Source: Bacteroidota bacterium (GTDB lineage: Bacteria; Bacteroidota; Bacteroidia; Chitinophagales; Saprospiraceae). From it: a stretch of DNA of 64,000 nt. The translations under genes and the position numbers were made by a program. Of the stretch, positions 1 to 64,000 are shown in pieces (position 1 is the stretch's first letter; each line of letters begins with the position of its first letter). The stretch spans positions 62,001 through 126,000 of the forward strand of contig JASBVF010000055.1 in the NCBI GenBank assembly GCA_030147525.1, read 5' to 3'. Under the pieces are notes generated by a model. The model saw nothing but the letters and a program-made list of their open reading frames with translations, was not told the origin of the DNA and made no database searches.

Positions 1-3000
1 AGCAACGCCTGTGTGCCTACAGACGAAGATGGTGACGGCTACGTCGGAAACTTCCCGGAATCACATCCTGATTTCGATCCGGATGACAATGATCCTTGCG
101 TGCCGCAAGTATCAGCGGGCACCTGTGATTTCGATCAGGACGGCATCATCAATGACCAGGATCCTGACGACGATGGCGACGGTGTGAAAGACGTTGATGA
201 CGTTGATCCGTACAACCCGAACAGCGACAGTGACAGCGACGGTATCACCGATATCGTTGAAACCAAAGGTGACGGTACTTACAACGTCGGTATCGATACG
301 GATCCGCTAAATCCTGATACAGACGGCGACGGAATCCTCGACGGTGTTGAAGATAAAAACAAGAACGGTACGGTGAATACAGGTGAAACCAATCCACTGG
401 ACCCTGACACTGACAAAGACGGCATCAACGACGGCGTGGAAGATGCCAACAAAAACGGCGTCCTCGATCCGGGTGAAAGCGATCCGCTGGATGCCTGCGA
501 TCCTAATGCCACCCAGAGTTTCTGTGACTTTGATGGCGATGGCCTGACCAATGACGTTGATCCGGACGATGATAATGACTGCGTCAACGATGGCAACGAT
601 GTTGATCCGTTTGATCCAAACAGCGATTCGGACGACGACGGCTTCACGGATATCGAAGAGTGCCAGAACGGCAGCAATCCGCTCAATCCATGCGATCCTG
701 AACCGGTAGCTGCAATTTGTTCCGGCTCTGTTGATGAAGATGGCGATGGTTACTTTGGCGATGTAAATCCGAGCAATCCAACATGGGATCCGGACGACAA
801 CGACCCATGTGTTCCGGAGCATACCGTAGGTGCCTGTGACTTTGACAACGATGGCATTCCGAACAGCCAGGATCCGGACGACGATGGTGACGGTGTCAAC
901 GATGTGGACGATGACGATCCGTTTGATCCAAACAGCGATTCAGACGGCGACGGCTACTCCGACATTGATGAAACAACCAACGGTAGCAACCCGCTCGATC
1001 CCTGTGATCCGCAACCGATCTTCGGATGTGGTACGATCGACAACGATGGCGACGGATACTTCTCGGATTTGGATTCTAATGATCCTAATTATGATCCGGA
1101 TGATACCAATCCTTGTATCCCTGAGCTTTGCGGCCCTGCCTGCGATATCGACGGCGACGGCGCTGCAAATGCTAATGACTCGGATGACGACGGCGATGGT
1201 GTTGCCGATGTTGACGACATTGATCCATGCGATCCTGAAAGCGATACAGATGGTGATGGAATTTCTGATATCGATGAAACAACGAATGGCAGCGATCCGC
1301 TTGACTTCTGCGATCCGAACCCGACACCTGACTGTGGCGGCACAGTAGATGCGGATGGCGACGGCTACTATTCCGATTCCGATCCTACGCATCCAACGTA
1401 TGATCCGGACGATGCTGACCCATGCGTACCAGATGTATGCAGCCCGGCTTGTGACCTTGACCTGGATGGCATTGCCAATAGCCAGGATGACGACGACGAC
1501 AACGACGGCGTACTGGATGCGGATGATATCGATCCTTGCGATCCTGAAAGTGACTCTGACGGTGATGGCATCTCCGATATGACGGAGACGCTCAACGGCA
1601 CTGATCCGCTTGATTTCTGCGATCCGGTCAATACTTCGCCTTCCTGTGATTTTGACGGTGACGGCCTTACAAATGACGTTGACGACGATGATGATGGAGA
1701 TTGTGTAGCGGATTTGGACGATGTCGATCCGTTTGATCCAAATAGCGACTCTGACAACGATGGAATTACGGATGCTGACGAATGTGCGAATCAAACCGAT
1801 CCGCTCGATTTCTGTGATCCAAATAGTGACGCTGACCAGTGTGATTGCGACAATGACGGAGTCCTCAATGTTGATGACGACGACGACGACAACGACGGCG
1901 TGGCAGATGCTGACGATGAAGACCCATGCAACCCTGACAGCGATAGCGACAATGATACAATTTCAGATATTGATGAAACAACCAATGGCAGCGATCCGCT
2001 CGATCCTTGTGATCCGAACCCGGATGTGGCAGCCTGCGGCAACGGTGATGCAGACGGCGATGGTTTCAGTGCAAACCTTGACCCGAGCAATCCACTGTAT
2101 GATCCGGACGATAACAATCCGTGTGTGCCAAATGTAGCTTTTGGCGGATGCGATTTCGACGGCGACGGCCTTGTGAACAGCGTTGATCCAGATGATGACG
2201 ACGACTGCGTGGAAGATGCTCTCGATGTCAATCCTTACAATGCTCAGAGCGATAGCGATCAGGATGGTATCTCTGATTTGACAGAATGCCAGAACGGTAG
2301 CAATCCGCTCGACAAGTGCGATCCGAACCCGACATTTGGTATTTGCGATTGCGATGGCGACGGTATTCCCAACAATCAGGATACTGACGACGACAACGAT
2401 GGCGTACCGGATGCATTTGATGCCGATGATTGTGATCCACACACGGATACGGACCTTGATGGCATTTCGGATATTGATGAAACTACGGCAGGTTCTGATC
2501 CGCAAAACCCATGTGACCCTGACCCGAACAGTCTTGCCTGTGTCGGTGAAGATGCTGACGGTGACGGATACATTGCCAATGCTTCACAGGACGATCCGCT
2601 CTACGATCCGGATGACAACGATGCCTGTGTGCCTTCGCACACTACCGGAGCATGTGATTTCGACGGCGACGGTTTGCCAAACAGCATCGATGACGATGAC
2701 GACGGAGACGGTGTCAATGATGACGATGATGTTGACAAATTCAACCCGAACAGCGATAGTGACGGTGACGGTATTACCGACATCATAGAAACCGGTGGCG
2801 ACGGAAGCTATGATCCGGGTGTCGACAGTGATCCGCTGAACGTCGATACGGATGGCGATGGAATCCTGGATGGCATTGAAGACGCTAACCAGAACGGCCA
2901 GGTTGATCCGGGCGAAACAAGCCCGATCGACACGGACTCCGACAACGATAGCCTGGCTGACGGTTTTGAAGATACCAATAAAAACGGCCAGGTAGATCCG

Positions 3001-3951
3001 GGCGAATCTGATCCGACCAACCCGGATGACGACAACGATGGTATCCTCACCATTGATGAAGATACGGACGGCGACGGTGATGTGACCAATGACGATACGG
3101 ACCTGGATGGAATACCAGATTATCTGGATCCTGACCCATTCGTGTTCGCTCACATGAAAGCCTTCCTGCAAGGACCTTTCGTACAGAGCGCAGGCATGAT
3201 GCATGATAGCCTGCGGTCAAAAGGATTGCTGCCTTTGACGGAACCTTACGCCTCGTTGCAGGTGAATGGCCAGAAACCATTCGTCCACATGGGCGGCGGA
3301 GGAGAAACGGTGAATCCAGATGTGTTCAACGTAACCGGAAATAATGCCATCGTCGACTGGGTGTTTATTGAACTGAGAAGTAAAAACGACCCATCGGTGA
3401 GGTTGCTGACAAGGTCGGCACTCCTGCAACGGGATGGAGACATTGTTGATCTCGACGGGGTAAGCCCGGTTGTGTTCAGGGCCAAACTTGACAGCTATCA
3501 TGTTGCGGTCAGACACAGAAATCACCTTGGAGTGATGAGTGCAGAACCACTGGCACTGACGAGAGATAAACAGGCGCCGGCATCAGTCGACTTTACGACC
3601 GGTACGGGAGTGGCTTACGGTACGCATGCCCAGAAGAAAACTGGCAACTACAACGTGATTTGGGGCGGTAACGCTGACGGTAACAAGTATATCATCTTCC
3701 AGGGTAGTGGAGTAGGTCTTGCAGACCGGGACTTCATCTTCTTCGAAGTATTCCTTGATCCGGCAAACGTGAACGCCAGCTTCAACCATATTGCGCAAGG
3801 CTACAAGCAGGGAGACACGAACATGGATGGCTTTGTGAAATACCAGGGTTTGGGCAACGACGTAGATCAATTAATCTTCTTCAACGTCCTTCAGCACCCT
3901 GCAAATACAAACTTTGCTATCAACTTCTTCATCACCGGACAGCTTCCGTAG
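1..3951 (+). CDS. Giant acidic DxDxDG (thrombospondin type 3-like) repeat surface protein, 5' truncated
   Basis: The reading frame is open from base 1, so the true start lies upstream; the first possible start codon in the window (GTG at 13) falls inside a repeat. About 1050 residues consist of Asp-rich repeats such as DFDGDGLTNDVDPDDD, matching thrombospondin type-3/adhesin calcium loops (DxDxDG), with regularly spaced Cys that may form disulfides. Two Cys-free blocks with DTDGDGILDGxED and NKNGxxxPGE words lie near bases 260-490 and 2785-3010 and bracket the Cys-rich array. The last 270 residues are non-repetitive and include a dockerin-like GDTNMDGFV loop near base 3815. Such proteins are secreted and folded by Ca2+; a structural or adhesive surface role is inferred. 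I saw no obvious T9SS type A tail, so export through the lost N-terminus or an unrecognised C-terminal signal is possible. The extreme composition generates long meaningless antisense frames. Confidence 0.85.
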   Translation, partial: SNACVPTDEDGDGYVGNFPESHPDFDPDDNDPCVPQVSAGTCDFDQDGIINDQDPDDDGDGVKDVDDVDPYNPNSDSDSDGITDIVETKGDGTYNVGIDTDPLNPDTDGDGILDGVEDKNKNGTVNTGETNPLDPDTDKDGINDGVEDANKNGVLDPGESDPLDACDPNATQSFCDFDGDGLTNDVDPDDDNDCVNDGNDVDPFDPNSDSDDDGFTDIEECQNGSNPLNPCDPEPVAAICSGSVDEDGDGYFGDVNPSNPTWDPDDNDPCVPEHTVGACDFDNDGIPNSQDPDDDGDGVNDVDDDDPFDPNSDSDGDGYSDIDETTNGSNPLDPCDPQPIFGCGTIDNDGDGYFSDLDSNDPNYDPDDTNPCIPELCGPACDIDGDGAANANDSDDDGDGVADVDDIDPCDPESDTDGDGISDIDETTNGSDPLDFCDPNPTPDCGGTVDADGDGYYSDSDPTHPTYDPDDADPCVPDVCSPACDLDLDGIANSQDDDDDNDGVLDADDIDPCDPESDSDGDGISDMTETLNGTDPLDFCDPVNTSPSCDFDGDGLTNDVDDDDDGDCVADLDDVDPFDPNSDSDNDGITDADECANQTDPLDFCDPNSDADQCDCDNDGVLNVDDDDDDNDGVADADDEDPCNPDSDSDNDTISDIDETTNGSDPLDPCDPNPDVAACGNGDADGDGFSANLDPSNPLYDPDDNNPCVPNVAFGGCDFDGDGLVNSVDPDDDDDCVEDALDVNPYNAQSDSDQDGISDLTECQNGSNPLDKCDPNPTFGICDCDGDGIPNNQDTDDDNDGVPDAFDADDCDPHTDTDLDGISDIDETTAGSDPQNPCDPDPNSLACVGEDADGDGYIANASQDDPLYDPDDNDACVPSHTTGACDFDGDGLPNSIDDDDDGDGVNDDDDVDKFNPNSDSDGDGITDIIETGGDGSYDPGVDSDPLNVDTDGDGILDGIEDANQNGQVDPGETSPIDTDSDNDSLADGFEDTNKNGQVDPGESDPTNPDDDNDGILTIDEDTDGDGDVTNDDTDLDGIPDYLDPDPFVFAHMKAFLQGPFVQSAGMMHDSLRSKGLLPLTEPYASLQVNGQKPFVHMGGGGETVNPDVFNVTGNNAIVDWVFIELRSKNDPSVRLLTRSALLQRDGDIVDLDGVSPVVFRAKLDSYHVAVRHRNHLGVMSAEPLALTRDKQAPASVDFTTGTGVAYGTHAQKKTGNYNVIWGGNADGNKYIIFQGSGVGLADRDFIFFEVFLDPANVNASFNHIAQGYKQGDTNMDGFVKYQGLGNDVDQLIFFNVLQHPANTNFAINFFITGQLP

Positions 3952-3982
3952 GGTGAGGTTAAGGCGAAGTTTCAACCCACTG

Positions 3983-4030
3983 GAATCAAAGGTTTAGGAA
4001 ATACATATGCTATTTCCTAAACCTTGATTC
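3983..4030 (+). terminator. Long hairpin after the repeat-protein gene
   Basis: Arms at 3983-4003 and 4011-4030 pair over 20 bp with one bulged A and a 7-base loop. It sits 32 bases after the stop at 3951. There is no strong T-run directly after it, so termination or mRNA 3'-end protection are both possible. Confidence 0.55.
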
Positions 4031-4160
4031 TGAGTGAGTTAAGTTGAATTTTGTGATCAGATTTTTTATAAAAAAAGAAAAAAATAAAGATTTTTTTCTG
4101 CGCAAAAAGGAGGGAAAACGGCACGGTTTTTTCACTACATTAAAAGACTGAACGTTGAAC

Positions 4161-4191
4161 TTGCATGGAAGCCGAGAGTTTTGTAATTTTG
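4161..4191 (+). promoter_or_regulatory. Bacteroidota-type promoter (TTG - 20 bp - TAATTTTG)
   Basis: TTG at 4161-4163 and TAATTTTG at 4184-4191 fit the Bacteroidota -33/-7 consensus (TTTG, 19-20 bp, TAnnTTTG). It lies about 115 bases upstream of the secreted protein starting at 4307. Confidence 0.5.
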
Positions 4192-4306
4192 AGGCCTCCC
4201 TTAAGTTATCTCCCTTTTCAACAAGTTTTCCCCTCGTTTCAAAGAAGTCCCCTTATTTTTTAATGGCCAATTAGCCAAACACTAGCGATACATAAAAACT
4301 TAAACA

Positions 4307-5149
4307 ATGAACAAATTAAACACTTTCTGCGCGCTTGCGCTTCTGTTCTTTTCTTTTTCACTTAGCGCTCAGGTTAAATTCAAGATTTCATACAACAAGG
4401 AAACCCAGCGTTACACCGTTTCAGTCGTTCCAACGACTTCCTATTTAACACCACAGAATATTACGGGAACCGGACAGGTTACCATCAAGGTGCCTACCAA
4501 CAAGTTCTTTCCGGTTGATATTGAAAGCAGCCTGGCAGGAATGAACTGGGATGCCAACTCCCGTAACGACTCTCCTTCCGAGCAGCCTGACTTTGACTAC
4601 ATTTCTTTCGGTCTGACTGTTTCGCAGGGTCTTGCCTTTCCTGACTATGAGCAAGGTGTTGAACTTCCATTGTTCAGTTTCCAGAACTCATTTGGTTGCA
4701 CCGGTAAGGTTTACCTCATCGATAACGACGCCGATCCGTTCATGCCGCCTAACAGCCAGATGGCTAATATCGGCAACTCGATCACTATCTTGGGTGCTGG
4801 TGGCGATGCATATGGTGGCCTTTCAGGCAACGGAATGTGTGATTGCAGCGATGAAGGCATAACATCAGTAGAGGAAGAACTTGGCCTTACCAGCTTCCGG
4901 ATATTTCCTAACCCGGCCGTTGAGTTCATCAACCTTGAAATTTACTGGGAAGGTGAAAGAACCGATGCAGTCATACAGGTGGTGGATGCAACAGGCAAGC
5001 AGGTTTTGACCAACAGAGCTTCTATCCAGAAAGGTTCTACACAACAGAAAATTGCTGTCGGCAACCTTGCCGCAGGAAAATACTTTGTGTATCTGCTTGA
5101 CAGCAACGGCGCCTGGAAAATGAATCTGAACAGCTTTACCAAATTGTAA
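4307..5149 (+). CDS. Secreted protein with T9SS type A sorting domain
   Basis: 280 residues. An N-terminal signal peptide (MNKLNTFCALALLFFSFSLSAQ) is followed by a beta-rich domain of unknown function at about residues 23-185 and a typical Por secretion system C-terminal domain at about 195-280 (RIFPNPAVEFINLEI, then DATGKQV and LAAGKYFVYL). That tail directs passage across the outer membrane by the type 9 system, with surface attachment or release. The N-terminal domain type occurs in secreted proteins of this family of bacteria, but I assign no function. It follows the giant repeat protein in the same direction with its own promoter, and its mRNA would continue into three strong hairpins. 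Confidence 0.85.
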   Translation: MNKLNTFCALALLFFSFSLSAQVKFKISYNKETQRYTVSVVPTTSYLTPQNITGTGQVTIKVPTNKFFPVDIESSLAGMNWDANSRNDSPSEQPDFDYISFGLTVSQGLAFPDYEQGVELPLFSFQNSFGCTGKVYLIDNDADPFMPPNSQMANIGNSITILGAGGDAYGGLSGNGMCDCSDEGITSVEEELGLTSFRIFPNPAVEFINLEIYWEGERTDAVIQVVDATGKQVLTNRASIQKGSTQQKIAVGNLAAGKYFVYLLDSNGAWKMNLNSFTKL

Positions 5150-5156
5150 AAAAAAA

Positions 5157-5261
5157 GGGTTATCCGAACAGTGCTTTGGCACTTTGACCCCGGAAAACCC
5201 AAGATAAATGAGAGGGAGAACAGAGAAGTCTATTAGCTTCGGCTAAAAGAATATTCTCTGT
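5157..5261 (+). ncRNA. Candidate structured RNA / 3'-UTR-derived small RNA
   Basis: Directly after the stop at 5149 come two well-formed hairpins. The first pairs 5157-5161 with 5196-5200 and 5164-5166 with 5191-5193, enclosing a GTGC-TTTG-GCAC stem at 5171-5182. The second pairs 5220-5227 with 5254-5261 (8 bp) and carries an inner TTAGC/GCTAA stem at 5233-5246 capped by a UUCG tetraloop. A terminator follows at 5268. Such a series resembles a 3'-UTR small RNA or a stabilising element. It matches no family I can name. Confidence 0.35.
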
Positions 5262-5267
5262 CTATTG

Positions 5268-5297
5268 AGCAGCATCCGTGAGGTTGCTGCTTTTTTT
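5268..5297 (+). terminator. Rho-independent terminator
   Basis: AGCAGCA at 5268-5274 pairs with TGCTGCT at 5285-5291, with an inner CC/GG pair and a GTGA loop, followed by a run of seven T. It ends the transcript of the 4307-5149 gene and its hairpins, and separates it from the convergent gene ending at 5313. Confidence 0.85.
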
Positions 5298-5312
5298 ACT
5301 TTAAAAAACAGT

Positions 5313-6146
5313 TTAATCCCATTCCAGCAGGCCTGGTTCAAATTCGTCGTCGTCCAGTTCGATTGTTTCCGGAACTTCGACTTTTTCGACGCCTTTCCCG
5401 GAGGCTGATTTCCGGGTGATGACGGTGGTCCCGACACCCAGTTCGCCGGTGGCCTGATCGACTTCCAGTTTTACACATGTAAAAGCGAAGGTGAGAAATT
5501 CCGGTCCTTCGAATTCAATGGTGTCTTTTGAATCGGCCTTGATTTTAACGCCCAGCTTTGCTTCTGAAATAATTTCCTGGATGGCAGGTATTTCAATGTT
5601 GCCGCCATTGTCTTTTGTCTTTAAAACGTTGATAGCGAACCCATTGGAAATGATGACGTCGGTGACAAGGAGCATATTTTGAGCATTGTCGCCGAGAAAA
5701 ATTTTGGCTGAAGGATGTGTCAGGTTCAGCTTTCGGTTTTGAAGTGCGCTTCCTAGTTCGTTTTTATCAATTCGCCTGCGGCGAACATTTCTGAAGGAAA
5801 GTGAAATTTCACGGGCGTTGTTCATTTTACTGGAAATGGCAGCGGAGGGCAGGTTGAAACCCTGAAAAATACCGCTGAGCAGATCCACGCCAAAGTCCCA
5901 GTCCATAGACCGGGTTTTTTCAAGGTTTACATTGGAGACGATATCCTCTTTCAGTTCTATCGTTAAAACCGAGTCATCGGAAAGCAAGTGCCGCAGATCT
6001 CCTCGTTTATCGGTTTTGCCGTTTTTTTCAGCGATTACGAGTAACGGTTGGACACTGGCCTCCGGGATTCGCATGGGAGTAGCGTCAAAAAGTTTCCTTA
6101 GTACCGAGGTGGTGTCGTTTTGGCAAATTCTGAATTTAAAAGCCAT
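5313..6146 (-). CDS. Hypothetical protein with gasdermin-like pattern
   Basis: 277 residues, no signal peptide or membrane helix, ending in an acidic tail (ELDDDEFEPGLLEWD). The pattern resembles the gasdermin pore-forming domain. An early Cys (residue 8) is followed by RIPEASVQPLLVI-x-KNG (about 25-43), where gasdermins have a 'P-x(5)-PL-x-V-x-K' element. A basic RNVRRRRIDKNEL stretch follows. Then QNRKLNLTHPSAKI and NMLLVTDVIISNGFAI (about 135-180) parallel the 'RKINFDH...LYVVTE' region of eukaryotic gasdermins. Bacterial gasdermins are 250-300 residues, carry an N-terminal Cys that is palmitoylated and a short C-terminal inhibitory tail removed by a neighbouring protease. No protease gene is adjacent here. 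The gene stands alone, divergent from the exopolysaccharide operon. The gasdermin assignment is by eye and not certain. Confidence 0.4.
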   Translation of the reverse strand: MAFKFRICQNDTTSVLRKLFDATPMRIPEASVQPLLVIAEKNGKTDKRGDLRHLLSDDSVLTIELKEDIVSNVNLEKTRSMDWDFGVDLLSGIFQGFNLPSAAISSKMNNAREISLSFRNVRRRRIDKNELGSALQNRKLNLTHPSAKIFLGDNAQNMLLVTDVIISNGFAINVLKTKDNGGNIEIPAIQEIISEAKLGVKIKADSKDTIEFEGPEFLTFAFTCVKLEVDQATGELGVGTTVITRKSASGKGVEKVEVPETIELDDDEFEPGLLEWD

Positions 6147-6463
6147 GATTAAGATTGAGTTTTTCGTGCTACGCTATTTCATTTTAAAGCATGAGGCGCT
6201 CAGATGACACAACGTAAACAACAAGGTTGAGGAGTAAGCAAATTTTGTTCACAAGATAGAAAAACCTTTCCCCGCATTACATTTTTGCTTACCTTTGCAA
6301 AGCATTTAAGCGTTTTTTAGAGAGTAACTACCGACCGATTAATTTCCAACTCAGCATTTCCGATGGCTTGTTCCCTGGCAAAATAAAACCTTAGCCTGCT
6401 ACTGAACATTTTTTCCAGATAATTGAGAGTCCCCCGCATTTTAATGAGAAAACTTACATCACA
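6147..6463. promoter_or_regulatory. Divergent intergenic region with TAnnTTTG promoter for the polysaccharide operon
   Basis: This 317-base gap separates the gasdermin-like gene from the Wzc-like gene. TACCTTTG at 6290-6297 is a perfect -7 element on the plus strand; no TTG sits at the ideal -33 spacing. It leaves a leader of about 160 bases before the ATG at 6464. I saw no clear promoter for the minus-strand gene and no obvious riboswitch. Confidence 0.5.
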
Positions 6464-8701
6464 ATGGACTTTGGGTATCTTATCAACATACTACTGAGAC
6501 GAAAATGGCTTTTGTTTTCCGTTGTCCTCCTTTCTGCTATTGCCACCTGGTTCTTCATTGGTAGCCTTCCTGATGTTTACAAGGCGAAGGCGGTTATTTC
6601 AACCGGCATCATCGACTACAAAGGCGTCAGTCTCCAAAAGGACAATCCTTTCATTCAAAAATTTCAGATTGAAAGCAGCTTTAACGGCCTGATTGAAAAA
6701 ATGAGGTCGAGAAGCAGCATTAAACCGCTGACCGACAAACTATTGCTGCATGACCTTCAGGCAGCTGACCTGAAAGAAGAACCTTTCAGGAAGCCTGATG
6801 GCAAGGAACTAGGCATCTCTGAAAGCGAATTGAGCAGTCTTGTCATGAGGCTCAAAGCCAATCTCACCGATTCTGTTTTGAATAAAAAACCGCAGCTTGA
6901 AATCCCAGGCGGCAAGCTGGCAGAGGCTTATGATTATGATTATGAAAAATTGCTCAAAAAGCTGGATATCAAACGGATCGGGGAGACCGATTACCTGAGC
7001 GTAGAGTTTGAATCGGAAAAACCTGAGCTCTCATATTTTGTGATCAATACATTTCTGGATGAATTTTTTGCCCTTCACGAAAACGATCTTTCAGCCAAGG
7101 AAGATCAGGTGCTGAAATTTCAAACCGAGCAACTTCGCAGCCGTAGGCAGGAACTTGACTCGCTCATTGAAGAGATCAACCAGTACAAAAATTCTCACCA
7201 GCTTGTTGATGTGTCAAAACAACGGGAATCAATTGTTGGACACATCAGGGAGCTTGAGTTAAAGCTCGAAGAGCAGCGGCAACGCATCCCCGCTCTCAAA
7301 GGACAAATCAAAATTCTCAACAACGAGATTCTCAAATATAACAAGGAACTTGGGGATTACATGGCCTCGAATATTCACTTCAGTGAAGAATATGAGTCTA
7401 TAGACCGCCGCATCAAAGCACTTCAGGATCAATACGTTGAGAATTTGAGCGCCGGCAAAAGTACCGACGCCATCAATTTAAAAATCGAAGCACTCAGAGC
7501 GGAGCGCTCAAAATATATTGCTAATTCAGTCTCAGCCGTAAGCGGCAAGGCTAAGGAAAACATTGACAAACAGGTGAGAGACTGGATCAAGGAGAGCCTT
7601 GAAAAACAACTTGACCTTGAGTTGGCCGAGGCAGCCTTTGCATCTTACCAGAAGGAAGTGATTAAGCAACAGGCAAAAGCCGATCAATTGTTGCTGAATG
7701 ATAATGAGCTTGCCAGCCTGGAAGCTGAAAAAAGCCGGGTGGAAAAAGAATATCAGCGGGTCAGGTCAGAATATGACGATGCCAAGCTTTATGTTGACGG
7801 ATCTGAAAACCCGCTCACCGTAATCGAGCCGGCGCTGATGCCTGACGAGCCGGAGTCCAAGCACCGGGCAGTTTTCGCTGCGTTTGCTGGTATTGCGAGT
7901 GGCTCGCTGGCGAGTATCGTACTTTTTTTGCTGGCGTTCATCGATTCAAGTTTGCAATCGCCGGCCCAGTTTAAGCGTACCATAAACCTGCCGTTGCTGG
8001 GCTATGTGAATGAGGTGAAAGGGCGCAGTATCAATCTACAACGTCTTTTTTCACAGGCTACAAGTGATGCTGAGCTTGAGATTTTCAAAGAAAACATTCG
8101 GAAACTTCGAACGAGTATCGAAACTTCCGGCGCCAAATGTTTTCTGTTTGTTAGCTCCAAGGAACAGGAAGGCAAATCTTTTCTAACATTGTTACTGGCC
8201 TATGCGCTCAGTTTGAATGGCAAAAGGATTTTGGTTATCGATACTAATTTTAAAAATAATACCCTCTCAGGTTTTAAAAATAAGCAGGCTTTCGAAATTG
8301 AGACAGGCGCCACTTCGGCGGGTTTTTTAGATAAATTCCGGCCAGCGGCCAGCCAACCGGCGGCAAGTGCTTTCAAGCAGGATGACAACCTTAAAAATAT
8401 CACCATTCTCGGCAACAAGGGCGGCAGCCAAAGCCCGTCAGAGATTCTCGCTGGCAAGGATTTCCAGAAAATAATTGACAAATACAAACAGCAATACGAC
8501 TTCGTTTTTCTGGAAGCGGCGGCAATGAATAAATATTCGGATGCCCGGGAATTACTGCCTTATACGGAGAAATTGATTGCCATCTTTTCAAGCCAAAAAC
8601 CGGTTGGCAGCGCTGATAAAGAAACGATTGCATTTTTACAGAACATGAATGGTAAAATGTTCGGTAGTATTTTAAATAAAGTTGACCTGAAGAATATTTG
8701 A
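6464..8701 (+). CDS. Wzc-like polysaccharide chain-length/co-polymerase protein with degenerate tyrosine-kinase domain
   Basis: 745 residues. A transmembrane helix near residues 18-36, a long periplasmic coiled-coil region (about 180-430) and a second helix near 466-492 define a polysaccharide co-polymerase (Wzz/GNVR) of the inner membrane. The cytoplasmic part from about 545 has the BY-kinase/ParA-like fold but is degraded. The Walker A region reads SSKEQEGKSF (GKS kept). Walker A' is VIDTNF rather than the usual DxDxR. The Walker B position reads FLEAAA in place of DTPP. The end lacks the Tyr-rich cluster used for autophosphorylation. It probably sets chain length and couples polymerase to export without full kinase activity. 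It opens a plus-strand locus of polysaccharide genes to 15051. ATG at 6464 was chosen because it directly precedes the first helix. Confidence 0.85.
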   Translation: MDFGYLINILLRRKWLLFSVVLLSAIATWFFIGSLPDVYKAKAVISTGIIDYKGVSLQKDNPFIQKFQIESSFNGLIEKMRSRSSIKPLTDKLLLHDLQAADLKEEPFRKPDGKELGISESELSSLVMRLKANLTDSVLNKKPQLEIPGGKLAEAYDYDYEKLLKKLDIKRIGETDYLSVEFESEKPELSYFVINTFLDEFFALHENDLSAKEDQVLKFQTEQLRSRRQELDSLIEEINQYKNSHQLVDVSKQRESIVGHIRELELKLEEQRQRIPALKGQIKILNNEILKYNKELGDYMASNIHFSEEYESIDRRIKALQDQYVENLSAGKSTDAINLKIEALRAERSKYIANSVSAVSGKAKENIDKQVRDWIKESLEKQLDLELAEAAFASYQKEVIKQQAKADQLLLNDNELASLEAEKSRVEKEYQRVRSEYDDAKLYVDGSENPLTVIEPALMPDEPESKHRAVFAAFAGIASGSLASIVLFLLAFIDSSLQSPAQFKRTINLPLLGYVNEVKGRSINLQRLFSQATSDAELEIFKENIRKLRTSIETSGAKCFLFVSSKEQEGKSFLTLLLAYALSLNGKRILVIDTNFKNNTLSGFKNKQAFEIETGATSAGFLDKFRPAASQPAASAFKQDDNLKNITILGNKGGSQSPSEILAGKDFQKIIDKYKQQYDFVFLEAAAMNKYSDARELLPYTEKLIAIFSSQKPVGSADKETIAFLQNMNGKMFGSILNKVDLKNI

Positions 8702-8797
8702 GGCTCGCCGGGTAGGAAGGTTTTGAAACAGGGCTGAAATGCCTGGAACCGACGGCCTTAAACACACGGGTTCTTTAATCTCATAAACACAGAACTT

Positions 8798-10162
8798 TTG
8801 AAAAACTCCTACTGGCTTCGGTCAGGATTCTATACTTTATCGGAAAAGGGCACTGCCCTTTTGTTTGGCTTTGGCGGAGCGATGTTGTTGTTCCGGCTTC
8901 TGCCGAAGGAGACGTTTGGAGTTTGGGTGTTGTTTTTGTCCATCACCTCTATTTTGGAAGTGGGGCGAATCGGGTTACTGCAGAATGCGTTGGTAAAATA
9001 CCTCGCCACAAGAGACGGTGAGGAAGCGGGGCGAATAACCACAGCTTCATTTGTTCTGAACGGGATTTTGACAACGCTGATCGTTTTGCTGTTGCTGGGG
9101 CTTTCGCCTTTGGCCGGCAAGTTGTTCGATGCGCCCGATCTGGCGGCATTGCTTCGGATATACTGTCTGACAACGGTGGCGCTCATACCGTTTTTTCAGT
9201 GTAATTACATTCAGCAGGCTAACCTCGATTTCAAAGGAATATTCTGGGGGAACCTGGTAAAAGGCGGCGTGTTATTTGCATTTATAGTCGGAATGTTTTT
9301 GACTAAAAATGAAATAACCCTGACAGCGCTGGCCATGGTCCAGATCGTGGCGGCAATAGGGGCTTCTATCGTTTCGTGGATGTTCGCCCGGCGTTTTGCA
9401 AGGTTTAGCAGGCGGATAGACTGGGACTGGGTAAACCGGCTTTTTCGCTTCGGCATCTTCGTTTTTGGCACTAATTTTTGCACGCAAATTTATAAAAACG
9501 TGGATAAGTTGCTGCTCGGTTTGCTGCCGGGAGGCGGTAAAGCTGCGGTTGCAATTTACGATGCCGCCATCCGGGTGACAAATCTGACAGATGTGCCCAC
9601 AGCGAGTATGGCAACCATGCTGTTCCCGCAAAGCGCCCGCAGGGTGGGGCAGGGGCATGGAGCGATTAAAGATCTTTACGAAAAAGCAGTCGGAGCTATT
9701 CTTGCGTTCATGCTGCCATGCATTGTGGGAGTCATGATTTTTGCAGAGTGGATCATTTTGATCGTGGCCGGGCAAGGGTATGAAGATGCCGCTAATGTGC
9801 TGAGAATCACGATTTTGTTTGGGCTTTTTATGCCGTATGCCGTACAGTTTGGAACAGTGCTCGATTCAATCGGCAGGCCGAGAGTGAATTTTGTTTACAC
9901 CTTGGCGAGTTTGGTGCTGACAGTCATTTTAAATGTAGTTTTTATCAGCCTGTTCGGAGCTTACGGAGCGGCGGCAGGTACCGTTCTTGCTTATGCGCTG
10001 ACTTTTGTGGCTATGCAAATGTATTTGCATAAAAATCTGAAAGTCAATGCCTTGAATCCGTTTGTCTACATGATCGAATTTTATAAAACGATTTTTTCAC
10101 AAGGCTTAAACGGTTTTCAGGATAAAGCAAATATGGATGCGACGATGGCGGAAAACGACTGA
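8798..10162 (+). CDS. Wzx-like polysaccharide flippase (MOP superfamily)
   Basis: 454 residues, with hydrophobic segments throughout, as expected for a 12-14 helix MOP/Wzx exporter that flips lipid-linked sugar units across the inner membrane. The N-terminus (SGFYTLSEKGTALLFGFGG, then LFRLLPKETFGVWVLF) matches oligosaccharide flippases. The start is a TTG at 8798; no ATG fits the N-terminal helix, so a non-ATG start is likely. It lies 96 bases after the Wzc-like gene and precedes the tailoring enzymes, consistent with one transcription unit. Confidence 0.85.
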   Translation: MKNSYWLRSGFYTLSEKGTALLFGFGGAMLLFRLLPKETFGVWVLFLSITSILEVGRIGLLQNALVKYLATRDGEEAGRITTASFVLNGILTTLIVLLLLGLSPLAGKLFDAPDLAALLRIYCLTTVALIPFFQCNYIQQANLDFKGIFWGNLVKGGVLFAFIVGMFLTKNEITLTALAMVQIVAAIGASIVSWMFARRFARFSRRIDWDWVNRLFRFGIFVFGTNFCTQIYKNVDKLLLGLLPGGGKAAVAIYDAAIRVTNLTDVPTASMATMLFPQSARRVGQGHGAIKDLYEKAVGAILAFMLPCIVGVMIFAEWIILIVAGQGYEDAANVLRITILFGLFMPYAVQFGTVLDSIGRPRVNFVYTLASLVLTVILNVVFISLFGAYGAAAGTVLAYALTFVAMQMYLHKNLKVNALNPFVYMIEFYKTIFSQGLNGFQDKANMDATMAEND

Positions 10163-10250
10163 GACAGGCCCCAAAAGTTTCGAAATATTTAGATCCCCTG
10201 ATTTATAAACCCCGGCAAATGCAGCCGGTTGAAAATTGATTGAATACTCC

Positions 10251-11033
10251 ATGCAAAATAATACCATGACACAGGAGCTTTACCGGGAAGGGCTGGCTTA
10301 CGCCGAGCAGAATTTCCTGGATGAAAATGCAAGCCATCTCCACGTGGATAAAAAGTTGATCCGGGAGAAATTTGACCTGAACGGAAAAAAAGTGTTGGAT
10401 TTCGGATCTGGGATGGGCGGTATGAGCCTTTGGTACGCTACTCATTGGGATTGCCAGGTGCTCGCTGTCGATATTGATCGCCATCACATCTCTATTGCCA
10501 ATGAGCTGAAAGTGAGGCATGGCGTGAAAAATGTGAAATTTGAAATAAGAAATATCCTTGAAGAGCCCCTTGAAGAGCAGTTCGATTTCATTGTGCTGAA
10601 CGACGTGGCCGAGCATATTCAGTTTCCCATTTTAACGGAAATATTCAAAATGCTCAGTTCTTCGCTGGCCCCAGGCGGATTTGTTTTTGTTACGTATCCG
10701 CCGTGGAAAAGTCCTTACGCCTCGCACGTTCAGCATGTAATTGGGATTCCGTGGTGCCAGTTTTTGCCGCAGGGTATTTTATTGAAACTGATAGAAAAAA
10801 ACAACCGGCGCATCGTGGGTGAGGAAGAAAGCGATCTGCTGGAAGCTTACCGGGGCCTGAATCATCTGACCCATGAAAAACTCATGAAAGTGATCGAAGG
10901 CAGCGGACTGAAACCCGTTTTCCGCAAAAGCCATTCATTCATCAACAACATTCCGGGGCTCAAAAACTTGAATCTGCGAGTTTTTCCACTTGATTTTCTG
11001 GTAACCAAAGAGTTTTTATTGTTGGAAAAATAA
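10251..11033 (+). CDS. Class I SAM-dependent methyltransferase
   Basis: About 260 residues. The SAM-binding motif I is VLDFGSGMGGMS, with the acidic end of beta-2 at LAVDIDRHHISIA and the post-motif DFIVLNDVAEHI. These are features of methyltransferase family 11/12 folds. In this polysaccharide locus it most likely methylates a sugar or a lipid-linked intermediate; the substrate is not evident. ATG at 10251 is preferred to an in-frame TTG at 10236; ATG at 10266 is also possible. The next gene follows after 51 bases. Confidence 0.8.
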   Translation: MQNNTMTQELYREGLAYAEQNFLDENASHLHVDKKLIREKFDLNGKKVLDFGSGMGGMSLWYATHWDCQVLAVDIDRHHISIANELKVRHGVKNVKFEIRNILEEPLEEQFDFIVLNDVAEHIQFPILTEIFKMLSSSLAPGGFVFVTYPPWKSPYASHVQHVIGIPWCQFLPQGILLKLIEKNNRRIVGEEESDLLEAYRGLNHLTHEKLMKVIEGSGLKPVFRKSHSFINNIPGLKNLNLRVFPLDFLVTKEFLLLEK

Positions 11034-11084
11034 GCTTCAAGATATAACCTGTTCAAAGCACCTCCCGAGAAACGACTTAATAAA

Positions 11085-12314
11085 ATGCACAACGACCTCG
11101 ATATTATCTACTTTACCTTGTTCCCCTGGGACAATGCCTACTCGTCTGTTTCTCTGTCGTTTACGAGGGAGTTCGTAAAAAACAACCGGGTATTTTACAT
11201 CAATCATCCGTATACGGTCAAGGATTTCCTCGGAGGCTGGAATGACCCGATGGTGAAAACTCGCCGCCGGGATATGCTCGCCAACCGCATGCGCTACGAA
11301 ACGATTCCTGAGTTGCCGGAAGTGGTAGCGGTGCATCCACCACTGACCCTCCCCATCAACTGGATGTCGCCCGGCAAGATGTATGATCGCCTGTACGAGT
11401 TTAATAACCGAATCATTATCAATGCAATACGTCAGGTGGTGAAGGATTATAAGTTGAAAAACTACATTTACCTGAATTGTTTCAACCCCTACTACGCCGG
11501 TGTTTTACCCAAAGATTTAAAACCTAAACTCAATATCTATCAGTGTATCGACGACATGACACAGGAGGCTTACACCGCCAAACACGGGGCACGGGTGGAG
11601 GAGCAGGCAATCAGGGATGCTGATATTGCATTCGTGACATCCAGAAATTTACATCGTCTGAAAAGGGAACTGAATCCGAACACCTACGTGCTGCACAATG
11701 CCGTAGATATTTCAATTTTTGAAAAAGCGCTGAGTGGGCCGCTGCAAAGGCCAAAAGAACTGGAGGGTGTTACCGGACGTATCATTGGTTTTACCGGTAA
11801 CCTCAACGAATATCGGCTCAACTATCCGCTTTTCAAACGGATTGCGGAGCAACACCCTGACAAAACACTGGTGCTCGTGGGGCCGCTGAACAGCGATTGT
11901 TACAAGGCACACGGCCTCGATCAAATGCCCAATATTATCCTGACCGGCGGTAAACATATTTCAGAATTGCCGGCGTTTTTGCAGCATTTTGATGTGGCCA
12001 TTATTCCTTTTTTGAAAAACAAGCTCACGGCCAGCATTTACCCGTTGAAAATCAACGAATACCTCGCCGCCGGAAAGCCTGTGGTATCCACTAACTTCTC
12101 AGATGACATTCGTAGTTTTGCTAAGGATATCTACCTGGCGGACAACGACGAAGCGTTTATTCAGTTGATCGACAGGGCCATTGGAGAGAACAGCCAGGAA
12201 TTGATTGATCAGCGATCCGCAACGGCAAAAACAAACACATGGACGGAGCGGGTGAAGGAATTCTGGGCCGTGGTTGACAAACATCTGACGCCCACCCAAG
12301 TTTATTCCCGATGA
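11085..12314 (+). CDS. Glycosyltransferase, GT4/GT-B type
   Basis: 409 residues. The C-terminal half has the GT-B donor-site pattern: IIGFTGNLNEYRL for the inter-domain beta strand, TLVLVGPL, then INEYLAAGKPVVSTNF with the Glu/Gly residues typical of family GT4 nucleotide-sugar binding. The N-terminal half (ILYFTLFPWDN-like start, YQCIDDM) is the acceptor domain. It resembles glycosyltransferases of teichuronic/exopolysaccharide type that start with a short 'FxFPWD' strand. It acts on the cytoplasmic face of the membrane to build the repeat unit. It lies between the methyltransferase and the oxygenase genes in the same direction. Confidence 0.85.
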   Translation: MHNDLDIIYFTLFPWDNAYSSVSLSFTREFVKNNRVFYINHPYTVKDFLGGWNDPMVKTRRRDMLANRMRYETIPELPEVVAVHPPLTLPINWMSPGKMYDRLYEFNNRIIINAIRQVVKDYKLKNYIYLNCFNPYYAGVLPKDLKPKLNIYQCIDDMTQEAYTAKHGARVEEQAIRDADIAFVTSRNLHRLKRELNPNTYVLHNAVDISIFEKALSGPLQRPKELEGVTGRIIGFTGNLNEYRLNYPLFKRIAEQHPDKTLVLVGPLNSDCYKAHGLDQMPNIILTGGKHISELPAFLQHFDVAIIPFLKNKLTASIYPLKINEYLAAGKPVVSTNFSDDIRSFAKDIYLADNDEAFIQLIDRAIGENSQELIDQRSATAKTNTWTERVKEFWAVVDKHLTPTQVYSR

Positions 12315-12362
12315 CCGGAGTTTTAGGACAACCCTATTTAAGAACATAATAAAACAGAATCT

Positions 12363-13238
12363 ATGACATCAGCCAGCATTAATGACAGTGTAGCAGTTTT
12401 TCAAACGCTTGATTTCCTGAATCCCGAATACCGGGATTTGCAGGCTGTCGCCAAAGCGCACAAAGAGAAATATAAATCTGCTGACCCTTTTCCGAATATC
12501 CATTTCGAAGAATTTTTTAACCCGGCAGTGCTGGATGCGGTTCTGGAGGAGTTTCCGGATTTGGACGGCAAGGGTGATATCAAATTTTTCAACCCCAACG
12601 AAATAAAACTGGCTTCCCGTGGTGAGCGCCGATTTGGTCCGGTGACGAAGGCATTTGTCCATTTTTTAAATTCCGAGCCATTCCTGATGTTCCTGCAGGA
12701 ATTGACAAGCATCGAGGAGACGCTGACACCTGACCCGTATTTTGAGGGTGGCGGTTTTCACCAAACCAAACCGGGCGGGTTCCTGAAAATTCACGCCGAT
12801 TTTAACAAGCACCGCCAAACCGGCCTCGACCGGCGCCTCAATGTGTTGGTATATTTAAATAAAAACTGGAAGGATGAATACGGCGGCCATTTTGAATTGT
12901 GGGATCGTGACATGACCCGCTGCGTGAGCAAGGTGGCGCCCCGTTTCAACACCATGGCACTGTTCACGACTACTGATTTTTCCTATCACGGTCTGCCAAA
13001 TCCGCTGACTTGTCCGCCGGATCGCAGCCGGAAATCCCTGGCGCTGTACTACTACACAAATGGGCGCCCGGCCTCCGAAATCAACAGTGGGCTTGAAGAT
13101 CACAACACCCTGTTCAAAGCCAGAAAAGGCGATGAAGTGGATGCTAAAATGAAAAAATTCAATATGCTGCAATCGACCAAGGACTTTGTGAAAGACCTAA
13201 TTCCTCCCATCATCATGAAGATGATCAAGAAGCCGTAG
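12363..13238 (+). CDS. 2-oxoglutarate/Fe(II)-dependent oxygenase (prolyl 4-hydroxylase-like)
   Basis: 291 residues. The double-stranded beta-helix core is at about 125-235. IHADFN supplies the HxD iron ligands, FSYHGLPNP the distal His, and RKSLALYYY the basic residue that binds 2-oxoglutarate; LNVLVYLNKNW and GGHFELWD are typical core strands. The family hydroxylates proteins or small molecules. Members inside polysaccharide loci may hydroxylate a sugar or a carried group, but the substrate here is unknown. The last 40 residues (DEVDAKMKKFNMLQS...) are basic. The gene is 48 bases after the glycosyltransferase and in the same apparent operon. Confidence 0.85.
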   Translation: MTSASINDSVAVFQTLDFLNPEYRDLQAVAKAHKEKYKSADPFPNIHFEEFFNPAVLDAVLEEFPDLDGKGDIKFFNPNEIKLASRGERRFGPVTKAFVHFLNSEPFLMFLQELTSIEETLTPDPYFEGGGFHQTKPGGFLKIHADFNKHRQTGLDRRLNVLVYLNKNWKDEYGGHFELWDRDMTRCVSKVAPRFNTMALFTTTDFSYHGLPNPLTCPPDRSRKSLALYYYTNGRPASEINSGLEDHNTLFKARKGDEVDAKMKKFNMLQSTKDFVKDLIPPIIMKMIKKP

Positions 13239-13257
13239 CACCAAAAATTAATCTGAC

Positions 13258-13398
13258 ATGAGCGATAAAACAGGTTCAGATTGCAACAAGCAACCTTCCA
13301 TCGAACTTTCTCCGAAAGAGAAAGTGCTGGAAATTCTGGCATTGGGTATGTGTGCCATGCTGTTGTTAGGCTGTTTTTTGAAAGTAGTATTTTTCTGA
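13258..13398 (+). CDS. 46-residue single-helix membrane protein
   Basis: ATG at 13258 lies 19 bases after the oxygenase stop and opens a 46-codon frame. A polar, Lys-rich N-terminus (MSDKTGSDCNKQPSIELSPKEK) leads into one hydrophobic helix (VLEILALGMCAMLLLGCFLKVVFF) that reaches the C-terminus. The spacing, the clean soluble-then-helix layout and the operon position support a real small protein, perhaps a partner of the polymerase or flippase. No homologue is recognised. Confidence 0.5.
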   Translation: MSDKTGSDCNKQPSIELSPKEKVLEILALGMCAMLLLGCFLKVVFF

Positions 13399-13566
13399 AA
13401 TTATCCGGAATCATGCGTTAATCTGCTGGTTTTCAAGTATGAGCGGATGTAAAGAATTATTTGAATGGGTTAGGAATCGGGAGCCAGGCTTCTGCCTTAG
13501 TTAAGGAGCCGGTTCCCATTCTTTCGAGGCCGGAAAAGAGAAGAAAGCGGATTTGACTATGAGAAA

Positions 13567-15051
13567 ATGAATTCAACTCGACACATTTCATCCGTAAAAG
13601 ACTGGTTGTTACGCCAGGTGTTGTTCCAGAAGCTGAACAACCCGCTGGGGTATGTTATTTTGCTGACCGGAGCTGTAGCGATGGCTTACGTGCTGTCTAT
13701 GCTGCCTCTGAAACTGGCCATGCTGGCTGTAGGAGCCTTGATTGCGATTCCAATTGTGGCTGCCTGTTTTGTGGATTTGTTTTTTGGGATCATCGTCATG
13801 TTGTTTGCCGGTTTTTTTCTGGGCCTGGTGGCCAAATACACTGCTACTCCCATTGGCACAGCGCTGGATGGTCTGCTGGTGCTCATGCTGGTCGGGCTGC
13901 TGGCCCGGCTGATCAGGGAGCGGAATTTCAAATTTGCCAGGAGCCCCATCAGTATTTTCATATTTGCCTGGATTTATTTTAACCTGCTGCAAGTCTTGAA
14001 TCCCTGGGCAGAATCAAAAATTGCCTGGGTGTACACCGTTCGCACGGTTGCCCTTTTGCTGGCCATGTACTTTATCGCCTGTTATGCCTTCAGCAGTTAC
14101 AAACGCATTTTGACGGCGATTAAGGTCGTACTTTTTCTCGGATTTATCTCTGCACTTTATTCCCTAAAACAGGAATGGATTGGCTTCAGTAATGCTGAAA
14201 TGACCTGGCTTCATGCAGATGAGGAGCGTTTCATGCTCATTTTTCAATGGGACCGGATGAGGGTATTTTCATTTTTTTCTGATCCGACGACTTTTGGTAT
14301 TCTGATGGGGTACATGAGCATGTTTTGCCTGGTGCTGGCCGCCGGTCCTTTTAAAATCTGGAAGCGGGCGGCCCTCGTCATTGCCGCCGTCGCCATGCTG
14401 ATGGGCATGGCATATGCAGGTTCCCGTACGCCCTTTGTCATGCTGCCGGTGGGTGTCATTTTCTACCTCGTGCTCACTTTTAAAAGAGAAACCATCTTCG
14501 CCGGCGCCTTATTTTTTATGGTGGGTGGCGTGATGGTTCTGAAGTCTACCAATAGCGCCGTCATTTGGCGTATCCAGTCTGCATTTCGTGGGGAAAGTAG
14601 CGACACCATTGATGTCAGAATGAAAAACCAGGAAAAAGTACAGCCCTTCATTCACTCCCATCCGGTGGGTGCCGGGTTGGGTAGTACCGGCTACTGGGGC
14701 AAACGCTTCACGCCCGACAGCTGGCTGGCAAGTTTTGCACACGACAGTTTGTATGTCCGGCTGGCTGTGGAGACGGGCTGGATCGGGCTGTTGCTCTACA
14801 TGTCACTGCTGTTTGTGGCGATGAAAACCTCGATTTATTACTTCTTCCGGGTGAAAGATCCCACCATCAAAACCCTGTACCTGGGGTTCACCATCAATGT
14901 TTTTTTGCTGGCCCTTGCGAGCTATCCGCAGGAGGCAATCACGCTTCTTCCCACCAGTATCGTTTTCTACGTCATGCTGGCGATGATTGTGCGCTTGAAA
15001 GATTTTGACCCAAATTTTAAAGAGGCCGAAAGAAATATGAAGGTGGAATAA
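13567..15051 (+). CDS. O-antigen ligase/polymerase family membrane protein (Wzy/WaaL-like)
   Basis: 494 residues with about 11-12 hydrophobic helices. A large periplasmic loop near residues 330-400 carries the Wzy_C-type pattern HPVGAGLGSTGYWG with conserved Gly and an upstream Arg-rich stretch (WRIQSAFRGESSDTIDVRMKN). This family joins lipid-linked repeat units into a polymer or transfers them to an acceptor at the periplasmic face. As the last gene of the locus it supplies the polymerisation step between the flippase and the Wzc-like protein. The end of the gene is followed by the bidirectional terminator at 15157. Confidence 0.85.
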   Translation: MNSTRHISSVKDWLLRQVLFQKLNNPLGYVILLTGAVAMAYVLSMLPLKLAMLAVGALIAIPIVAACFVDLFFGIIVMLFAGFFLGLVAKYTATPIGTALDGLLVLMLVGLLARLIRERNFKFARSPISIFIFAWIYFNLLQVLNPWAESKIAWVYTVRTVALLLAMYFIACYAFSSYKRILTAIKVVLFLGFISALYSLKQEWIGFSNAEMTWLHADEERFMLIFQWDRMRVFSFFSDPTTFGILMGYMSMFCLVLAAGPFKIWKRAALVIAAVAMLMGMAYAGSRTPFVMLPVGVIFYLVLTFKRETIFAGALFFMVGGVMVLKSTNSAVIWRIQSAFRGESSDTIDVRMKNQEKVQPFIHSHPVGAGLGSTGYWGKRFTPDSWLASFAHDSLYVRLAVETGWIGLLLYMSLLFVAMKTSIYYFFRVKDPTIKTLYLGFTINVFLLALASYPQEAITLLPTSIVFYVMLAMIVRLKDFDPNFKEAERNMKVE

Positions 15052-15156
15052 GTTTCTTCTTTTCCTACATGAAGATGATCGTTGGGCCGGGATAGGAAGG
15101 AGGATTTTTTAAGAGTTGTCGAAATTGTTTAGCACCCAATAATGTCAACTACAACA

Positions 15157-15194
15157 AAAAAGCCCTTGTAACTCATTGAATTACAAGGGCTTTT
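15157..15194 (-). terminator. Bidirectional terminator after tRNA-Phe
   Basis: AAAAGCCCTTGTAA and TTACAAGGGCTTTT pair over at least 13 bp around an 8-base loop, with T-rich sequence on the minus strand after it. It lies 13 bases beyond the 3' end of the minus-strand tRNA and can also end the plus-strand polysaccharide operon. Confidence 0.85.
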
Positions 15195-15206
15195 GAATTT
15201 TTGTTG

Positions 15207-15279
15207 TGGTGAGAGAGGGAATCGAACCCCCGACACATGGATTTTCAGTCCATTGCTCTACCGACTGAGCTACCTCACC
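15207..15279 (-). tRNA. tRNA-Phe (anticodon GAA)
   Basis: Read on the minus strand the sequence folds as a complete 73-base cloverleaf. The acceptor stem GGTGAGG pairs with TCTCACC, the D-arm is GCTC...AGAGC, the anticodon loop is CTGAAAA (anticodon GAA), and the T-arm is GGGGG-TTCGATT-CCCTC. The discriminator base is A and CCA is not encoded. A strong terminator follows directly. Confidence 0.97.
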
Positions 15280-15442
15280 TTCCTGTTTTGTTTTGACCCT
15301 TTTGTCAAAAGCGAGCGCAAATTTAGAAGCTTTTTTAATTTTTCCCAATGCTTCGTGAAATTTTTAAAAAAAATGATTGAGGGCTGGGTTTTCCGGTGAT
15401 CAAATCTACCTTGCTTTTGTTTTTGACGAAAACATTTACTCT

Positions 15443-16096
15443 ATGAATACTTTAAAAGTTCCAGGTATGCTTAAAAAAATACTGATCTCTCTGGTTGTAG
15501 TTATTTTGATTGCGCTGGCTTTTTACCGGTTTTGGTTCCTGCGGCAGCCGGAGCGGATTACGCCTGTTGATGCTACAGCGTTTATCAGCCCGGCCAACGG
15601 TGTTATTGCGGCGGTAGAGCAGTGGGATGTGGCTCAGCTCGAATGGGAAAAGGATAACGGGGTGGTTCAGGTGATGACTTCGGATATCGGAGAAAAAGGC
15701 TGGCTCATCGCTATCGAGATGAATGTGATGAATGTGCATTATCAAAGGGCTCCAGCCGATGGGCGTTTTTTACAAAACCTCTACACCGAAGGGAAATTCA
15801 ACAACGCCCTTATCAAAACCAATCGCTTTGGCCTGCGCCTCGAAAATGAACGCAACGATATGTTGTTTGAAACGAAAGACGGCATCAAATACAAAGTCGT
15901 GCAGGTATCCGGATTGTTGGCTCGCCGTATCGAAGATTTTATGGAGCCGGGACAGACAGTGAAGGCCGGCGAGGTGATCGGTGTGATAAAAATGGGAAGT
16001 CAGGTGGGATTGATCCTGCCGGAAAATATTGAGCCACTGGTGAAGATGGGCGAAACCGTCATCGACGGGGAGACGATAATGGCAAGGATAAAGTGA
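15443..16096 (+). CDS. Short phosphatidylserine decarboxylase-like protein
   Basis: 217 residues. An N-terminal membrane helix (ILISLVVVILIALAFYRFWF) is followed by RQPERITP and then FISPANGVI where decarboxylases have SPADG. MNVHYQRAPADG matches the family's NVH-x-x-R-x-P-x-DG box and keeps the His. GLLARRI and VIGVIKMGSQVGLILP supply the late GS site, where the Ser becomes the pyruvoyl group after self-cleavage. The length fits the short archaeal-type PSD/archaetidylserine decarboxylases. It would make phosphatidylethanolamine at the inner membrane. The Asp-to-Asn change in SPANG affects a residue thought to assist self-cleavage, so activity is uncertain. No phosphatidylserine synthase gene is nearby. 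ATG at 15443 is chosen; 15467-15470 is an alternative. Confidence 0.7.
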   Translation: MNTLKVPGMLKKILISLVVVILIALAFYRFWFLRQPERITPVDATAFISPANGVIAAVEQWDVAQLEWEKDNGVVQVMTSDIGEKGWLIAIEMNVMNVHYQRAPADGRFLQNLYTEGKFNNALIKTNRFGLRLENERNDMLFETKDGIKYKVVQVSGLLARRIEDFMEPGQTVKAGEVIGVIKMGSQVGLILPENIEPLVKMGETVIDGETIMARIK

Positions 16097-16109
16097 AGTG
16101 CCGCTTTTT

Positions 16110-17297
16110 TCAAACACTCCCGGTTGGCTCAATCCTATCAGTCAATGTTGAGCAAAAAACTGCAAGCAACAACACGACTCCTGCCGTGGCGCCAAACAGA
16201 ACGGCCGGACCCAACTGGTACCAGATAGCGCCCGCAAGCGCACTGGCCAGCAGCGTAGCCAGGCTTCTAAAACCTTCGTAAGTGCCAATGGCCGTTGCTA
16301 CGTCTTTTGCTTCGGTGACGTTGCTGATCCATGCTTTAGAAATGCCTTCCGTGAAGGCTGCATAAATGCCGTAGAGGAAAAACAACGCCCCAAATTGCCA
16401 CCAATCGCCTGCCACGGCCATGCCGCCGTACACTAAGGCAAACAACAACAACCCGGAAATGAAAGTCTTTTTCAAACCCCAACGATCGGCCAGGCTGCCG
16501 GCAGGGTAGGCGGCAAGGGCATACACCAGGTTGTAAAAAATGTAGATGCCGATGAGGGTCGTGTCGTTCAGGCCACGTTCTTTCAAAAGTAAAAGCAGGA
16601 ACAGGTCAGAGCTGTTCACGAGCGCAAAGGCGAGTAGCCCGACGAGCAACTTACGGTAGTTTTGGCTGCTTTCCGGGATGTATTTTAAAAAGGAGAAAAT
16701 GCCGGGAGGTTTGTCGGTGGAGGCAGGTTGTGGAGCAGGTTTTTCTTTTAATAAAAAAGTACACGCCACAGCTGCCAGTCCGGGGATGAAAGCCACGAGA
16801 AACAATGCCCGGTAATTTTCCGGGAACTGCCAGAGAAATAGCAGTGCCAACCCGGGGCCGATGGCTGCACCCAGCGTGTCCATGCCCCGGTGAAACCCGA
16901 AAACCCTTGCCTTTGTGTCCGGATTGGCCTCTCCGGAGAGCATTGCATCCCTCGCTCCGGTGCGAATGCCCTTACCCAGGCGATCGGTGGTGCGGGCGAA
17001 CAGTACCCAAAGCGGCGCTGTCCAGATGGCCATCATTGGTTTTGAAAGGGCACTGAGCAGGTAGCCCACTCTCACGAACGGCACCCTGGCACCCCGCAGG
17101 TCCGACCATTTGCCAAAGTATCCTTTGCTGAGCCCCGCAGTCGCTTCCGCAATTCCTTCAAGAATGCCGATGCCTACCACCGAGAAGCCGATGCTTTTCA
17201 AAAAAAGCGGCATGATGGGGTACAGCATCTCGCTGGCCATGTCGGTGAATAGGCTGACGAAGCCTAACAGAACAACGGTGCGGGAAAGTATTCGCAT
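16110..17297 (-). CDS. MFS transporter
   Basis: 395 residues with about 12 transmembrane segments. The first segment carries FVSLFTDMASEMLYPIMPLFL, and the loop between helices 2 and 3 reads GYFGKWSDLRGARVPFV, a form of the MFS GxxxDRxGRR motif. The second half repeats it with SLADRWGLKKTF. These are typical of the drug/sugar-type MFS group with a SeqDMASEM start; the substrate cannot be read from sequence. It converges on the PSD-like gene and is followed (17308) by an outer-membrane protein in the same direction. Confidence 0.8.
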   Translation of the reverse strand: MRILSRTVVLLGFVSLFTDMASEMLYPIMPLFLKSIGFSVVGIGILEGIAEATAGLSKGYFGKWSDLRGARVPFVRVGYLLSALSKPMMAIWTAPLWVLFARTTDRLGKGIRTGARDAMLSGEANPDTKARVFGFHRGMDTLGAAIGPGLALLFLWQFPENYRALFLVAFIPGLAAVACTFLLKEKPAPQPASTDKPPGIFSFLKYIPESSQNYRKLLVGLLAFALVNSSDLFLLLLLKERGLNDTTLIGIYIFYNLVYALAAYPAGSLADRWGLKKTFISGLLLFALVYGGMAVAGDWWQFGALFFLYGIYAAFTEGISKAWISNVTEAKDVATAIGTYEGFRSLATLLASALAGAIWYQLGPAVLFGATAGVVLLLAVFCSTLTDRIEPTGSV

Positions 17298-17307
17298 GCC
17301 CGTTCGA

Positions 17308-17868
17308 TCATTGATAGAAACGGTAGCCGAGGTTGAGCCCGGCGAGCAGAATGACGCCTTCGCCGGTTGGCTCTCCTTCAGTTTTCACATTTATTTCATA
17401 CCCGAAGGCAAGGGTAGGGGTGATGATGCATTTTTTTGCCGGAATGAAAGTCCAGCCTGCCTCTAAGGTAGGTTGAAGGACAATGATTTTTGTCGTTCCG
17501 CTTGTTGGTTCGATGGGTGCAAATTTGTTGTGTTCCCAATTTATTTTATTAGACCAGACATCATTGCGGACACCCAGGTGCAGCCCTCTAAATCCTTCTT
17601 TTAGAAAACGTTTGTAACCCAGCGTAAAACCATAGCCGGTACCGGTTTCGTCGTCGTGTTTTCCCAGGTCACGGTGGTCGATCAGTTGGTAGCCGAGGCG
17701 GATACTGGCCGCATTTTTTTCGTTAAAACCTTTCTCAAGGCGAAGGCCGGGAATCAGACCGGTAGGGTAGGCCTGAAATTCAAAATTCACGTCGAAAATG
17801 CTATTTTGGCCGGTACATACGATGGCGAAGCAAAGTAAAGCCAGTGTAAATGGGTAATTAATTTTCAT
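17308..17868 (-). CDS. Predicted outer-membrane beta-barrel protein
   Basis: 186 residues. A signal peptide (MKINYPFTLALLCFAIVCTGQ) precedes alternating aromatic/hydrophobic strands (DVNFEFQAYP, AASIRLGYQL, YGFTLGYKRFL, LLAGLNLGYRFYQ). The end in an aromatic-rich strand is typical of eight-stranded outer-membrane barrels of Bacteroidota. Function unknown. It lies 10 bases upstream of the MFS transporter on the minus strand, so the two may be co-transcribed. Confidence 0.65.
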   Translation of the reverse strand: MKINYPFTLALLCFAIVCTGQNSIFDVNFEFQAYPTGLIPGLRLEKGFNEKNAASIRLGYQLIDHRDLGKHDDETGTGYGFTLGYKRFLKEGFRGLHLGVRNDVWSNKINWEHNKFAPIEPTSGTTKIIVLQPTLEAGWTFIPAKKCIITPTLAFGYEINVKTEGEPTGEGVILLAGLNLGYRFYQ

Positions 17869-17921
17869 CTAAACTATTTTTAGTGGGTGCTAAATTAAGT
17901 TTTAATCCAAACGATTGAAAT

Positions 17922-17929
17922 TAACTTTG
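17922..17929 (+). promoter_or_regulatory. TAACTTTG -7 promoter element
   Basis: A perfect TAnnTTTG element lies 59 bases before the ATG of the GNAT/acyltransferase gene at 17988, in the divergent gap of 119 bases. No clear TTG is at the -33 position. Confidence 0.45.
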
Positions 17930-17987
17930 GCCAAAATGCCGGGCTGTGTTGATGCTCGTTTTATTAAAACCTACCTCAATCTAGTCT

Positions 17988-19580
17988 ATGTCTGATCATT
18001 CGAAAAAAACGCAGGTGGAAGCAATTCTTTTGCAAAAAAACATTCAGGTGGAAGCGGATGACTACGACCTGAAAAATTTATCCGTCAAAACTCCATCTCT
18101 TTTCATCGTAAACCAGGCGCTTGACGATGTGGACGAATGGGTGCTCATCGAATTACTTTCCCGGCAGGAGGTTCCTTTCAAAATCATCACCCGTAAAACA
18201 AAAATACACCCTGACTTTAGCGAATATTTTCTCTCGCTCGACTATTCGCTGCTGCAATGGGAAGACTACGTCAGAGCTATTTTCAAAAGCCTGTCCAGGG
18301 CAAAAACGGAGGGATATTCGCTGTGCCTGATCCTGCATTTTACCGATCGCTCGCTTGATACAATCGTTCGTGATCAGTTTCTCAATCAGCTCATGCGGGC
18401 AGTGATGAAGGCAGAGATTCCGGTTGTTCCGGTCCGTCTAAAAACCCCGTTTCCTGATTTCATCCGGCCCGCACTCAGCACCCGGCTCATACAGCGAAAC
18501 CGGAAAGAACCCTACAAAGTAATCGTTCGCAGCGGCAATGCCATCTCCGTGGAGGACCAGCAAAAAATCGGCAAGTCAAAAGACTTCCGGCGGTTCATTC
18601 AATCGAGGATTTATTCACTGGGCTCCGGGCTGGAGGTGAAGCCCTTTTTTCTGCGTCGCTTTTTTCAAAAGGCAGAAGAGCAGGAGCCCGTAGCTGAGCC
18701 GGTTGATAATCAATTGGTTGTGGATGAAATCAGCCGTTTGAAATACGATTGTCTAATCGCTTCGCAAGGCGAATTCGATATTTACGTCGTGGAAGCCAAA
18801 GACATCCCCAACACTCTCCAGGAAATCGGGCGCCTGCGGGAGGTTACCTTCCGCACCGTAGGCGAGGGCACCGGCAAACCCCGTGACCTGGATGAGTACG
18901 ACCTCTACTATCATCAACTCATCCTCTGGGATCGTGAGGCGAAACGAGTGGCAGGCGGATACCGCATGGGCGTGGGCGGTGAGATTTTCGAACGCTACGG
19001 CGCAAACGGTTTTTACATCAGCAGTCTGTTCAAAATCAGTGAAGGTTTTTATCCAACCATGCGAAATTCAGTGGAGTTGGGCCGGTCTTACATCATTCCT
19101 GATTACCAGCGAAAACGACTGCCGCTTTTCCTGCTCTGGAAGGGCATTTTGTATTTTTTGCTAAAAAATCCACAGTACAATTACCTTTACGGCCCCGTTA
19201 GCATCAGTAAATTTTATTCAAACATTTCGAGGGGTGTCATCGTGGCTTTTATTAAAAAATATTTTTTCAACCACGAGTTGGCCCAATATCTTAAGCCTCG
19301 CAAACCCTTCAAAATTCAGGTGGATAAAGTGGACATTGAAATGCTGGCGGATAACCTCGGCGAAGAATTGCATGCACTCGACAGCCTGATTGAGGATATT
19401 GAACCGGCTCACATCCGGATTCCCGTGTTGGTAAGGCAGTACCTGAAGCTAAATGCCCGTTTCATTAGCTTCAACGTGGATCCTAATTTTTCCGATGTGC
19501 TCGACGGTTTTATTATTCTCGACCTGAACGATGTGCCCCTTTCGATGATTGAAGCTTTGAAGAAGGAAAGTGAACGTTGA
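17988..19580 (+). CDS. Two-domain N-acyltransferase (OlsB/GlsB-like GNAT fused to acyltransferase-like region)
   Basis: 530 residues. The C-terminal part (about 245-480) fits the hemolysin/OlsB acyltransferase family: IGRLREVTFRTVGEGTGKPRDLD, the VAGGYRMGVG strand, then VELGRSYIIPDYQ-x-K and YLYGPVSISKFY. OlsB and GlsB transfer a 3-hydroxyacyl chain from ACP to the amino group of ornithine or glycine. The N-terminal part (1-230) looks like a worn acyltransferase-type domain (IPVVPVRLK, ISVEDQQKIGKSKDFRRFIQSRIYSL) without an HX4D site. The PlsC-type gene 30 bases downstream would supply the second, O-acyl step, as in the glsB-glsA pair of Bacteroides. Glycine-type rather than ornithine lipid is inferred from the phylum. 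Confidence 0.7.
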   Translation: MSDHSKKTQVEAILLQKNIQVEADDYDLKNLSVKTPSLFIVNQALDDVDEWVLIELLSRQEVPFKIITRKTKIHPDFSEYFLSLDYSLLQWEDYVRAIFKSLSRAKTEGYSLCLILHFTDRSLDTIVRDQFLNQLMRAVMKAEIPVVPVRLKTPFPDFIRPALSTRLIQRNRKEPYKVIVRSGNAISVEDQQKIGKSKDFRRFIQSRIYSLGSGLEVKPFFLRRFFQKAEEQEPVAEPVDNQLVVDEISRLKYDCLIASQGEFDIYVVEAKDIPNTLQEIGRLREVTFRTVGEGTGKPRDLDEYDLYYHQLILWDREAKRVAGGYRMGVGGEIFERYGANGFYISSLFKISEGFYPTMRNSVELGRSYIIPDYQRKRLPLFLLWKGILYFLLKNPQYNYLYGPVSISKFYSNISRGVIVAFIKKYFFNHELAQYLKPRKPFKIQVDKVDIEMLADNLGEELHALDSLIEDIEPAHIRIPVLVRQYLKLNARFISFNVDPNFSDVLDGFIILDLNDVPLSMIEALKKESER

Positions 19581-19610
19581 CGAAGTGAGTGTTTTAAAAA
19601 AAGCAGCAAA

Positions 19611-20366
19611 ATGAACAAATTCAGGGCAACGACCAGAGGTATTCTGGTATTTATTTTAATGGTCACACATGTTACTCCCGCCGTAATCAAAGCTCTCCTG
19701 GGAGGGAAAGATATGCGACTGGCGCTGCGGATGCGGCGCCTTTGGGCACGGCGTTCGTTGAGCGTGCTGGGCGTGGAAATTGAGCGCACCGGCCCCCTGC
19801 CCGGTTCCGAACCCTGCATCATCGTTGGCAATCACCGTTCTTACCTTGACCCTATCGTGGCGCTGAAAGAAATCGAAGCCTACCCGGTAGCTAAGGCGGA
19901 AGTTGGTTCATGGCCGGTCATCGGTTTTGCAGCCAAAGCCACCGGCATCATGTATGTAAAAAGAGACAGCAAAGACAGCAGGGCTGCTACCATTGATGCC
20001 ATGGAAGAAACTCTGAGAGACGGCCACTCCGTGCTGGTTTATCCGGAAGGAACGACTCACATAGAGCCGACCACCCGGCGCTTCAAGCCCGGTGCATTCA
20101 GGTTGGCGGCTGCGATAGGCGTTCCTGTCGTGCCGGTGGTGATCGAATATGAAAATGAAGAAGATGCCTGGATCGGCGACGATACATTTGTGCCGCATTT
20201 CGTGCGGACATTTGGCAGGCAAAAGACATTCGTCAAGATTCGCTACGGTGAACCCATCTTTTCTGACGATTCTTCCGTTTTGATAGCGCAGGCGAAAAAA
20301 TGGATCGATGAAAATTTGGTTAAAATTCGCTCTGAATTTGCCGTGGAAGAAACAAGCGCAGTCTGA
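19611..20366 (+). CDS. PlsC-type O-acyltransferase (GlsA/1-acylglycerol-3-phosphate acyltransferase-like)
   Basis: 251 residues. The catalytic HX4D motif is NHRSYLDPI (about residues 74-82), with motif II at KRDSKDSRAA and motif III at VYPEGTTHIEP, then VPVVPVVIEYE. The N-terminal hydrophobic helix (GILVFILMVTHVTPAVI) anchors it at the inner membrane. Next to the OlsB/GlsB-like gene it most likely acylates the hydroxyl of the lyso-aminolipid. A general phosphatidic-acid synthesis role cannot be excluded. ATG at 19611. Confidence 0.8.
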   Translation: MNKFRATTRGILVFILMVTHVTPAVIKALLGGKDMRLALRMRRLWARRSLSVLGVEIERTGPLPGSEPCIIVGNHRSYLDPIVALKEIEAYPVAKAEVGSWPVIGFAAKATGIMYVKRDSKDSRAATIDAMEETLRDGHSVLVYPEGTTHIEPTTRRFKPGAFRLAAAIGVPVVPVVIEYENEEDAWIGDDTFVPHFVRTFGRQKTFVKIRYGEPIFSDDSSVLIAQAKKWIDENLVKIRSEFAVEETSAV

Positions 20367-20406
20367 TCTTCGTTTTTCCGGCGGTTTTCAAACAAAATCT
20401 AAAAAA

Positions 20407-21027
20407 ATGATTTGGAAAAGAATACACATCTCTTGTATTACCTTACTTCTGTTATTCTTTGTTATTCAACAATCATCAGCTCAGCAACGCAGATTCAAGG
20501 CCGGGCCAGTTTTCGGTTTCAACGCTGCGCAAATTCTCGGTGACGATATTGGCGGTTATAACAAACTTGGTATTCAAGGCGGCTTGCGGGCAATTGCGGT
20601 GCTACAGGACCGCATGGACCTGTCTTTTGAAATATTATATTCACAGCGGGGGAGCTATTGTAAATGCCCGCTGGGCGACATAAGGATTAACCTTCAGTAT
20701 ATCGAGGTGCCATTTGTTTTTTCTTTCAAAGACTGGTTACATGAGGAGGAGGGCTACTATCGAGTGCAGGCAAGTGCGGGTGTTTCGTATGGCAGGCTGC
20801 TGGATGCCAATGCCAGTGGATCGATGCATGACGACCTAACCGAGAATTTTAATACCAATGATTTCGGCTTCACTGGAGGGGTAGATTATTTTGCAAACCA
20901 GCATCTGGGGTTTGGCGTGCGTTGGTCAAAGTCGTTTAATCTGCTATACAACAAAGACAAACACGACCCAGGCCGCAATTCTCTGCGTGGTTTTTTCCTC
21001 TCTTTTCGGGCAGCGTATATTTTTTGA
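20407..21027 (+). CDS. Outer-membrane beta-barrel protein (PorT-like fold)
   Basis: 206 residues from ATG 20407, chosen because it begins the signal peptide (MIWKRIHISCITLLLLFFVIQQSSAQ); an upstream in-frame ATG at 20308 would overlap the acyltransferase gene. The mature part reads FKAGPVFGFNAAQILGDD, ALRAIAVLQDRMDLSFEILYSQRG, IEVPFVFSFK and ends with FFLSFRAAYIF. This is the pattern of the outer-membrane-protein beta-barrel (PorT) domain. It follows the lipid genes at 40 bases and may be carried on the same mRNA. Function unknown. Confidence 0.7.
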   Translation: MIWKRIHISCITLLLLFFVIQQSSAQQRRFKAGPVFGFNAAQILGDDIGGYNKLGIQGGLRAIAVLQDRMDLSFEILYSQRGSYCKCPLGDIRINLQYIEVPFVFSFKDWLHEEEGYYRVQASAGVSYGRLLDANASGSMHDDLTENFNTNDFGFTGGVDYFANQHLGFGVRWSKSFNLLYNKDKHDPGRNSLRGFFLSFRAAYIF

Positions 21028-21099
21028 TATTGAAAACAGGTATTGGGTATTTTTTAAGTTTCTGAAAATCAATAAAATACCCAATGCCTGATACCACTT

Positions 21100-21840
21100 T
21101 TAGTTATACCTCCGCTTCACCAGTTTGATGAAGTTTTTTGCCTTGCTTTTGCGTTCCCGGGCAGCCCATTCGTACTTGTCAGCCACATTTTGAATCAGGT
21201 AATTCTTAGCATCTTCAAAGTTGCTGAACTTATTCAGTTCGGTGAGAGTCGTATCAAAGGCGGATTGATTGCCGCCAAAAAGTTCGTTGACGGTGAAAAT
21301 CCGCTCGTTCAGTCCCATCGCTTTTTTGATATCCGTGATCGGCAGTTCGCTCAGTTTTTCAGAAAGTTCTTTGGCTGAACTGAAAGCGAACAGTTCTTCC
21401 AGTTCTTCATTGACGTTAGTCCTGGGTGCAGGCTGAGGTTTTGGCTGTGGGGGTGTGGGAGCCGGCGCTGGAGGGTCTTTGACAACGGGTGGCGGTGGTG
21501 GCACATCTTTGACCGGAGCAGGCTTCTCTTCTTCCTCCTGAGGTGGGGCGGCCACGGGTTCGGGTTTCGGCGGGGTTTCACGGGCAGGAGGTTCCGGAGC
21601 TTTGGGTGCAGGCTCCGGCTTGTTTAGTGTGATTTTGGGAGTTGATTTGATGATCTCCACCGGCGGTGCTTCCGGCGCAATGGCAGATACGGGCAAATCA
21701 AGGAAAATCTCGTACAACTGCTGAATGTAGCTGCGCATGAGATCTCTTTCAATTGAAGAGATATTCTTGGCGTCAGTACTCATGCTTTTGTGAAGCCCGT
21801 TGATTTTTTCCAGCAGAATTTTAGCTTTTTGTAAATCCAT
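21100..21840 (-). CDS. Cytoplasmic protein with proline-rich linker, unknown function
   Basis: 246 residues. Residues 1-55 form predicted helices (MDLQKAKILLEKINGLHKSM). Residues about 60-150 are a Pro/Ala/Lys/Glu-rich linker with PPPPP stretches. Residues 155-246 form a conserved helical domain (ELEELFAFSSAKELSEKLSE, MGLNERIFTVNELFGGN, ending WAARERKSKAKNFIKLVKRRY). No signal peptide. The layout resembles hypothetical proteins found beside housekeeping genes in this phylum, and I assign no function. It is divergent from thymidine kinase. Confidence 0.75.
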   Translation of the reverse strand: MDLQKAKILLEKINGLHKSMSTDAKNISSIERDLMRSYIQQLYEIFLDLPVSAIAPEAPPVEIIKSTPKITLNKPEPAPKAPEPPARETPPKPEPVAAPPQEEEEKPAPVKDVPPPPPVVKDPPAPAPTPPQPKPQPAPRTNVNEELEELFAFSSAKELSEKLSELPITDIKKAMGLNERIFTVNELFGGNQSAFDTTLTELNKFSNFEDAKNYLIQNVADKYEWAARERKSKAKNFIKLVKRRYN

Positions 21841-22013
21841 TTTGGTGGGTGAATTGATGATTTGAAAATCAGCGAAGTGGCGCCTGCTTATATTTTTTGG
21901 TTGAAACGAAGGTAAGCGGTACCTTCGCCCACCAAATTTGCAGGCGGCGTAAAAGTATAGATTTTACAGAAAACAAACGCCTCAATTCTCCAAATCACGA
22001 TTTTATCAAACGT

Positions 22014-22607
22014 ATGTTTCTCGAACCACATTTTAAAGGACAACGCAGCGGATGGATAGAGGTCATCTGCGGTTCGATGTTCTCCGGAAAAACGGAAGAA
22101 CTAATCCGGCGGCTGAAACGGGCCAAAATCGCCAATCAGAAAGTCGAAATCTTCAAACCAATAACAGACACCCGCTACCATGAGAGCAAAGTGGTCTCCC
22201 ACGATGCTAATTCCATTCTCGCTATTCCAGTCGAAAATTCCGGCAAATTGATTGAGCTGTCCGAAGGCTACAGCGTCATCGGTGTTGATGAGGCCCAGTT
22301 TTTTGATGCAGCCCTGCCCGAGGTTTGTCAGGAACTGGCGCATCAGGGAAAACGGGTCATCGCTGCCGGACTGGACATGGATTACAAAGGCCGGCCGTTT
22401 GGCCCGATGCCGAATTTGCTCGCCGTTGCCGAATATATCACGAAAGTGCATGCCATCTGTCAGCACTGCGGGAACCTTGCCACCCACTCCTACCGCCTCG
22501 TTGTGGATGAGCAGACGGTGGTTTTAGGTGAAAAAGATGTCTATGAAGCCCGCTGCCGGACTTGCTATCGCATGGGAAACATCCTTAACTTGCGTACTCA
22601 GGATTGA
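22014..22607 (+). CDS. tdk: Thymidine kinase
   Basis: 197 residues from ATG 22014, chosen because the family begins shortly before the P-loop; longer in-frame starts upstream encode no conserved sequence. The P-loop is [19 protein letters not shown], the catalytic base is in VDEAQFFD, the lasso/thymidine-binding region follows [15 protein letters not shown], and the zinc site has ICQHCG and CRTC. The enzyme phosphorylates thymidine for salvage in the cytosol. The length matches type II (Tdk) enzymes. nadC follows at 45 bases. Confidence 0.95.
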
Positions 22608-22652
22608 GCTGCGAAAATTGGTTTGCAGTTCAACGAAAAAAAACAATACACC

Positions 22653-23504
22653 ATGATTTCTACTATTGAGACACGATTAGACGAATTTATCGAGGCTGCC
22701 TTGCTCGAAGATGCCCCTCAGGGCGACCACACTTCTCTCGCATGCATTGATCCTGAAGCCCGCTGCCGGGCAAATCTGCTGGTGAAAGATGCCGGAATTC
22801 TTGCCGGGTTAGAGGTGGCAAGGAGGGTTTTTGAAAAGGTTGATAAAAATGCCCAGATGGCATTTTTTATGGAAGACGGCGACCACGCCAGCTACGGAGA
22901 TGTGGCTTTTCAGGTTGAATGCAATACCCAGGCGTTGCTGCGTGCGGAAAGAGTCACACTTAACATTATGCAGCGCATGAGCGGAATCGCTACACTGGCC
23001 AATCATTTTGCTTTCGAGGTGGAAGATTTGCCGGTGAAAATACTGGACACCCGGAAAACAACGCCCCTCATGCGCTTCCTTGAAAAATGGGCAGTGCAAA
23101 TTGGCGGCTGTCACAATTACCGGGAAAGCCTGTCGGATTGGTTCATGATCAAGGACAATCACATCCAGGCATGCGGCGGCGTACGGGAAGCTATTTTAAA
23201 AGTAGAGGAATACCAGCAAAAAAACGGACTGAAGCTTGGCGTAACCGTGGAAGTGAAAAACCTGGTGGAATTGCATCAGGTGTTGGAAGTCGGAAAAGTG
23301 AACCGGATTATGCTGGATAATTTTGAATTGCCTTTGCTGATGGAGGCAGTTGCAACCATTGACAAGCGTTTTGAATCAGAAGCGTCAGGCGGTGTGAATA
23401 TTCATAACGTTCGGAGAGTAGCTCAAACCGGTGTTGATTTCATTTCTGTGGGTGCACTCACGCACTCGGTTCATAGTATCGATCTCAGTTTGAAAATTCT
23501 GTAG
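22653..23504 (+). CDS. nadC: Nicotinate-nucleotide pyrophosphorylase (quinolinate phosphoribosyltransferase)
   Basis: 283 residues. Family motifs are in order: EDAPQGDHTS, LNIMQRMSGIAT, ILDTRKTTPLMR, KWAVQIGGCHNYR, MIKDNHI, EVKN, IMLDNF, EASGGV and FISVGALTHS. They bind quinolinate and PRPP to make nicotinate mononucleotide in NAD synthesis. ATG at 22653 is used because ISTIETRLDEFIEAAL is the normal N-terminal helix. The gene ends 8 bases before a perfect 13-bp hairpin terminator. Confidence 0.96.
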   Translation: MISTIETRLDEFIEAALLEDAPQGDHTSLACIDPEARCRANLLVKDAGILAGLEVARRVFEKVDKNAQMAFFMEDGDHASYGDVAFQVECNTQALLRAERVTLNIMQRMSGIATLANHFAFEVEDLPVKILDTRKTTPLMRFLEKWAVQIGGCHNYRESLSDWFMIKDNHIQACGGVREAILKVEEYQQKNGLKLGVTVEVKNLVELHQVLEVGKVNRIMLDNFELPLLMEAVATIDKRFESEASGGVNIHNVRRVAQTGVDFISVGALTHSVHSIDLSLKIL

Positions 23505-23512
23505 GTAAAAGT

Positions 23513-23562
23513 GAACGATGAACAACTCACGCTTTCAGCTGCTTGTTCATCGTTCTTTTTTT
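23513..23562 (+). terminator. Terminator built from a GAACGATGAAC palindrome
   Basis: GAACGATGAACAA at 23513-23525 pairs perfectly with TTGTTCATCGTTC at 23543-23555, followed by a run of T. It ends nadC. The arm sequence is the same word family as the palindromes at 40366 and 46930. Confidence 0.8.
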
Positions 23563-23565
23563 CTT

Positions 23566-23670
23566 TCATCCTGCCGGGTAGCTTTGCAAGGTCATCCAAA
23601 TCAGTAAAAAAAGTGAAATGATAACCAGCCAGAAGCGGATGTCTTTGTAGATAGTGTTTGTTTTTTCCAT
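23566..23670 (-). CDS. 34-residue single-helix membrane protein
   Basis: ATG (complement at 23668-23670) opens a 34-codon frame: MEKTNTIYKDIRFWL then VIISLFLLIWMTLQSYPAG. A polar N-terminus followed by one helix and a short tail is the form of a small inner-membrane protein. It ends just beyond the nadC terminator on the opposite strand. The frame extends upstream to 23790, but that part looks non-coding. I recognise no family with certainty. Confidence 0.45.
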   Translation of the reverse strand: MEKTNTIYKDIRFWLVIISLFLLIWMTLQSYPAG

Positions 23671-24111
23671 TAGTATTTTGACCAGATTCGTTATACAAAA
23701 TAGGTAGAGTAGCGTTACTAACATGGCAAAACAATTTAGAAGTGAGTATTGACTACTGCTTAATTTTGGACAACAAGAATGGGGGCTCACAACGGGATCG
23801 TTGCGGCACTTGTTTGTTCACGGGAAAACGAGGTCAGTAAATTTAACGGGAGATAATGTAGAAGGAGGTTTCTAAAGTTGTTTTGACAATAGTCAAATTC
23901 CAAAAAGAATGCCAACAGTATTTTTTGTAATGGGTTAAACAGTCCCAAATACAAAAATCGAAATAAAAACAAGGCTTTGCTGCTTGTTTCAGGGTATTCA
24001 AAATTAGATTTAATTCGCTGGTTGTCAACAAATTTCGAATCAGCTAATTCTAAATTTATGACCTTTGGAAACGGGCAGCAAAGCCTATTAGTTAAAAAAA
24101 ATCCGTTAAGT
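23671..24111. other. Intergenic stretch with no recognised gene
   Basis: About 440 A/T-rich bases. Short frames are present on both strands, but none has a plausible start, composition or domain. The sequence between 23790 and 24090 shows no clear hairpin or promoter. Confidence 0.6.
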
Positions 24112-25182
24112 TCACCACCGTATCAACGATGCGCCCCAGGTAAAGCCACTTCCGAAAGCAGCAAGGCAAATCAGATCGCCATCCTTCACTTTTCCTGCTT
24201 CCCATGCTTCGCAAAGCGCAATTGGAATTGTCGCAGCGGTGGTATTTCCATAACGTTGAATATTGTTCCAGACCTGGTCGTCTGAAAGTTTCAAGCGGCG
24301 TTGTACAAACTGGCTGATGCGCAGGTTGGCCTGGTGGGGCACAAGCAAGTCGATATCCGAAGTTTGTAAGCCTTGGTCTTCGAGCACTTCCATGATGACT
24401 TCCGGAAACTTGGTCACTGCAGTTTTGAAAACCAGCTGACCGTCCATGTTCGGGAAGATCATGCCATCATCAAACATTTTTTTACTCAGGAAAAGGCCGC
24501 CAAATTCCGCATCTTCATCATATCCGAAGTCGATGTCCTGTTCCATCTTACGGGCATGATAACCGCTGTGGCAGCCAGGGTTGATGAATGCCAATTGTTC
24601 TGCGTAGGAGCCGTCGGAGTGGAGTTTTGAAGTGAGAACACCTTTGCCGGGTTCATCGGTGGGTTGTAAAACGACAGCCCCGGCCCCGTCACCGAACAGC
24701 ACTGTTACGTTTCGGCCACGGGTGGAGTAGTCCAGTCCCATTGAGTGAATTTCGGCGCCGACCAGCAGCACATTTTTATACATGCCTGACCGGACGAACT
24801 GATCGGCCACGCTTAGGCCGTACACAAATCCGGAGCATTGGTTCCGGATGTCGAGTGCGCCGATTTCTGTTTTCGTAATCCCAAGTTCACGTTGCAGCAG
24901 GACGCCACAACCCGGGAAGAAGTAATCCGGACTGAGTGTGGCAAAGATGATGAAATCGACATCTTCTTCGGAAATACCTGCCCGTTCGATGGCGATTCTG
25001 GCGGCTTTGGCGCCGATGGTAGAAGTAGTTTCTTCGTGTCGTTTGGCATACCGGCGCTCAACGATACCACTACGCTCCTGAATCCACTCATCTGTGGTAT
25101 CCATGTGGCGCATTAAATCGTGATTGGTGACGACCTGTTCAGGTACGTAGAAGCCGATACCGGCAATTTTTGTATTTGGCAT
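24112..25182 (-). CDS. 3-oxoacyl-ACP synthase III (KAS III, FabH-like)
   Basis: 356 residues. The active-site Cys lies in DIRNQCSGFVYGL, the His in VPHQANLRI and the Asn in RYGNTTAATIPIAL, the complete KAS III Cys-His-Asn triad. GDGAGAVVL and AAFGSGFTWGA are further FabH signatures. The enzyme condenses acyl-CoA with malonyl-ACP to start fatty acid synthesis. It is about 40 residues longer than E. coli FabH, with an extra segment near residues 190-240 (HSGYHARKMEQDIDFGYDEDAEFGG), so it could be a specialised paralogue for another acyl product. It is not in a fatty-acid gene cluster. Confidence 0.85.
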   Translation of the reverse strand: MPNTKIAGIGFYVPEQVVTNHDLMRHMDTTDEWIQERSGIVERRYAKRHEETTSTIGAKAARIAIERAGISEEDVDFIIFATLSPDYFFPGCGVLLQRELGITKTEIGALDIRNQCSGFVYGLSVADQFVRSGMYKNVLLVGAEIHSMGLDYSTRGRNVTVLFGDGAGAVVLQPTDEPGKGVLTSKLHSDGSYAEQLAFINPGCHSGYHARKMEQDIDFGYDEDAEFGGLFLSKKMFDDGMIFPNMDGQLVFKTAVTKFPEVIMEVLEDQGLQTSDIDLLVPHQANLRISQFVQRRLKLSDDQVWNNIQRYGNTTAATIPIALCEAWEAGKVKDGDLICLAAFGSGFTWGASLIRW

Positions 25183-25231
25183 AGGTCATTTTATTTGGTG
25201 TAACTGTCATGTAGATTTTACATGCAGCACC

Positions 25232-25239
25232 CAAAAATA
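25232..25239 (-). promoter_or_regulatory. TATTTTTG -7 promoter element
   Basis: A TAnnTTTG element on the minus strand about 50 bases upstream of the KAS III start at 25182. Confidence 0.35.
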
Positions 25240-25316
25240 TTGTTTAGCCATGAAAAAACTGCCAATTGAGCAAATAAATGCAGACTAACTCACAATTTGT
25301 ATAGTATCATTGAAAT

Positions 25317-25381
25317 GAGAGCGACTCGTCAGGCGGCCTTTGGGGCTATCATTCGTAAACCGCCTGCACAAGCCCGCTCTC
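25317..25381. other. Nested two-stem palindrome between KAS III and a lipoprotein gene
   Basis: An outer stem GAGAGCG/CGCTCTC (25317-25323 with 25375-25381) and an inner stem CAGGCGG/CCGCCTG (25330-25336 with 25360-25366) are both perfect. The element lies 22 bases after the end of the minus-strand lipoprotein gene, in position for a 3'-UTR structure; it lacks a T-run, so it is not a standard terminator. Confidence 0.45.
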
Positions 25382-25402
25382 TATGAAGATGTAACGCTTA
25401 AC

Positions 25403-25795
25403 TTATTCTTTAAGGAATGCGTAGTGGTACGTTTCATCCATTTTGTAACAATTCAGATGCTTTGGTCTCACGATAATAATCACGTAAGATTCCTGGTCGT
25501 CGATGCAACAAGCCTCTTCTCCCCAGATTATTGCACATGTCTCATCTGCTTTTTGTTGAAATTTGTTCTTAAATTTCAACACAGCCTGAGCGCATGACCC
25601 ATCCAGACATTTGAAGTCAGGACGTGAGTAAAGTGCGGAAGATTCAGATACACTGTTGACATCAATTACAGTATGTGTTTTCATTTTCAGCACAAGCTCC
25701 TCAGGCATTTGGGCCTTTTGAACTTCGAGCTGCTCCTTAGCGCAGGAGGTTATTGCAAATGCAATTAACAGAATCAGAAAATTTCTCGTTTTCAT
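25403..25795 (-). CDS. Small lipoprotein, unknown function
   Basis: 130 residues. The signal peptide ends in a lipobox (LLIAFAITSCAKEQ), so the mature protein is lipid-anchored at Cys 18. The mature part contains four further Cys (FKCLDGSCAQAV, ADETCAII, EACCIDD). These probably form disulfides in the periplasm or on the surface. No family is recognised. It is the promoter-distal member of a run of minus-strand secreted proteins (25403-28012). Confidence 0.65.
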   Translation of the reverse strand: MKTRNFLILLIAFAITSCAKEQLEVQKAQMPEELVLKMKTHTVIDVNSVSESSALYSRPDFKCLDGSCAQAVLKFKNKFQQKADETCAIIWGEEACCIDDQESYVIIIVRPKHLNCYKMDETYHYAFLKE

Positions 25796-25905
25796 GGAGT
25801 AAGAATTTTAATGATGATAGATAAGGTATTTTTTAGATCAGATACCTGTGAGTTTCGATAGTTATTCACATCATAAATTCTTACCTGACTTGAGTAAAAG
25901 ACTCG

Positions 25906-26691
25906 TTAATTTTTAGGGTCGGTTTTGCTTTTACTGATTTTAAAGCTTGTTCCCAGTGTGACGAGTGAAATGCCAGATCCAACTTCGCCGGTTACCGTCC
26001 ATCGGGGTGAAACCACCCGTCGAACGCCTGTGTAACCGGAAAATGTTGCATTTATATTATGCCTGGTTATGCCCATATGGCTTTCAATGACCTGAAGCCT
26101 TTCATCGCTGATGGTAGAATTGCCATCAATGTTGATGAAGTTGGCTCCAATGGCAAAACCACCGTAGAAATCCCAGTTTTCGATCTTGGTAATATGGATC
26201 CCCGGCCGGATTGCCAGGAAAGTAGTGTTGTTTGTCCAACTTGCCTGAATTCCTGTTTGACTCGTACTTACATCATTCGAAAGAGTTGTTGGTTGACTTT
26301 CCGAAATGGAGTGACCGACCATTGCACCGATGCTGAAATGCTCGGAGATGCGGTAATTCATACCTGCCTGTATGGGCGGCATCAGAATCTTGGCATTATC
26401 CATTACATAGGTAGGTACGGTGCCGAAAGCGATGTTGGCATCCCATTGTCCTTTTTCAAATAACCTGACGGGCATCCAGGAATTCCTGCGTTTTTTCTTC
26501 TTTTTCTTTTTGATTGGATCGTCGATACTGGCAGCCGAATACTCTTCAGTTGCGGATGCGTCGTCCTTTATGGTAAAGTCTGCATTTGATACCACTTTCA
26601 TTTCAGAAGATGTGGTCGCAGCGATAGAATTGGTGAAAGTGAATGTTGTAAGCGTTACAACAACAGCGAGGAAATTGATTACTGTTTTCAT
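25906..26691 (-). CDS. Secreted/outer-membrane protein with lysine-rich segment
   Basis: 261 residues from ATG at 26691, the start of a signal peptide (MKTVINFLAVVVTLTTFTFTNSIAA); an upstream in-frame ATG adds 41 residues with no signal character. A run of seven Lys (PIKKKKKKKRRNSWMPV) lies at about residues 59-75. It is followed by strands typical of a small outer-membrane barrel (WDANIAFGTVPTYV, FLAIRPGIHITKI, FYGGFAIGANFIN, WTVTGEVGSGISLVTLG). Function unknown. The basic segment before the barrel is unusual. Confidence 0.6.
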   Translation of the reverse strand: MKTVINFLAVVVTLTTFTFTNSIAATTSSEMKVVSNADFTIKDDASATEEYSAASIDDPIKKKKKKKRRNSWMPVRLFEKGQWDANIAFGTVPTYVMDNAKILMPPIQAGMNYRISEHFSIGAMVGHSISESQPTTLSNDVSTSQTGIQASWTNNTTFLAIRPGIHITKIENWDFYGGFAIGANFINIDGNSTISDERLQVIESHMGITRHNINATFSGYTGVRRVVSPRWTVTGEVGSGISLVTLGTSFKISKSKTDPKN

Positions 26692-26817
26692 TTGAAAGAA
26701 TTTTGGTTCAACTAAATATGGTTCAGAAGTTAAAGTTTTTAAAGTCAGCGTTAAGCAACACATTTGAAAATAAGCGGCAGCAAAACGCTGCCACTTACTG
26801 TAAAATGTATGCAAGTT

Positions 26818-27456
26818 TTATTCATCTTCCCCGCAGGGAGTCAGCTTCGATGTTTTGGTTTTGATAGCGCCGTCGGCAAGGCGTGTAACCCGAACTTTTG
26901 CAAGTGTACCGCAAGCGCATTGAATTGACTTTTTATGTCCTGCGTGCATGCCGTCAACCTCCCAGAGGTAAGCATAACCCAGCTCGTTTGGTTCTGCGCT
27001 AACCTCAAGGGAAAAACCACCGGCGAAACAAGGTATCCAAAGCAGGTCGAAGTCAAAACCATCCGGCCCTTCGTAGATATTGATCGTTTTGGAGCGGCTG
27101 AGTCCGTCAGATCTTCTGGTGACCAAAACCTCAACTTTATTGGCCAAAACACAAAGCAGTTGTGCCTTGGAGCCGGCGTACTCACCGTCGGTCATCCAGT
27201 TAATGAAGTAGCCGTCCAGAGAAGGCATGAAAGCTTCCAATGTTTTTCCGGATCTTCCGCAGTCTGTCACATTTACCTGAAAATCGAAGAAGTCATAGCT
27301 CTTCTGTAGATCAGGGCCTGTCTGAACGGATTGTATCAGAGTATTAGGTTTGCTGTCAGGACTATTGGATATTTCAAACAATTCAGTTTCACAGGAGAGG
27401 AGAAATATGATGCATCCGAGTACGACCATACCGTATTTATTTATTGTTGTTTCCAT
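26818..27456 (-). CDS. Lipoprotein with two PKD/Ig-like internal repeats
   Basis: 212 residues from ATG at 27456. The signal ends in a lipobox (VVLGCIIFLLSCETEL). Two segments repeat the same plan: YFINWMTDGEYAGSK-x-x-x-LC then VEVLVTRRSDG, and AYLWEVDGMHAGHKK-x-x-x-CA then VRVTRLADG. Both keep W, DG, AG-x-K, C and VTR-x-x-DG. This is a duplicated PKD/Ig-like beta-sandwich of unknown binding role. It lies in the minus-strand run of secreted proteins downstream of the hybrid regulator gene. Confidence 0.6.
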   Translation of the reverse strand: METTINKYGMVVLGCIIFLLSCETELFEISNSPDSKPNTLIQSVQTGPDLQKSYDFFDFQVNVTDCGRSGKTLEAFMPSLDGYFINWMTDGEYAGSKAQLLCVLANKVEVLVTRRSDGLSRSKTINIYEGPDGFDFDLLWIPCFAGGFSLEVSAEPNELGYAYLWEVDGMHAGHKKSIQCACGTLAKVRVTRLADGAIKTKTSKLTPCGEDE

Positions 27457-27574
27457 TTGGGACAAATATTAAAGGGTTTACGAAAGTGGTTTACCTGGAG
27501 TTTTTCAGAGAAACTTTCAATAGAGGAGGTTGTCGTTTTATTTAAGCAAACCTCCTCTTATGAAAGGGTTGTTT

Positions 27575-28012
27575 TCAAAAGGTTTTACTATCGGTATTAA
27601 TTACGGTTTTGGCGTACTCAAGAATGATATTATGAGGCATCTTCATCCGGAATTTCAGGCTGTTATTAGTGGTTTTTCCATTGATGGTCACTTCCCTTCC
27701 CTGATTAGGCATAAAAACCCTTAGGGTAGTTCCTTCCAACTCCGATTCGATTTTGTAAAACCCGATGGGCACAAGTGCTTTCAGTTGTTGGCGGTTGAAG
27801 TGTTTGTCGTCGATGTAAATCTGGATTTCAATAAGGTCTTTGCTCCAGTAGCTAATATCCAGATCGCCTGATGGCTGGAAGATCAAATGGGTCGCATTGC
27901 CTGGATTCAGCGAAGTAACCAAGGTCAACACGGGCTCGTCCTGAGCCTTGATGCTGTAACTAATAAAGAGTAAGCAAATTGCTGCAATAGATTGGGTAAA
28001 GATTGTTTTCAT
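27575..28012 (-). CDS. Secreted protein with beta-repeat (GIN-like) pattern
   Basis: 145 residues with a signal peptide (MKTIFTQSIAAICLLFISYSIKAQ). The mature part alternates short strands (DLDISYWSKDLIEIQIYI, YKIESELEGTTLRVFMPN, VTINGKTTNNSLKFRMKMP, IILEYAKTVINTD). This resembles half of a GIN/DUF2807-type beta-helix head found in surface adhesin-like proteins of this phylum. Only a weak family hint. It is the promoter-proximal gene of the 25403-28012 minus-strand run. Confidence 0.55.
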   Translation of the reverse strand: MKTIFTQSIAAICLLFISYSIKAQDEPVLTLVTSLNPGNATHLIFQPSGDLDISYWSKDLIEIQIYIDDKHFNRQQLKALVPIGFYKIESELEGTTLRVFMPNQGREVTINGKTTNNSLKFRMKMPHNIILEYAKTVINTDSKTF

Positions 28013-28506
28013 TCAGAACAGGGGGTTTTTGATAATTTGAACCTTAAACGATCGTAAGTCAGATTTATACTTTATTCTCTTTTTCAAAACTTAGTTACGT
28101 CTAAAAATCAAATTTGTGAGTGATATTTTTTTTAACACTACAAATATGCAGTTTATCATCGTTGCATGTATAGGACATATCTTCCAAAGACTTGGACATT
28201 TTCGTCACTTTCTAATTAGTTGATAGTCAGTTGTTTAAGTTTTATTGAATTTGGTCTTTGCTAAAAAAATCCAAGGATTTGGATTTTTTTAGCAAAGATT
28301 GCCAGCCGCTGTAGTGTAAAAGTCCAATGCTGTCTAACACATGTTGCTGAAACGTAATCCTTACACATTTCGACGGAAAGCTAAACTCTTGGGTTTTTTA
28401 CTAAAAACCGGTCTACTGAATTTGATTTGATCCAATAGATAGGCCTTCTACCTGGTTTACCTTTAACGGGATGACATCAAATTGTACTCTAAAACTTGTT
28501 GCTTGA
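28013..28506. other. Intergenic region with a perfect 20-bp inverted repeat
   Basis: No gene is seen in about 490 A/T-rich bases between the secreted-protein run and the hybrid regulator. A perfect inverted repeat with 20-bp arms and a GGAT loop sits at 28255-28298. Confidence 0.6.
28255..28298. terminator. Perfect 20-bp inverted repeat, probable terminator of the hybrid regulator gene
   Basis: TCTTTGCTAAAAAAATCCAA (28255-28274) and its exact complement (28279-28298) flank GGAT. It lies about 210 bases beyond the 3' end of the minus-strand regulator gene. The A/T runs inside the arms and the lack of a free T-run make it atypical for an intrinsic terminator. Confidence 0.4.
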
Positions 28507-30432
28507 TTAAACCTGGTACTCCTTGAATTCAGAAGGACTGACACCGTACTGCTTTGAAAAAATGCGGGAAAAGTAAGCCGGATCTTTGAAACCCGAATCG
28601 TAGGCGACATCTGAAATACTCAACCCCGGCTGTTTGAGCAATAATTTAGCCTGGGAGAGCCGAACGTACCGGATAAGCTGGACGGGAGTTTTATCTGTAA
28701 TGGCTGTCAGTTTTCGGTGTAGTTGCGAAGATGACATCGCCAGGCTTTGGCAAAGTTTAGATGGCCCAAAGTCAGGATCGGAAATATTTGCCTTGATTTC
28801 GTCCATGACCTCTTTTAAAAACCGGTCTTCAGTGGGCAGGTCAAATTCTTCGATTACGTGCGAGGTTAAATTCGATGTTGACTTTTTATCGGAAACCGAT
28901 ATCATCGCATACCGCTTTTGTAAAATCTTTCGGAGTGTTAACAGACGCTGGACCTGCAGCAATAGTTCATCTTCCTGAAATGGCTTGGCCAGATAGGCGT
29001 CAGCACCCCGGCGCAACCCTTCCAGCTTGCTCTCTGCTTCAGTTCTTGCTGTCAGCAAAATGATGGGGATATGACTCGTTCGAATGTCGCTTTTTAGTGT
29101 GCTCAGCAGATCAAATCCGCTTTTTACCGGCATCATCACATCCGAAATGATAAGGTCTGGAATCAGCTCGATGGCCTGCTGAATTCCGGCTTCCCCATCT
29201 TTTGCGAACATCACGTAGTACTGGTCTTGCAGCAGCGAACCTATGAAACGGGCTACTTCCGGATTGTCTTCAACTAATAACAGCAGAGGTTTTTTAGTAT
29301 TCACATAGGACTGAGTTTCCTCCTTGTCATCTGGATGTTGATGAGTCTGATCAGCTGGCAGTAGTGCATCCAATTCATCAAGAAAATCTTGCTTGTATTG
29401 ATTCGTATGAGGCGGCAGGCTTTTCTCGAATTTCTTTTTTATGGGAAGTCTCAATGTGAACGAAGTCCCGACATGCAGTACGCTTTGCACGCTGATACTT
29501 CCTTCCAGGAGTTCTGCCAACTCTTTTACCAACGTCAGCCCAATTCCGGTTCCGGATGTGTTGAATTTGGATTTGGACTGGTAAAACCGGTTAAAAACAT
29601 GGGGTAAATCTTCCGGTGAAATACCGCTGCCGCTATCTTTTACCTGAACTTCGAGTTGATTGTCGATTACCTGCACGAAAAAAACAATCTTCCCACCGGA
29701 TGGCGTAAACTTCAATGCATTTGACAGCAGGTTAGTAGTGATTTTGAAAATCTTGTCACTGTCGTAATCCATATTCAGACTGGGTATTTTACTCTCGAAC
29801 AGCAGGCTTATTTTTTGTGCCTTTGCCATTGACTGGAAGCTGTCGGCAATAAAACCCAGGAGCATGATAATGTCACCGTGTTTCCAGTTGAAATTCATGT
29901 CGCCTCCTTCCAGTTTTCGAAGGTCCAGAATTTGATTGACAAGCTGCAGCAGGCGATGGCTGTTGTTTTTCATAGATACCAGCTTCTTGGTTTGTTCAGG
30001 ATTACTGCGACTATCAAATTCTTTCATGAATTGGTCAATTTGTCCTAAAATCAGCATGAGCGGGGTGCGGAATTCGTGCGTAACGTTAGCGTACAACTCT
30101 GACTTCATCCGGTCCAACTCCTTTAGCCGGAGCGCCTCCTGTTCTGCCAGTTTTCGCTGGAGCAGGTTTTTGTAAAACATGTGTCCTGAGATAATCAGGA
30201 CAGCAGCAAAGGCAATGTAAACGCCCCAAGAGTTCCACCATTCGGACCAGGAAAAGACTTGCAGGAAGACATGGCCGCCAAACCAGTTTATCCAAAAATT
30301 GAAAAAAGACGGGTAGGTAAACCCGGAAATTTCACCAATCGAAGGGAACGGGAATGTAGTACCTTCCCTGTGAAAAGGACTCAACAGGAGCAAGTACATC
30401 ATTGCGCAGGCCTTTATTTTTTGAGAAATCAT
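28507..30432 (-). CDS. Short hybrid histidine kinase - response regulator - AraC protein
   Basis: 641 residues. One transmembrane helix lies near residues 70-88 (WGVYIAFAAVLIISGHMFY). A histidine-kinase core follows: H-box VTHEFRTPL with phospho-His near 118, N-box NLLSNALKFTP, and G-boxes DSGSGISPEDL and GTGIGLTLVKELAE. The receiver domain has Asp in LIISDVMMP near 430 and Lys in YLAKPF. A C-terminal AraC HTH (LSISDVAYDSGFKDPAYFSRIF) ends the protein. It is therefore a one-protein two-component system. The usual members in Bacteroidota have a large periplasmic beta-propeller sensor and are about twice as long; here only a short N-terminal periplasmic segment remains. Its likely targets are adjacent, but that is inference. 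Confidence 0.9.
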   Translation of the reverse strand: MISQKIKACAMMYLLLLSPFHREGTTFPFPSIGEISGFTYPSFFNFWINWFGGHVFLQVFSWSEWWNSWGVYIAFAAVLIISGHMFYKNLLQRKLAEQEALRLKELDRMKSELYANVTHEFRTPLMLILGQIDQFMKEFDSRSNPEQTKKLVSMKNNSHRLLQLVNQILDLRKLEGGDMNFNWKHGDIIMLLGFIADSFQSMAKAQKISLLFESKIPSLNMDYDSDKIFKITTNLLSNALKFTPSGGKIVFFVQVIDNQLEVQVKDSGSGISPEDLPHVFNRFYQSKSKFNTSGTGIGLTLVKELAELLEGSISVQSVLHVGTSFTLRLPIKKKFEKSLPPHTNQYKQDFLDELDALLPADQTHQHPDDKEETQSYVNTKKPLLLLVEDNPEVARFIGSLLQDQYYVMFAKDGEAGIQQAIELIPDLIISDVMMPVKSGFDLLSTLKSDIRTSHIPIILLTARTEAESKLEGLRRGADAYLAKPFQEDELLLQVQRLLTLRKILQKRYAMISVSDKKSTSNLTSHVIEEFDLPTEDRFLKEVMDEIKANISDPDFGPSKLCQSLAMSSSQLHRKLTAITDKTPVQLIRYVRLSQAKLLLKQPGLSISDVAYDSGFKDPAYFSRIFSKQYGVSPSEFKEYQV

Positions 30433-30478
30433 TTTGGCTTGTTGAATAATAGGGTTGAAAAAATGATTAAAGCCGTTG

Positions 30479-30667
30479 CTAATGTTCTGGGATTTCAGGC
30501 AAGGTCAGTGCGTTGAAAGACCTTTCAAGCATGTAAGGAATAGTAGTACGAGAAGAAGTTCCGTGGTAAAGGATCTGGTCAATTTGCTGTAGACGGAAAT
30601 GTCCGGAGAGGTTGGATGGCTGTGCAAAGATTGGCATCCGTGAATGAGGAGTCAGATAGATTTTCAT
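30479..30667 (-). CDS. Doubtful small protein upstream of the hybrid regulator
   Basis: A 62-codon frame from ATG (complement 30665-30667): MKIYLTPHSRMPIFAQPSNL... It has no signal peptide, helix or known motif. It precedes the regulator by 46 bases in the same direction, which is the only support for it. Confidence 0.25.
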   Translation of the reverse strand: MKIYLTPHSRMPIFAQPSNLSGHFRLQQIDQILYHGTSSRTTIPYMLERSFNALTLPEIPEH

Positions 30668-31020
30668 TTGAAAAATAGTTTTGGATGTTAATGACCTTAG
30701 CAACCAGCTGACTTTGCGCTTACCGTCAATACGGGTTGCATTTAATTTTATTGCACAACATTTTACAGAATTTATAAAGTAATTTACATTGAACTACCAA
30801 ATTAATAATTAATTGCATTAATAGATACATTTTATAACAAAAAAGTTACGTCAAATTCCCGGAAAAAGTTGTTTTACTTTCTAAAAAGTGGCTTTGAAAC
30901 GGAAGGAATCAGGTTGAGGTTAAAGTAAGTGCTTTGTTGGTATAGGAAGTTTTTTTGATGAAAGTCCGAAGGATACAGAAGCTTTTAGCTATTCAGCCTT
31001 CAGCTTTTCAGACAACAAAA

Positions 31021-31059
31021 AAAGCTGCTGCCGGACTTAAAAAATCCAACAGCAGCTTT
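31021..31059 (-). terminator. Terminator of the cysteine desulfurase gene
   Basis: AAAGCTGCTG (31021-31030) pairs with CAGCAGCTTT (31050-31059). On the minus strand a T-run follows, as required for ending the gene at 31087. Confidence 0.85.
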
Positions 31060-31086
31060 CATGAAATGAGGCTCTTAGACTTAACA

Positions 31087-32241
31087 TCAGTCAGCGACCA
31101 CTGCCATTTTTTTTACCTCAATGATGTTTTTCAATTTATCAATGACCTGATCGATTTCCTCTTTGGTATTGTAGTGTGAAAACGAAAAGCGAATCGTTTT
31201 CCGGTCAGGGTCGGAGCCGGTTCCTGACAATACGTGCGACCCGGCTTCCGCACCTGAGCTGCAGGCACTCCCTCCCGATGCACTGATGCCGGCAATGTCA
31301 AGTTGCAGTAGCAACAGGTCCGATTTCGGTGAAGGCGGGAAAGATACGCTCAGAACGGTGTAGAGGTAGCTGCCGTCGTAATCGCCGTTGAATTCAATGC
31401 CTTCAAAGTTTTCACGAAGTTGCTCCATGAAATAACTCCGCAGATCTTCAATGTGGCTGCGATAGGTTTCCATGTTTTCACAAGCCAGGTCAAAAGCTTT
31501 CGCAAGGCCGGTGATGCCGTAGATATTTTCAGTGCCGCCCCGCATGTTTCTTTCCTGCGAGCCGCCGTCAATCATGGGTTTCAGCTTCGTATCGCCGTTG
31601 ATGTAGATAAAACCGCAACCTTTTGGGCCATGAAATTTATGGGCGCCGCCGGAAATGAAGTGAATTTTGGTTTTTGAAACATCAATGGGAAAATGCCCCA
31701 TCGTCTGAACCGTATCGGAGTGATAAAATGCCCCGTAGGTATGGCAAAGCTGGGATATGCGCTCCATGTCGCTCAACGTGCCGATTTCGTTGTTGGCATG
31801 CATCAGGCTGACAAGGGTTTTCCCTGCGCCGGTGTCCTGTAGCAACGTCTCCAGTTGATCGTAGTCGACCCTTCCACGTTCGTCAACCCGGAGCATTTCA
31901 ATGGTTACGCCTTGTTTTTCAACGCTCTCCAATGAGTGTAAAACGCAATGGTGCTCGATGGGAGAGCTGATGATTCGCCGGACACCCAGGTCACGTACCG
32001 AACATTTGATGGCCATGTTATTACTTTCCGTGCCGCCGGAGGTGAAGAAAATTTCACCAATGGAAGCATTCAGGTGCTTTGCAACGGTTTTGCGGGCTTC
32101 TTCAATGGCAGCCCTCACTGTGCGTCCGTCAGCATGAATGGAAGATGGGTTGCCAAAGTGTTCCTTCATGCTCCGGGTCATTGCTTCAATGACCTCGGGC
32201 CGAAGTGGGGTGGTAGCGGCGTTATCAAGGTAGATGCGCAT
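31087..32241 (-). CDS. Cysteine desulfurase (NifS/IscS family)
   Basis: 384 residues. The PLP enzyme motifs are present: YLDNAATTPLRPEV at the start, TSGGTESNN, HANNEIGTL, the PLP-binding Lys in SGGAHKFHGPKG (near 201), and the catalytic Cys loop SGGSACSSGAEAG (near 328). The short SxGxACxSG loop with little insertion fits group I (IscS/NifS). It takes sulfur from cysteine for Fe-S clusters or thio-modified tRNA. It stands alone, with no iscU or iscA adjacent, divergent from a methyltransferase gene, so isc operon membership is not shown. Confidence 0.93.
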   Translation of the reverse strand: MRIYLDNAATTPLRPEVIEAMTRSMKEHFGNPSSIHADGRTVRAAIEEARKTVAKHLNASIGEIFFTSGGTESNNMAIKCSVRDLGVRRIISSPIEHHCVLHSLESVEKQGVTIEMLRVDERGRVDYDQLETLLQDTGAGKTLVSLMHANNEIGTLSDMERISQLCHTYGAFYHSDTVQTMGHFPIDVSKTKIHFISGGAHKFHGPKGCGFIYINGDTKLKPMIDGGSQERNMRGGTENIYGITGLAKAFDLACENMETYRSHIEDLRSYFMEQLRENFEGIEFNGDYDGSYLYTVLSVSFPPSPKSDLLLLQLDIAGISASGGSACSSGAEAGSHVLSGTGSDPDRKTIRFSFSHYNTKEEIDQVIDKLKNIIEVKKMAVVAD

Positions 32242-32323
32242 AGTTTAGTGTCAGTGTTTTGTAGAATTAAAAGTTAAAATAAAGGGTGCTGTGCAAAAGT
32301 AGGAATTCTTTTTAAGTGCTTTC

Positions 32324-32331
32324 TATCTTTG
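32324..32331 (+). promoter_or_regulatory. TATCTTTG -7 promoter element
   Basis: A TAnnTTTG element 40 bases before the ATG at 32371, in the divergent gap with the cysteine desulfurase gene. It argues for the ATG at 32371 rather than the in-frame TTG at 32329, which lies inside the element. Confidence 0.5.
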
Positions 32332-32370
32332 GCCGCAACTGAAAACAGCTTGGAAAATCGCATTGTTGAA

Positions 32371-33120
32371 ATGGAAAAACCGCAGAATGAGTGGTTCCAG
32401 GAATGGTTCAACTCTCCCTACTACCACGTACTTTATAAAAACCGGGACGAAGAGGAAGCCAAAAAATTTATTGACCGGTTGCTGGACGAACTTCGGCCTC
32501 CCGCCGGCTCTTACATCCTCGATCTGGCCTGCGGTAAAGGGCGCTACTCCCGTTACCTGGCCGAAAAAGGCTTTTGCGTAACCGGTATCGACATTTCGCA
32601 AGAGAGCATTGCATTCGCACAACAGTTTGAAAACGAGCGGCTTTCGTTTTTTCAGCACGATATGCGCTTGCCGTACCGTATCAATTACTTCGACTACATT
32701 TTCAATTTTTTCACCAGTTTCGGTTATTTTGAAACAGAACGTGACCACCTCAAAACAGTCGTCAACATTGCCAAAGGTCTCCGGCCGGATGGAAAATTTG
32801 TCCTCGATTTTTTCAACTCCCAAAAAGTGATTGCCAACCTCCGCCGCAACGAAGTGAAAGAAGTCAACGGCATCGTCTTCCACATCCAGCGAAGCTTGAA
32901 TGAGCAGGGATACATTCTGAAAAACATCCAATTTGAAGATCGGGGCCAATACTACGATTTCACGGAGCGGGTCAGAGCGTTTAACCTGAATGACTTTCAA
33001 TATTTATTCGGAAAAGCCGGCCTGAAAATCGCCCGGACCTTTGGCGATTACCAACTCAACGAGTTTGACGAGAAACATTCCGGCAGGTTGATTCTGGTGG
33101 GATGCAAGTCGGGTTGTTGA
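32371..33120 (+). CDS. Class I SAM-dependent methyltransferase
   Basis: 249 residues from ATG 32371. SAM motif I is ILDLACGKGRYSRYLAEKG and the following acidic residue is in TGIDISQESI. YIFNFFTSFGYF follows as the catalytic-site strand. An N-terminal WFNSPYYHVLYKNRDEEEA segment matches many methyltransferase-domain (type 25/11) proteins of Bacteroidota. Substrate unknown. It is followed 75 bases later by the radical SAM gene in the same direction. Confidence 0.8.
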   Translation: MEKPQNEWFQEWFNSPYYHVLYKNRDEEEAKKFIDRLLDELRPPAGSYILDLACGKGRYSRYLAEKGFCVTGIDISQESIAFAQQFENERLSFFQHDMRLPYRINYFDYIFNFFTSFGYFETERDHLKTVVNIAKGLRPDGKFVLDFFNSQKVIANLRRNEVKEVNGIVFHIQRSLNEQGYILKNIQFEDRGQYYDFTERVRAFNLNDFQYLFGKAGLKIARTFGDYQLNEFDEKHSGRLILVGCKSGC

Positions 33121-33195
33121 AATTTCGGAGCGTGACCATCGGTTCATCCTGTTTTCGAATGGCTTGCTTAACTTCGTGTAACAAATACTTAGTTT

Positions 33196-35385
33196 TTGAA
33201 AAAAAGAATCCTCCTCCTCACGCCACCTTTCACGCAGTTGAACACGCCCTACCCAGCTACTGCCTACCTGAAAGGTTTCCTCAACACGAAGGGCTACCCT
33301 TCGCACCAGGCAGACCTGGGCATTGAGGTCATCTTGGCGCTTTTTTCGAAAAACGGGTTAAAAAAACTATTTACCAGTCTTGAAGATTTCGAAGGTGAGC
33401 TCTCTGACAACGCCCTGAGAATTGTCGCCTTGCAAGAAGAGTATATCGCTGCCATTGATCCCGTCATCCTTTTCTTACAAAATAAAAACCCCACACTGGC
33501 CCACAGCATTTGCAGCCACAGCTACCTGCCCGAAGCCTCCCGCTTCGCAGCTCTCGAAGACCTCGACTGGGCTTTCGGTTCGATGGGCACCCACGACAAG
33601 GCCCGTCACCTTGCCACGCTCTACCTCGAAGACCTCGGCGACCTTATCACCGAAGCTGTCGACCCGCATTTTGGCTTTAGCCGCTATGCTGAACGGTTGG
33701 GTCGGGCAGCTTCAGGTTTTGATGAAATACATGAGTCCTTACTGGCTGACAATACTTTGGTTTCCAATATTTTAGTTGAAATTTTGGAACAAAAAATCAA
33801 AGAGTACCGGCCTGAAGTTGTGTGCCTTTCCGTACCCTTTCCCGGCAATTTGTTCGGCGCTTTTAAGTGCGGGCAGTTTTTGAAAAAAAACCACCCGGAC
33901 ATCACCGTAGTGATGGGCGGCGGTTTTGCCAACACCGAACTGCGCCGGCTTTCCGACGAACGGGTTTTTGACTACGTGGATTTCGTCTGCCTTGACGACG
34001 GCGAAGCGCCGCTGCTTCACCTGCTCGAACACCTCTCCGGCGAACGCCCCGCCAGCTTGCTCAAACGCACCTTCACCCGCACGAGCGGGGTGGTTTTTTA
34101 TCAAAACGGCAGCCCTGAACTCGACGTCCCGCAGCGGGAAACCGGTACGCCCGACTACTCGGATCTGCGCCTCCACGACTACCTCTCCGTCATCGAAATC
34201 GTAAACCCCATGCACCGCCTCTGGAGCGACGGCCGCTGGAACAAACTCACCCTCGCCCACGGCTGCTACTGGGGAAAATGCTCATTTTGCGATGTGACGC
34301 TCGACTACATCCAGCGATACGAACCCATGACGCCGGCCTTGCTCTGCGACCGCATAGAAGAAATCATTGCACAGACCGGGCAGCATGGCTTTCACTTCGT
34401 AGACGAGGCCGCACCGCCTGCCCTCATGCGGGATTTGGCCCTCGAAATCCTGCGTCGCCGCCTTACCGTCACCTGGTGGACGAACATCCGTTTTGAAAAA
34501 AGCTTTACTGCTGACCTCTGCCGCCTGCTCAAGCAGTCCGGCTGCATTGCCGTGTCCGGCGGCCTCGAAGTGGCTTCCGACCGCCTGCTGGAGCGCATGA
34601 AAAAAGGCGTGACCGTTGCGCAGGTGGCCAGGGTGGCGCATCATTTCACCGAAGCGGGCATCATGGTACACGCCTACCTGATGTACGGCTTCCCGACACA
34701 GACGGCGCAGGAGACCATCGACTCGCTGGAAATGGTGCGGCAGTTGTTTGAAAACGGCGTGGTGCAGTCCGGTTTCTGGCATCGCTTTGCCATGACGGCC
34801 CACAGCCCGGTCGGCGTCGATCCGGCTGCGTATGGCGTGGTGGAAACTGGCCCGGCCTTCGGCGGCTTCGCCGACAACGACCGCTTCCACGACGACCCTG
34901 ACGGCGCCGATCACGACCTGTTTGCCGAAGGGCTGCGCAAGTCGCTGTTCAACTTTATGCATGGCGTTTGCCTGGATTTTCCTTTGTCAAAATGGTTTGA
35001 TTTTAAAACGCCGAAGCCCACTGTTCCGAAGAATTTCATCAAAAAAAGCATCCTCCACGACCCCGAAAAAGCGCCCCGCCCGAACGCACTAATGGTGTGG
35101 ACCGGCCCGTTGCCTCACGCTTCCCTGATCGAAGATGAGGACGGAGCCGAAGTGGCAGCCCTTCATTTTCACCACAAACAACACGAGTGGGAACTGGAAA
35201 CAGACCCCGAACTCGGCCAGTGGCTCGTGGACGTGCTGCCCCTGCTGCAACCCGGCGATCAACCGGTGCTGACATTTCAGGAACTGCAAAATGATTTTGA
35301 AGAAAACGGGATAGGAAGTTTTGCGGAATTTCAGTCGTCGGAGGAGTGGGAGGCGCTGCGGGAGAATGGGTTGTTGGTGCTATAA
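33196..35385 (+). CDS. B12-binding-type radical SAM protein
   Basis: 729 residues from a TTG at 33196. The N-terminus (MKKRILLLTPPFTQLNTPYPATAYL) is the usual B12-domain start of this class, with a Rossmann strand PEVVCLSVPFPGNLFGA and GGGFANTEL near 200-250. No DxHxxG base-off motif is seen. The radical SAM site at about residue 357 reads GCYWGKCSFCD, i.e. CX4CX2C rather than the common CX3CX2C. A SAM-binding GGLEVAS strand follows. The C-terminal 200 residues hold MTAHSPVG and a domain of unknown role. It probably acts in methylation, RiPP or cofactor chemistry; the substrate is unknown. It is convergent with valS and ends at a hairpin (35393-35426). Confidence 0.8.
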   Translation: MKKRILLLTPPFTQLNTPYPATAYLKGFLNTKGYPSHQADLGIEVILALFSKNGLKKLFTSLEDFEGELSDNALRIVALQEEYIAAIDPVILFLQNKNPTLAHSICSHSYLPEASRFAALEDLDWAFGSMGTHDKARHLATLYLEDLGDLITEAVDPHFGFSRYAERLGRAASGFDEIHESLLADNTLVSNILVEILEQKIKEYRPEVVCLSVPFPGNLFGAFKCGQFLKKNHPDITVVMGGGFANTELRRLSDERVFDYVDFVCLDDGEAPLLHLLEHLSGERPASLLKRTFTRTSGVVFYQNGSPELDVPQRETGTPDYSDLRLHDYLSVIEIVNPMHRLWSDGRWNKLTLAHGCYWGKCSFCDVTLDYIQRYEPMTPALLCDRIEEIIAQTGQHGFHFVDEAAPPALMRDLALEILRRRLTVTWWTNIRFEKSFTADLCRLLKQSGCIAVSGGLEVASDRLLERMKKGVTVAQVARVAHHFTEAGIMVHAYLMYGFPTQTAQETIDSLEMVRQLFENGVVQSGFWHRFAMTAHSPVGVDPAAYGVVETGPAFGGFADNDRFHDDPDGADHDLFAEGLRKSLFNFMHGVCLDFPLSKWFDFKTPKPTVPKNFIKKSILHDPEKAPRPNALMVWTGPLPHASLIEDEDGAEVAALHFHHKQHEWELETDPELGQWLVDVLPLLQPGDQPVLTFQELQNDFEENGIGSFAEFQSSEEWEALRENGLLVL

Positions 35386-35392
35386 AAACTAA

Positions 35393-35426
35393 AACGGGAA
35401 GCCCGAACCTCGCCAGACTTCCCGTT
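35393..35426 (-). terminator. Terminator between radical SAM gene and valS
   Basis: AACGGGAAG (35393-35401) pairs with CTTCCCGTT (35418-35426). On the minus strand it is followed by a T-rich run, so it serves valS; it may also end the plus-strand radical SAM gene. Confidence 0.7.
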
Positions 35427-35446
35427 AATCTTGTAAATTTTTCAAC

Positions 35447-38206
35447 TTAAAGTTTCGCCAGCGCTTCCTTCAGGATTCGGATTTTTTCCAACCCATCCGC
35501 CAGCTTTTTGCGCTCATTTTCAACGACTTGCGCCGGTGCACCGCTGACGAAACGCTCGTTGGAAAGCTTCTTTTCCACACTGGTGACGAAGCCCCGGTTG
35601 TAGTCCAGTTCCTTCGTCAGACGCTCCCGCTCGGCTTCCACGTCGATCTGAATGTTCAGTTCGAGGAAGTATTTTTCCGTTCCTGAAATGAAAGCGACAG
35701 TGCCTTCCGGTTCGCTGCCCGTCAGCTCGACGCTGGTAAGGTTGGCCATTTTGCCGACCATTTCCGTCAGGCCGTCCAGTTGATACATGGCTTTGGCGCT
35801 GTCCGTGTTTTGGACGAAGAGTTTGAGCGGCTCTTTCGGTGAAATGCCCTTGCCGTTGCGGGTATTCCTGATTTCGGTGATGACGTCCTTGGCCTTGTCC
35901 ACCAGCTTGATCATGTTTCCGTCGAAGGCGCCGGGAGCAGGGTAGCGGCTGACGATGCAGTCCTGGCCTTCGGCCCGCTGGCGGAGTTGGTGCCAGATTT
36001 CCTCGGTCACGAATGGCATGAACGGGTGCAGGGCGGCCATCATTTTTTCAAACAAAGCCACGGTCGCCTCGAAAGTCGCACGGTCAAGCGGCTCGCTGTT
36101 GCCTTCGGCGTTGTAGGCCGGTTTGATCATCTCCAGGTACCAAGAGCAGAAGTCGTCCCAAATGAACTGGTAGAGGCTCATCAGCACGTCGGAGAGGCGG
36201 TATTGGTTGAAATTATTCTCCAACCCGGCCAAAGTCTGGTTGAATTTATGCTCCAGCCAGCTGACAGCCAGCTGATTGATCTTGCTTTGCGGCGCATCGC
36301 TTACCGGCCAGCCTTTCACGAGGCGGAGGGCGTTCCACATTTTGTTGCAGAAGTTCCGGCCCTGCTCGCAGAGCTTGCTTTCGTTCAGTGCCTGCTTGGT
36401 TTCCGGGTCGAACGGCGCATCGAAAATGATGTCGTTGCCTGCCGAGCCGGCCAGCAGCATCCCGAAGCGGACGCCGTCGGCGCCGTAGTTTTCGATCAGC
36501 TCGAGGGCCTCCGGCGAGTTGCCGAGCGACTTGGACATCTTGCGGCGCTTGTTGTCCCGAACCATGCCGGTGAAATACACGTCGTGGAAGGGCATGCGGC
36601 CTTTTTTCTCCGCCAGTTCTTTGCCCAGCAATTCCTCCGACCACTCGTAGCCCGACATGATCATCCGTGCAACCCAGAAAAACATGATGTCCCAGCCCGT
36701 CACGAGTACGCTCGTGGGGTAGTAGTATTTCAGTTCTTCCTGATTTTCAAAGCCATCGAACACGGAAATGGGCCACAGCCACGAGGAAAACCAGGTGTCC
36801 ACGACGTCCTCGTCCTGCTCCAGGTCGTTGAGGGTCAGTCCGGTGTTCCCGGTTTTTTGCCTGGCCTGCGCCAAGGCTGCTTCCACGTTTTCCGCCACAA
36901 AAACAGCCTCCTCGCCGTCTGCCATCCACCGTCCGCCGTCTGCCGTTTTCACGTACCAGGCCGGGATGCGCTGCCCCCACCAAAGCTGGCGGCTGATGCA
37001 CCAGTCACGGACGTTGTCTTCCTGAAGCCATTGGTAGAACATGTTCCACATGTTTTCAGGATAAAACTTTACTTCCTTGCTTTCGACGGCATGCAGGGCG
37101 GTTTTGGCAAAATCCTTCATGTCGAGGAACCACTGGTTGGTCAAACGTGGCTCAACGATGGCGTCCGTGCGTTCGGAGTGGCCGATGCTGGTGCGGTAGT
37201 CTTCGAGTTTGACGAGCGTGCCGCTGTCTTCCAGCAGTTTCTTGATTTTTTTGCGGGCAACGAAGCGGTCTTCGCCGACGAGGATCTGAGCATGCTCGTT
37301 GAGTTTGCCGTCTTCCGTCAGGATGTCCACCACGGGCAGGTTGTGGCGCTGGCCGATTTCGTTGTCGTTTTGGTCGTGGGCAGGGGTGATTTTCAGGGCG
37401 CCTGTTCCGAATTCACGGTCCACATAGCTGTCTGCAATGATCGGGATGGGTTTGTTGATCAACGGGATCAACACGTTTTTACCGATCAAATGTTTGTACT
37501 TCTCCTCCTCCGGATGCACGGCAATAGCGACGTCGGCCATGATCGTCTCCGGGCGTTGCGTAGCGATGATGATGCCTTCGGTGGGGTTGTCCTCAAAGGG
37601 GTAGCGGATGTGGAAGAGCTGGGAATTTTCTTCCTTGTAAATGACTTCCTCGTTGGACAAAACGGTCTTCGCCTCCGGGTCCCAGTTGGTCATGCGAAGG
37701 CCACGGTAGAGTTTGCCTTTTTTATACAAATCGACGAACACGTGAACGACGGCCCGTGACATGCTGGGGTCCATGGTGAAACGGGTGCGCTCCCAATCGC
37801 AGGAGGCGCCGAGTTTTTTGAGCTGGTCGAGGATGATGCCACCGTATTTTTCCTTCCATTCCCAGGCGTGGTTGAGGAATTCCTCCCGGCCGATGTCGCC
37901 TTTTTTGATGCCCTTTTTACGAAGCAACTGAACGACTTTGGCCTCGGTGGCTATGGAGGCGTGGTCGGTGCCGGGTACCCAGCAGGCGTTTTTACCCTGC
38001 ATCCTGGCCCGGCGGATGAGCACGTCCTGGATGGTGTTGTTGAGCATGTGGCCCATGTGCAGCACGCCGGTGACGTTTGGCGGCGGGATGACGATGGTGA
38101 ATGGCTCCCGGTCGTCGGGTTCGGAGTGGAAATAATTTTTCTTTTCCCAGTATTCGTACCAGCGGGATTCGGTTTCTTTCGGATTGTAACGAGTTGATAA
38201 TGACAT
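35447..38206 (-). CDS. valS: Valyl-tRNA synthetase
   Basis: 919 residues from ATG at 38206 (SLSTRYNPKETESRWYEYWEKK); an in-frame extension upstream is not family-like. Motifs: HIGH site PPPNVTGVLHMGHML near 45-60, editing domain with TQRPET and GTGALKITPAHDQND, RQLWWGQRIPAWY near 410, and KMSKS site RKMSKSLGNSP near 555. A coiled-coil arm is at the C-terminus (ERERLTKELDYNRGFVTSVEKKL). It charges tRNA-Val in the cytosol. A stretch after IPAWYV (TADGGRWMADGEEAVF, about residues 420-435) looks like an insertion made of repeat DNA and is not part of the normal catalytic core. Confidence 0.96.
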   Translation of the reverse strand: MSLSTRYNPKETESRWYEYWEKKNYFHSEPDDREPFTIVIPPPNVTGVLHMGHMLNNTIQDVLIRRARMQGKNACWVPGTDHASIATEAKVVQLLRKKGIKKGDIGREEFLNHAWEWKEKYGGIILDQLKKLGASCDWERTRFTMDPSMSRAVVHVFVDLYKKGKLYRGLRMTNWDPEAKTVLSNEEVIYKEENSQLFHIRYPFEDNPTEGIIIATQRPETIMADVAIAVHPEEEKYKHLIGKNVLIPLINKPIPIIADSYVDREFGTGALKITPAHDQNDNEIGQRHNLPVVDILTEDGKLNEHAQILVGEDRFVARKKIKKLLEDSGTLVKLEDYRTSIGHSERTDAIVEPRLTNQWFLDMKDFAKTALHAVESKEVKFYPENMWNMFYQWLQEDNVRDWCISRQLWWGQRIPAWYVKTADGGRWMADGEEAVFVAENVEAALAQARQKTGNTGLTLNDLEQDEDVVDTWFSSWLWPISVFDGFENQEELKYYYPTSVLVTGWDIMFFWVARMIMSGYEWSEELLGKELAEKKGRMPFHDVYFTGMVRDNKRRKMSKSLGNSPEALELIENYGADGVRFGMLLAGSAGNDIIFDAPFDPETKQALNESKLCEQGRNFCNKMWNALRLVKGWPVSDAPQSKINQLAVSWLEHKFNQTLAGLENNFNQYRLSDVLMSLYQFIWDDFCSWYLEMIKPAYNAEGNSEPLDRATFEATVALFEKMMAALHPFMPFVTEEIWHQLRQRAEGQDCIVSRYPAPGAFDGNMIKLVDKAKDVITEIRNTRNGKGISPKEPLKLFVQNTDSAKAMYQLDGLTEMVGKMANLTSVELTGSEPEGTVAFISGTEKYFLELNIQIDVEAERERLTKELDYNRGFVTSVEKKLSNERFVSGAPAQVVENERKKLADGLEKIRILKEALAKL
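36913..36945 (-). repeat. Repeat-like DNA within valS
   Basis: On the plus strand the sequence runs CGCCGTCTGCC, ATCCACCGTC, CGCCGTCTGCCG: the 11-base word occurs twice within 33 bases in a coding region. It encodes the ADGGRWMADG stretch in frame after the IPAWYV motif. Confidence 0.5.
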
Positions 38207-38288
38207 GGTTAAAAATTGAGACCCGGGCTTTCCGGCCAGGGGAAACATTAAGGCAAAAGCCGGGAATAGCAGGGATGAATGAGGGAAT

Positions 38289-38321
38289 GGAAATTGAGAA
38301 ATTTTCAATCCCTCAATTTCC
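38289..38321. repeat. Intergenic palindrome upstream of valS
   Basis: GGAAATTGAG (38289-38298) pairs perfectly with CTCAATTTCC (38312-38321) around a 13-base loop. It lies between the end of the lipoprotein gene at 38330 and the start of valS, where it could act as an attenuator or be one of the A/T palindromes dispersed in this window. Confidence 0.5.
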
Positions 38322-38329
38322 AAATAGGC

Positions 38330-38980
38330 TTAGTATCTCAGGTGGCTAACCTCGGCGTCGCCAATTGCTTTAACTTTAGCAACATAAAAATGATCGTATT
38401 CGGTTTCAGGCATTTTCCCTTCCACGATTTTTCCGGCCAAAGCATTCAGCACTGCCGGAACGCCCTGGGGCGTTGCGACGATCAGGACCCGCTTGCCTTT
38501 GTAGTTGCCGATGACCATTTTCAGGTAAGCCTCCGCCTGTTCGCTTTTGAAAAGGTTCACCTCGGCCTGGTTGGCCTGTGCGGAGAACATGCCCGTTTGC
38601 ATGGCGCCGTTGCCTTCAACGAAAACCTGCGCCAAACCGACCTGCTCCATCAGACTGGCGAGGTAGCCGGCACGGTTTAATCCGACTTCGGAAAGGGACG
38701 TTTTACCTTCCACGTTTTCAGCGTTGCGAAGTATGAAAAGTGTCACCTGGGAAGTGTCGCCGATTTCAGGCAGGGTGATTTCCTTGCCGTTGTCGAGCGT
38801 GAGTTTTTCTGAACTTGAAATAGCCAGCTTTCCGATGGATGGAGACAAAGGGCCATTGAGCGCTGCCAGTTCTTCATTGACGGCGGCGGTCGCTTCATCT
38901 CTGGCCGGGTCGTCGTTCGAGCAGGCTAATGCGCTGGTAATGAGGAAGGTAATTGCGAAGAATTTAAACAAGTTTGCCAT
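38330..38980 (-). CDS. Lipoprotein with degenerate histidine phosphatase (phosphoglycerate mutase-like) fold
   Basis: 216 residues. The signal ends in a lipobox (FLITSALACSNDD; Cys near 20). From about residue 78 the phosphoglycerate-mutase-like plan is visible: VTLFILRNAENVEGKTSLSE where active enzymes have RHG/RHAE, then LNRAGYLASLM, FVEGNGAMQTG for the 'SxxxRxxxTA' element, and VLIVATPQGVPAVLNALAG where active enzymes have GH. Both catalytic His are therefore replaced. I infer a lipid-anchored pseudoenzyme, perhaps a binding protein. It precedes valS on the same strand by 124 bases. Confidence 0.6.
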   Translation of the reverse strand: MANLFKFFAITFLITSALACSNDDPARDEATAAVNEELAALNGPLSPSIGKLAISSSEKLTLDNGKEITLPEIGDTSQVTLFILRNAENVEGKTSLSEVGLNRAGYLASLMEQVGLAQVFVEGNGAMQTGMFSAQANQAEVNLFKSEQAEAYLKMVIGNYKGKRVLIVATPQGVPAVLNALAGKIVEGKMPETEYDHFYVAKVKAIGDAEVSHLRY

Positions 38981-39100
38981 GTGGGATTTAGATTTTAATT
39001 AAAATACGCTGCTGTTTTTTTCATCAGCGAACTTTCTGATTGAATTGTTAAAAACAAAGAATGGGTCAAACGCAGCAAGCTCCGTTGAGTTTCACCCTTT

Positions 39101-40357
39101 TCAGGCATTCTGCAACTCATCTACTTCTAACGCCACTTCAACCTGATTTTTGAGGATGTCGTCCATCGTTTCACGCTTTCTGACGAGGTAATCCTGGCCA
39201 TTGTGTACGATCACTTCTGCCGGTCTGAACCTTGAGTTGTAGTTTGAAGCCATTGAAAAGGCGTATGCCCCTGCGTTGAACATGCAGAGTATGTCGCCTT
39301 CGTGCGCTTCCGCAATTTTGCGGTTGCTTCCGAACGTATCCGTCTCGCAAATGTACCCGACGACCGTGTAAATACGGGGTTTTCCGCCGGGATTGCTGAT
39401 GTTTTCGATGCGGTGGTACGAGTTGTAAAGCATGGGCCGGATGAGGTGGTTAAGCCCTGAATCCACGCCGAGAAATACGGTTGAAGGGGTAGGTTTCACC
39501 ACATTTACCTTGACGAAAAAATAGCCGGCCTGGCTGACGAGAAATTTACCGGGCTCAAAAATAAGCGCCAGATCCCGGCCATATTCCTTGCAGAACTCAT
39601 TGAAGCGCTCCGATATTTTTGTTCCGACCTCTTCGATGTCTGTTTCCACGTCGTTGTTGCGGTACGGGACCTTGAAACCGCTGCCAAAATCCACGTACTC
39701 GAGATGCGGGAAATGGTGGGCCGTATTGAGTAGAATATCAGCGCCCAGCAGGAACACATTGGCGTCGAGAATGTCTGATCCGGTGTGCATATGCAGGCCT
39801 TCGATGCGCAAGCCGGTCGCTTCCACGATCTTTAAAACATGCGGAAGCTGGTGGATGGAAATGCCGAATTTTGAATCGACATGGCCGGTTGAAATTTTAG
39901 AGTTGCCGCCCGCCATGATGTGCGGATTGATGCGGATGCCGACCGGGATTTCCGGGTGTTCGTGGCCGAATTGCTCCAGGATGGAAATGCTGTCGATGTT
40001 GATTTTTACACCGTGTTGCAGCGCTGTGCTGATTTCTTCCAGTGAAACACAGTTCGGCGTGAACATGATCCGATCCGGTGCGAATCCTGCCCGAATGCCG
40101 AGTTCCACTTCCTGCGTTGAAACAGCATCAAGGCCTGCGCCCTGATCTTTCAAAAATTTGAGAATGTTAATATTCGTATTGGCCTTGCAGGCGTAATTGA
40201 TTTTCAAACTGGGCACGGAAAAAGCGTTTACCATGCGTTTGTACTGCCGCTCGATGATGGCGGTGTCGTACACGTACAGCGGTGTGCCGTACTTTTCAAC
40301 AAGTTCCAGCGGGTCGATGCCGTTGGAGAGGACGTAACGGTTGTTGTCGATTTGCAT
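39101..40357 (-). CDS. lysA: Diaminopimelate decarboxylase
   Basis: 418 residues. The PLP Lys lies in INYACKANTNINI near residue 60. GNSKISTGHVDSKFGIS, HMHTGSDI, FGSGFKVPY and FEPGKFLVSQAG hold the phosphate and substrate residues. The second-subunit motif is ICETDTFG. The enzyme makes lysine from meso-diaminopimelate in the cytosol. The N-terminal YVLSNGIDPLELVEKYGTPLYVYD is the normal family start. A long palindrome of the GATGAAC type lies upstream at 40366-40441, between this gene and the VOC gene. Confidence 0.96.
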   Translation of the reverse strand: MQIDNNRYVLSNGIDPLELVEKYGTPLYVYDTAIIERQYKRMVNAFSVPSLKINYACKANTNINILKFLKDQGAGLDAVSTQEVELGIRAGFAPDRIMFTPNCVSLEEISTALQHGVKINIDSISILEQFGHEHPEIPVGIRINPHIMAGGNSKISTGHVDSKFGISIHQLPHVLKIVEATGLRIEGLHMHTGSDILDANVFLLGADILLNTAHHFPHLEYVDFGSGFKVPYRNNDVETDIEEVGTKISERFNEFCKEYGRDLALIFEPGKFLVSQAGYFFVKVNVVKPTPSTVFLGVDSGLNHLIRPMLYNSYHRIENISNPGGKPRIYTVVGYICETDTFGSNRKIAEAHEGDILCMFNAGAYAFSMASNYNSRFRPAEVIVHNGQDYLVRKRETMDDILKNQVEVALEVDELQNA

Positions 40358-40365
40358 TTTTATTT

Positions 40366-40441
40366 AATGATGAACGATGAATGATGAACGATGAATAATG
40401 AAGCTGCCTGTTCATCATTCATCGTTCATAGTTCATCGTTA
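40366..40441. repeat. GATGAAC-word palindrome between lysA and VOC gene
   Basis: The left arm (about 40366-40402) repeats GATGAACGATGAATGATGAAC; the right arm (about 40411-40440) is a near-complement made of TTCATC words, with GCTGCCTG between. The word matches the nadC terminator and the etfB-etfA palindrome. Confidence 0.65.
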
Positions 40442-40825
40442 TTAAACAGTGATTTCGATTCTGTTTCCCTCAGGGTCGAGCACCACGCTTTCGTAGTAGC
40501 CGTCGCCTGTCCATCTTGGTTCTCCGGCGATGTTAAAACCGTCCTGCCGGAGGCGTTCGGTCAGTTGGTTTACCATTTCTTCGCTGCCTGAGGAGACGGC
40601 GAAGTGCGTCAACCCGGTAGCTTCTGAAGCGTTTTGATTTTCGGGGATTTCCGGCTTTTGCATCAGTTCGAGGCGACAGCCGTTTTCAAAAGAGAGAAAA
40701 TAGGATTGAAAATTTTTATTCGGGTTGAAATACCGCTCGCCGGCTTTCGCACCGAAGTAAGTCTCGTAAAACGAGCGCATCTTTTCAATGTCTTTTGCCC
40801 AAATGGCCAGGTGTTCTATTTTCAT
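40442..40825 (-). CDS. VOC (glyoxalase/bleomycin resistance) superfamily protein
   Basis: 127 residues from ATG at 40825. The paired beta-alpha-beta modules have MKIEHLAIWAKDIEKMRSFYE at the start, RLELMQ, LTHFAVSSG and NRIEITV at the end. His 5, Glu, His and the last Glu form the usual metal ligand set. The family includes glyoxalase I, dioxygenases and antibiotic-resistance proteins; the substrate is not evident. It ends against the palindrome that precedes lysA. Confidence 0.85.
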   Translation of the reverse strand: MKIEHLAIWAKDIEKMRSFYETYFGAKAGERYFNPNKNFQSYFLSFENGCRLELMQKPEIPENQNASEATGLTHFAVSSGSEEMVNQLTERLRQDGFNIAGEPRWTGDGYYESVVLDPEGNRIEITV

Positions 40826-40990
40826 TTTTGAAAAAATTGGCCGCAAAGATAACCCATTGCGGGAATGGATAAAGCATTGAACTCATTCAAACTACGATAT
40901 TCAAAAGTTGGTTTCCACCAAAATGAGCTATTCTCGCATCTTGTTAATAAAAATCAGAACCACGTTCTGCACACTTCTAACCGAAAAAGC

Positions 40991-41530
40991 GTGACTGAAA
41001 AAGACCTCATAGACGCCTGTAAACGAAAAAATCGCCAAGCACAAAGGCTGCTTTACGATCGCTTTTCGCCTGTGATGATGGGGGTTTGCAGGCGCTACAT
41101 CAAAGACCCGATGGAGGCCGAAGATGTGTTGGTGGAAGGTTTTTTCAAAGTGCTGACCAAAATCGGTATGTACAACGGTGACGGCAGTTTCGAAGGCTGG
41201 ATCAGGCGCATCATCATCAACGAAGCATTGATGCACCTCCGCAAAAACAACCAGTTTAAATATGCCGAAGAGATCAACCCGAATCTCGATTACACCGAAG
41301 AACCCACCGTTTTGGATGAAATAGCAGCCGAAGAAATCCTCAACCTGCTGGATGAAATGCCGCCCGGCTACCGTGCGGTTTTCAACCTCTACGTGGTGGA
41401 GGGTTACAAGCACCGGGAAATCGCTGACGAACTCGGCATCAGCATCAACACTTCAAAGTCGCAGTTGATCCTGGCAAAGCAGCGGATGGAAGAGTTGGTG
41501 AAAAAACGGCTTGGGAGGCATGAGATTTGA
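40991..41530 (+). CDS. ECF-type RNA polymerase sigma factor
   Basis: 179 residues from the GTG at 40991, chosen because VTEKDLIDACKRKNRQAQRLLYDRF is the normal beginning of this ECF group; an ATG at 40865 adds 42 residues without family character. Region 2 is AEDVLVEGFFKVLTKIG and SFEGWIRRIIINEALMHLR. Region 4 has the HTH HREIADELGISINTSKSQLILAKQRM. It directs RNA polymerase to a regulon not visible here. The next gene encodes a small membrane protein that probably is its anti-sigma partner. Confidence 0.9.
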   Translation: MTEKDLIDACKRKNRQAQRLLYDRFSPVMMGVCRRYIKDPMEAEDVLVEGFFKVLTKIGMYNGDGSFEGWIRRIIINEALMHLRKNNQFKYAEEINPNLDYTEEPTVLDEIAAEEILNLLDEMPPGYRAVFNLYVVEGYKHREIADELGISINTSKSQLILAKQRMEELVKKRLGRHEI

Positions 41531-41579
41531 CTAAAATCCGATTGCCGCATTTTGATGAAAGTCCTAAAATTTGAATAAA

Positions 41580-41939
41580 ATGAAAACGGAAAAAAATATT
41601 TCCACTTTGTTTCAAAAAGGCGCTGAACGAATCAGTGTGCAGCCGTCCGGCCAAGCATGGCAACGACTGGAAAGCCGCCTCGAAAAAGAAGAGCGGCGGG
41701 GCAGGGTAGTGGTCATGCGATGGGTAGCATCAGCGGCAGCCATGCTGGTGCTGGTGGCGGCTATCTGGCTTTGGAGCGCTTCGATGCAGCAGCATAATTT
41801 TGCGATTCTCGATGCTGCGCCGCCACAAAACCTGGAAGATCTGGAAAATGTGGACGGTTGTGAGCCGTATTGTCTTGTTTTGAAAGCAAGGGCGGAGTTG
41901 CCCGCTTACTATGCCAATCCGGTGGAGAAGCGAAACTGA
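41580..41939 (+). CDS. Small membrane protein, probable anti-sigma partner
   Basis: 119 residues from ATG at 41580. A cytoplasmic-type N-terminal half (STLFQKGAERISVQPSGQAWQRLESRLEKEE) leads to one helix (MRWVASAAAMLVLVAAIWLW) and a short periplasmic tail with two Cys (VDGCEPYC). The ECF sigma gene ends 49 bases upstream. This layout matches anti-sigma proteins of ECF pairs in Bacteroidota, but I see no zinc-binding ZAS motif, so the role is inferred from context. Confidence 0.65.
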   Translation: MKTEKNISTLFQKGAERISVQPSGQAWQRLESRLEKEERRGRVVVMRWVASAAAMLVLVAAIWLWSASMQQHNFAILDAAPPQNLEDLENVDGCEPYCLVLKARAELPAYYANPVEKRN

Positions 41940-41964
41940 ACCTCAGGCATGGCTAAAGCGTATC

Positions 41965-41995
41965 AAAAGCGGGCGAATTCAATTCGCCCGCTTTT
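41965..41995. terminator. Bidirectional terminator
   Basis: AAAAGCGGGCGAATT and AATTCGCCCGCTTTT form a near-perfect 31-base palindrome with T-rich flanks on both strands. It separates the sigma operon from the convergent creatininase gene. Confidence 0.9.
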
Positions 41996-42018
41996 GGTTT
42001 TTCACACCATTGCAGAAG

Positions 42019-42804
42019 TTATTTTTTGTAAAACTCCTCCCGCTGCGTTTTCGCCAAGTCGACAAAAAAATCGCTGACTTTTCCAATGACAGCCTCCAGG
42101 TAACGCTGGCCTTTTTCTGCCGTGGCCTCGTGCGGGTTGCCGACGCCGGTGTCACTTGAAACCGCCGTCCATTGCCGCTGGGCGCTCACCCAGCCTTCGT
42201 GCATGGCTTTGAATTTCCATTTTTTATCAAAACCATCGCCGGCATGTGAAAGGCTGGTGACCAAACCAGGCTGAATGTGCAGCATTACGCTCGTCTCCAT
42301 TTCATCGGCATGGTCGCCGTTGAGGTGGGTGAAATAGCCTTTTTTGTTTTCGGTTTTAAACCAGTTCAAAGCACAGACGAAAAGTTTGGGAAAGTGGAAG
42401 GACAACTCCCGGACCATCGTTTTAAAATCATTGCCGCCGTGGCCGTTGAAAATCACCAGTTTTGGCACGCCTGCCCGCACCAGCACATCGCAGAGATCTT
42501 TCAAAATAGCCAGTTGTGTACTCGGCAGAATATTCATGCAAAGCTTAATGTCGAGCTGCCCGGTCTGCACGCCGTATGGAATGCCCGGCAACACGAGTAC
42601 CTTGGCTTTTCGTTCCCAGGCACTCTTCGCAGCAGCCTCGACGATGGCGTCGTTCTGGTAGTTGTCGGTAGCGTAAGGCAGGTGGTAGTTGTGCGCTTCG
42701 GTTGCGCCCCAGGGCAAGATAGCGACTTCGTAGTGGGAGTCACGGACGGCTTGCCAGGTGGTTTCGGCGAGGATGTAGGGACGGGCGGAGTAGGATGTGG
42801 TCAT
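42019..42804 (-). CDS. Creatininase-family amidohydrolase
   Basis: 261 residues from ATG at 42804. The metal-binding motifs are EVAILPWGATEAHNYHLPYATD (Glu/His), FNGHGGNDFKTMVREL and GDHADEMETSVMLHI, the usual pattern of creatininase/creatinine amidohydrolase and the related MftE peptidase family. Most bacterial members act on compounds other than creatinine, so the substrate cannot be given. The protein is cytoplasmic. The sequence ends with a helical domain (RYLEAVIGKVSDFFVDLAK). Confidence 0.85.
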   Translation of the reverse strand: MTTSYSARPYILAETTWQAVRDSHYEVAILPWGATEAHNYHLPYATDNYQNDAIVEAAAKSAWERKAKVLVLPGIPYGVQTGQLDIKLCMNILPSTQLAILKDLCDVLVRAGVPKLVIFNGHGGNDFKTMVRELSFHFPKLFVCALNWFKTENKKGYFTHLNGDHADEMETSVMLHIQPGLVTSLSHAGDGFDKKWKFKAMHEGWVSAQRQWTAVSSDTGVGNPHEATAEKGQRYLEAVIGKVSDFFVDLAKTQREEFYKK

Positions 42805-42909
42805 TTTCGTTTTTGACAAAGGTAATTTTTTTCACCTGGATCATTTTATTCAGAGCAAAATATTGGGTTACATTAGCGTATCGCTTAACACCTAAAAACT
42901 TTATGTATA

Positions 42910-44112
42910 ATGATCCGTTCTCTGGTCGTCTTCATCACCTTGTTTCCTTTCTTCACGAATGCCCAGAATTATTCTGACTTCCAGCCAGGCTTTTACATCA
43001 ATAACGACGGCGACACCATCAAGGGCTATATTAAATATGATTGGTTGGCCAACTCTTATAAATTTCCTCCCAAATTCAAGACCTTATCGAATGAGGGGGC
43101 AAGCCAGATCAAGCTCGATGCCACCGAGATCTCCCAAGTTTTTGTGGATGAAGCACATAGCCTGATAAGTTGGCCCGTCAAACTTGGCAACAAAACTGAA
43201 AACAAATTTCTTTACAAAGTGGCCAGCGGTAGTTACGATCTTTACGAATTAGGCGGTATAGGGGGAAGGCCGGCCAAAATTTATTTTTTAAAAAAAGCAG
43301 GAGATCAAAAGATTGTAAAAATCGATCATCAAAACCTGAACCGGTTTATCAGGTCTGTATTTCAGGATTGTCCATCAGTGGTTGAAAGAGCCGGGAGTTA
43401 CAATTACCATCTTTCTTCTTTGACAGGTTTGCTGGAGGATGTCGCCAAATGTTCGGACCACACCACTACAGTTCAGCGCCTGAAACCGTTAAGAGAAAAA
43501 CAGACCTTTTTCTGGGCAGAGGGTTCCTATAGCCTTGGTTGGTATTCAATGTCCGGGTATTATGACGATGCTGATGGGCTAAGAGCAATGGGGTTTGGTG
43601 TTGGCGCAGGCATCGAGAAAAGGAGCAAAAAGCTGGGGTATGGCATGGGGTTCTATTTTGATCACAGCCAGGGATCGGCCAATAACTTTAGAATTCAAAA
43701 CATTTTAGTCTCGAAAATCACCAACATAGACATAACCATTAACAGGTTGCAGCTTGTACCGTATGTCCAGTATTGGATTCCTGTGAAAAAAATCTCGGTA
43801 ATCCCTGAACTTGGTATGATCAATAACTTCTACTTCGCTTCCCGGTTCGAAGATGATAATCTAATTGCCATCAACCCTTACGACGGCATGCCGTTTGTTC
43901 CAAAATATGAGGTTGAACCTTTTGACATTGGAATACGGCCCGGTATTTCCATAGCGGCTCCAATTTTTAAAGATATCATTATTCAGTCCGGCATTCGCTT
44001 CAACTGGTCGGAGATCCGGTTCAGTTCAACTCCTATTGGGGACGTTGCCGGATTTGGATTTTATGAGGCTAAATACCAGTTTTTTGTTGCTATTAAGCTG
44101 AAAAAAGATTAA
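42910..44112 (+). CDS. Secreted/outer-membrane protein, unknown function
   Basis: 400 residues. A signal peptide (MIRSLVVFITLFPFFTNAQ) is followed by a soluble domain that reads GFYINNDGDTIKGYIKYDW, LDATEISQVFVDEAH and VERAGSYNYHLSSL. From about residue 200 strands of an outer-membrane barrel appear (TFFWAEGSYSLGWYSMSGYY, AMGFGVGAGIEKRSKKLGYGM, FVAIKLKKD at the end). This two-part layout is common in Bacteroidota outer-membrane proteins of unknown role. A near-consensus promoter lies shortly upstream at about 42870. Confidence 0.65.
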   Translation: MIRSLVVFITLFPFFTNAQNYSDFQPGFYINNDGDTIKGYIKYDWLANSYKFPPKFKTLSNEGASQIKLDATEISQVFVDEAHSLISWPVKLGNKTENKFLYKVASGSYDLYELGGIGGRPAKIYFLKKAGDQKIVKIDHQNLNRFIRSVFQDCPSVVERAGSYNYHLSSLTGLLEDVAKCSDHTTTVQRLKPLREKQTFFWAEGSYSLGWYSMSGYYDDADGLRAMGFGVGAGIEKRSKKLGYGMGFYFDHSQGSANNFRIQNILVSKITNIDITINRLQLVPYVQYWIPVKKISVIPELGMINNFYFASRFEDDNLIAINPYDGMPFVPKYEVEPFDIGIRPGISIAAPIFKDIIIQSGIRFNWSEIRFSSTPIGDVAGFGFYEAKYQFFVAIKLKKD

Positions 44113-44200
44113 CAATTTCTGAAATGGTATTGTCTTACAAACCATTTAAAATGAATGGTTTAGGGGGCGGTAGTGTATCCGATCTTATTTTATGAAAACT

Positions 44201-44866
44201 TCACGCCGCCGCAGGCCCCAGCCTCAGCAGCGATTCTTTTTTAATGGCATTGATGATTTGCTGTTCGTCCACCTCCACGGCATCTCCGGCGATGAGGAGC
44301 CTGGAAGCTCTCGCCTCAATTTTTCCGTAAAACCAGCTGACAATATCTTCAATCGAATCGGCTTCGCCAAACGTCAGGTACATCCGCACCGACTCCTGGA
44401 AACCGATGCGCCTCCCGGCGTAATCCTCGTCGATGACGATGGACGCCTTCGTGTTCGGAATTTTAAAACTATCGCCAAATTGCAGCCAGCGATAGTGCGT
44501 ACCGAAAAGGTGATATTTCAGTTCTTTATCGGAGGTGAGAATTTCGATTTTCAGACTTTTAATGGCAAAAATGGCATCCGGACGAAGATGGTCCGCCACG
44601 TCTGTCTGGTAGCCGGAAGTGGCAGGTTGCGAGTTAGTCAACCATGCTTCTACTTTGGCAGCCAGTGTTTCGATGGACTGAAATTTTTCGGTAGCCATTT
44701 CTTTAACCGCCTCATTGTCAAGGTGCTCGAAATTGTCGGGATGGAATTTTGCCCGAAGCTCCCGGTGTATTTTTTTGAAATGTTCGAGCGTGAGTTCTTC
44801 GAGCGGTACTCTGAAGATTTTCTGGATTTCCGTTTTTTCCTGGATGGTAAAGGTGACGGCTGGCAT
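44201..44866 (-). CDS. J-domain-like protein
   Basis: 221 residues from ATG at 44866. Residues about 22-75 resemble a J domain: LTLEHFKKIHRELRAKFHPDN with the HPD tripeptide, then EAVKEMATEKFQSIETLA as helix III. The normal helix-I YxxLG start is absent. The remaining 150 residues form a domain I do not recognise (WLQFGDSFKIPNTKASIVIDEDYAGRRIGF), with no Zn-finger or DnaJ C-terminal fold. It may recruit DnaK to a specific client. It stands alone and is not near dnaK. Confidence 0.5.
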   Translation of the reverse strand: MPAVTFTIQEKTEIQKIFRVPLEELTLEHFKKIHRELRAKFHPDNFEHLDNEAVKEMATEKFQSIETLAAKVEAWLTNSQPATSGYQTDVADHLRPDAIFAIKSLKIEILTSDKELKYHLFGTHYRWLQFGDSFKIPNTKASIVIDEDYAGRRIGFQESVRMYLTFGEADSIEDIVSWFYGKIEARASRLLIAGDAVEVDEQQIINAIKKESLLRLGPAAA

Positions 44867-44932
44867 GTGGCGGTGGTTGAAATTTATAGGTAAAAATAAA
44901 CGAATACGGTACATTTTACACCCATAAAAAGT

Positions 44933-44969
44933 TTAGCCTTGCCGTCAATTAGCGATGGCAAGGCTAAAA
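44933..44969 (-). terminator. Terminator of the secreted-protein gene
   Basis: TTTAGCCTTGCC (44933-44944) pairs perfectly with GGCAAGGCTAAA (44958-44969); the minus strand then has a T-run. It ends the gene at 44992. Confidence 0.85.
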
Positions 44970-44991
44970 TTTCTCGGTTGTTGGGATTAAA

Positions 44992-45939
44992 TTAATTACT
45001 GGACTTACCTCCGCCGGCTTTTTTCTGTTTTCCGAGAATGTCCTTGCTGCTGCGGCCATCCAGCACGGGTTCCGGGCGTGGCGCCTCGTCCATCGTTTCG
45101 TTCCAAACGGTTTGCACCCAGTTCCAGCGGCCATTTTCCAGTTTGTAGCCTTCATAGGTTCCGTCGGGAACCATGGCAAGGCCCTGCCCGTAATTGCCGC
45201 CCATCGCTGTCAGGTGGTCGAAAATGATGAGGCCCCAGGTTTCATCGTAATTCATTTTAAAAGATGCCTCGGCAGAGTATTCCTTCAGGATGCGGTTGCG
45301 GACGGTTTCGCCGCCCGTTTCAGGATTTTTTTCATAAAAAACAGGTGCTCCCAAAACGGCTTTCCCATCCTGAAAACTGAGCACATCGATCAATTTTCTT
45401 TTATTGAAAAGGCTGTAGCCATCGTAACCAAACAGCAGGTACTTCCTCCCTTCAGCCGTGTCAAACTGACGGATGTTGTAGTACAGGGAGCCGTACCAGT
45501 TTTCCGGTGAGAGGACTTCGTATTCTTCTGATTCGATCTCGAACGACCGGTCAATGAGCGGGTAAAGTTTCAGGTCGGGCGTGTTCATTTGAATGGCGCC
45601 GTAGTAGCGGTAATCGTTTACATCCACGTAGAGTTGCCAGGTGAAAATGCGGAACGTACTGTCCCGTGGGTATTGAATGGAGACAGTGCGGAGCTGCTCA
45701 AACGGATAATTGAACGAGTTTTTGACCTTCAGGGCCTGAACGAGAGTGGTGATCAATTTTTTACAAGTGGCGAAACGGTTTTCGGGCAGGGAGTCGTTCA
45801 CCACGAGAAAACCGCAAAGCCCCAGCGTATCTTCGTAAGCCTGCAAAACCGGAATGTCGGCCTCAGTAATCTTGCCGGACTGGGCAAGGGCAGCCATTTC
45901 AAATCCAAGAATAAAAAGAACAATCAGGAATTTTTTCAT
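44992..45939 (-). CDS. Secreted protein of unknown function
   Basis: 315 residues with a signal peptide (MKKFLIVLFILGFEMAALAQ). The mature part has an ADIPVLQAYEDTLGLCGFLVVND start, then strands RTVSIQYPRD and FRIFTWQLYVDVNDYRYYG, and YLLFGYDGYSLFNKRKLIDVL. This pattern is found in uncharacterised periplasmic proteins of the phylum, and I name no function. The C-terminus is Lys/Gly-rich (KDILGKQKKAGGGKSSN). ATG at 45939 begins the signal peptide. Confidence 0.7.
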   Translation of the reverse strand: MKKFLIVLFILGFEMAALAQSGKITEADIPVLQAYEDTLGLCGFLVVNDSLPENRFATCKKLITTLVQALKVKNSFNYPFEQLRTVSIQYPRDSTFRIFTWQLYVDVNDYRYYGAIQMNTPDLKLYPLIDRSFEIESEEYEVLSPENWYGSLYYNIRQFDTAEGRKYLLFGYDGYSLFNKRKLIDVLSFQDGKAVLGAPVFYEKNPETGGETVRNRILKEYSAEASFKMNYDETWGLIIFDHLTAMGGNYGQGLAMVPDGTYEGYKLENGRWNWVQTVWNETMDEAPRPEPVLDGRSSKDILGKQKKAGGGKSSN

Positions 45940-46062
45940 CAACATATTTTTTTGAACTACGTGCTAAAAACGAACGGCTGTCAGCTTTATTACAAGCCGG
46001 TCAGACTTATGTAAAATCCAGCGAATTTTCGCTAAATAGTTTCCCCTTTCCTTTGTAAAAAC

Positions 46063-46070
46063 TATATTTG
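46063..46070 (+). promoter_or_regulatory. TATATTTG -7 promoter element
   Basis: A TAnnTTTG element about 118 bases upstream of etfB in a 249-base gap. No TTG is at the ideal -33 spacing. Confidence 0.4.
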
Positions 46071-46188
46071 CGCCGGTTCTGAAAAGCCTGAATTATATTT
46101 TTCAGGAGAAAAAAACAACTCAATTACCACAATCCCGTAAAAACCATTTTTCCTTCTAACCATTTAACACATCAAACGATTTTAGCAC

Positions 46189-46929
46189 ATGAAAATACTC
46201 GTCTGCGTCAGTAAAACACCAGATACGACCGCAAAGATTTCCTTCACCAACGACAGTACTGAGTTCAATGCTTCCGGAGTGACTTTTATCATGAATCCAT
46301 ACGATGAATGGTATGCGCTCGTCCGGGCTGTCGAATTGGTTGAGAAAAACGGCGGTACGGTAACGATCATCAACGTTGGCGACGCCTCCAACGACCAAAC
46401 CATCCGCAAAGGACTGGCCATCGGCGCTAGCGATGCCGTGCGCATCAACGCCAATCCGAAATCCTCGCTCTACATTGCGAAGCAAATTGCAGAATTCGCC
46501 AAAGCTGAAAACTACGACATCGTTTTCTGCGGCAAAGAAAGCATCGACTACAACGGCTCGGAAGTGGGCGCCATGGTCGCTGAATTTCTCGACCTGCCAT
46601 TCATTTCTTTCGCCAGCAAACTCGACATGAACGGCAACACCGCTTCCATCGAGCGTGATATCGAAGGCGGTGTGGAAATGCTGGAAGTGCAGACGCCTTT
46701 CGTTGTGAGTGCCGCCAAAGGCATGGCTGAGCAACGGATTCCCAACATGATGGGCATCATGAAAGCGAAAAGCAAGCCTTTCAAAGTCGTTGAGCCGGTC
46801 GATTTTCCTGATTTGTCAACGCCGGTCAAGTACCACCTGCCCGAAGAAAAAGGCAGTGTCAAACTGGTCGATCCGGACAACATGGACGAGCTGGTACGCC
46901 TCCTCCACGAAGAAGCAAAAGTCATTTAA
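46189..46929 (+). CDS. etfB: Electron transfer flavoprotein beta subunit
   Basis: 246 residues. The start MKILVCVSKTPDTTAKISF and the NPYDEWYALVRAVELVEKNGG and GDASNDQTIRKGLAIGASDA segments match EtfB. DIVFCGKESIDYNGSEVGAMVAEFL and YHLPEEKGSVKLVDP complete the AMP-binding fold. With EtfA it forms an FAD/AMP heterodimer that passes electrons from acyl-CoA dehydrogenases to the quinone pool. etfA follows at 84 bases, with a palindromic repeat between. A TATATTTG promoter lies upstream. Confidence 0.96.
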   Translation: MKILVCVSKTPDTTAKISFTNDSTEFNASGVTFIMNPYDEWYALVRAVELVEKNGGTVTIINVGDASNDQTIRKGLAIGASDAVRINANPKSSLYIAKQIAEFAKAENYDIVFCGKESIDYNGSEVGAMVAEFLDLPFISFASKLDMNGNTASIERDIEGGVEMLEVQTPFVVSAAKGMAEQRIPNMMGIMKAKSKPFKVVEPVDFPDLSTPVKYHLPEEKGSVKLVDPDNMDELVRLLHEEAKVI

Positions 46930-47008
46930 TAAACGATGAACTATTAATGATGAACGTTGAACCCCAATGTGTCCAGTTCATCATTCATAATTCAACATTC
47001 ATAGTTAA
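46930..47008 (+). repeat. GATGAAC-word palindrome between etfB and etfA
   Basis: Left arm (about 46931-46961) AACGATGAACTATTAATGATG... and right arm (about 46976-47008) made of TTCATCATTCAT words are near-complementary. The element sits inside an operon gap, so the co-transcribed mRNA would carry a hairpin between the two subunits. Confidence 0.65.
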
Positions 47009-47013
47009 AAACC

Positions 47014-47973
47014 ATGGTCTTAGTTTTTGCAGAAGCCATCAAAGGTCAATTTAAAAAGGCTGCTTTCGAAGCAGTTACTTACGGATATAAAACAGCGCAG
47101 GCGCTGGGCAGTCAGTGCGTCGCATTAACGTTGGGAACGGTTGAAAATGCGGGGGCGCTCGGTAAATACGGTGCATCCAAAGTTTACAATGTTTCCGGCG
47201 ACAGCCTGGCCAATTTTGACAGCCAGGTTTACACTTCCGTCATTGCGCAGGCAGCTGAGCAGGTAGGCGCCAAAGTCGTCGTACTTGCGCATACATCCAC
47301 CGGAAAATCCATTCTTGGCCGCCTTGCTGCCAGGTTGAACGCAGGTTCAGTAGCCGGGGTGAAGTCACTTCCCGACCTGAGCGGCGGCAGTTTTAAAGTC
47401 GCCAAAGGCGTTTTTTCAGGCAAAGCCACCGCCGAATACGAAATCTCTTCAGAGATAAAAGTGCTTTCCCTTGCCGGCAACGAAATACGCCCGGAGGAAT
47501 CCGGCAGCGAAGTTTCCGTTGAAACATTGAACGTGAACGTTCCGGCTGCCAAAGTGAAAGTCCTCGAAGTGAAGCGCCAGGAAGGCATCGTTCCGCTTCC
47601 TGAAGCGGAAGTAGTCGTCTCGGCCGGTCGTGGCATGAAAGGCCCCGAAAATTGGGGAATTGTCGAAGAGTTAGCCAATGTGATGAACGCAACGACAGCC
47701 TGCTCTCGTCCCGTCGCTGATGCAGACTGGCGTCCGCACCACGAGCACGTCGGACAAACCGGCGTGGCCATCCGTCCAAATCTGTATGTCGCCATCGGTA
47801 TTTCCGGTGCTATTCAGCACCTGGCCGGCGTGAACCAGTCAAAAACAATCGTCGTGATCAACAAAGACCCGGAGGCGCCATTTTTCAAGGCGGCTGACTA
47901 CGGCGTTGTGGGCGATCTGTTCGAAGTAGTTCCGAAGCTGACGGAAGCGATGAAGAAGTTTAAGGCGAGTTAA
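47014..47973 (+). CDS. etfA: Electron transfer flavoprotein alpha subunit
   Basis: 319 residues. The C-terminal FAD domain carries SAGRGMKGPENWGIVEELAN, then ACSRPVADADWRPHHEHVGQTG, LYVAIGISGAIQHLAGV and VINKDPEAPFFKAADYGVVGD, the full EtfA flavin signature. The N-terminal part (MVLVFAEAIKGQFKKAAFEAV) fits the alpha-subunit fold. It pairs with EtfB in beta-oxidation electron transfer. It ends before a 12-bp bidirectional terminator. No ETF-quinone oxidoreductase gene is visible nearby. Confidence 0.96.
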   Translation: MVLVFAEAIKGQFKKAAFEAVTYGYKTAQALGSQCVALTLGTVENAGALGKYGASKVYNVSGDSLANFDSQVYTSVIAQAAEQVGAKVVVLAHTSTGKSILGRLAARLNAGSVAGVKSLPDLSGGSFKVAKGVFSGKATAEYEISSEIKVLSLAGNEIRPEESGSEVSVETLNVNVPAAKVKVLEVKRQEGIVPLPEAEVVVSAGRGMKGPENWGIVEELANVMNATTACSRPVADADWRPHHEHVGQTGVAIRPNLYVAIGISGAIQHLAGVNQSKTIVVINKDPEAPFFKAADYGVVGDLFEVVPKLTEAMKKFKAS

Positions 47974-48000
47974 AACTCGTTTAAAAATAACCATAAAAAA

Positions 48001-48034
48001 AGAGGGTGTGACGTTCAGAACAGTCACACCCTCT
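48001..48034. terminator. Bidirectional terminator between etfA and glnS
   Basis: AGAGGGTGTGAC (48001-48012) pairs perfectly with GTCACACCCTCT (48023-48034), with A- and T-runs on the two flanks. It serves both convergent genes. Confidence 0.92.
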
Positions 48035-48063
48035 CGTTTTTTATATCAAAATGAAGGCAGGAA

Positions 48064-49752
48064 TTATCCCTTCTTCGCAATTTTTGCCCAGGCATCCCTC
48101 AGCGTCACGGTTCGGTTGAAAACCGGTTTCTCCGGCTTCGTGTCAGCATCCGGCGTGAAGTAACCGAGGCGGATGAACTGGAAATGATCGTTCGGTGTCA
48201 CGTCGGCGAGGCTGGGTTCCAGCCAGGCGTTTTTCACCACCACCAACGAATCCGGGTTGAGTAATTCTTTGAAATCACGGGGATCATCGGCAGCGTTTTC
48301 CACCATCAGCAGACGGTCGTAGAGGCGCACTTCTCCGGCTACGGCATGCTCCGCTGACACCCAGTGCAGCGTAGCTTTCGGTTTTAAACCGGAGGTGTCT
48401 TCGCCGCTCTTCGATTCGGGGAAGTAGGTGCAATGCAGTTCAGTGACCTCGCCGCTTGCATCTTTCACCACCTCATCCACCTGGATGATGTAGGCGCTTT
48501 TCAGGCGGCCCAACTGGCCGGGAGAGAGGCGGAAAAACTTCTTCGGCGGGTTTTCCATGAAATCATCCTGCTCGATCCAGAGTTCTCGTCCGAAGGGCAG
48601 TTTGCGGGTGCCGCTTTCGGGGTCTTCCGGATTGTTTTCCGTTTCCAGCCATTCGGTCTGGCCCTCCGGGTAGTTGGTGATGACAACTTTGAGCGGATCG
48701 AGCACGGCCATGGAACGGGTAGCGATTTTATTCAAATCTTCCCGCACACAAAATTCCAGCAGGCTCAGGTCGATCACGTTTTCCCGCTTCGCAATGCCCA
48801 CACGGGTAGCGAAGTTGCGGATGGCAGCAGCGGTATAGCCCCGGCGCCGCATCCCCGAAATCGTCGGCATGCGGGGATCATCCCAGCCACTCACGTATTT
48901 TTCCTCGACCAGTTGTTTGAGTTTCCGCTTCGACATCACCGTGTAATTCAGGTTCAGGCGGGCGAATTCATATTGTTTCGACGGGAAAATTTCAAGATTG
49001 TCGATGCACCAGTCGTACAGTTCCCGGTGCGGCATAAACTCCAGCGTACAGATGGAGTGGGTAATTTTTTCAATGCTGTCGCTCTGCCCGTGGGCCATGT
49101 CGTAGAGCGGGTAGATGCACCACTTGTCGCCGGTGCGGTGGTGGTGGGCAAATTTGATACGGTAAAGTACGGGGTCACGCATGATCATGTTCGGGGAAGC
49201 CATGTCGATTTTTGCCCGCAGCACCCGGCTGCCTTCCTTGAATTCGCCGTTTTTCATTTTAGTGAAAAGGTCGAGATTTTCTTCGACGCTGCGGTTGCGG
49301 TAGGGGCTGTCAGTGCCGGGGCGGGTAGGCGTGCCTTTCATGGCAGCGATTTCGTCGGGCGTGCTGTCGTCAACATAAGCCTTACCTTTTTTGATCAAAT
49401 CCACGGCGAACTCGTACAGTTTGTCAAAATAATCGGAGGCGTAAAAAATATTATCCGGCTCGAAGCCCAGCCAGCGCACGTCGCCGAGGATGCTGTCAAC
49501 GTACTCGGTATCTTCGGTAACGGGGTTGGTGTCGTCGAAGCGAAGGTTGCACTTGCCGCCGTATTTCTGAGCAAGGCCGAAGTTCAGGCAGATGGACTTG
49601 GCATGCCCGATGTGCAAGTAGCCGTTCGGCTCAGGCGGGAAGCGGGTATGAACCCGGCCGTCGTGTTTGCCTTCGGCAATATCTTTTTCGATGATTTCTT
49701 CGATGAAGTTGAGCGGTGCTTTTTCTGTTGTTTCTTTGATGTCGGTGGTCAT
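48064..49752 (-). CDS. glnS: Glutaminyl-tRNA synthetase
   Basis: 562 residues. The HIGH site is [17 protein letters not shown] near 38-55, followed by [36 protein letters not shown] holds the KMSKS variant near 272, and [17 protein letters not shown] follows. The C-terminal anticodon-binding beta-barrels begin near 340 ([11 protein letters not shown]). The length and order match GlnRS (rather than the shorter GluRS). It charges tRNA-Gln directly, so an indirect GatCAB route is not required for Gln. The upstream region has no special feature. Confidence 0.96.
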
Positions 49753-49922
49753 CTATGCTGTTTTTATCGCTGATGTATGAATTATTTTAAAATTGGAGCG
49801 CAAAGTTCTACGAAAAACCTGAACCAATGATGCTGAAACGGGAAAAATCACCAAGAAATTCCTGCGCACACTTCTTAAATTGCCCCGATTTCGGTTATTT
49901 TTAGACTCAAACTTTTTAAAAA

Positions 49923-50513
49923 ATGACTTTGAAAGTAGAAACTCCTAAGAAAATTCCGCATCACCTGATCTTTGAAATGGATGAAGGGAAGCCCATTTAT
50001 TACCGGTGGTACAAGGAATATTTGAACGGAAACGAAAACTATGAGGAAACTATGCCTGGCGGTTCCTTGCAAGCCTGGTTGAAAGGTCAAATAGCATTTC
50101 TGATTTCCTTTTTTCTTCAGGATAACAAAATCTATGTCGTCACCCTCGGAGAGCAGGGCCTTTCCCTCAAAAAGAAATCCTGGCGAGGGGCTGACATTGC
50201 CATTTTCAAAAAAGACAACTTTCAACTGAACAACGAATTTGCCAAGCTGCCGCCCGAAATTGTCATCGAAATCAACATCAAAGGTTACTACGAAACCCAG
50301 GAAAAAGCGCTGGCTGACTATGAGCGAAAAAACGCCCAACTACTCGAATTTGGCGTCCAAAAAATTATCTGGATTTTCACCGAGCCACGGCAGATCACGG
50401 TTTTGACGAAGTCAAGCCGGGTAAATTACGATTGGGATGCCACCGTTCCTGTTATGGAAGGCGTCGAGTTTAATGCCCAGGCGCTGATCGACAAATTTGA
50501 GGAGGAAGCCTAA
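49923..50513 (+). CDS. Uma2-family (DUF820) PD-(D/E)XK nuclease-like protein
   Basis: 196 residues. The pattern is that of Uma2/DUF820 proteins: IYYRWYKEYLNGNENYEE-like start, RGADIAIFKKDNF for the catalytic Asp, PPEIVIEINIKG for the E-x-K pair, and EKALADYERKNAQLLEFGVQKIIWIF. Residues 140-196 form the closing strands. Such proteins belong to the restriction-endonuclease fold, but most are solitary and of unknown role. Its stop codon touches the stop of the convergent argS gene, with no base between. Confidence 0.75.
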   Translation: MTLKVETPKKIPHHLIFEMDEGKPIYYRWYKEYLNGNENYEETMPGGSLQAWLKGQIAFLISFFLQDNKIYVVTLGEQGLSLKKKSWRGADIAIFKKDNFQLNNEFAKLPPEIVIEINIKGYYETQEKALADYERKNAQLLEFGVQKIIWIFTEPRQITVLTKSSRVNYDWDATVPVMEGVEFNAQALIDKFEEEA

Positions 50514-52373
50514 TCACATCCTCTCCGGCATCTCGATCCCCAGCAACTCCATCCCCGTCTTCAATACATTCGCCACTGCTCCGCAAAGCTGCAAACGGAA
50601 CGCCTTCGCCTCCTCTGATTCCGCTTTCAAAATGGACAAATCCGTAAAAAAACGATGAAATGCCTTCGCCAGGTCGTAGCAGTAGTTCGCTACTGCCGAC
50701 GGGTCAAAATCTGCTGCCGCCGAGTTGATGACTTCCGGGAAGCGATAGATTTGTGAAATCAATTCCTTCTCCTGCGGCTGGATTGGCCCGTAGCTTTTCG
50801 CCAATTCCGAATTCCCAATTCCGAATCCCGAACCCTCCGCCTTGCGCAGCACCGACTTGATCCGCACGTAAGCGTACTGGATGTGCGGCCCGGTCTGGCC
50901 CTGCAAATCCACGCTTTCCTTTGGGTCGAACACCATCCGTTTTTTCGGGTGGACTTTGATGATGTGAAACTTCAGTGCGGCCAATCCCACCTTACGCATT
51001 GTTTCCTCCTGCTCCTCTTTCGAAAGTCCGGCAACTTCGCCCCTTTCTTCGGCGGCGGCCCTCGCCTCACCGATCACCTCGGCAACGAGGTCGTCGGCAT
51101 CCACGACCGTGCCTTCCCGGCTTTTCATTTTGCCGGAAGGCAGATCCACCATGCCATAGCTGAGGTGATACAGTCCGTCAGCGTAAGGTTCGCCGAGCCG
51201 TTTCAGCGTTTCAAAAAGTACCTGGAAATGATAGTTCTGCTCATCGGCTACGACATACACCATTTTCTCGGCGCCAAAATCGTTGTACCGCATCTGTGCT
51301 GTGCCGAGGTCCTGCGTGATGTACACCGAAGTGCCGTCGCTCCGCAATACCACTTTGTGATCGAGCTTCGCATCGGTAAGGTCCACCCACACGCTGCCAT
51401 CGTCTTTTTTGTAAAATGCGCCGCTCGAAAGCCCCTGCTCCACGAGGTCTTTGCCGAGCAGGTAGGTATTGCTTTCGTAGTAGTATTTATCGAAACTGAC
51501 GCCCAGTTTTTTGAAAGTTTCCTCGAAACCCTCGTACACCCAGCCGTTCATTTTTTTCCAAAGTTCGATGGTGGCCGGGTCGTTGGATTCCCAGGCTTGC
51601 AGCATTTCACGGGCTTCCTTGCCGAGTGCGCTGTGCTCGTTGAAGTAGGTGTTTTTAAAATCTTTAAAAAACTGCTCATCGCTTTGCTCCGGCTTGCGTT
51701 TTTCAACCAAAACCGCCTGCCCCTGCGGCGACTGCTGCCAGGCTTTGTATTCTTCCTGGAATTTTTTCTCGAACATCACGTAGTAGTCGCCCACGAAATG
51801 GTCGCTTTTTGTGCCGGTGCTTTCCGGCGTGGCGCCGTTGCCGTACTTCTGCCAGGCCAGCATGCTTTTACAAATGGCAATGCCCCGGTCGTTGATGATC
51901 TGCACTTTTACCACATCGTAGCCGGCAGCTTCGTACAGCTTCGAACACGACCAGCCCAGTAAAATATTCCGGACGTGGCCGAGGTGCAGCGGTTTGTTGG
52001 TATTGGGTGAACAATACTCGATCATTACCTTGCGGCCGTTGGAAGGTTGTTTTCCAAATGATTCATTTTCAGCCGTTTCGAGCAGGAAATCCCGCCAGAA
52101 CTGATCGCTGACCACCAGGTTCAGGAAACCCTGCACGACATTGAACCGATCGACCTGCGGTATGTTTTTTACCAAAAAACCGCCCAGTTCTTCCGCTATT
52201 TCTCCCGGTTTCTTTTTGGCAATTCGGGTGAAAGGAAATGTTACCACGGTGTAGTCGCCCTCAAATTCCTTGCGGGTGACGTTCATCGTGATCTGGTCAG
52301 AGGTGATCGTTTCACCGTAAATTTCTTTCACGGCCTGAATGACGCCGTTCTGGATGATTTCTGTAATGCTCAT
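50514..52373 (-). CDS. argS: Arginyl-tRNA synthetase
   Basis: 619 residues. The HIGH motif is IEYCSPNTNKPLHLGHVRN near 120-135, and the KMSKS counterpart is LPSGKMKSREG near 416. The N-terminal Add1-like domain begins SITEIIQNGVIQAV. DALR-type helices at the C-terminus (IQYAYVRIKSVL) bind the anticodon. It charges tRNA-Arg. A stretch EGSGFGIGNSELAKSYG at about 510-527, between the AYVRIKSVLRKA helix and the ELISQIYRFPEV helix, is coded by repeat-like DNA and is an extra segment. Confidence 0.96.
   Translation of the reverse strand: MSITEIIQNGVIQAVKEIYGETITSDQITMNVTRKEFEGDYTVVTFPFTRIAKKKPGEIAEELGGFLVKNIPQVDRFNVVQGFLNLVVSDQFWRDFLLETAENESFGKQPSNGRKVMIEYCSPNTNKPLHLGHVRNILLGWSCSKLYEAAGYDVVKVQIINDRGIAICKSMLAWQKYGNGATPESTGTKSDHFVGDYYVMFEKKFQEEYKAWQQSPQGQAVLVEKRKPEQSDEQFFKDFKNTYFNEHSALGKEAREMLQAWESNDPATIELWKKMNGWVYEGFEETFKKLGVSFDKYYYESNTYLLGKDLVEQGLSSGAFYKKDDGSVWVDLTDAKLDHKVVLRSDGTSVYITQDLGTAQMRYNDFGAEKMVYVVADEQNYHFQVLFETLKRLGEPYADGLYHLSYGMVDLPSGKMKSREGTVVDADDLVAEVIGEARAAAEERGEVAGLSKEEQEETMRKVGLAALKFHIIKVHPKKRMVFDPKESVDLQGQTGPHIQYAYVRIKSVLRKAEGSGFGIGNSELAKSYGPIQPQEKELISQIYRFPEVINSAAADFDPSAVANYCYDLAKAFHRFFTDLSILKAESEEAKAFRLQLCGAVANVLKTGMELLGIEMPERM
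50801..50835 (-). repeat. Repeat-like DNA within argS
   Basis: On the plus strand CCAATTCCGAATT is followed by CCCAATTCCGAAT and CCCGAACCC, a 13-base word tandemly repeated about 2.5 times in the reading frame. It encodes GFGIGNSE-type sequence in frame. Confidence 0.5.
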
Positions 52374-52387
52374 TTTTGATAGAACCG

Positions 52388-52466
52388 GTAAACTGGTGAA
52401 TTAGTAAATTGGTGAATTGGGCCAGTAACCCCAACTAATTTACCAATTTACTAATTCACAAATTCC
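52388..52466. repeat. A/T-rich intergenic palindrome
   Basis: The left arm (about 52390-52420, AACTGGTGAATTAGTAAATT...) and right arm (about 52430-52466, CCAACTAATTTACCAATTTA...) are near-complementary over about 30 bases. It sits in the divergent gap between argS and the phosphatase gene. Confidence 0.6.
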
Positions 52467-52510
52467 CCATTTTTAAAGGCGGCAAAAATATCATTTTTTC
52501 TCCGTCTGCC

Positions 52511-52518
52511 TAACTTTG
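52511..52518 (+). promoter_or_regulatory. TAACTTTG -7 element immediately before ATG
   Basis: A perfect TAnnTTTG ends 5 bases before the ATG at 52524. Transcription would begin at or very near the start codon, suggesting a leaderless or near-leaderless mRNA. Confidence 0.45.
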
Positions 52519-52523
52519 CAAGC

Positions 52524-53231
52524 ATGCGCAAAATAACCATGACCGATATACACGGATGTGCCCGCAGTTTCGAGGCATTGCTCGATCAGGTAGCCCTGAC
52601 GACGGCCGATGAACTGTACCTGCTCGGCGATTACATCGACCGCGGGCCTGACTCAAAAGCTGTGTTTGACCGAATTTTTGATCTGGAAGACCAGGGCTAC
52701 ACGGTGCGTTGCCTCAGGGGCAATCACGAAGATGCGTTTCAGGTCGCCGCCAAAAATCCCGAATTTTTCTATGGTTGGTACAACTCCTGGGGCGGAAAGG
52801 AAACGCTCCAAAGCTTCGACGTTGGTTCGCCCGGAATGGTTCCTTTGCAGTACAGAAGTTTTATCAAAAAACTGGGCTATTTTTTTGAAGTGGACGAATA
52901 CATCCTCGTTCATGCCGGGCTTGATTTTCGCTATTCGAACCCGCTGACGCCCAATGAAGATATGCTCTACGCCAGGGATTGGTACGACTCTATCGACTAT
53001 GACTGGCTTGGCGACCGCATCATTGTTCACGGTCACACGCCCGTGTCCCGTGAAACGATAGAAAACCAGCGGGAAAAACTGAATGAACACCAGGTGCTCG
53101 ATATCGACGGCGGCTGTTTTGCCCAGCACCTGCCGGGCAAAGGCTGGCTCTGCGCTTTTGACATGACCAATCGCAAGCTTTATTTTCAAAGGAATATCGA
53201 CGATGTAAGTAGCTACTGGCGTGGGCGGTGA
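52524..53231 (+). CDS. Calcineurin-like (PP2A-type) phosphatase
   Basis: 235 residues. Metallophosphoesterase motifs are in order: DIHGCARSFEALLD, LLGDYIDRGPDSK, CLRGNHEDAF, LVHAGLDF and VHGHTPVSRE. These bind two metals and the phosphate. The compact size and the order resemble bis(5'-nucleosyl)-tetraphosphatase and bacterial PrpA-type serine/threonine phosphatases. The exact substrate is open. TAACTTTG ends 5 bases before the ATG. Confidence 0.9.
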   Translation: MRKITMTDIHGCARSFEALLDQVALTTADELYLLGDYIDRGPDSKAVFDRIFDLEDQGYTVRCLRGNHEDAFQVAAKNPEFFYGWYNSWGGKETLQSFDVGSPGMVPLQYRSFIKKLGYFFEVDEYILVHAGLDFRYSNPLTPNEDMLYARDWYDSIDYDWLGDRIIVHGHTPVSRETIENQREKLNEHQVLDIDGGCFAQHLPGKGWLCAFDMTNRKLYFQRNIDDVSSYWRGR

Positions 53232-53363
53232 AATGTTTTTCCTGATTCCTCTCTTCCAATCTTAATGCAGCGGTGCTTCATGCCGGGTTTTTCTTCCTGA
53301 AACAATGGTGAAAACAAAGCAGTGCCAGCAGATTTAGCGTTGTTCCAATGAGCAATTAATCTT

Positions 53364-53371
53364 TACATTTG
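53364..53371 (+). promoter_or_regulatory. TACATTTG -7 promoter element
   Basis: A TAnnTTTG element 25 bases before the ATG at 53397 of the secreted protein gene. Confidence 0.45.
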
Positions 53372-53396
53372 CCCGTTGATTCACTAAAATTTTAAC

Positions 53397-53984
53397 ATGA
53401 AAAAAATATTCCTTTTTCTACTGCTGGCAGCTGCATGTTTAACGCAAATTTCAGCTCAAAACACCCGTACCTCCATTGAAAACCGGGTAAGCGGTTATTT
53501 CAAAGCCACTGAACAAAAAGACTGGAACGCCGTGGTGGAAATGGTGTACCCGAAACTGTTTAACATCGCTTCGAAGGAGCAAATGGTCGAGGTGTTCCAA
53601 AGCATCGAAGCGGAGGGGATGAAGATGGATATGAAAAATTTCAACATCAAAAACATCTCCGACGTCGTCACGCATGAGGGCGAAAAGTTCGCCACGGTAA
53701 ACTACGACATGAAAATGACCATTGGCTTCACCTCCGTCGAGTACCGGGATTCCTCCGTGCAGGTCATGATCAAAAACAGCTTTGAGAGCCTTTACGGCGC
53801 TGAAAATGTAAAATATAATCCGGCCGATTTCAGCTTCGACATTGCAGCCAGCCGCACCATGTTTGCTATTGCCGACGAAGGAACCATGGACTGGTTTTTT
53901 ATCGAAAACGACGCCAGCCAGAAGGAACTGACAGCGATGCTGATCCCGGAAACCGTGCGGGAACGGCTGCTTGGAAAGGATTGA
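53397..53984 (+). CDS. Secreted protein, nuclear-transport-factor-2-like pattern possible
   Basis: 195 residues with a signal peptide (MKKIFLFLLLAAACLTQISAQ). The mature part reads IENRVSGYFKATEQKDWNAVVEMVYPKLFNIASKEQMVEVF, then KFATVNYDMKMTIGF and VMIKNSFESLYGAENV. An N-terminal helix-turn of this type followed by curved strands recalls NTF2/SnoaL-like folds of periplasmic proteins. This is only a pattern. No function is assigned. Confidence 0.65.
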   Translation: MKKIFLFLLLAAACLTQISAQNTRTSIENRVSGYFKATEQKDWNAVVEMVYPKLFNIASKEQMVEVFQSIEAEGMKMDMKNFNIKNISDVVTHEGEKFATVNYDMKMTIGFTSVEYRDSSVQVMIKNSFESLYGAENVKYNPADFSFDIAASRTMFAIADEGTMDWFFIENDASQKELTAMLIPETVRERLLGKD

Positions 53985-54036
53985 GCAAGCCCCGTATCTG
54001 TTCCCGGCAGTAATTTCCATCGTTTTTTTCGCCGCC

Positions 54037-54075
54037 AAAACGTTTTGTTCGCCGGGGAAAACGTTTTGATCGCCG
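54037..54075 (+). promoter_or_regulatory. Paired AAAACGTTTT palindromes, candidate operator
   Basis: AAAACGTTTT occurs at 54037-54046 and 54058-54067, each followed by G(T/A)TCGCCG, so an 18-base unit is repeated with a 21-base period (two helical turns). It lies about 185 bases upstream of the TPR-AraC gene and may be a binding site for its own or its neighbour's HTH. Confidence 0.4.
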
Positions 54076-54231
54076 GCCATCAAACGATAGATCGGCCATA
54101 AAACTGGAATTTTTAACGAAAAAAAAGCGGCAGTTTCAATCTCCAATGGCTGTCAAATCTACCATTTCACTGCAAAAACATTCAGGCAAACTCAGACCGG
54201 GCTTTCACCCGGCTTGTTAAAAACTAACTTC

Positions 54232-54239
54232 TATCTTTG
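54232..54239 (+). promoter_or_regulatory. TATCTTTG -7 promoter element
   Basis: A TAnnTTTG element 20 bases before ATG 54260; a TTG at 54214-54216 is the -33 candidate but with 15-base spacing, shorter than ideal. Confidence 0.45.
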
Positions 54240-54259
54240 CGGCTCCTGAACGACGAGCC

Positions 54260-56083
54260 ATGTCCGCAGCTATTTTTAACAACAACGAAAATCTACCGAA
54301 GTCAGCTACTGGCAAATCTATTGCGGTGCTCCCGTTCGTCAATATGAGCGCTGACCCTGAGAATGAATATTTCAGCGATGGCATCACGGAGGAAATCATC
54401 AATGCGCTCACCAAAATTCAGGGACTGAAAGTCACTTCAAGAACGTCTTCATTTGCATTTAAGGGAATAGATCAGGATATCCGCCGCATCGGCCATACGC
54501 TCGATGTCGCTACCATTCTGGAAGGTAGCGTGAGGAAAGCCGGATCACGGGTGCGCATCACGGCACAGCTGATCAAAGTGGATGACGGGTTTCATATCTG
54601 GTCGAAGAACTTTGACCGGCAAATGGATGATATCTTCGCCCTGCAGGATGAAATCAGCCTGCTCATCGCCGACCAGATTCGTGAAAACTTTGGTCACTTT
54701 GACATTCAGGAACACCTCATCGATGCGCCTACCGCCAACATCGAGGCGTATCAACTCTACCTGAAGGGCCGCTACAATCACCTGAAATGGAACCGGGAAG
54801 GCATCACAAACGGCATCCGGCTTTACCAGCAAAGTATCGAAAAAGATCCCGGCTTCGCACTTCCTTATTTTGGCATCGGCTACAGTTATGCGATGCGTGC
54901 TTCCTTCGGGGCTGATAAAGAGTTGGTGCATAGTGCGGAAGAATACCTGGAAAAAGGGTTCAGGATCGACCATCAGTCTTACTTAGGCTATTTTTCAAAA
55001 GGAACCCTGAGCTTTTGGGCTAAATGGGATTTTAAATCCGGTCAGGAACACTACCTGAAGGCCATGTCCCTGAACCCTTCCTTCACCGAAGCGGAAGAAG
55101 GACTGGCAGAGCTTTACACGGCTACCGGCGATTTTGATAAAGCGCTGAAACACATCCAGCATATTCTTTCCCTCAACCCCTTGTCGCCCAACCATTACTA
55201 CAGCAAAGGCGTCGTTCATTACCTCCTGCAGGACTATGAGAAGGCCGCCGGGAGCCTGGAGGCAGCGTTGCGCATCGACCCGAACTTTTCTTTTGCCATC
55301 GAAAAAATTCAACTCTGCTTCATTCATCTGAAAGATTACGAACGGCTCGACCGGTTCCTGCGTCAGCATCCGCAGGCTCAGCAGCCCAATATCAGCCGGG
55401 CTTTGTATAGTTTGATGCACCCTGATGAAAAGATTGATTTCGACCTGAGCGCTGCGGGTGCAAAGGTAGAGGCAACGGAAGGGCCGATGCTGATTCCCTG
55501 GCATTTGTTCCTGCAGGTTTACCTCGGGCATCACGAGCTGGCGCTTGATCTGCTGGAGGCGGGGGTGAAAAGCCGGACCGGGCAGTTTGTCAATTTTAAA
55601 AACCTGCCGCTGCTCTCCCCGCTTCACCGTTACGATCGCTTTCAGCAACTGGTGGAGGCTACTTTCCCGGCTTCAGCGCTGCCCGGAGCGGAGGAAGAAA
55701 CGGACAGCTCCGCTGCTGCGAATTCACTGCTGAGCCCGAAGGAAGTGGAATATTACCTGGCTGCAGCAGCTGAGTTGCTGGAAATGGAACAACTTTTTAC
55801 CGATCAAAGCCTGGGGCTGAAATCGCTGGCTGGGCATCTGGATATTCACCCCAATAAACTTTCCTGGCTGATCAACGAACACCTTGGTAAAAACTTTAAC
55901 GAATACATCAATACGTACCGGCTGGAAGCCTTCAAAGTGAAGGCGCTGGACCCGGCCAACAGCCACCTGACCCTGCTGGGCCTCGCTTACGAGAGCGGTT
56001 TTAACTCGAAGACCGTATTCAATGCTTTTTTTAAAAAAATGGAGGGCATGACGCCGAGAGCCTGGGTAAAAGAGCAAAAGTGA
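54260..56083 (+). CDS. TolB-like/TPR/AraC-HTH protein
   Basis: 607 residues, no signal peptide or helix. Residues about 20-145 form a TolB N-terminal-like domain: SIAVLPFVNMSADPENEYFSDG, ITEEIINALTKIQ and VATILEGSVRKAGSRVRITAQL. Residues about 165-400 hold TPR-like helical repeats (FALPYFGIGYSYAMRA, PSFTEAEEGLAELYTATGD, NHYYSKGVVHYLLQDYEKA). Residues about 505-607 form an AraC-type HTH (GLKSLAGHLDIHPNKLSWLI, LTLLGLAYESGFNSKTVFNAFF). It is a cytoplasmic DNA-binding protein that senses an unknown ligand or partner through the TolB/TPR parts. It is paralogous to the next gene, 31 bases downstream. Confidence 0.8.
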   Translation: MSAAIFNNNENLPKSATGKSIAVLPFVNMSADPENEYFSDGITEEIINALTKIQGLKVTSRTSSFAFKGIDQDIRRIGHTLDVATILEGSVRKAGSRVRITAQLIKVDDGFHIWSKNFDRQMDDIFALQDEISLLIADQIRENFGHFDIQEHLIDAPTANIEAYQLYLKGRYNHLKWNREGITNGIRLYQQSIEKDPGFALPYFGIGYSYAMRASFGADKELVHSAEEYLEKGFRIDHQSYLGYFSKGTLSFWAKWDFKSGQEHYLKAMSLNPSFTEAEEGLAELYTATGDFDKALKHIQHILSLNPLSPNHYYSKGVVHYLLQDYEKAAGSLEAALRIDPNFSFAIEKIQLCFIHLKDYERLDRFLRQHPQAQQPNISRALYSLMHPDEKIDFDLSAAGAKVEATEGPMLIPWHLFLQVYLGHHELALDLLEAGVKSRTGQFVNFKNLPLLSPLHRYDRFQQLVEATFPASALPGAEEETDSSAAANSLLSPKEVEYYLAAAAELLEMEQLFTDQSLGLKSLAGHLDIHPNKLSWLINEHLGKNFNEYINTYRLEAFKVKALDPANSHLTLLGLAYESGFNSKTVFNAFFKKMEGMTPRAWVKEQK

Positions 56084-56114
56084 GACGGATGCCGAAGCGG
56101 AGCGGGGAATCTGT

Positions 56115-58520
56115 TTGTCAATAATTTCTAATTTTACGATCTCATACCGGTCCGGCTGTTTGGATCAACAATTGAAGACCCTTGTGAAAAAAAACAACAA
56201 AATTCGCCGCCTCGCCGCTATCATGTTCACCGATATTGTGGGATACACCTCCATGATGCAGTCCGATGAGGCCGCAGCCAACACCCTCCGGCTGCGACAC
56301 AGGGATGTTTTCGAGAAAAACCACCACCAATACAACGGGGAAATTCTTCAGTACTACGGCGACGGCACGCTCAGCATCTTCCAAAGCGCCGTAGAGGCAG
56401 TGGAATGCGCCATTGGCATTCAGCAAAGCCTGCAAAAAGGGGACGCTGTGCCGCTGCGCATCGGCCTGCACCTCGGCGATATCGTCGTTGACAGCACCGA
56501 CATTTACGGCGACGGCGTCAACATCGCCTCCCGCATCGAAGGCATGGGCATTGCCGGCGGCATTTTGCTGTCCGGCAAGCTGAACGACGAGTTGAAAAAT
56601 CAAGCGCACATCAGCACGCAGTCGATGGGAGTTTTTGAGTTGAAAAATATTGCCCGGCCCGTCGAAGTCTTTTCGGTGAGCAACGAGGGGATAAAAATCC
56701 CGGCCCGCCACGAGTTGAAAGGCAAACAAAAAAGCCCGGAGAAATCCATCGCCGTGCTGCCGTTCGTCAACCGGAGCGCCGACCCTGAAAACGAATATTT
56801 CAGCGACGGAATGACCGAGGAAATCATCAACGCCCTGTCCAAAATTGAAAACCTGAAAGTCACCTCCCGCACGTCTTCTTTTTTCTTTAAAAATAAAAAC
56901 ATCCCGCTCCGCCAGATCGGCAAGGAGCTCAACGTCTCCACCATCCTGGAGGGCAGCATTCGCCTGTCGGGGAACAAAATGCGCATCACGGCGCAGTTGG
57001 TGGACGTTGCCGAGGACATCTATTTCTGGTCGCAGAAATTCGACCGGAACCTGGACGACATCTTTGCCGTGCAGGACGAGATCAGCCTGTTGATTGCTGA
57101 AAAATTCCGGGAGCATGTCGGCCACCTCGAAATCGCCGACCAGCTGGTAGAGCCTCAGGATGTGTCTGTTGAAAATTACCAGCGCTACCTGAAGAGCCGC
57201 TACCACATTCTGAAAATGAGCCAGTCTGAAATCGAGACGGGCATGGACATTTTGAAAAATATCATTGCGGAGCAACCCGATTTTGCGCTGGCCTACATCG
57301 GCATGCACCTCGGCTACACGCTGCTCGGCGCCCTCGGCATGATGCCGGCGATGGAGGCGTTTTCAGCGGCGCATCCGTACCTGAAACGTGCCATCGAACT
57401 GGACGAAAATTTACCGGAGGTGCAGTTGAACTTGTCCTTTGATGCCTTTTTTCACCATTGGGATTTTCAGAAAGCCTACCAACACTTGCAGCGGTCGTTC
57501 GAGATACGCCCGACGGTGGATTACTACCAGACGATGGCTTCCACACTGGTGGTGGAAGGCAAATTCGATGCGGCTGATAACTACATCGACACTGCCATTC
57601 AGATCGACCCGTTTTCGGCCATCAATCTTCATATAAAAGGCTTCATTTTTTACGTGGAGGAAAAGTTCGAGCAGGCCATCGGATATTTCGATAAAAGCCA
57701 GCAACTCAAGCCGGACGGGCAGGTGTCGCTGCCGGAATGGGGGCAATCGCTGATTTTGCTGGGCCGGAAGGAGGAAGCCCTGGCATTTTATGAAAACCTA
57801 CCCGACCTGCCTGGCGACCTGCTGAAAACGGGCGGTCTCGCCCTGTCACACGCCGCCCTGGGTAATGTTGCGGAAGCAAAAAAAGGCATGGCCGTACTGG
57901 AAGCCGCCCTGCAAACCCCGCAGATGGAAAGGGCCATGAGCCAGCTCATTCTCTGCCACACGCTGATGGGTAACCACGAGCAGGCGCTGGATCTGATTGC
58001 GGAGGGTGTGAAGCTAAAACTGATGCTGATCGTGTACATGCCCATCGACCCGATGCTCAAACCGCTGCGGCAGTATCCTCGTTTCATGGAATTGTTTGAG
58101 CCTGTTTTGGGTAAAAAAACGGAGCCGCAAGCGCCTGAACGGAAGTACAAAAAATCCCTGCTCGATGAGGCAGATTTGAAAAAATACAAGCAGCAACTGG
58201 AGCAGTTGATGGACAGTGAAAAACCCTACCTCGACCCCGACCTGACCCTGCGCAGCCTGGCGGAAATGCTCGACCTGCCGCCGAATTACCTCTCCCAACT
58301 GCTCAACGAAGGCTTTGACCAGAACTTTGCGGAATACGTCAATTCCTACCGCCTTGAAACGTTCCGGGAAAGGGCAACCGATCCGGCCAACAGCCACCTC
58401 ACCCTGCTCGGCCTGGCTTACGAGAGCGGCTTCAATTCCAAGACGGTTTTCAATTCTTTTTTCAAAAAAACGATGGGTCTGACGCCACGGGCCTGGGTGA
58501 AAAAAGCAACGAAGCAATAA
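56115..58520 (+). CDS. Class III nucleotide cyclase - TolB-like - TPR - AraC-HTH protein
   Basis: Up to 801 residues. A class III cyclase domain (about 30-200) has the metal Asp residues in AIMFTDIVGYTSMM and QYYGDGTLSIF. The substrate Asp and catalytic Asn/Arg are in DIYGDGVNIASRIEG. The Lys that usually pairs with adenine (three before GD) is Gln here. A TolB-like domain (about 215-345) is nearly identical to that of the previous gene. TPR repeats (350-640) and an AraC HTH (about 700-801) follow. The HTH end (DPANSHLTLLGLAYESGFNSKTVFN) is almost the same in both. Signal-making and DNA binding thus lie in one cytoplasmic protein. The start is unclear: TTG 56115, TTG 56172 or GTG 56184. Confidence 0.85.
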   Translation: MSIISNFTISYRSGCLDQQLKTLVKKNNKIRRLAAIMFTDIVGYTSMMQSDEAAANTLRLRHRDVFEKNHHQYNGEILQYYGDGTLSIFQSAVEAVECAIGIQQSLQKGDAVPLRIGLHLGDIVVDSTDIYGDGVNIASRIEGMGIAGGILLSGKLNDELKNQAHISTQSMGVFELKNIARPVEVFSVSNEGIKIPARHELKGKQKSPEKSIAVLPFVNRSADPENEYFSDGMTEEIINALSKIENLKVTSRTSSFFFKNKNIPLRQIGKELNVSTILEGSIRLSGNKMRITAQLVDVAEDIYFWSQKFDRNLDDIFAVQDEISLLIAEKFREHVGHLEIADQLVEPQDVSVENYQRYLKSRYHILKMSQSEIETGMDILKNIIAEQPDFALAYIGMHLGYTLLGALGMMPAMEAFSAAHPYLKRAIELDENLPEVQLNLSFDAFFHHWDFQKAYQHLQRSFEIRPTVDYYQTMASTLVVEGKFDAADNYIDTAIQIDPFSAINLHIKGFIFYVEEKFEQAIGYFDKSQQLKPDGQVSLPEWGQSLILLGRKEEALAFYENLPDLPGDLLKTGGLALSHAALGNVAEAKKGMAVLEAALQTPQMERAMSQLILCHTLMGNHEQALDLIAEGVKLKLMLIVYMPIDPMLKPLRQYPRFMELFEPVLGKKTEPQAPERKYKKSLLDEADLKKYKQQLEQLMDSEKPYLDPDLTLRSLAEMLDLPPNYLSQLLNEGFDQNFAEYVNSYRLETFRERATDPANSHLTLLGLAYESGFNSKTVFNSFFKKTMGLTPRAWVKKATKQ

Positions 58521-58616
58521 GTTCGGATTTCAAAACCGGGACGATTGGCGACAGCGATACCCCGTTCTTTGTGGTATCAAATGTCAAAAAATTGTTTCAT
58601 CAAAATTACAAAGAAA

Positions 58617-59603
58617 ATGAAAGCACCGACCATGCAAGCCGCCGTTTTGACCCGCTACGGTTCACCTGATTTCATCCAAATACAAGATGTCCAAAAACCA
58701 GCACCGAAGGAAAACGAGGTATTGGTCAAGGTTCACGCCGCCACCGTCACTGCCGCCGATACGATGATGCGGCGGGCCGACCCGGCCATCGCAAGGTTGT
58801 TCCTCGGTTTCACCCGGCCACGGAACAACATCATGGGTACCGGTTTCGCCGGAAAGGTGGTCGCCGTAGGGCCGGAGGTCAAGGAGTTTGAAATTGGCGA
58901 CGAAGTGTTCGGGGAAACAGGTGTCGGCTTCTCTGCCAACGCCGAATACGTCACCGTCGCTGAGGACGGAGTGATTGATTGGATGTCTCCGAAAATCAGT
59001 TTCGAAGAAGCTGCCACAGTGACCGACGGCCCACTGACGTCCTATAATTTTTTGAAAAATCTGGGTCAAATCAAGACCGGACAGTCCGTGCTCATCATCG
59101 GGGCATCGGGCAGTTTGGGCACAGCCGCCGTGCAGTTGGCCAAACATTTTGGCGCACAAGTCACCGGCGTGGCCAGCACCCGGAATCTTGAATTGGTCAA
59201 ATCCCTCGGCGCTGACGAGGTGGTGGATTACACCCAAACGGATTTCACGAAAACAGGTAAAAAATACGACCTGATTTTCGATACCGTGGGCAAATCTTCT
59301 TTTTCCAAAAGCAAAAATTCGCTGACCGGGAATGGCATGTACCTCTCGCCAAAGCTGGGTTTTGGCCTGCTGATGCAAATGATGTGGACGTCTTTGTTTT
59401 CAACTAAAAAAGCAAAATTCGATGCCACCGGATTGCGTTCCCCGGAGTTGTTGCGGAGTGATTTGAACGAACTGGGCAAACTCATCGAAGGAGGCAAACT
59501 GAACATCATCATCGATAAAAAATACCCGCTGGTCAAGGCTGCTGAGGCACACCGCTATGTGGATACGGGGCGGAAGCGGGGGAATGTGGTGTTGTTGCCG
59601 TGA
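58617..59603 (+). CDS. Zinc-independent MDR-family alcohol/quinone dehydrogenase
   Basis: 328 residues from ATG at 58617 (58632 is an alternative). The MDR fold is plain: AAVLTRYGSPDFIQIQDVQKP, PRNNIMGTGFAGKVVAVG, GQSVLIIGASGSLGTAAVQLAKHFGA (NADPH-binding Rossmann glycine motif), and EVVDYTQTDF. The catalytic-zinc Cys/His residues are missing, so it belongs to the quinone-reductase-like MDR group that reduces enones with NAD(P)H. It is convergent with the NmrA-type gene across a perfect palindromic terminator. Confidence 0.85.
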   Translation: MKAPTMQAAVLTRYGSPDFIQIQDVQKPAPKENEVLVKVHAATVTAADTMMRRADPAIARLFLGFTRPRNNIMGTGFAGKVVAVGPEVKEFEIGDEVFGETGVGFSANAEYVTVAEDGVIDWMSPKISFEEAATVTDGPLTSYNFLKNLGQIKTGQSVLIIGASGSLGTAAVQLAKHFGAQVTGVASTRNLELVKSLGADEVVDYTQTDFTKTGKKYDLIFDTVGKSSFSKSKNSLTGNGMYLSPKLGFGLLMQMMWTSLFSTKKAKFDATGLRSPELLRSDLNELGKLIEGGKLNIIIDKKYPLVKAAEAHRYVDTGRKRGNVVLLP

Positions 59604-59636
59604 GCAGTCGAAGGCATGTTTTTCAAACAAAAAAAA

Positions 59637-59664
59637 AAGGGGCAAACCGTACGGTTTGCCCCTT
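59637..59664. terminator. Bidirectional palindromic terminator
   Basis: AAGGGGCAAACCG is followed by its complement, giving a 28-base palindrome centred near 59650-59651, with an A-run on the left. It separates the MDR gene from the convergent NmrA-type gene. Confidence 0.9.
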
Positions 59665-59676
59665 CCACTTTCCGTT

Positions 59677-60543
59677 TTAACCTGATGTGGCGTGCGCAAC
59701 AGCACCTTGGGCCTGGGCCGCCGGATTCCATACACCTGTGGCGGCCGTTTCACGGGCATATTCCGAGAAATCTTTCGGCTTCCTGCCCAGCACTTTTTCA
59801 ATGTCTCCGGTTACGATAGAATTGCTTTCCGTCAGCACCTCTGTGAACAGGTAATTGACCAGCCAGATGTAATCGTCAGGCACCTGGAATTCCTTGAGCA
59901 TGCGGGCGTATTCCTCCATGGAAATGGGGGTAAACGGAATGTCCCTGCCGCTGGCCCGGGAAATTTCCTGTACCACCTGCGGGAACGTCAGCTGGCGGGG
60001 ACCGGTCAGTTCGTACACCTGGCCGTTGTGCCGGTCGTCGAGTAAGGCTTCGACGACTACATCGGCAATGTCGTCAGCGTCCACGTAGGGCACGAGGGCT
60101 TCGCTTTTGGGCAGGGCCACATGGCCGGCCAGGATGGGGTCGAGGAAAAAACTTTCGCTGAAATTCTGGTTGAACCAACTGGCCCGGACGATGGTCCAGC
60201 CGGTGCCGGCATTCATCACGATTTGCTCGGAAAGTTCGGCTTCCCGTTCGCCTTTGCCTGACAGCAGCACCATTTTCTGCACGCCGGCCCTGACGGCTTC
60301 GGCAGTGAAACCCTCGATGGCTTCCTTTGCGCCCGGCACCGCCAAATCAGGCTGAAAAGTGATGTACACTTTGCTGATTCCTTCCAGTGCGGCGGCCCAG
60401 GTGCCGGGGGTTTCCCAATCGAAAGCGGGCGTTTCGCTGCGTGAACCGATGCGGACGTTTTCGCCCAAAGCAGTTAGCCTTTCGGCGACCCGGCGGCCGG
60501 TTTTACCTTTTCCACCGAGAACTAAGATTTTTTCATTTTTCAT
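59677..60543 (-). CDS. NmrA-type NAD(P)-binding protein
   Basis: 288 residues. The N-terminal Rossmann motif is KILVLGGKGKTGRRVAERL. VYITFQPDLAVPGAKEAIEGF, VQKMVLLSGKGE and TIVRASWFNQNFSESFF follow. These match the atypical SDR/NmrA and NAD(P)H-azoreductase-like group. YELTGPRQLTFPQVVQEI near 195 is typical. Such proteins reduce quinones or act as redox sensors. The enzyme lies with a DUF1772 membrane protein and an AraC regulator on the same strand. Confidence 0.85.
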   Translation of the reverse strand: MKNEKILVLGGKGKTGRRVAERLTALGENVRIGSRSETPAFDWETPGTWAAALEGISKVYITFQPDLAVPGAKEAIEGFTAEAVRAGVQKMVLLSGKGEREAELSEQIVMNAGTGWTIVRASWFNQNFSESFFLDPILAGHVALPKSEALVPYVDADDIADVVVEALLDDRHNGQVYELTGPRQLTFPQVVQEISRASGRDIPFTPISMEEYARMLKEFQVPDDYIWLVNYLFTEVLTESNSIVTGDIEKVLGRKPKDFSEYARETAATGVWNPAAQAQGAVAHATSG

Positions 60544-60595
60544 GATTGATATGGATTTTAAAAGTGATTGAATGAAGGTTTAAAAGTTCGCCTGT

Positions 60596-61087
60596 TTACT
60601 TCCCGGCGTTTTCCAGGCAGGCCAGCACCAGCAACAGAAAGGCAAGGAGCGAGCTGAAGGTGCGGGCCCAGTTGAGCCGGTTCCATTTCCCCTCGAATTC
60701 CAGCCGGAAGGCATCCATCTGGTCAGGCGTCATGGCCTCGATGGTCAGTTGTTCGAGGGCATCGTTGAGGGGTACATTCCACAAAAATGTGATGGCGATG
60801 ATACCGCCCAGGTAGAGCACGGCAGCACCTGCGATGTACCAGAACCGGGCAGACAAGCGGCCTCCGTAGTTCAGATAAGTAAGCGTAGGCAACAGGATTA
60901 CCAGCCCCAGGAAAGCGACAAGAAACGCTGGGTTCAGGATGGCCCGGTTCATGGCCTGGAATGATTGAAGGTAGTGGTGGTCGTTCACCTGTGCCAGGCC
61001 GGGTGTCACGGAGATGGACCAGGCGTAGAACAAGCCCGCCATGAGGCCGGTGAGTACGGTTGAAGTGATGAGCAAAATAGCATTCAT
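60596..61087 (-). CDS. DUF1772-type membrane protein
   Basis: 163 residues from ATG at 61087, with four predicted helices (AILLITSTVLTGLMAGLFYAWSISVTPGL, NPAFLVAFLGLVILLPTLTYL, FWYIAGAAVLYLGGIIAITFLW, ARTFSSLLAFLLLVLACL). Conserved FYAWSISVTPGL and WNRLNWARTFSSL match the DUF1772 family, which includes anthrone-oxygenase-like proteins. The role is unknown. The start was chosen because the first helix begins there. It precedes the NmrA gene by 52 bases and follows the AraC gene on the same strand. Confidence 0.8.
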   Translation of the reverse strand: MNAILLITSTVLTGLMAGLFYAWSISVTPGLAQVNDHHYLQSFQAMNRAILNPAFLVAFLGLVILLPTLTYLNYGGRLSARFWYIAGAAVLYLGGIIAITFLWNVPLNDALEQLTIEAMTPDQMDAFRLEFEGKWNRLNWARTFSSLLAFLLLVLACLENAGK

Positions 61088-61345
61088 TTTTCTTGATTTT
61101 GTTGTTTTAAATAATTGACAGGACAAAGTTGCGGGCATTCCTTCCGGGACACTTGTTCCAGAAGGAGCATGATTTGTTCGAGATGGATTAGTGTGTTTTT
61201 TCGGAAGTTTTTGCGAAAAAAAAAGAGCTGAAAAAACGACTTGAGGAGGGATGAACAAAGTCGTGTCAAGCTACATCGCAGGAGAAAAGCAGTCTCAGCG
61301 GAAGGCTAAAGCAGAAGGGACAGCAAACTTGGGCCGGTGCATTTT

Positions 61346-62203
61346 TCACCGCCTGACCTCGCTGGGCCGGTAGCCGAATTTTTTGGTAAATGCATTGGAA
61401 AAGGAGCTTAGGCTGTCGTAACCAACATCCCAGGCTACTTCCTGTACGGTCAGGTCCTCCTGCCGGAGCAGTTCGTTGGCCCGGTTGAGGCGTTCGTTTT
61501 GCAGGTATTTAAAAACCGGTACGCCGAAGAGTTCTTTAAAATGTTTTTTCAGCTTGAAACTGTTCAGCCCGATTTGCCGGGAAAGCTCCGAGAGGGAGGG
61601 CGGTGAGTCGAGGTTTTCAGACAGGATTTCTTTGGCTGCAAACAGTTTTTCCCGCTCGGCCACTTTGATGCCGTCCTCCTCCATGCCGGCCAGTTGGCCA
61701 AAAAAATGGGACAACAAGGTGGTCATCTGACTGCGGAAAAACATCATCTTGGTTTTGCCCCGGTATTGGATGTTAAACACATTGGAGACGATGTCCATCA
61801 TCTCTGGTGTCATGAAAAAATCGGGGCCTTTCACAAAATGGCCGGAAGGATAGACCAACTGGTGGAGCATTTCGGAAAACAGTTCGCCCTCGGCGTTGGG
61901 CAGTTTTTGCAGGTTTCGGGTGGCTGTGGCAATAACGATGCACTGCAAAGGATGGGAAGCAGAAACGGCGTGCTCAAAAACCACTTTTTCGTCAGCGTAA
62001 AACGATAGTGCCAGCCCTTTGGTGTGGCTGAATTCCCGTTGCTCCCCGCCGTATTTTACGGACAGGTTGACGTTGCCATCTCCGTAAAATGCCACAGCGA
62101 TAACCGGCTCGTCGAACATGCAGGCATCGAAAGTGACCTCCCTGGAAGCAGCTTCTTCCACCAGAACGGTAAAATCATTGATATCTATAGTTTCCCGGTT
62201 CAT
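61346..62203 (-). CDS. AraC-family transcriptional regulator
   Basis: 285 residues from ATG at 62203, chosen because the sequence from NRETIDINDFTVLVEEA is the sensor domain; the upstream in-frame extension has no domain. Residues 1-175 form a cupin-like sensor. Residues 185-285 are the double HTH (LSELSRQIGLNSFKLKKHF, then LTVQEVAWDVGYDSLSSFSNAF and FGYRPSEVRR). It probably controls the MDR/NmrA/DUF1772 group or the TonB receptor whose start lies 189 bases away, divergent. Confidence 0.88.
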   Translation of the reverse strand: MNRETIDINDFTVLVEEAASREVTFDACMFDEPVIAVAFYGDGNVNLSVKYGGEQREFSHTKGLALSFYADEKVVFEHAVSASHPLQCIVIATATRNLQKLPNAEGELFSEMLHQLVYPSGHFVKGPDFFMTPEMMDIVSNVFNIQYRGKTKMMFFRSQMTTLLSHFFGQLAGMEEDGIKVAEREKLFAAKEILSENLDSPPSLSELSRQIGLNSFKLKKHFKELFGVPVFKYLQNERLNRANELLRQEDLTVQEVAWDVGYDSLSSFSNAFTKKFGYRPSEVRR

Positions 62204-62392
62204 AAACAGCCAACCTGAAGGTGCTTTTAACGAAATCCAAAAAATTTGCCGCTCTCCTCTCTCCTCACCGTGAAAGTACGAAATCTCACCAAAACGTTCT
62301 GATTTACAATCCCGGACGACCGGCAGGGCTATGCGCCTCACCTTTGCATCATCAATTCGATCAAAATTTTAAACATCAAAAAAAAAACGATC

Positions 62393-64000
62393 ATGGAAAG
62401 CACCGTAAAAATGAATCAACAATCTTTTGGCAAGGTTTCGGGCAGGCCCGGCATCAGCCAGCCGGTCAGGATGATTTTTATCAAAACCGTCATCATTTTG
62501 ATCACTGTTTTTCTGTCCGCTACTTTGTCTTTTGGTCAAAACCTGACCCAAACCGTGCGGGGTACCATCCTCGATGCGGACAGCAAATTGCCCATCATCG
62601 GGGCGGAGGTTATCCTGCTGGGCAGCGACCCGCTGAACGGCGACGTGACCGATGTGGATGGAAATTTCCGTTTGAAAAACGTGCCGATCGGCAGGGTGAC
62701 AATCGGCCTGACTTACCTCGGTTACGAAAGCAGCGTCATTCCCAACGTGGTGGTCAATTCCGGCAAGGAGGTCATTCTGAATTTGACGATGCAGGAATCT
62801 GCGGTAAAAATGGACGAAGTCGTCGTCACCGCCAGCCGTAACAAAGGCGAAGCCCTGAACGACCTGGTGTTGCTGAGCGGCCGCTCCATTTCACCGGAAG
62901 AAACCAGCCGTTACGCCGGCGGTTTCAACGATCCTTCCCGCATCCTGGCCAATTTTGCAGGCGTTACAAGCACGCAGGATGGCAGCAACGACATCATCGT
63001 GCGGGGTAACTCTCCGAAGTATGTGCAGTGGCGCCTCGAAGGCGTTCAGATCACCAACCCCAACCACTTCGCCGACCAGGGCAGCATCGGCGGCTCTATC
63101 AGTGCGCTGAACAACAACATGCTGGCGACCTCCGACTTCTACACCGGCGCTTTTTCACCGGAATACGGCGATGTGTTGTCGGGTGTTTACGATGTAAAAC
63201 TGCGGACCGGGAACAATGAAAAGTACGAGTCTGTCTTCGGTTTCGGTCTGCTCGGCACGGATTTCACCTTCGAAGGTCCGTTGAAAAAGGGCTACGGCGG
63301 TTCGTTCCTCGTCAACTACCGCTATTCGACCGCTTCGATTTTGAATGAACTCGGACTGATTGATGTGGGCGGCGTGCCGAAGTTCCAGGATGCGGCTTTC
63401 AAAGTGGTTTTACCTACGGAAAAAATGGGCGTTTTCTCGCTGTTCGGTCTGGCGGGTTTGAGCAGCCTCGAGTATGAAGATGTGGACCCGGCCAGTTGGA
63501 ACACCCCCGGCGATAATTTCATGCACCCCGATATCGAGGAAGACTACAACAAGGGCGCTCACCTGATGAACGTAGGCCTGAACCACACGATGCCGATCAA
63601 CAACAACAGCTACATCAAGACCACTTTGGCGTATGCCAACGAGGGCGTGGATGACGATGTTTTTGACAAAAGGATCGAGAAGATTTACGATGAAAACGGC
63701 GAATACCTGCGTGATTCCGTGATCAGCCGTTCACTCAATTTCAACGGCAGACTTAGGAAAACAACCTACCGTGGCGCTGTGACTTACAACAATAAAATCA
63801 ACGCCAAAAACAAAATTCAGGTGGGCACGAAGTACGCTTTGTTCGGCTACGAAATGAACCAGAGCCAGTTGCAGGGCGACGCTACCGACCGGTTCACGCT
63901 GGTGGATTTCAATGAAAATGTGAGCACCGTCCGCAACTTCGTCACCTGGAAACACCGGGTCAACGAAGACGTGACCATCGTTTCCGGTTTTCACAACATG
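62393..64000 (+). CDS. TonB-dependent receptor with carboxypeptidase-like regulatory domain, 3' truncated
   Basis: The frame from ATG at 62393 stays open to the window edge (536 codons), so the gene continues outside. A signal peptide (RMIFIKTVIILITVFLSATLSFGQ) leads to a carboxypeptidase-regulatory-like domain (VRGTILDADSKLPIIGAEVIL, GNFRLKNVPIGRVTIGLTYLGYE). The plug domain has FAGVTSTQDGSNDIIVRGNSP, RLEGVQITNPNHF and EYGDVLSGVYDVKLR. Beta-barrel strands follow. It imports a large substrate across the outer membrane with TonB energy; the substrate is unknown. No SusD-like gene is seen within the window. The AraC regulator is divergent to it. Confidence 0.92.
   Translation, partial: MESTVKMNQQSFGKVSGRPGISQPVRMIFIKTVIILITVFLSATLSFGQNLTQTVRGTILDADSKLPIIGAEVILLGSDPLNGDVTDVDGNFRLKNVPIGRVTIGLTYLGYESSVIPNVVVNSGKEVILNLTMQESAVKMDEVVVTASRNKGEALNDLVLLSGRSISPEETSRYAGGFNDPSRILANFAGVTSTQDGSNDIIVRGNSPKYVQWRLEGVQITNPNHFADQGSIGGSISALNNNMLATSDFYTGAFSPEYGDVLSGVYDVKLRTGNNEKYESVFGFGLLGTDFTFEGPLKKGYGGSFLVNYRYSTASILNELGLIDVGGVPKFQDAAFKVVLPTEKMGVFSLFGLAGLSSLEYEDVDPASWNTPGDNFMHPDIEEDYNKGAHLMNVGLNHTMPINNNSYIKTTLAYANEGVDDDVFDKRIEKIYDENGEYLRDSVISRSLNFNGRLRKTTYRGAVTYNNKINAKNKIQVGTKYALFGYEMNQSQLQGDATDRFTLVDFNENVSTVRNFVTWKHRVNEDVTIVSGFHNM

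Follow-up and report, generated by a model that had tools for sequence, protein, structure and literature searches.

Background

Gasdermins are the pore proteins that kill cells in pyroptosis. Bacterial gasdermins (bGSDMs) have been recognised and paired with their activators largely through genomic adjacency. The members described from Runella, Bradyrhizobium and Vitiosangium (PDB 7n50-7n52 and 8sl0) carry a pore domain, an N-terminal cysteine and a short tail, and the protein analysed here is alike in all three respects. In the known systems a caspase-like or another protease adjoins the gasdermin, whereas the present gene stands alone by a polysaccharide locus in five genomes. In the Lysobacter CARD-NLR system, as at loci L056 and L057 of our collection, a death-domain-like module is fused to a trypsin-like protease and paired with a gasdermin.

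Identification of the gasdermin

The gene is found at 5313..6146 on the minus strand of the window, the whole stretch of 64,000 nucleotides that was analysed (G000:C25:62001-126000 of a 7.1 Mb assembly), and encodes a protein of 277 residues as a single-gene unit. A first, sequence-only reading of this DNA had called the product a gasdermin by eye, and the searches bear this out. Indeed, the PADLOC bGSDM model matches residues 7-255 with E=1.3e-59, and a phmmer search against PDB, which that reading had proposed in similar form, matched two solved bacterial gasdermin structures, 8sl0 and 7n51, at E~1e-21; the match spans residues 8-235, which correspond to the homologous pore-forming domain (5442..6125, minus strand). 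The segments cited at that stage are all present in the protein, namely C8, IPEASVQPLLVI at residues 27-38, RKLNLTHPSAK at 138-148 and LLVTDVIISNGFAI at 159-172, and in the phmmer alignment to 8sl0 and 7n51 LLVTDVIISNGFAI pairs with LYVITQVIKSNEFTV. Furthermore, a profile built from 21 relatives reached five bGSDM structures with E-values from 1.7e-40 to 3e-4 and weakly matched gasdermin-E and the Trichoplax GSDM. Pfam returned no match at E<=10, hence the gasdermin would be missed by Pfam alone. AlphaFold, run on alignments of only 1 and 2 gasdermin sequences, gave pLDDT values of 33 and 35, too low to be used. Membership of the bGSDM family is secure without a structure model, since the PADLOC, phmmer and profile matches agree and the noted segments lie inside the alignment. 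One gasdermin copy was found in the genome (G000).

Cys8 (6123..6125, minus strand) aligns with the N-terminal cysteine of bGSDMs, which is known to be palmitoylated (PMC9612521). This residue is invariant in the alignment of the 21-member subfamily and is found at position 8 in all five orthologues, making it a candidate lipidation site.

Locus and neighbouring genes

On one side the gasdermin converges with a gene for a secreted protein bearing a T9SS C-terminal sorting domain (4307..5149, plus strand; Por_Secre_tail E=1.2e-11), and on the other it diverges from a wzc-like chain-length/tyrosine-kinase gene (6464..8701, plus strand), both serving here as locus markers. Beyond the wzc-like gene come genes for a flippase, a methyltransferase and a glycosyltransferase; the wzc-like gene recurs at all five loci described below, and a functional tie to the gasdermin would be putative. 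With these two neighbours, no protease gene adjoins the gasdermin in the window, as first noted from the sequence. A protease motif scan of ORFs of at least 100 aa across the window and 20 kb upstream gave one match only, an ORF encoding a hybrid histidine kinase, and this was rejected, leaving no protease in that range. A plasmid search gave no match.

The region 13-3951 beside the locus codes for a very long secreted protein, rich in Asp-rich repeat motifs that resemble calcium-binding ones, and this gene continues upstream of the window (L007, from 14600). In most genomes of the genus that were examined, long genes of a similar kind occupy the same position.

Conservation of the orphan gasdermin

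The gasdermin gene is present in four of the 14 genomes of the genus (G000, G002, G003 and G005), and a fifth orthologue was found in another genus (G516, locus L050), so that the five span two genera of one Saprospiraceae-like family. They are monophyletic with a support of 97/97 and in each case the gasdermin diverges from the wzc-like gene. At none of the five loci does a protease adjoin; hence the two-gene gasdermin-protease operon is seen neither in the window nor at the four orthologous loci. The wzc gene itself was found in 13/14 genus genomes, and in the nine gasdermin-less wzc loci of the genus that were read no remnants or decayed copies of it were found. Between G003 and G005 the dN/dS of the gasdermin is 0.056, similar to that of wzc (0.074). 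The orphan gasdermin is under purifying selection, and in these five genomes it is a conserved feature of the locus and no stray gene.

At L050, 8655-9755 encodes a DUF3810 membrane protein that carries an HExxH motif; the gene lies on the strand of the gasdermin, 40 bp downstream of it. As a possible partner it was set aside, since it lies beside the G516 gasdermin only and is missing at the other four loci, and its position was treated as chance.

C-terminal tail and linker

About 40 residues follow the homologous pore domain as a predicted autoinhibitory tail, and they end in a conserved stretch, FEPGLLEWD (5316..5342, minus strand). Across the four genus orthologues 12 of the final 14 residues are identical, the joint highest value of 270 windows along the protein, and conservation is less strict when G516 is added (8/14). 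The protein thus has the short tail of bGSDMs and no large inhibitory domain, autoinhibition being a prediction.

The FEPG[LM] core is common to the orphans and to caspase-linked sisters, and the sisters with a DxDxFEPG[ML] tail (L045-L048, L051 and L054) are all caspase-linked. In the same-family operons L046, L047, L048, L051 and L054, which share this tail and a [TS]-[RK] linker, a C14 caspase directly adjoins the gasdermin and in some cases MoxR-vWA-iSTAND genes are present as well. In the orphan of the window the linker starts with Thr244-Arg245-Lys246 (5409..5417, minus strand), where the invariant basic residue marks a candidate cleavage site. Each of the five orphans has T-[RK] at this point, and each of the six caspase-linked sisters with the shared tail has [TS]-[RK], but the residue after the basic one is Gly in these sisters, while the orphans have Lys, Glu or Asp there. 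This difference fits a change of protease partner but proves nothing. Given that the sisters with the shared tail are all caspase-linked, the orphan clade most likely descended from a caspase-linked ancestor and probably lost, or split off, its protease partner.

Gasdermins across the family

Using the PADLOC model, gasdermins were found in 36 of 398 same-family genomes, but in a sample drawn from the whole phylum in only 3 of 395. The neighbours of 33 family gasdermins were read, part of them checked with Pfam and the rest assigned by motifs or by homology to the checked ones. A C14 caspase adjoins 12 of the 33 (in two of these 12 only as a contig-edge fragment), an EAD-trypsin or trypsin adjoins or lies within two genes of five, EAD11-CHAT genes adjoin four (one call coming from a truncated neighbour) and Roco-type GTPases adjoin two, while no protease is visible beside ten, the five orphans included. 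Gasdermins adjoined by EAD11- or EAD1-trypsins occur in this family, the EAD11 type being present beside gasdermins in other genera; L056 and L057 are examples of EAD11-trypsin pairs.

At L065, L067 and L069 the gasdermin adjoins or lies within two genes of an EAD11-CHAT protein, the third type of protease that is found next to gasdermins of the family. At L062 (G473:C49) and L063 (G692:C501) it lies directly beside an LRR-Roc-COR (Roco-type) GTPase, one of which also carries EAD11, and no protease domain was found between them; control of these gasdermins by Roco sensors is possible. The caspase-gasdermin pairs of L051, L046, L052, L053 and L055 are followed by further genes, which at L051 encode a CHAT-iSTAND protein, a MoxR-type AAA protein, a vWA protein and a second caspase, and this suggests a ternary conflict system of the MoxR-vWA type with a gasdermin as its effector. 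Two further matches were rejected as gasdermins: L006 of Halpernia, a short unrelated ORF which we take to be ribosomal-protein-like sequence, and the viral match L173, a phage structural protein.

An unlinked EAD11-trypsin as candidate protease

A stand-alone EAD11-trypsin of 339 aa is encoded on another contig of the window's genome (G000:C54:152559-153569; EAD11 2.9e-15, Trypsin_2 5.7e-23). Near full-length homologues of a gasdermin-linked EAD11-trypsin were found in G000, G003 and G005 (~1e-39 to 1e-49), and a contig-edge copy in G002. A profile of three of these proteins was then searched across the 398 same-family genomes. At E<=1e-150 the EAD11-trypsin occurs in exactly the four gasdermin genomes of the genus and in 0/10 of the others, the best non-orthologous match in the genus being the trypsin domain of a 992-residue ORF of G004 (1e-29). 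This co-occurrence gives p = 0.001 when the 14 genomes are counted as independent, which they are not, with a small multiple-testing cost for the two protease types tested. On the rpoB tree G000 groups with seven gasdermin-less genomes (96/97) and G002, G003 and G005 stand elsewhere, so each gene would have changed on two branches, and these coincide; an AU test against a single clade was borderline (p 0.047). These data suggest that on each of two branches the gasdermin and the EAD11-trypsin came or went together, the co-occurrence representing at most two independent evolutionary events.

The EAD11-trypsin is unlinked from the gasdermin and stands alone at a conserved locus of its own, adjoined by DUF423, bactofilin and sugar-kinase genes. 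The triad H163/D210/S284 is invariant in the alignment, as is D278, which occupies the position of Asp189 in trypsin. An S1 aspartate of the trypsin type predicts cutting after Arg or Lys. No EAD11-trypsin was found in G516, the fifth orphan genome, and about 22 genomes of another genus carry a member of the subfamily but no gasdermin linked to it. At the loci examined in the sister genus g231 it is often fused to TIR or found beside an EAD11-TIR effector (for example L192, L197, L201, L206 and L207), whereas in the genus of the orphan gasdermins no effector lies beside it. The orphan-genome trypsins are not nested within the gasdermin-linked ones. In G524, of another genus, an unlinked gasdermin and unlinked EAD-trypsins are likewise present.

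EAD11 domains are dispersed over every genus genome tested, with 13 in G000. Homotypic contacts between EADs are proposed to bring together effectors and signalling enzymes, some of which are encoded elsewhere in the genome, away from the core systems (PMC8195603). The sequence-only reading had proposed that the gasdermin, if confirmed, would lack its usual partner and that its trigger would be unknown. At the locus this stands, as no protease is adjacent, but genome-wide it is too strong, considering the EAD11-trypsin that co-occurs across the 14 genomes and the solo caspase of gasdermin-system type described below; the partner is lacking at the locus but probably not in the genome.

Proposed mechanism and alternatives

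Activation of the gasdermin in trans by some host protease is, in our judgement, rather probable. The fuller reading that we favour, a split cell-death module in which the gasdermin is fixed beside the exopolysaccharide locus and its activating protease, most likely the EAD11-trypsin, is encoded elsewhere, is tentative, with a chance that we put a little below even; the specific pairing of the gasdermin with the EAD11-trypsin is held just as guardedly. More doubtful still is the wider proposal of a stable gasdermin lineage whose effector and protease sit at two separate conserved loci, are gained and lost together and are wired in trans by an EAD11 network.

From the sequences we infer cleavage and its site, the trigger, lipidation, pore formation and a role in defence. 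The gasdermin would be held inactive by its short C-terminal tail. On infection, a sensor would cluster the protease by way of the EAD11 domain, which is death-domain-like, and the trypsin domain would cut behind a basic residue of the gasdermin linker, for which R245 is the best candidate. The tail would then depart, and the lipidated N-terminal domain could oligomerise into a membrane pore that would kill the infected cell.

Alternatively, the trans partner could be a caspase, which seems unlikely. In G000 this would be a solo C14 caspase-GDSL lipase-like protein encoded outside the window (G000:C25:193123-196092, or L139:624-3593), and in the other orphan genomes other C14 proteases. The protein has the architecture of gasdermin-linked caspases, although no effector gene adjoins its own. 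It matches the aligned gasdermin-linked caspases near full-length (3.2e-210) as well as the gasdermin-system caspase of PADLOC (2.2e-46), and its gene lies on the contig of the gasdermin, about 125 kb away, with no gasdermin adjoining. However, it was not found in G002, G003 and G005, and in the caspase tree it groups with the caspase of a gasdermin-less genome, outside the gasdermin-linked clade, which weakens it as a lineage-wide partner in spite of the tail that the orphans share with their caspase-linked sisters. Many C14 genes are present in G516, and every genus genome examined has two C14 proteins; the latter carry N-terminal repeat regions and apparent signal sequences and are therefore poor cytoplasmic partners.

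It is similarly improbable that the gasdermin works independently of any protease, its pore being freed by redox or lipid state or by binding of an invader product, as in the Trichoplax GSDM and fungal RCD-1. Cleavage-independent eukaryotic gasdermins do exist (PMC12547243), and such a mode would agree with the bare neighbourhood of all five loci. Yet the tail of about 40 residues with its highly conserved end differs from the Trichoplax GSDM, the basic linker residue has been kept, and a candidate protease, the EAD11-trypsin, co-occurs. A gasdermin serving as bait for an invader protease, for instance a phage prohead protease, would need no host protease and would account for a gene that stands alone, is inherited vertically and keeps its tail conserved, but it makes the co-occurring host EAD11-trypsin a coincidence, and we consider it very unlikely. 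Finally, the gene might be a relic of a caspase-gasdermin operon that has been lost, or a neutral passenger left from it, as the shared tail and the patchy presence in the genus could suggest. This reading is the least credible and is disfavoured, the gene being intact in 5/5 genomes with a wzc-like dN/dS, a C-terminus among its most conserved parts and no decayed copies at the nine gasdermin-less wzc loci that were read.

Comparison with known systems

In the open-access literature, the coverage of which was without the primary bGSDM papers so that an earlier mention is possible, no account was found of a conserved unlinked bacterial gasdermin-protease pair. Such a conserved unlinked gasdermin reveals what adjacency-based surveys miss.

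The orphan clade differs from its caspase-linked relatives of the same family in having no caspase beside it and in the linker residue that replaces their Gly, and with one tail occurring in caspase-linked and unlinked sisters, a switch of protease partner can be tested directly. The Trichoplax GSDM and fungal RCD-1 need no dedicated protease for their activation, which is what one would expect here if the gasdermin truly lacks one, but the Trichoplax GSDM has no C-terminal extension whereas the gasdermin of the window keeps a conserved tail and is thus not of that type. In the EAD- and CARD-trypsin systems protease and gasdermin are paired, whereas in G000 the genes for the gasdermin and its candidate protease lie on different contigs, each alone at a conserved locus. 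The gasdermin and the EAD11-trypsin at their two loci offer a testable pair for bacterial pyroptosis as a distributed network, as in animals, and if the proposal is true this two-locus wiring would correspond in bacteria to the situation in animals, where caspase and gasdermin genes are unlinked.
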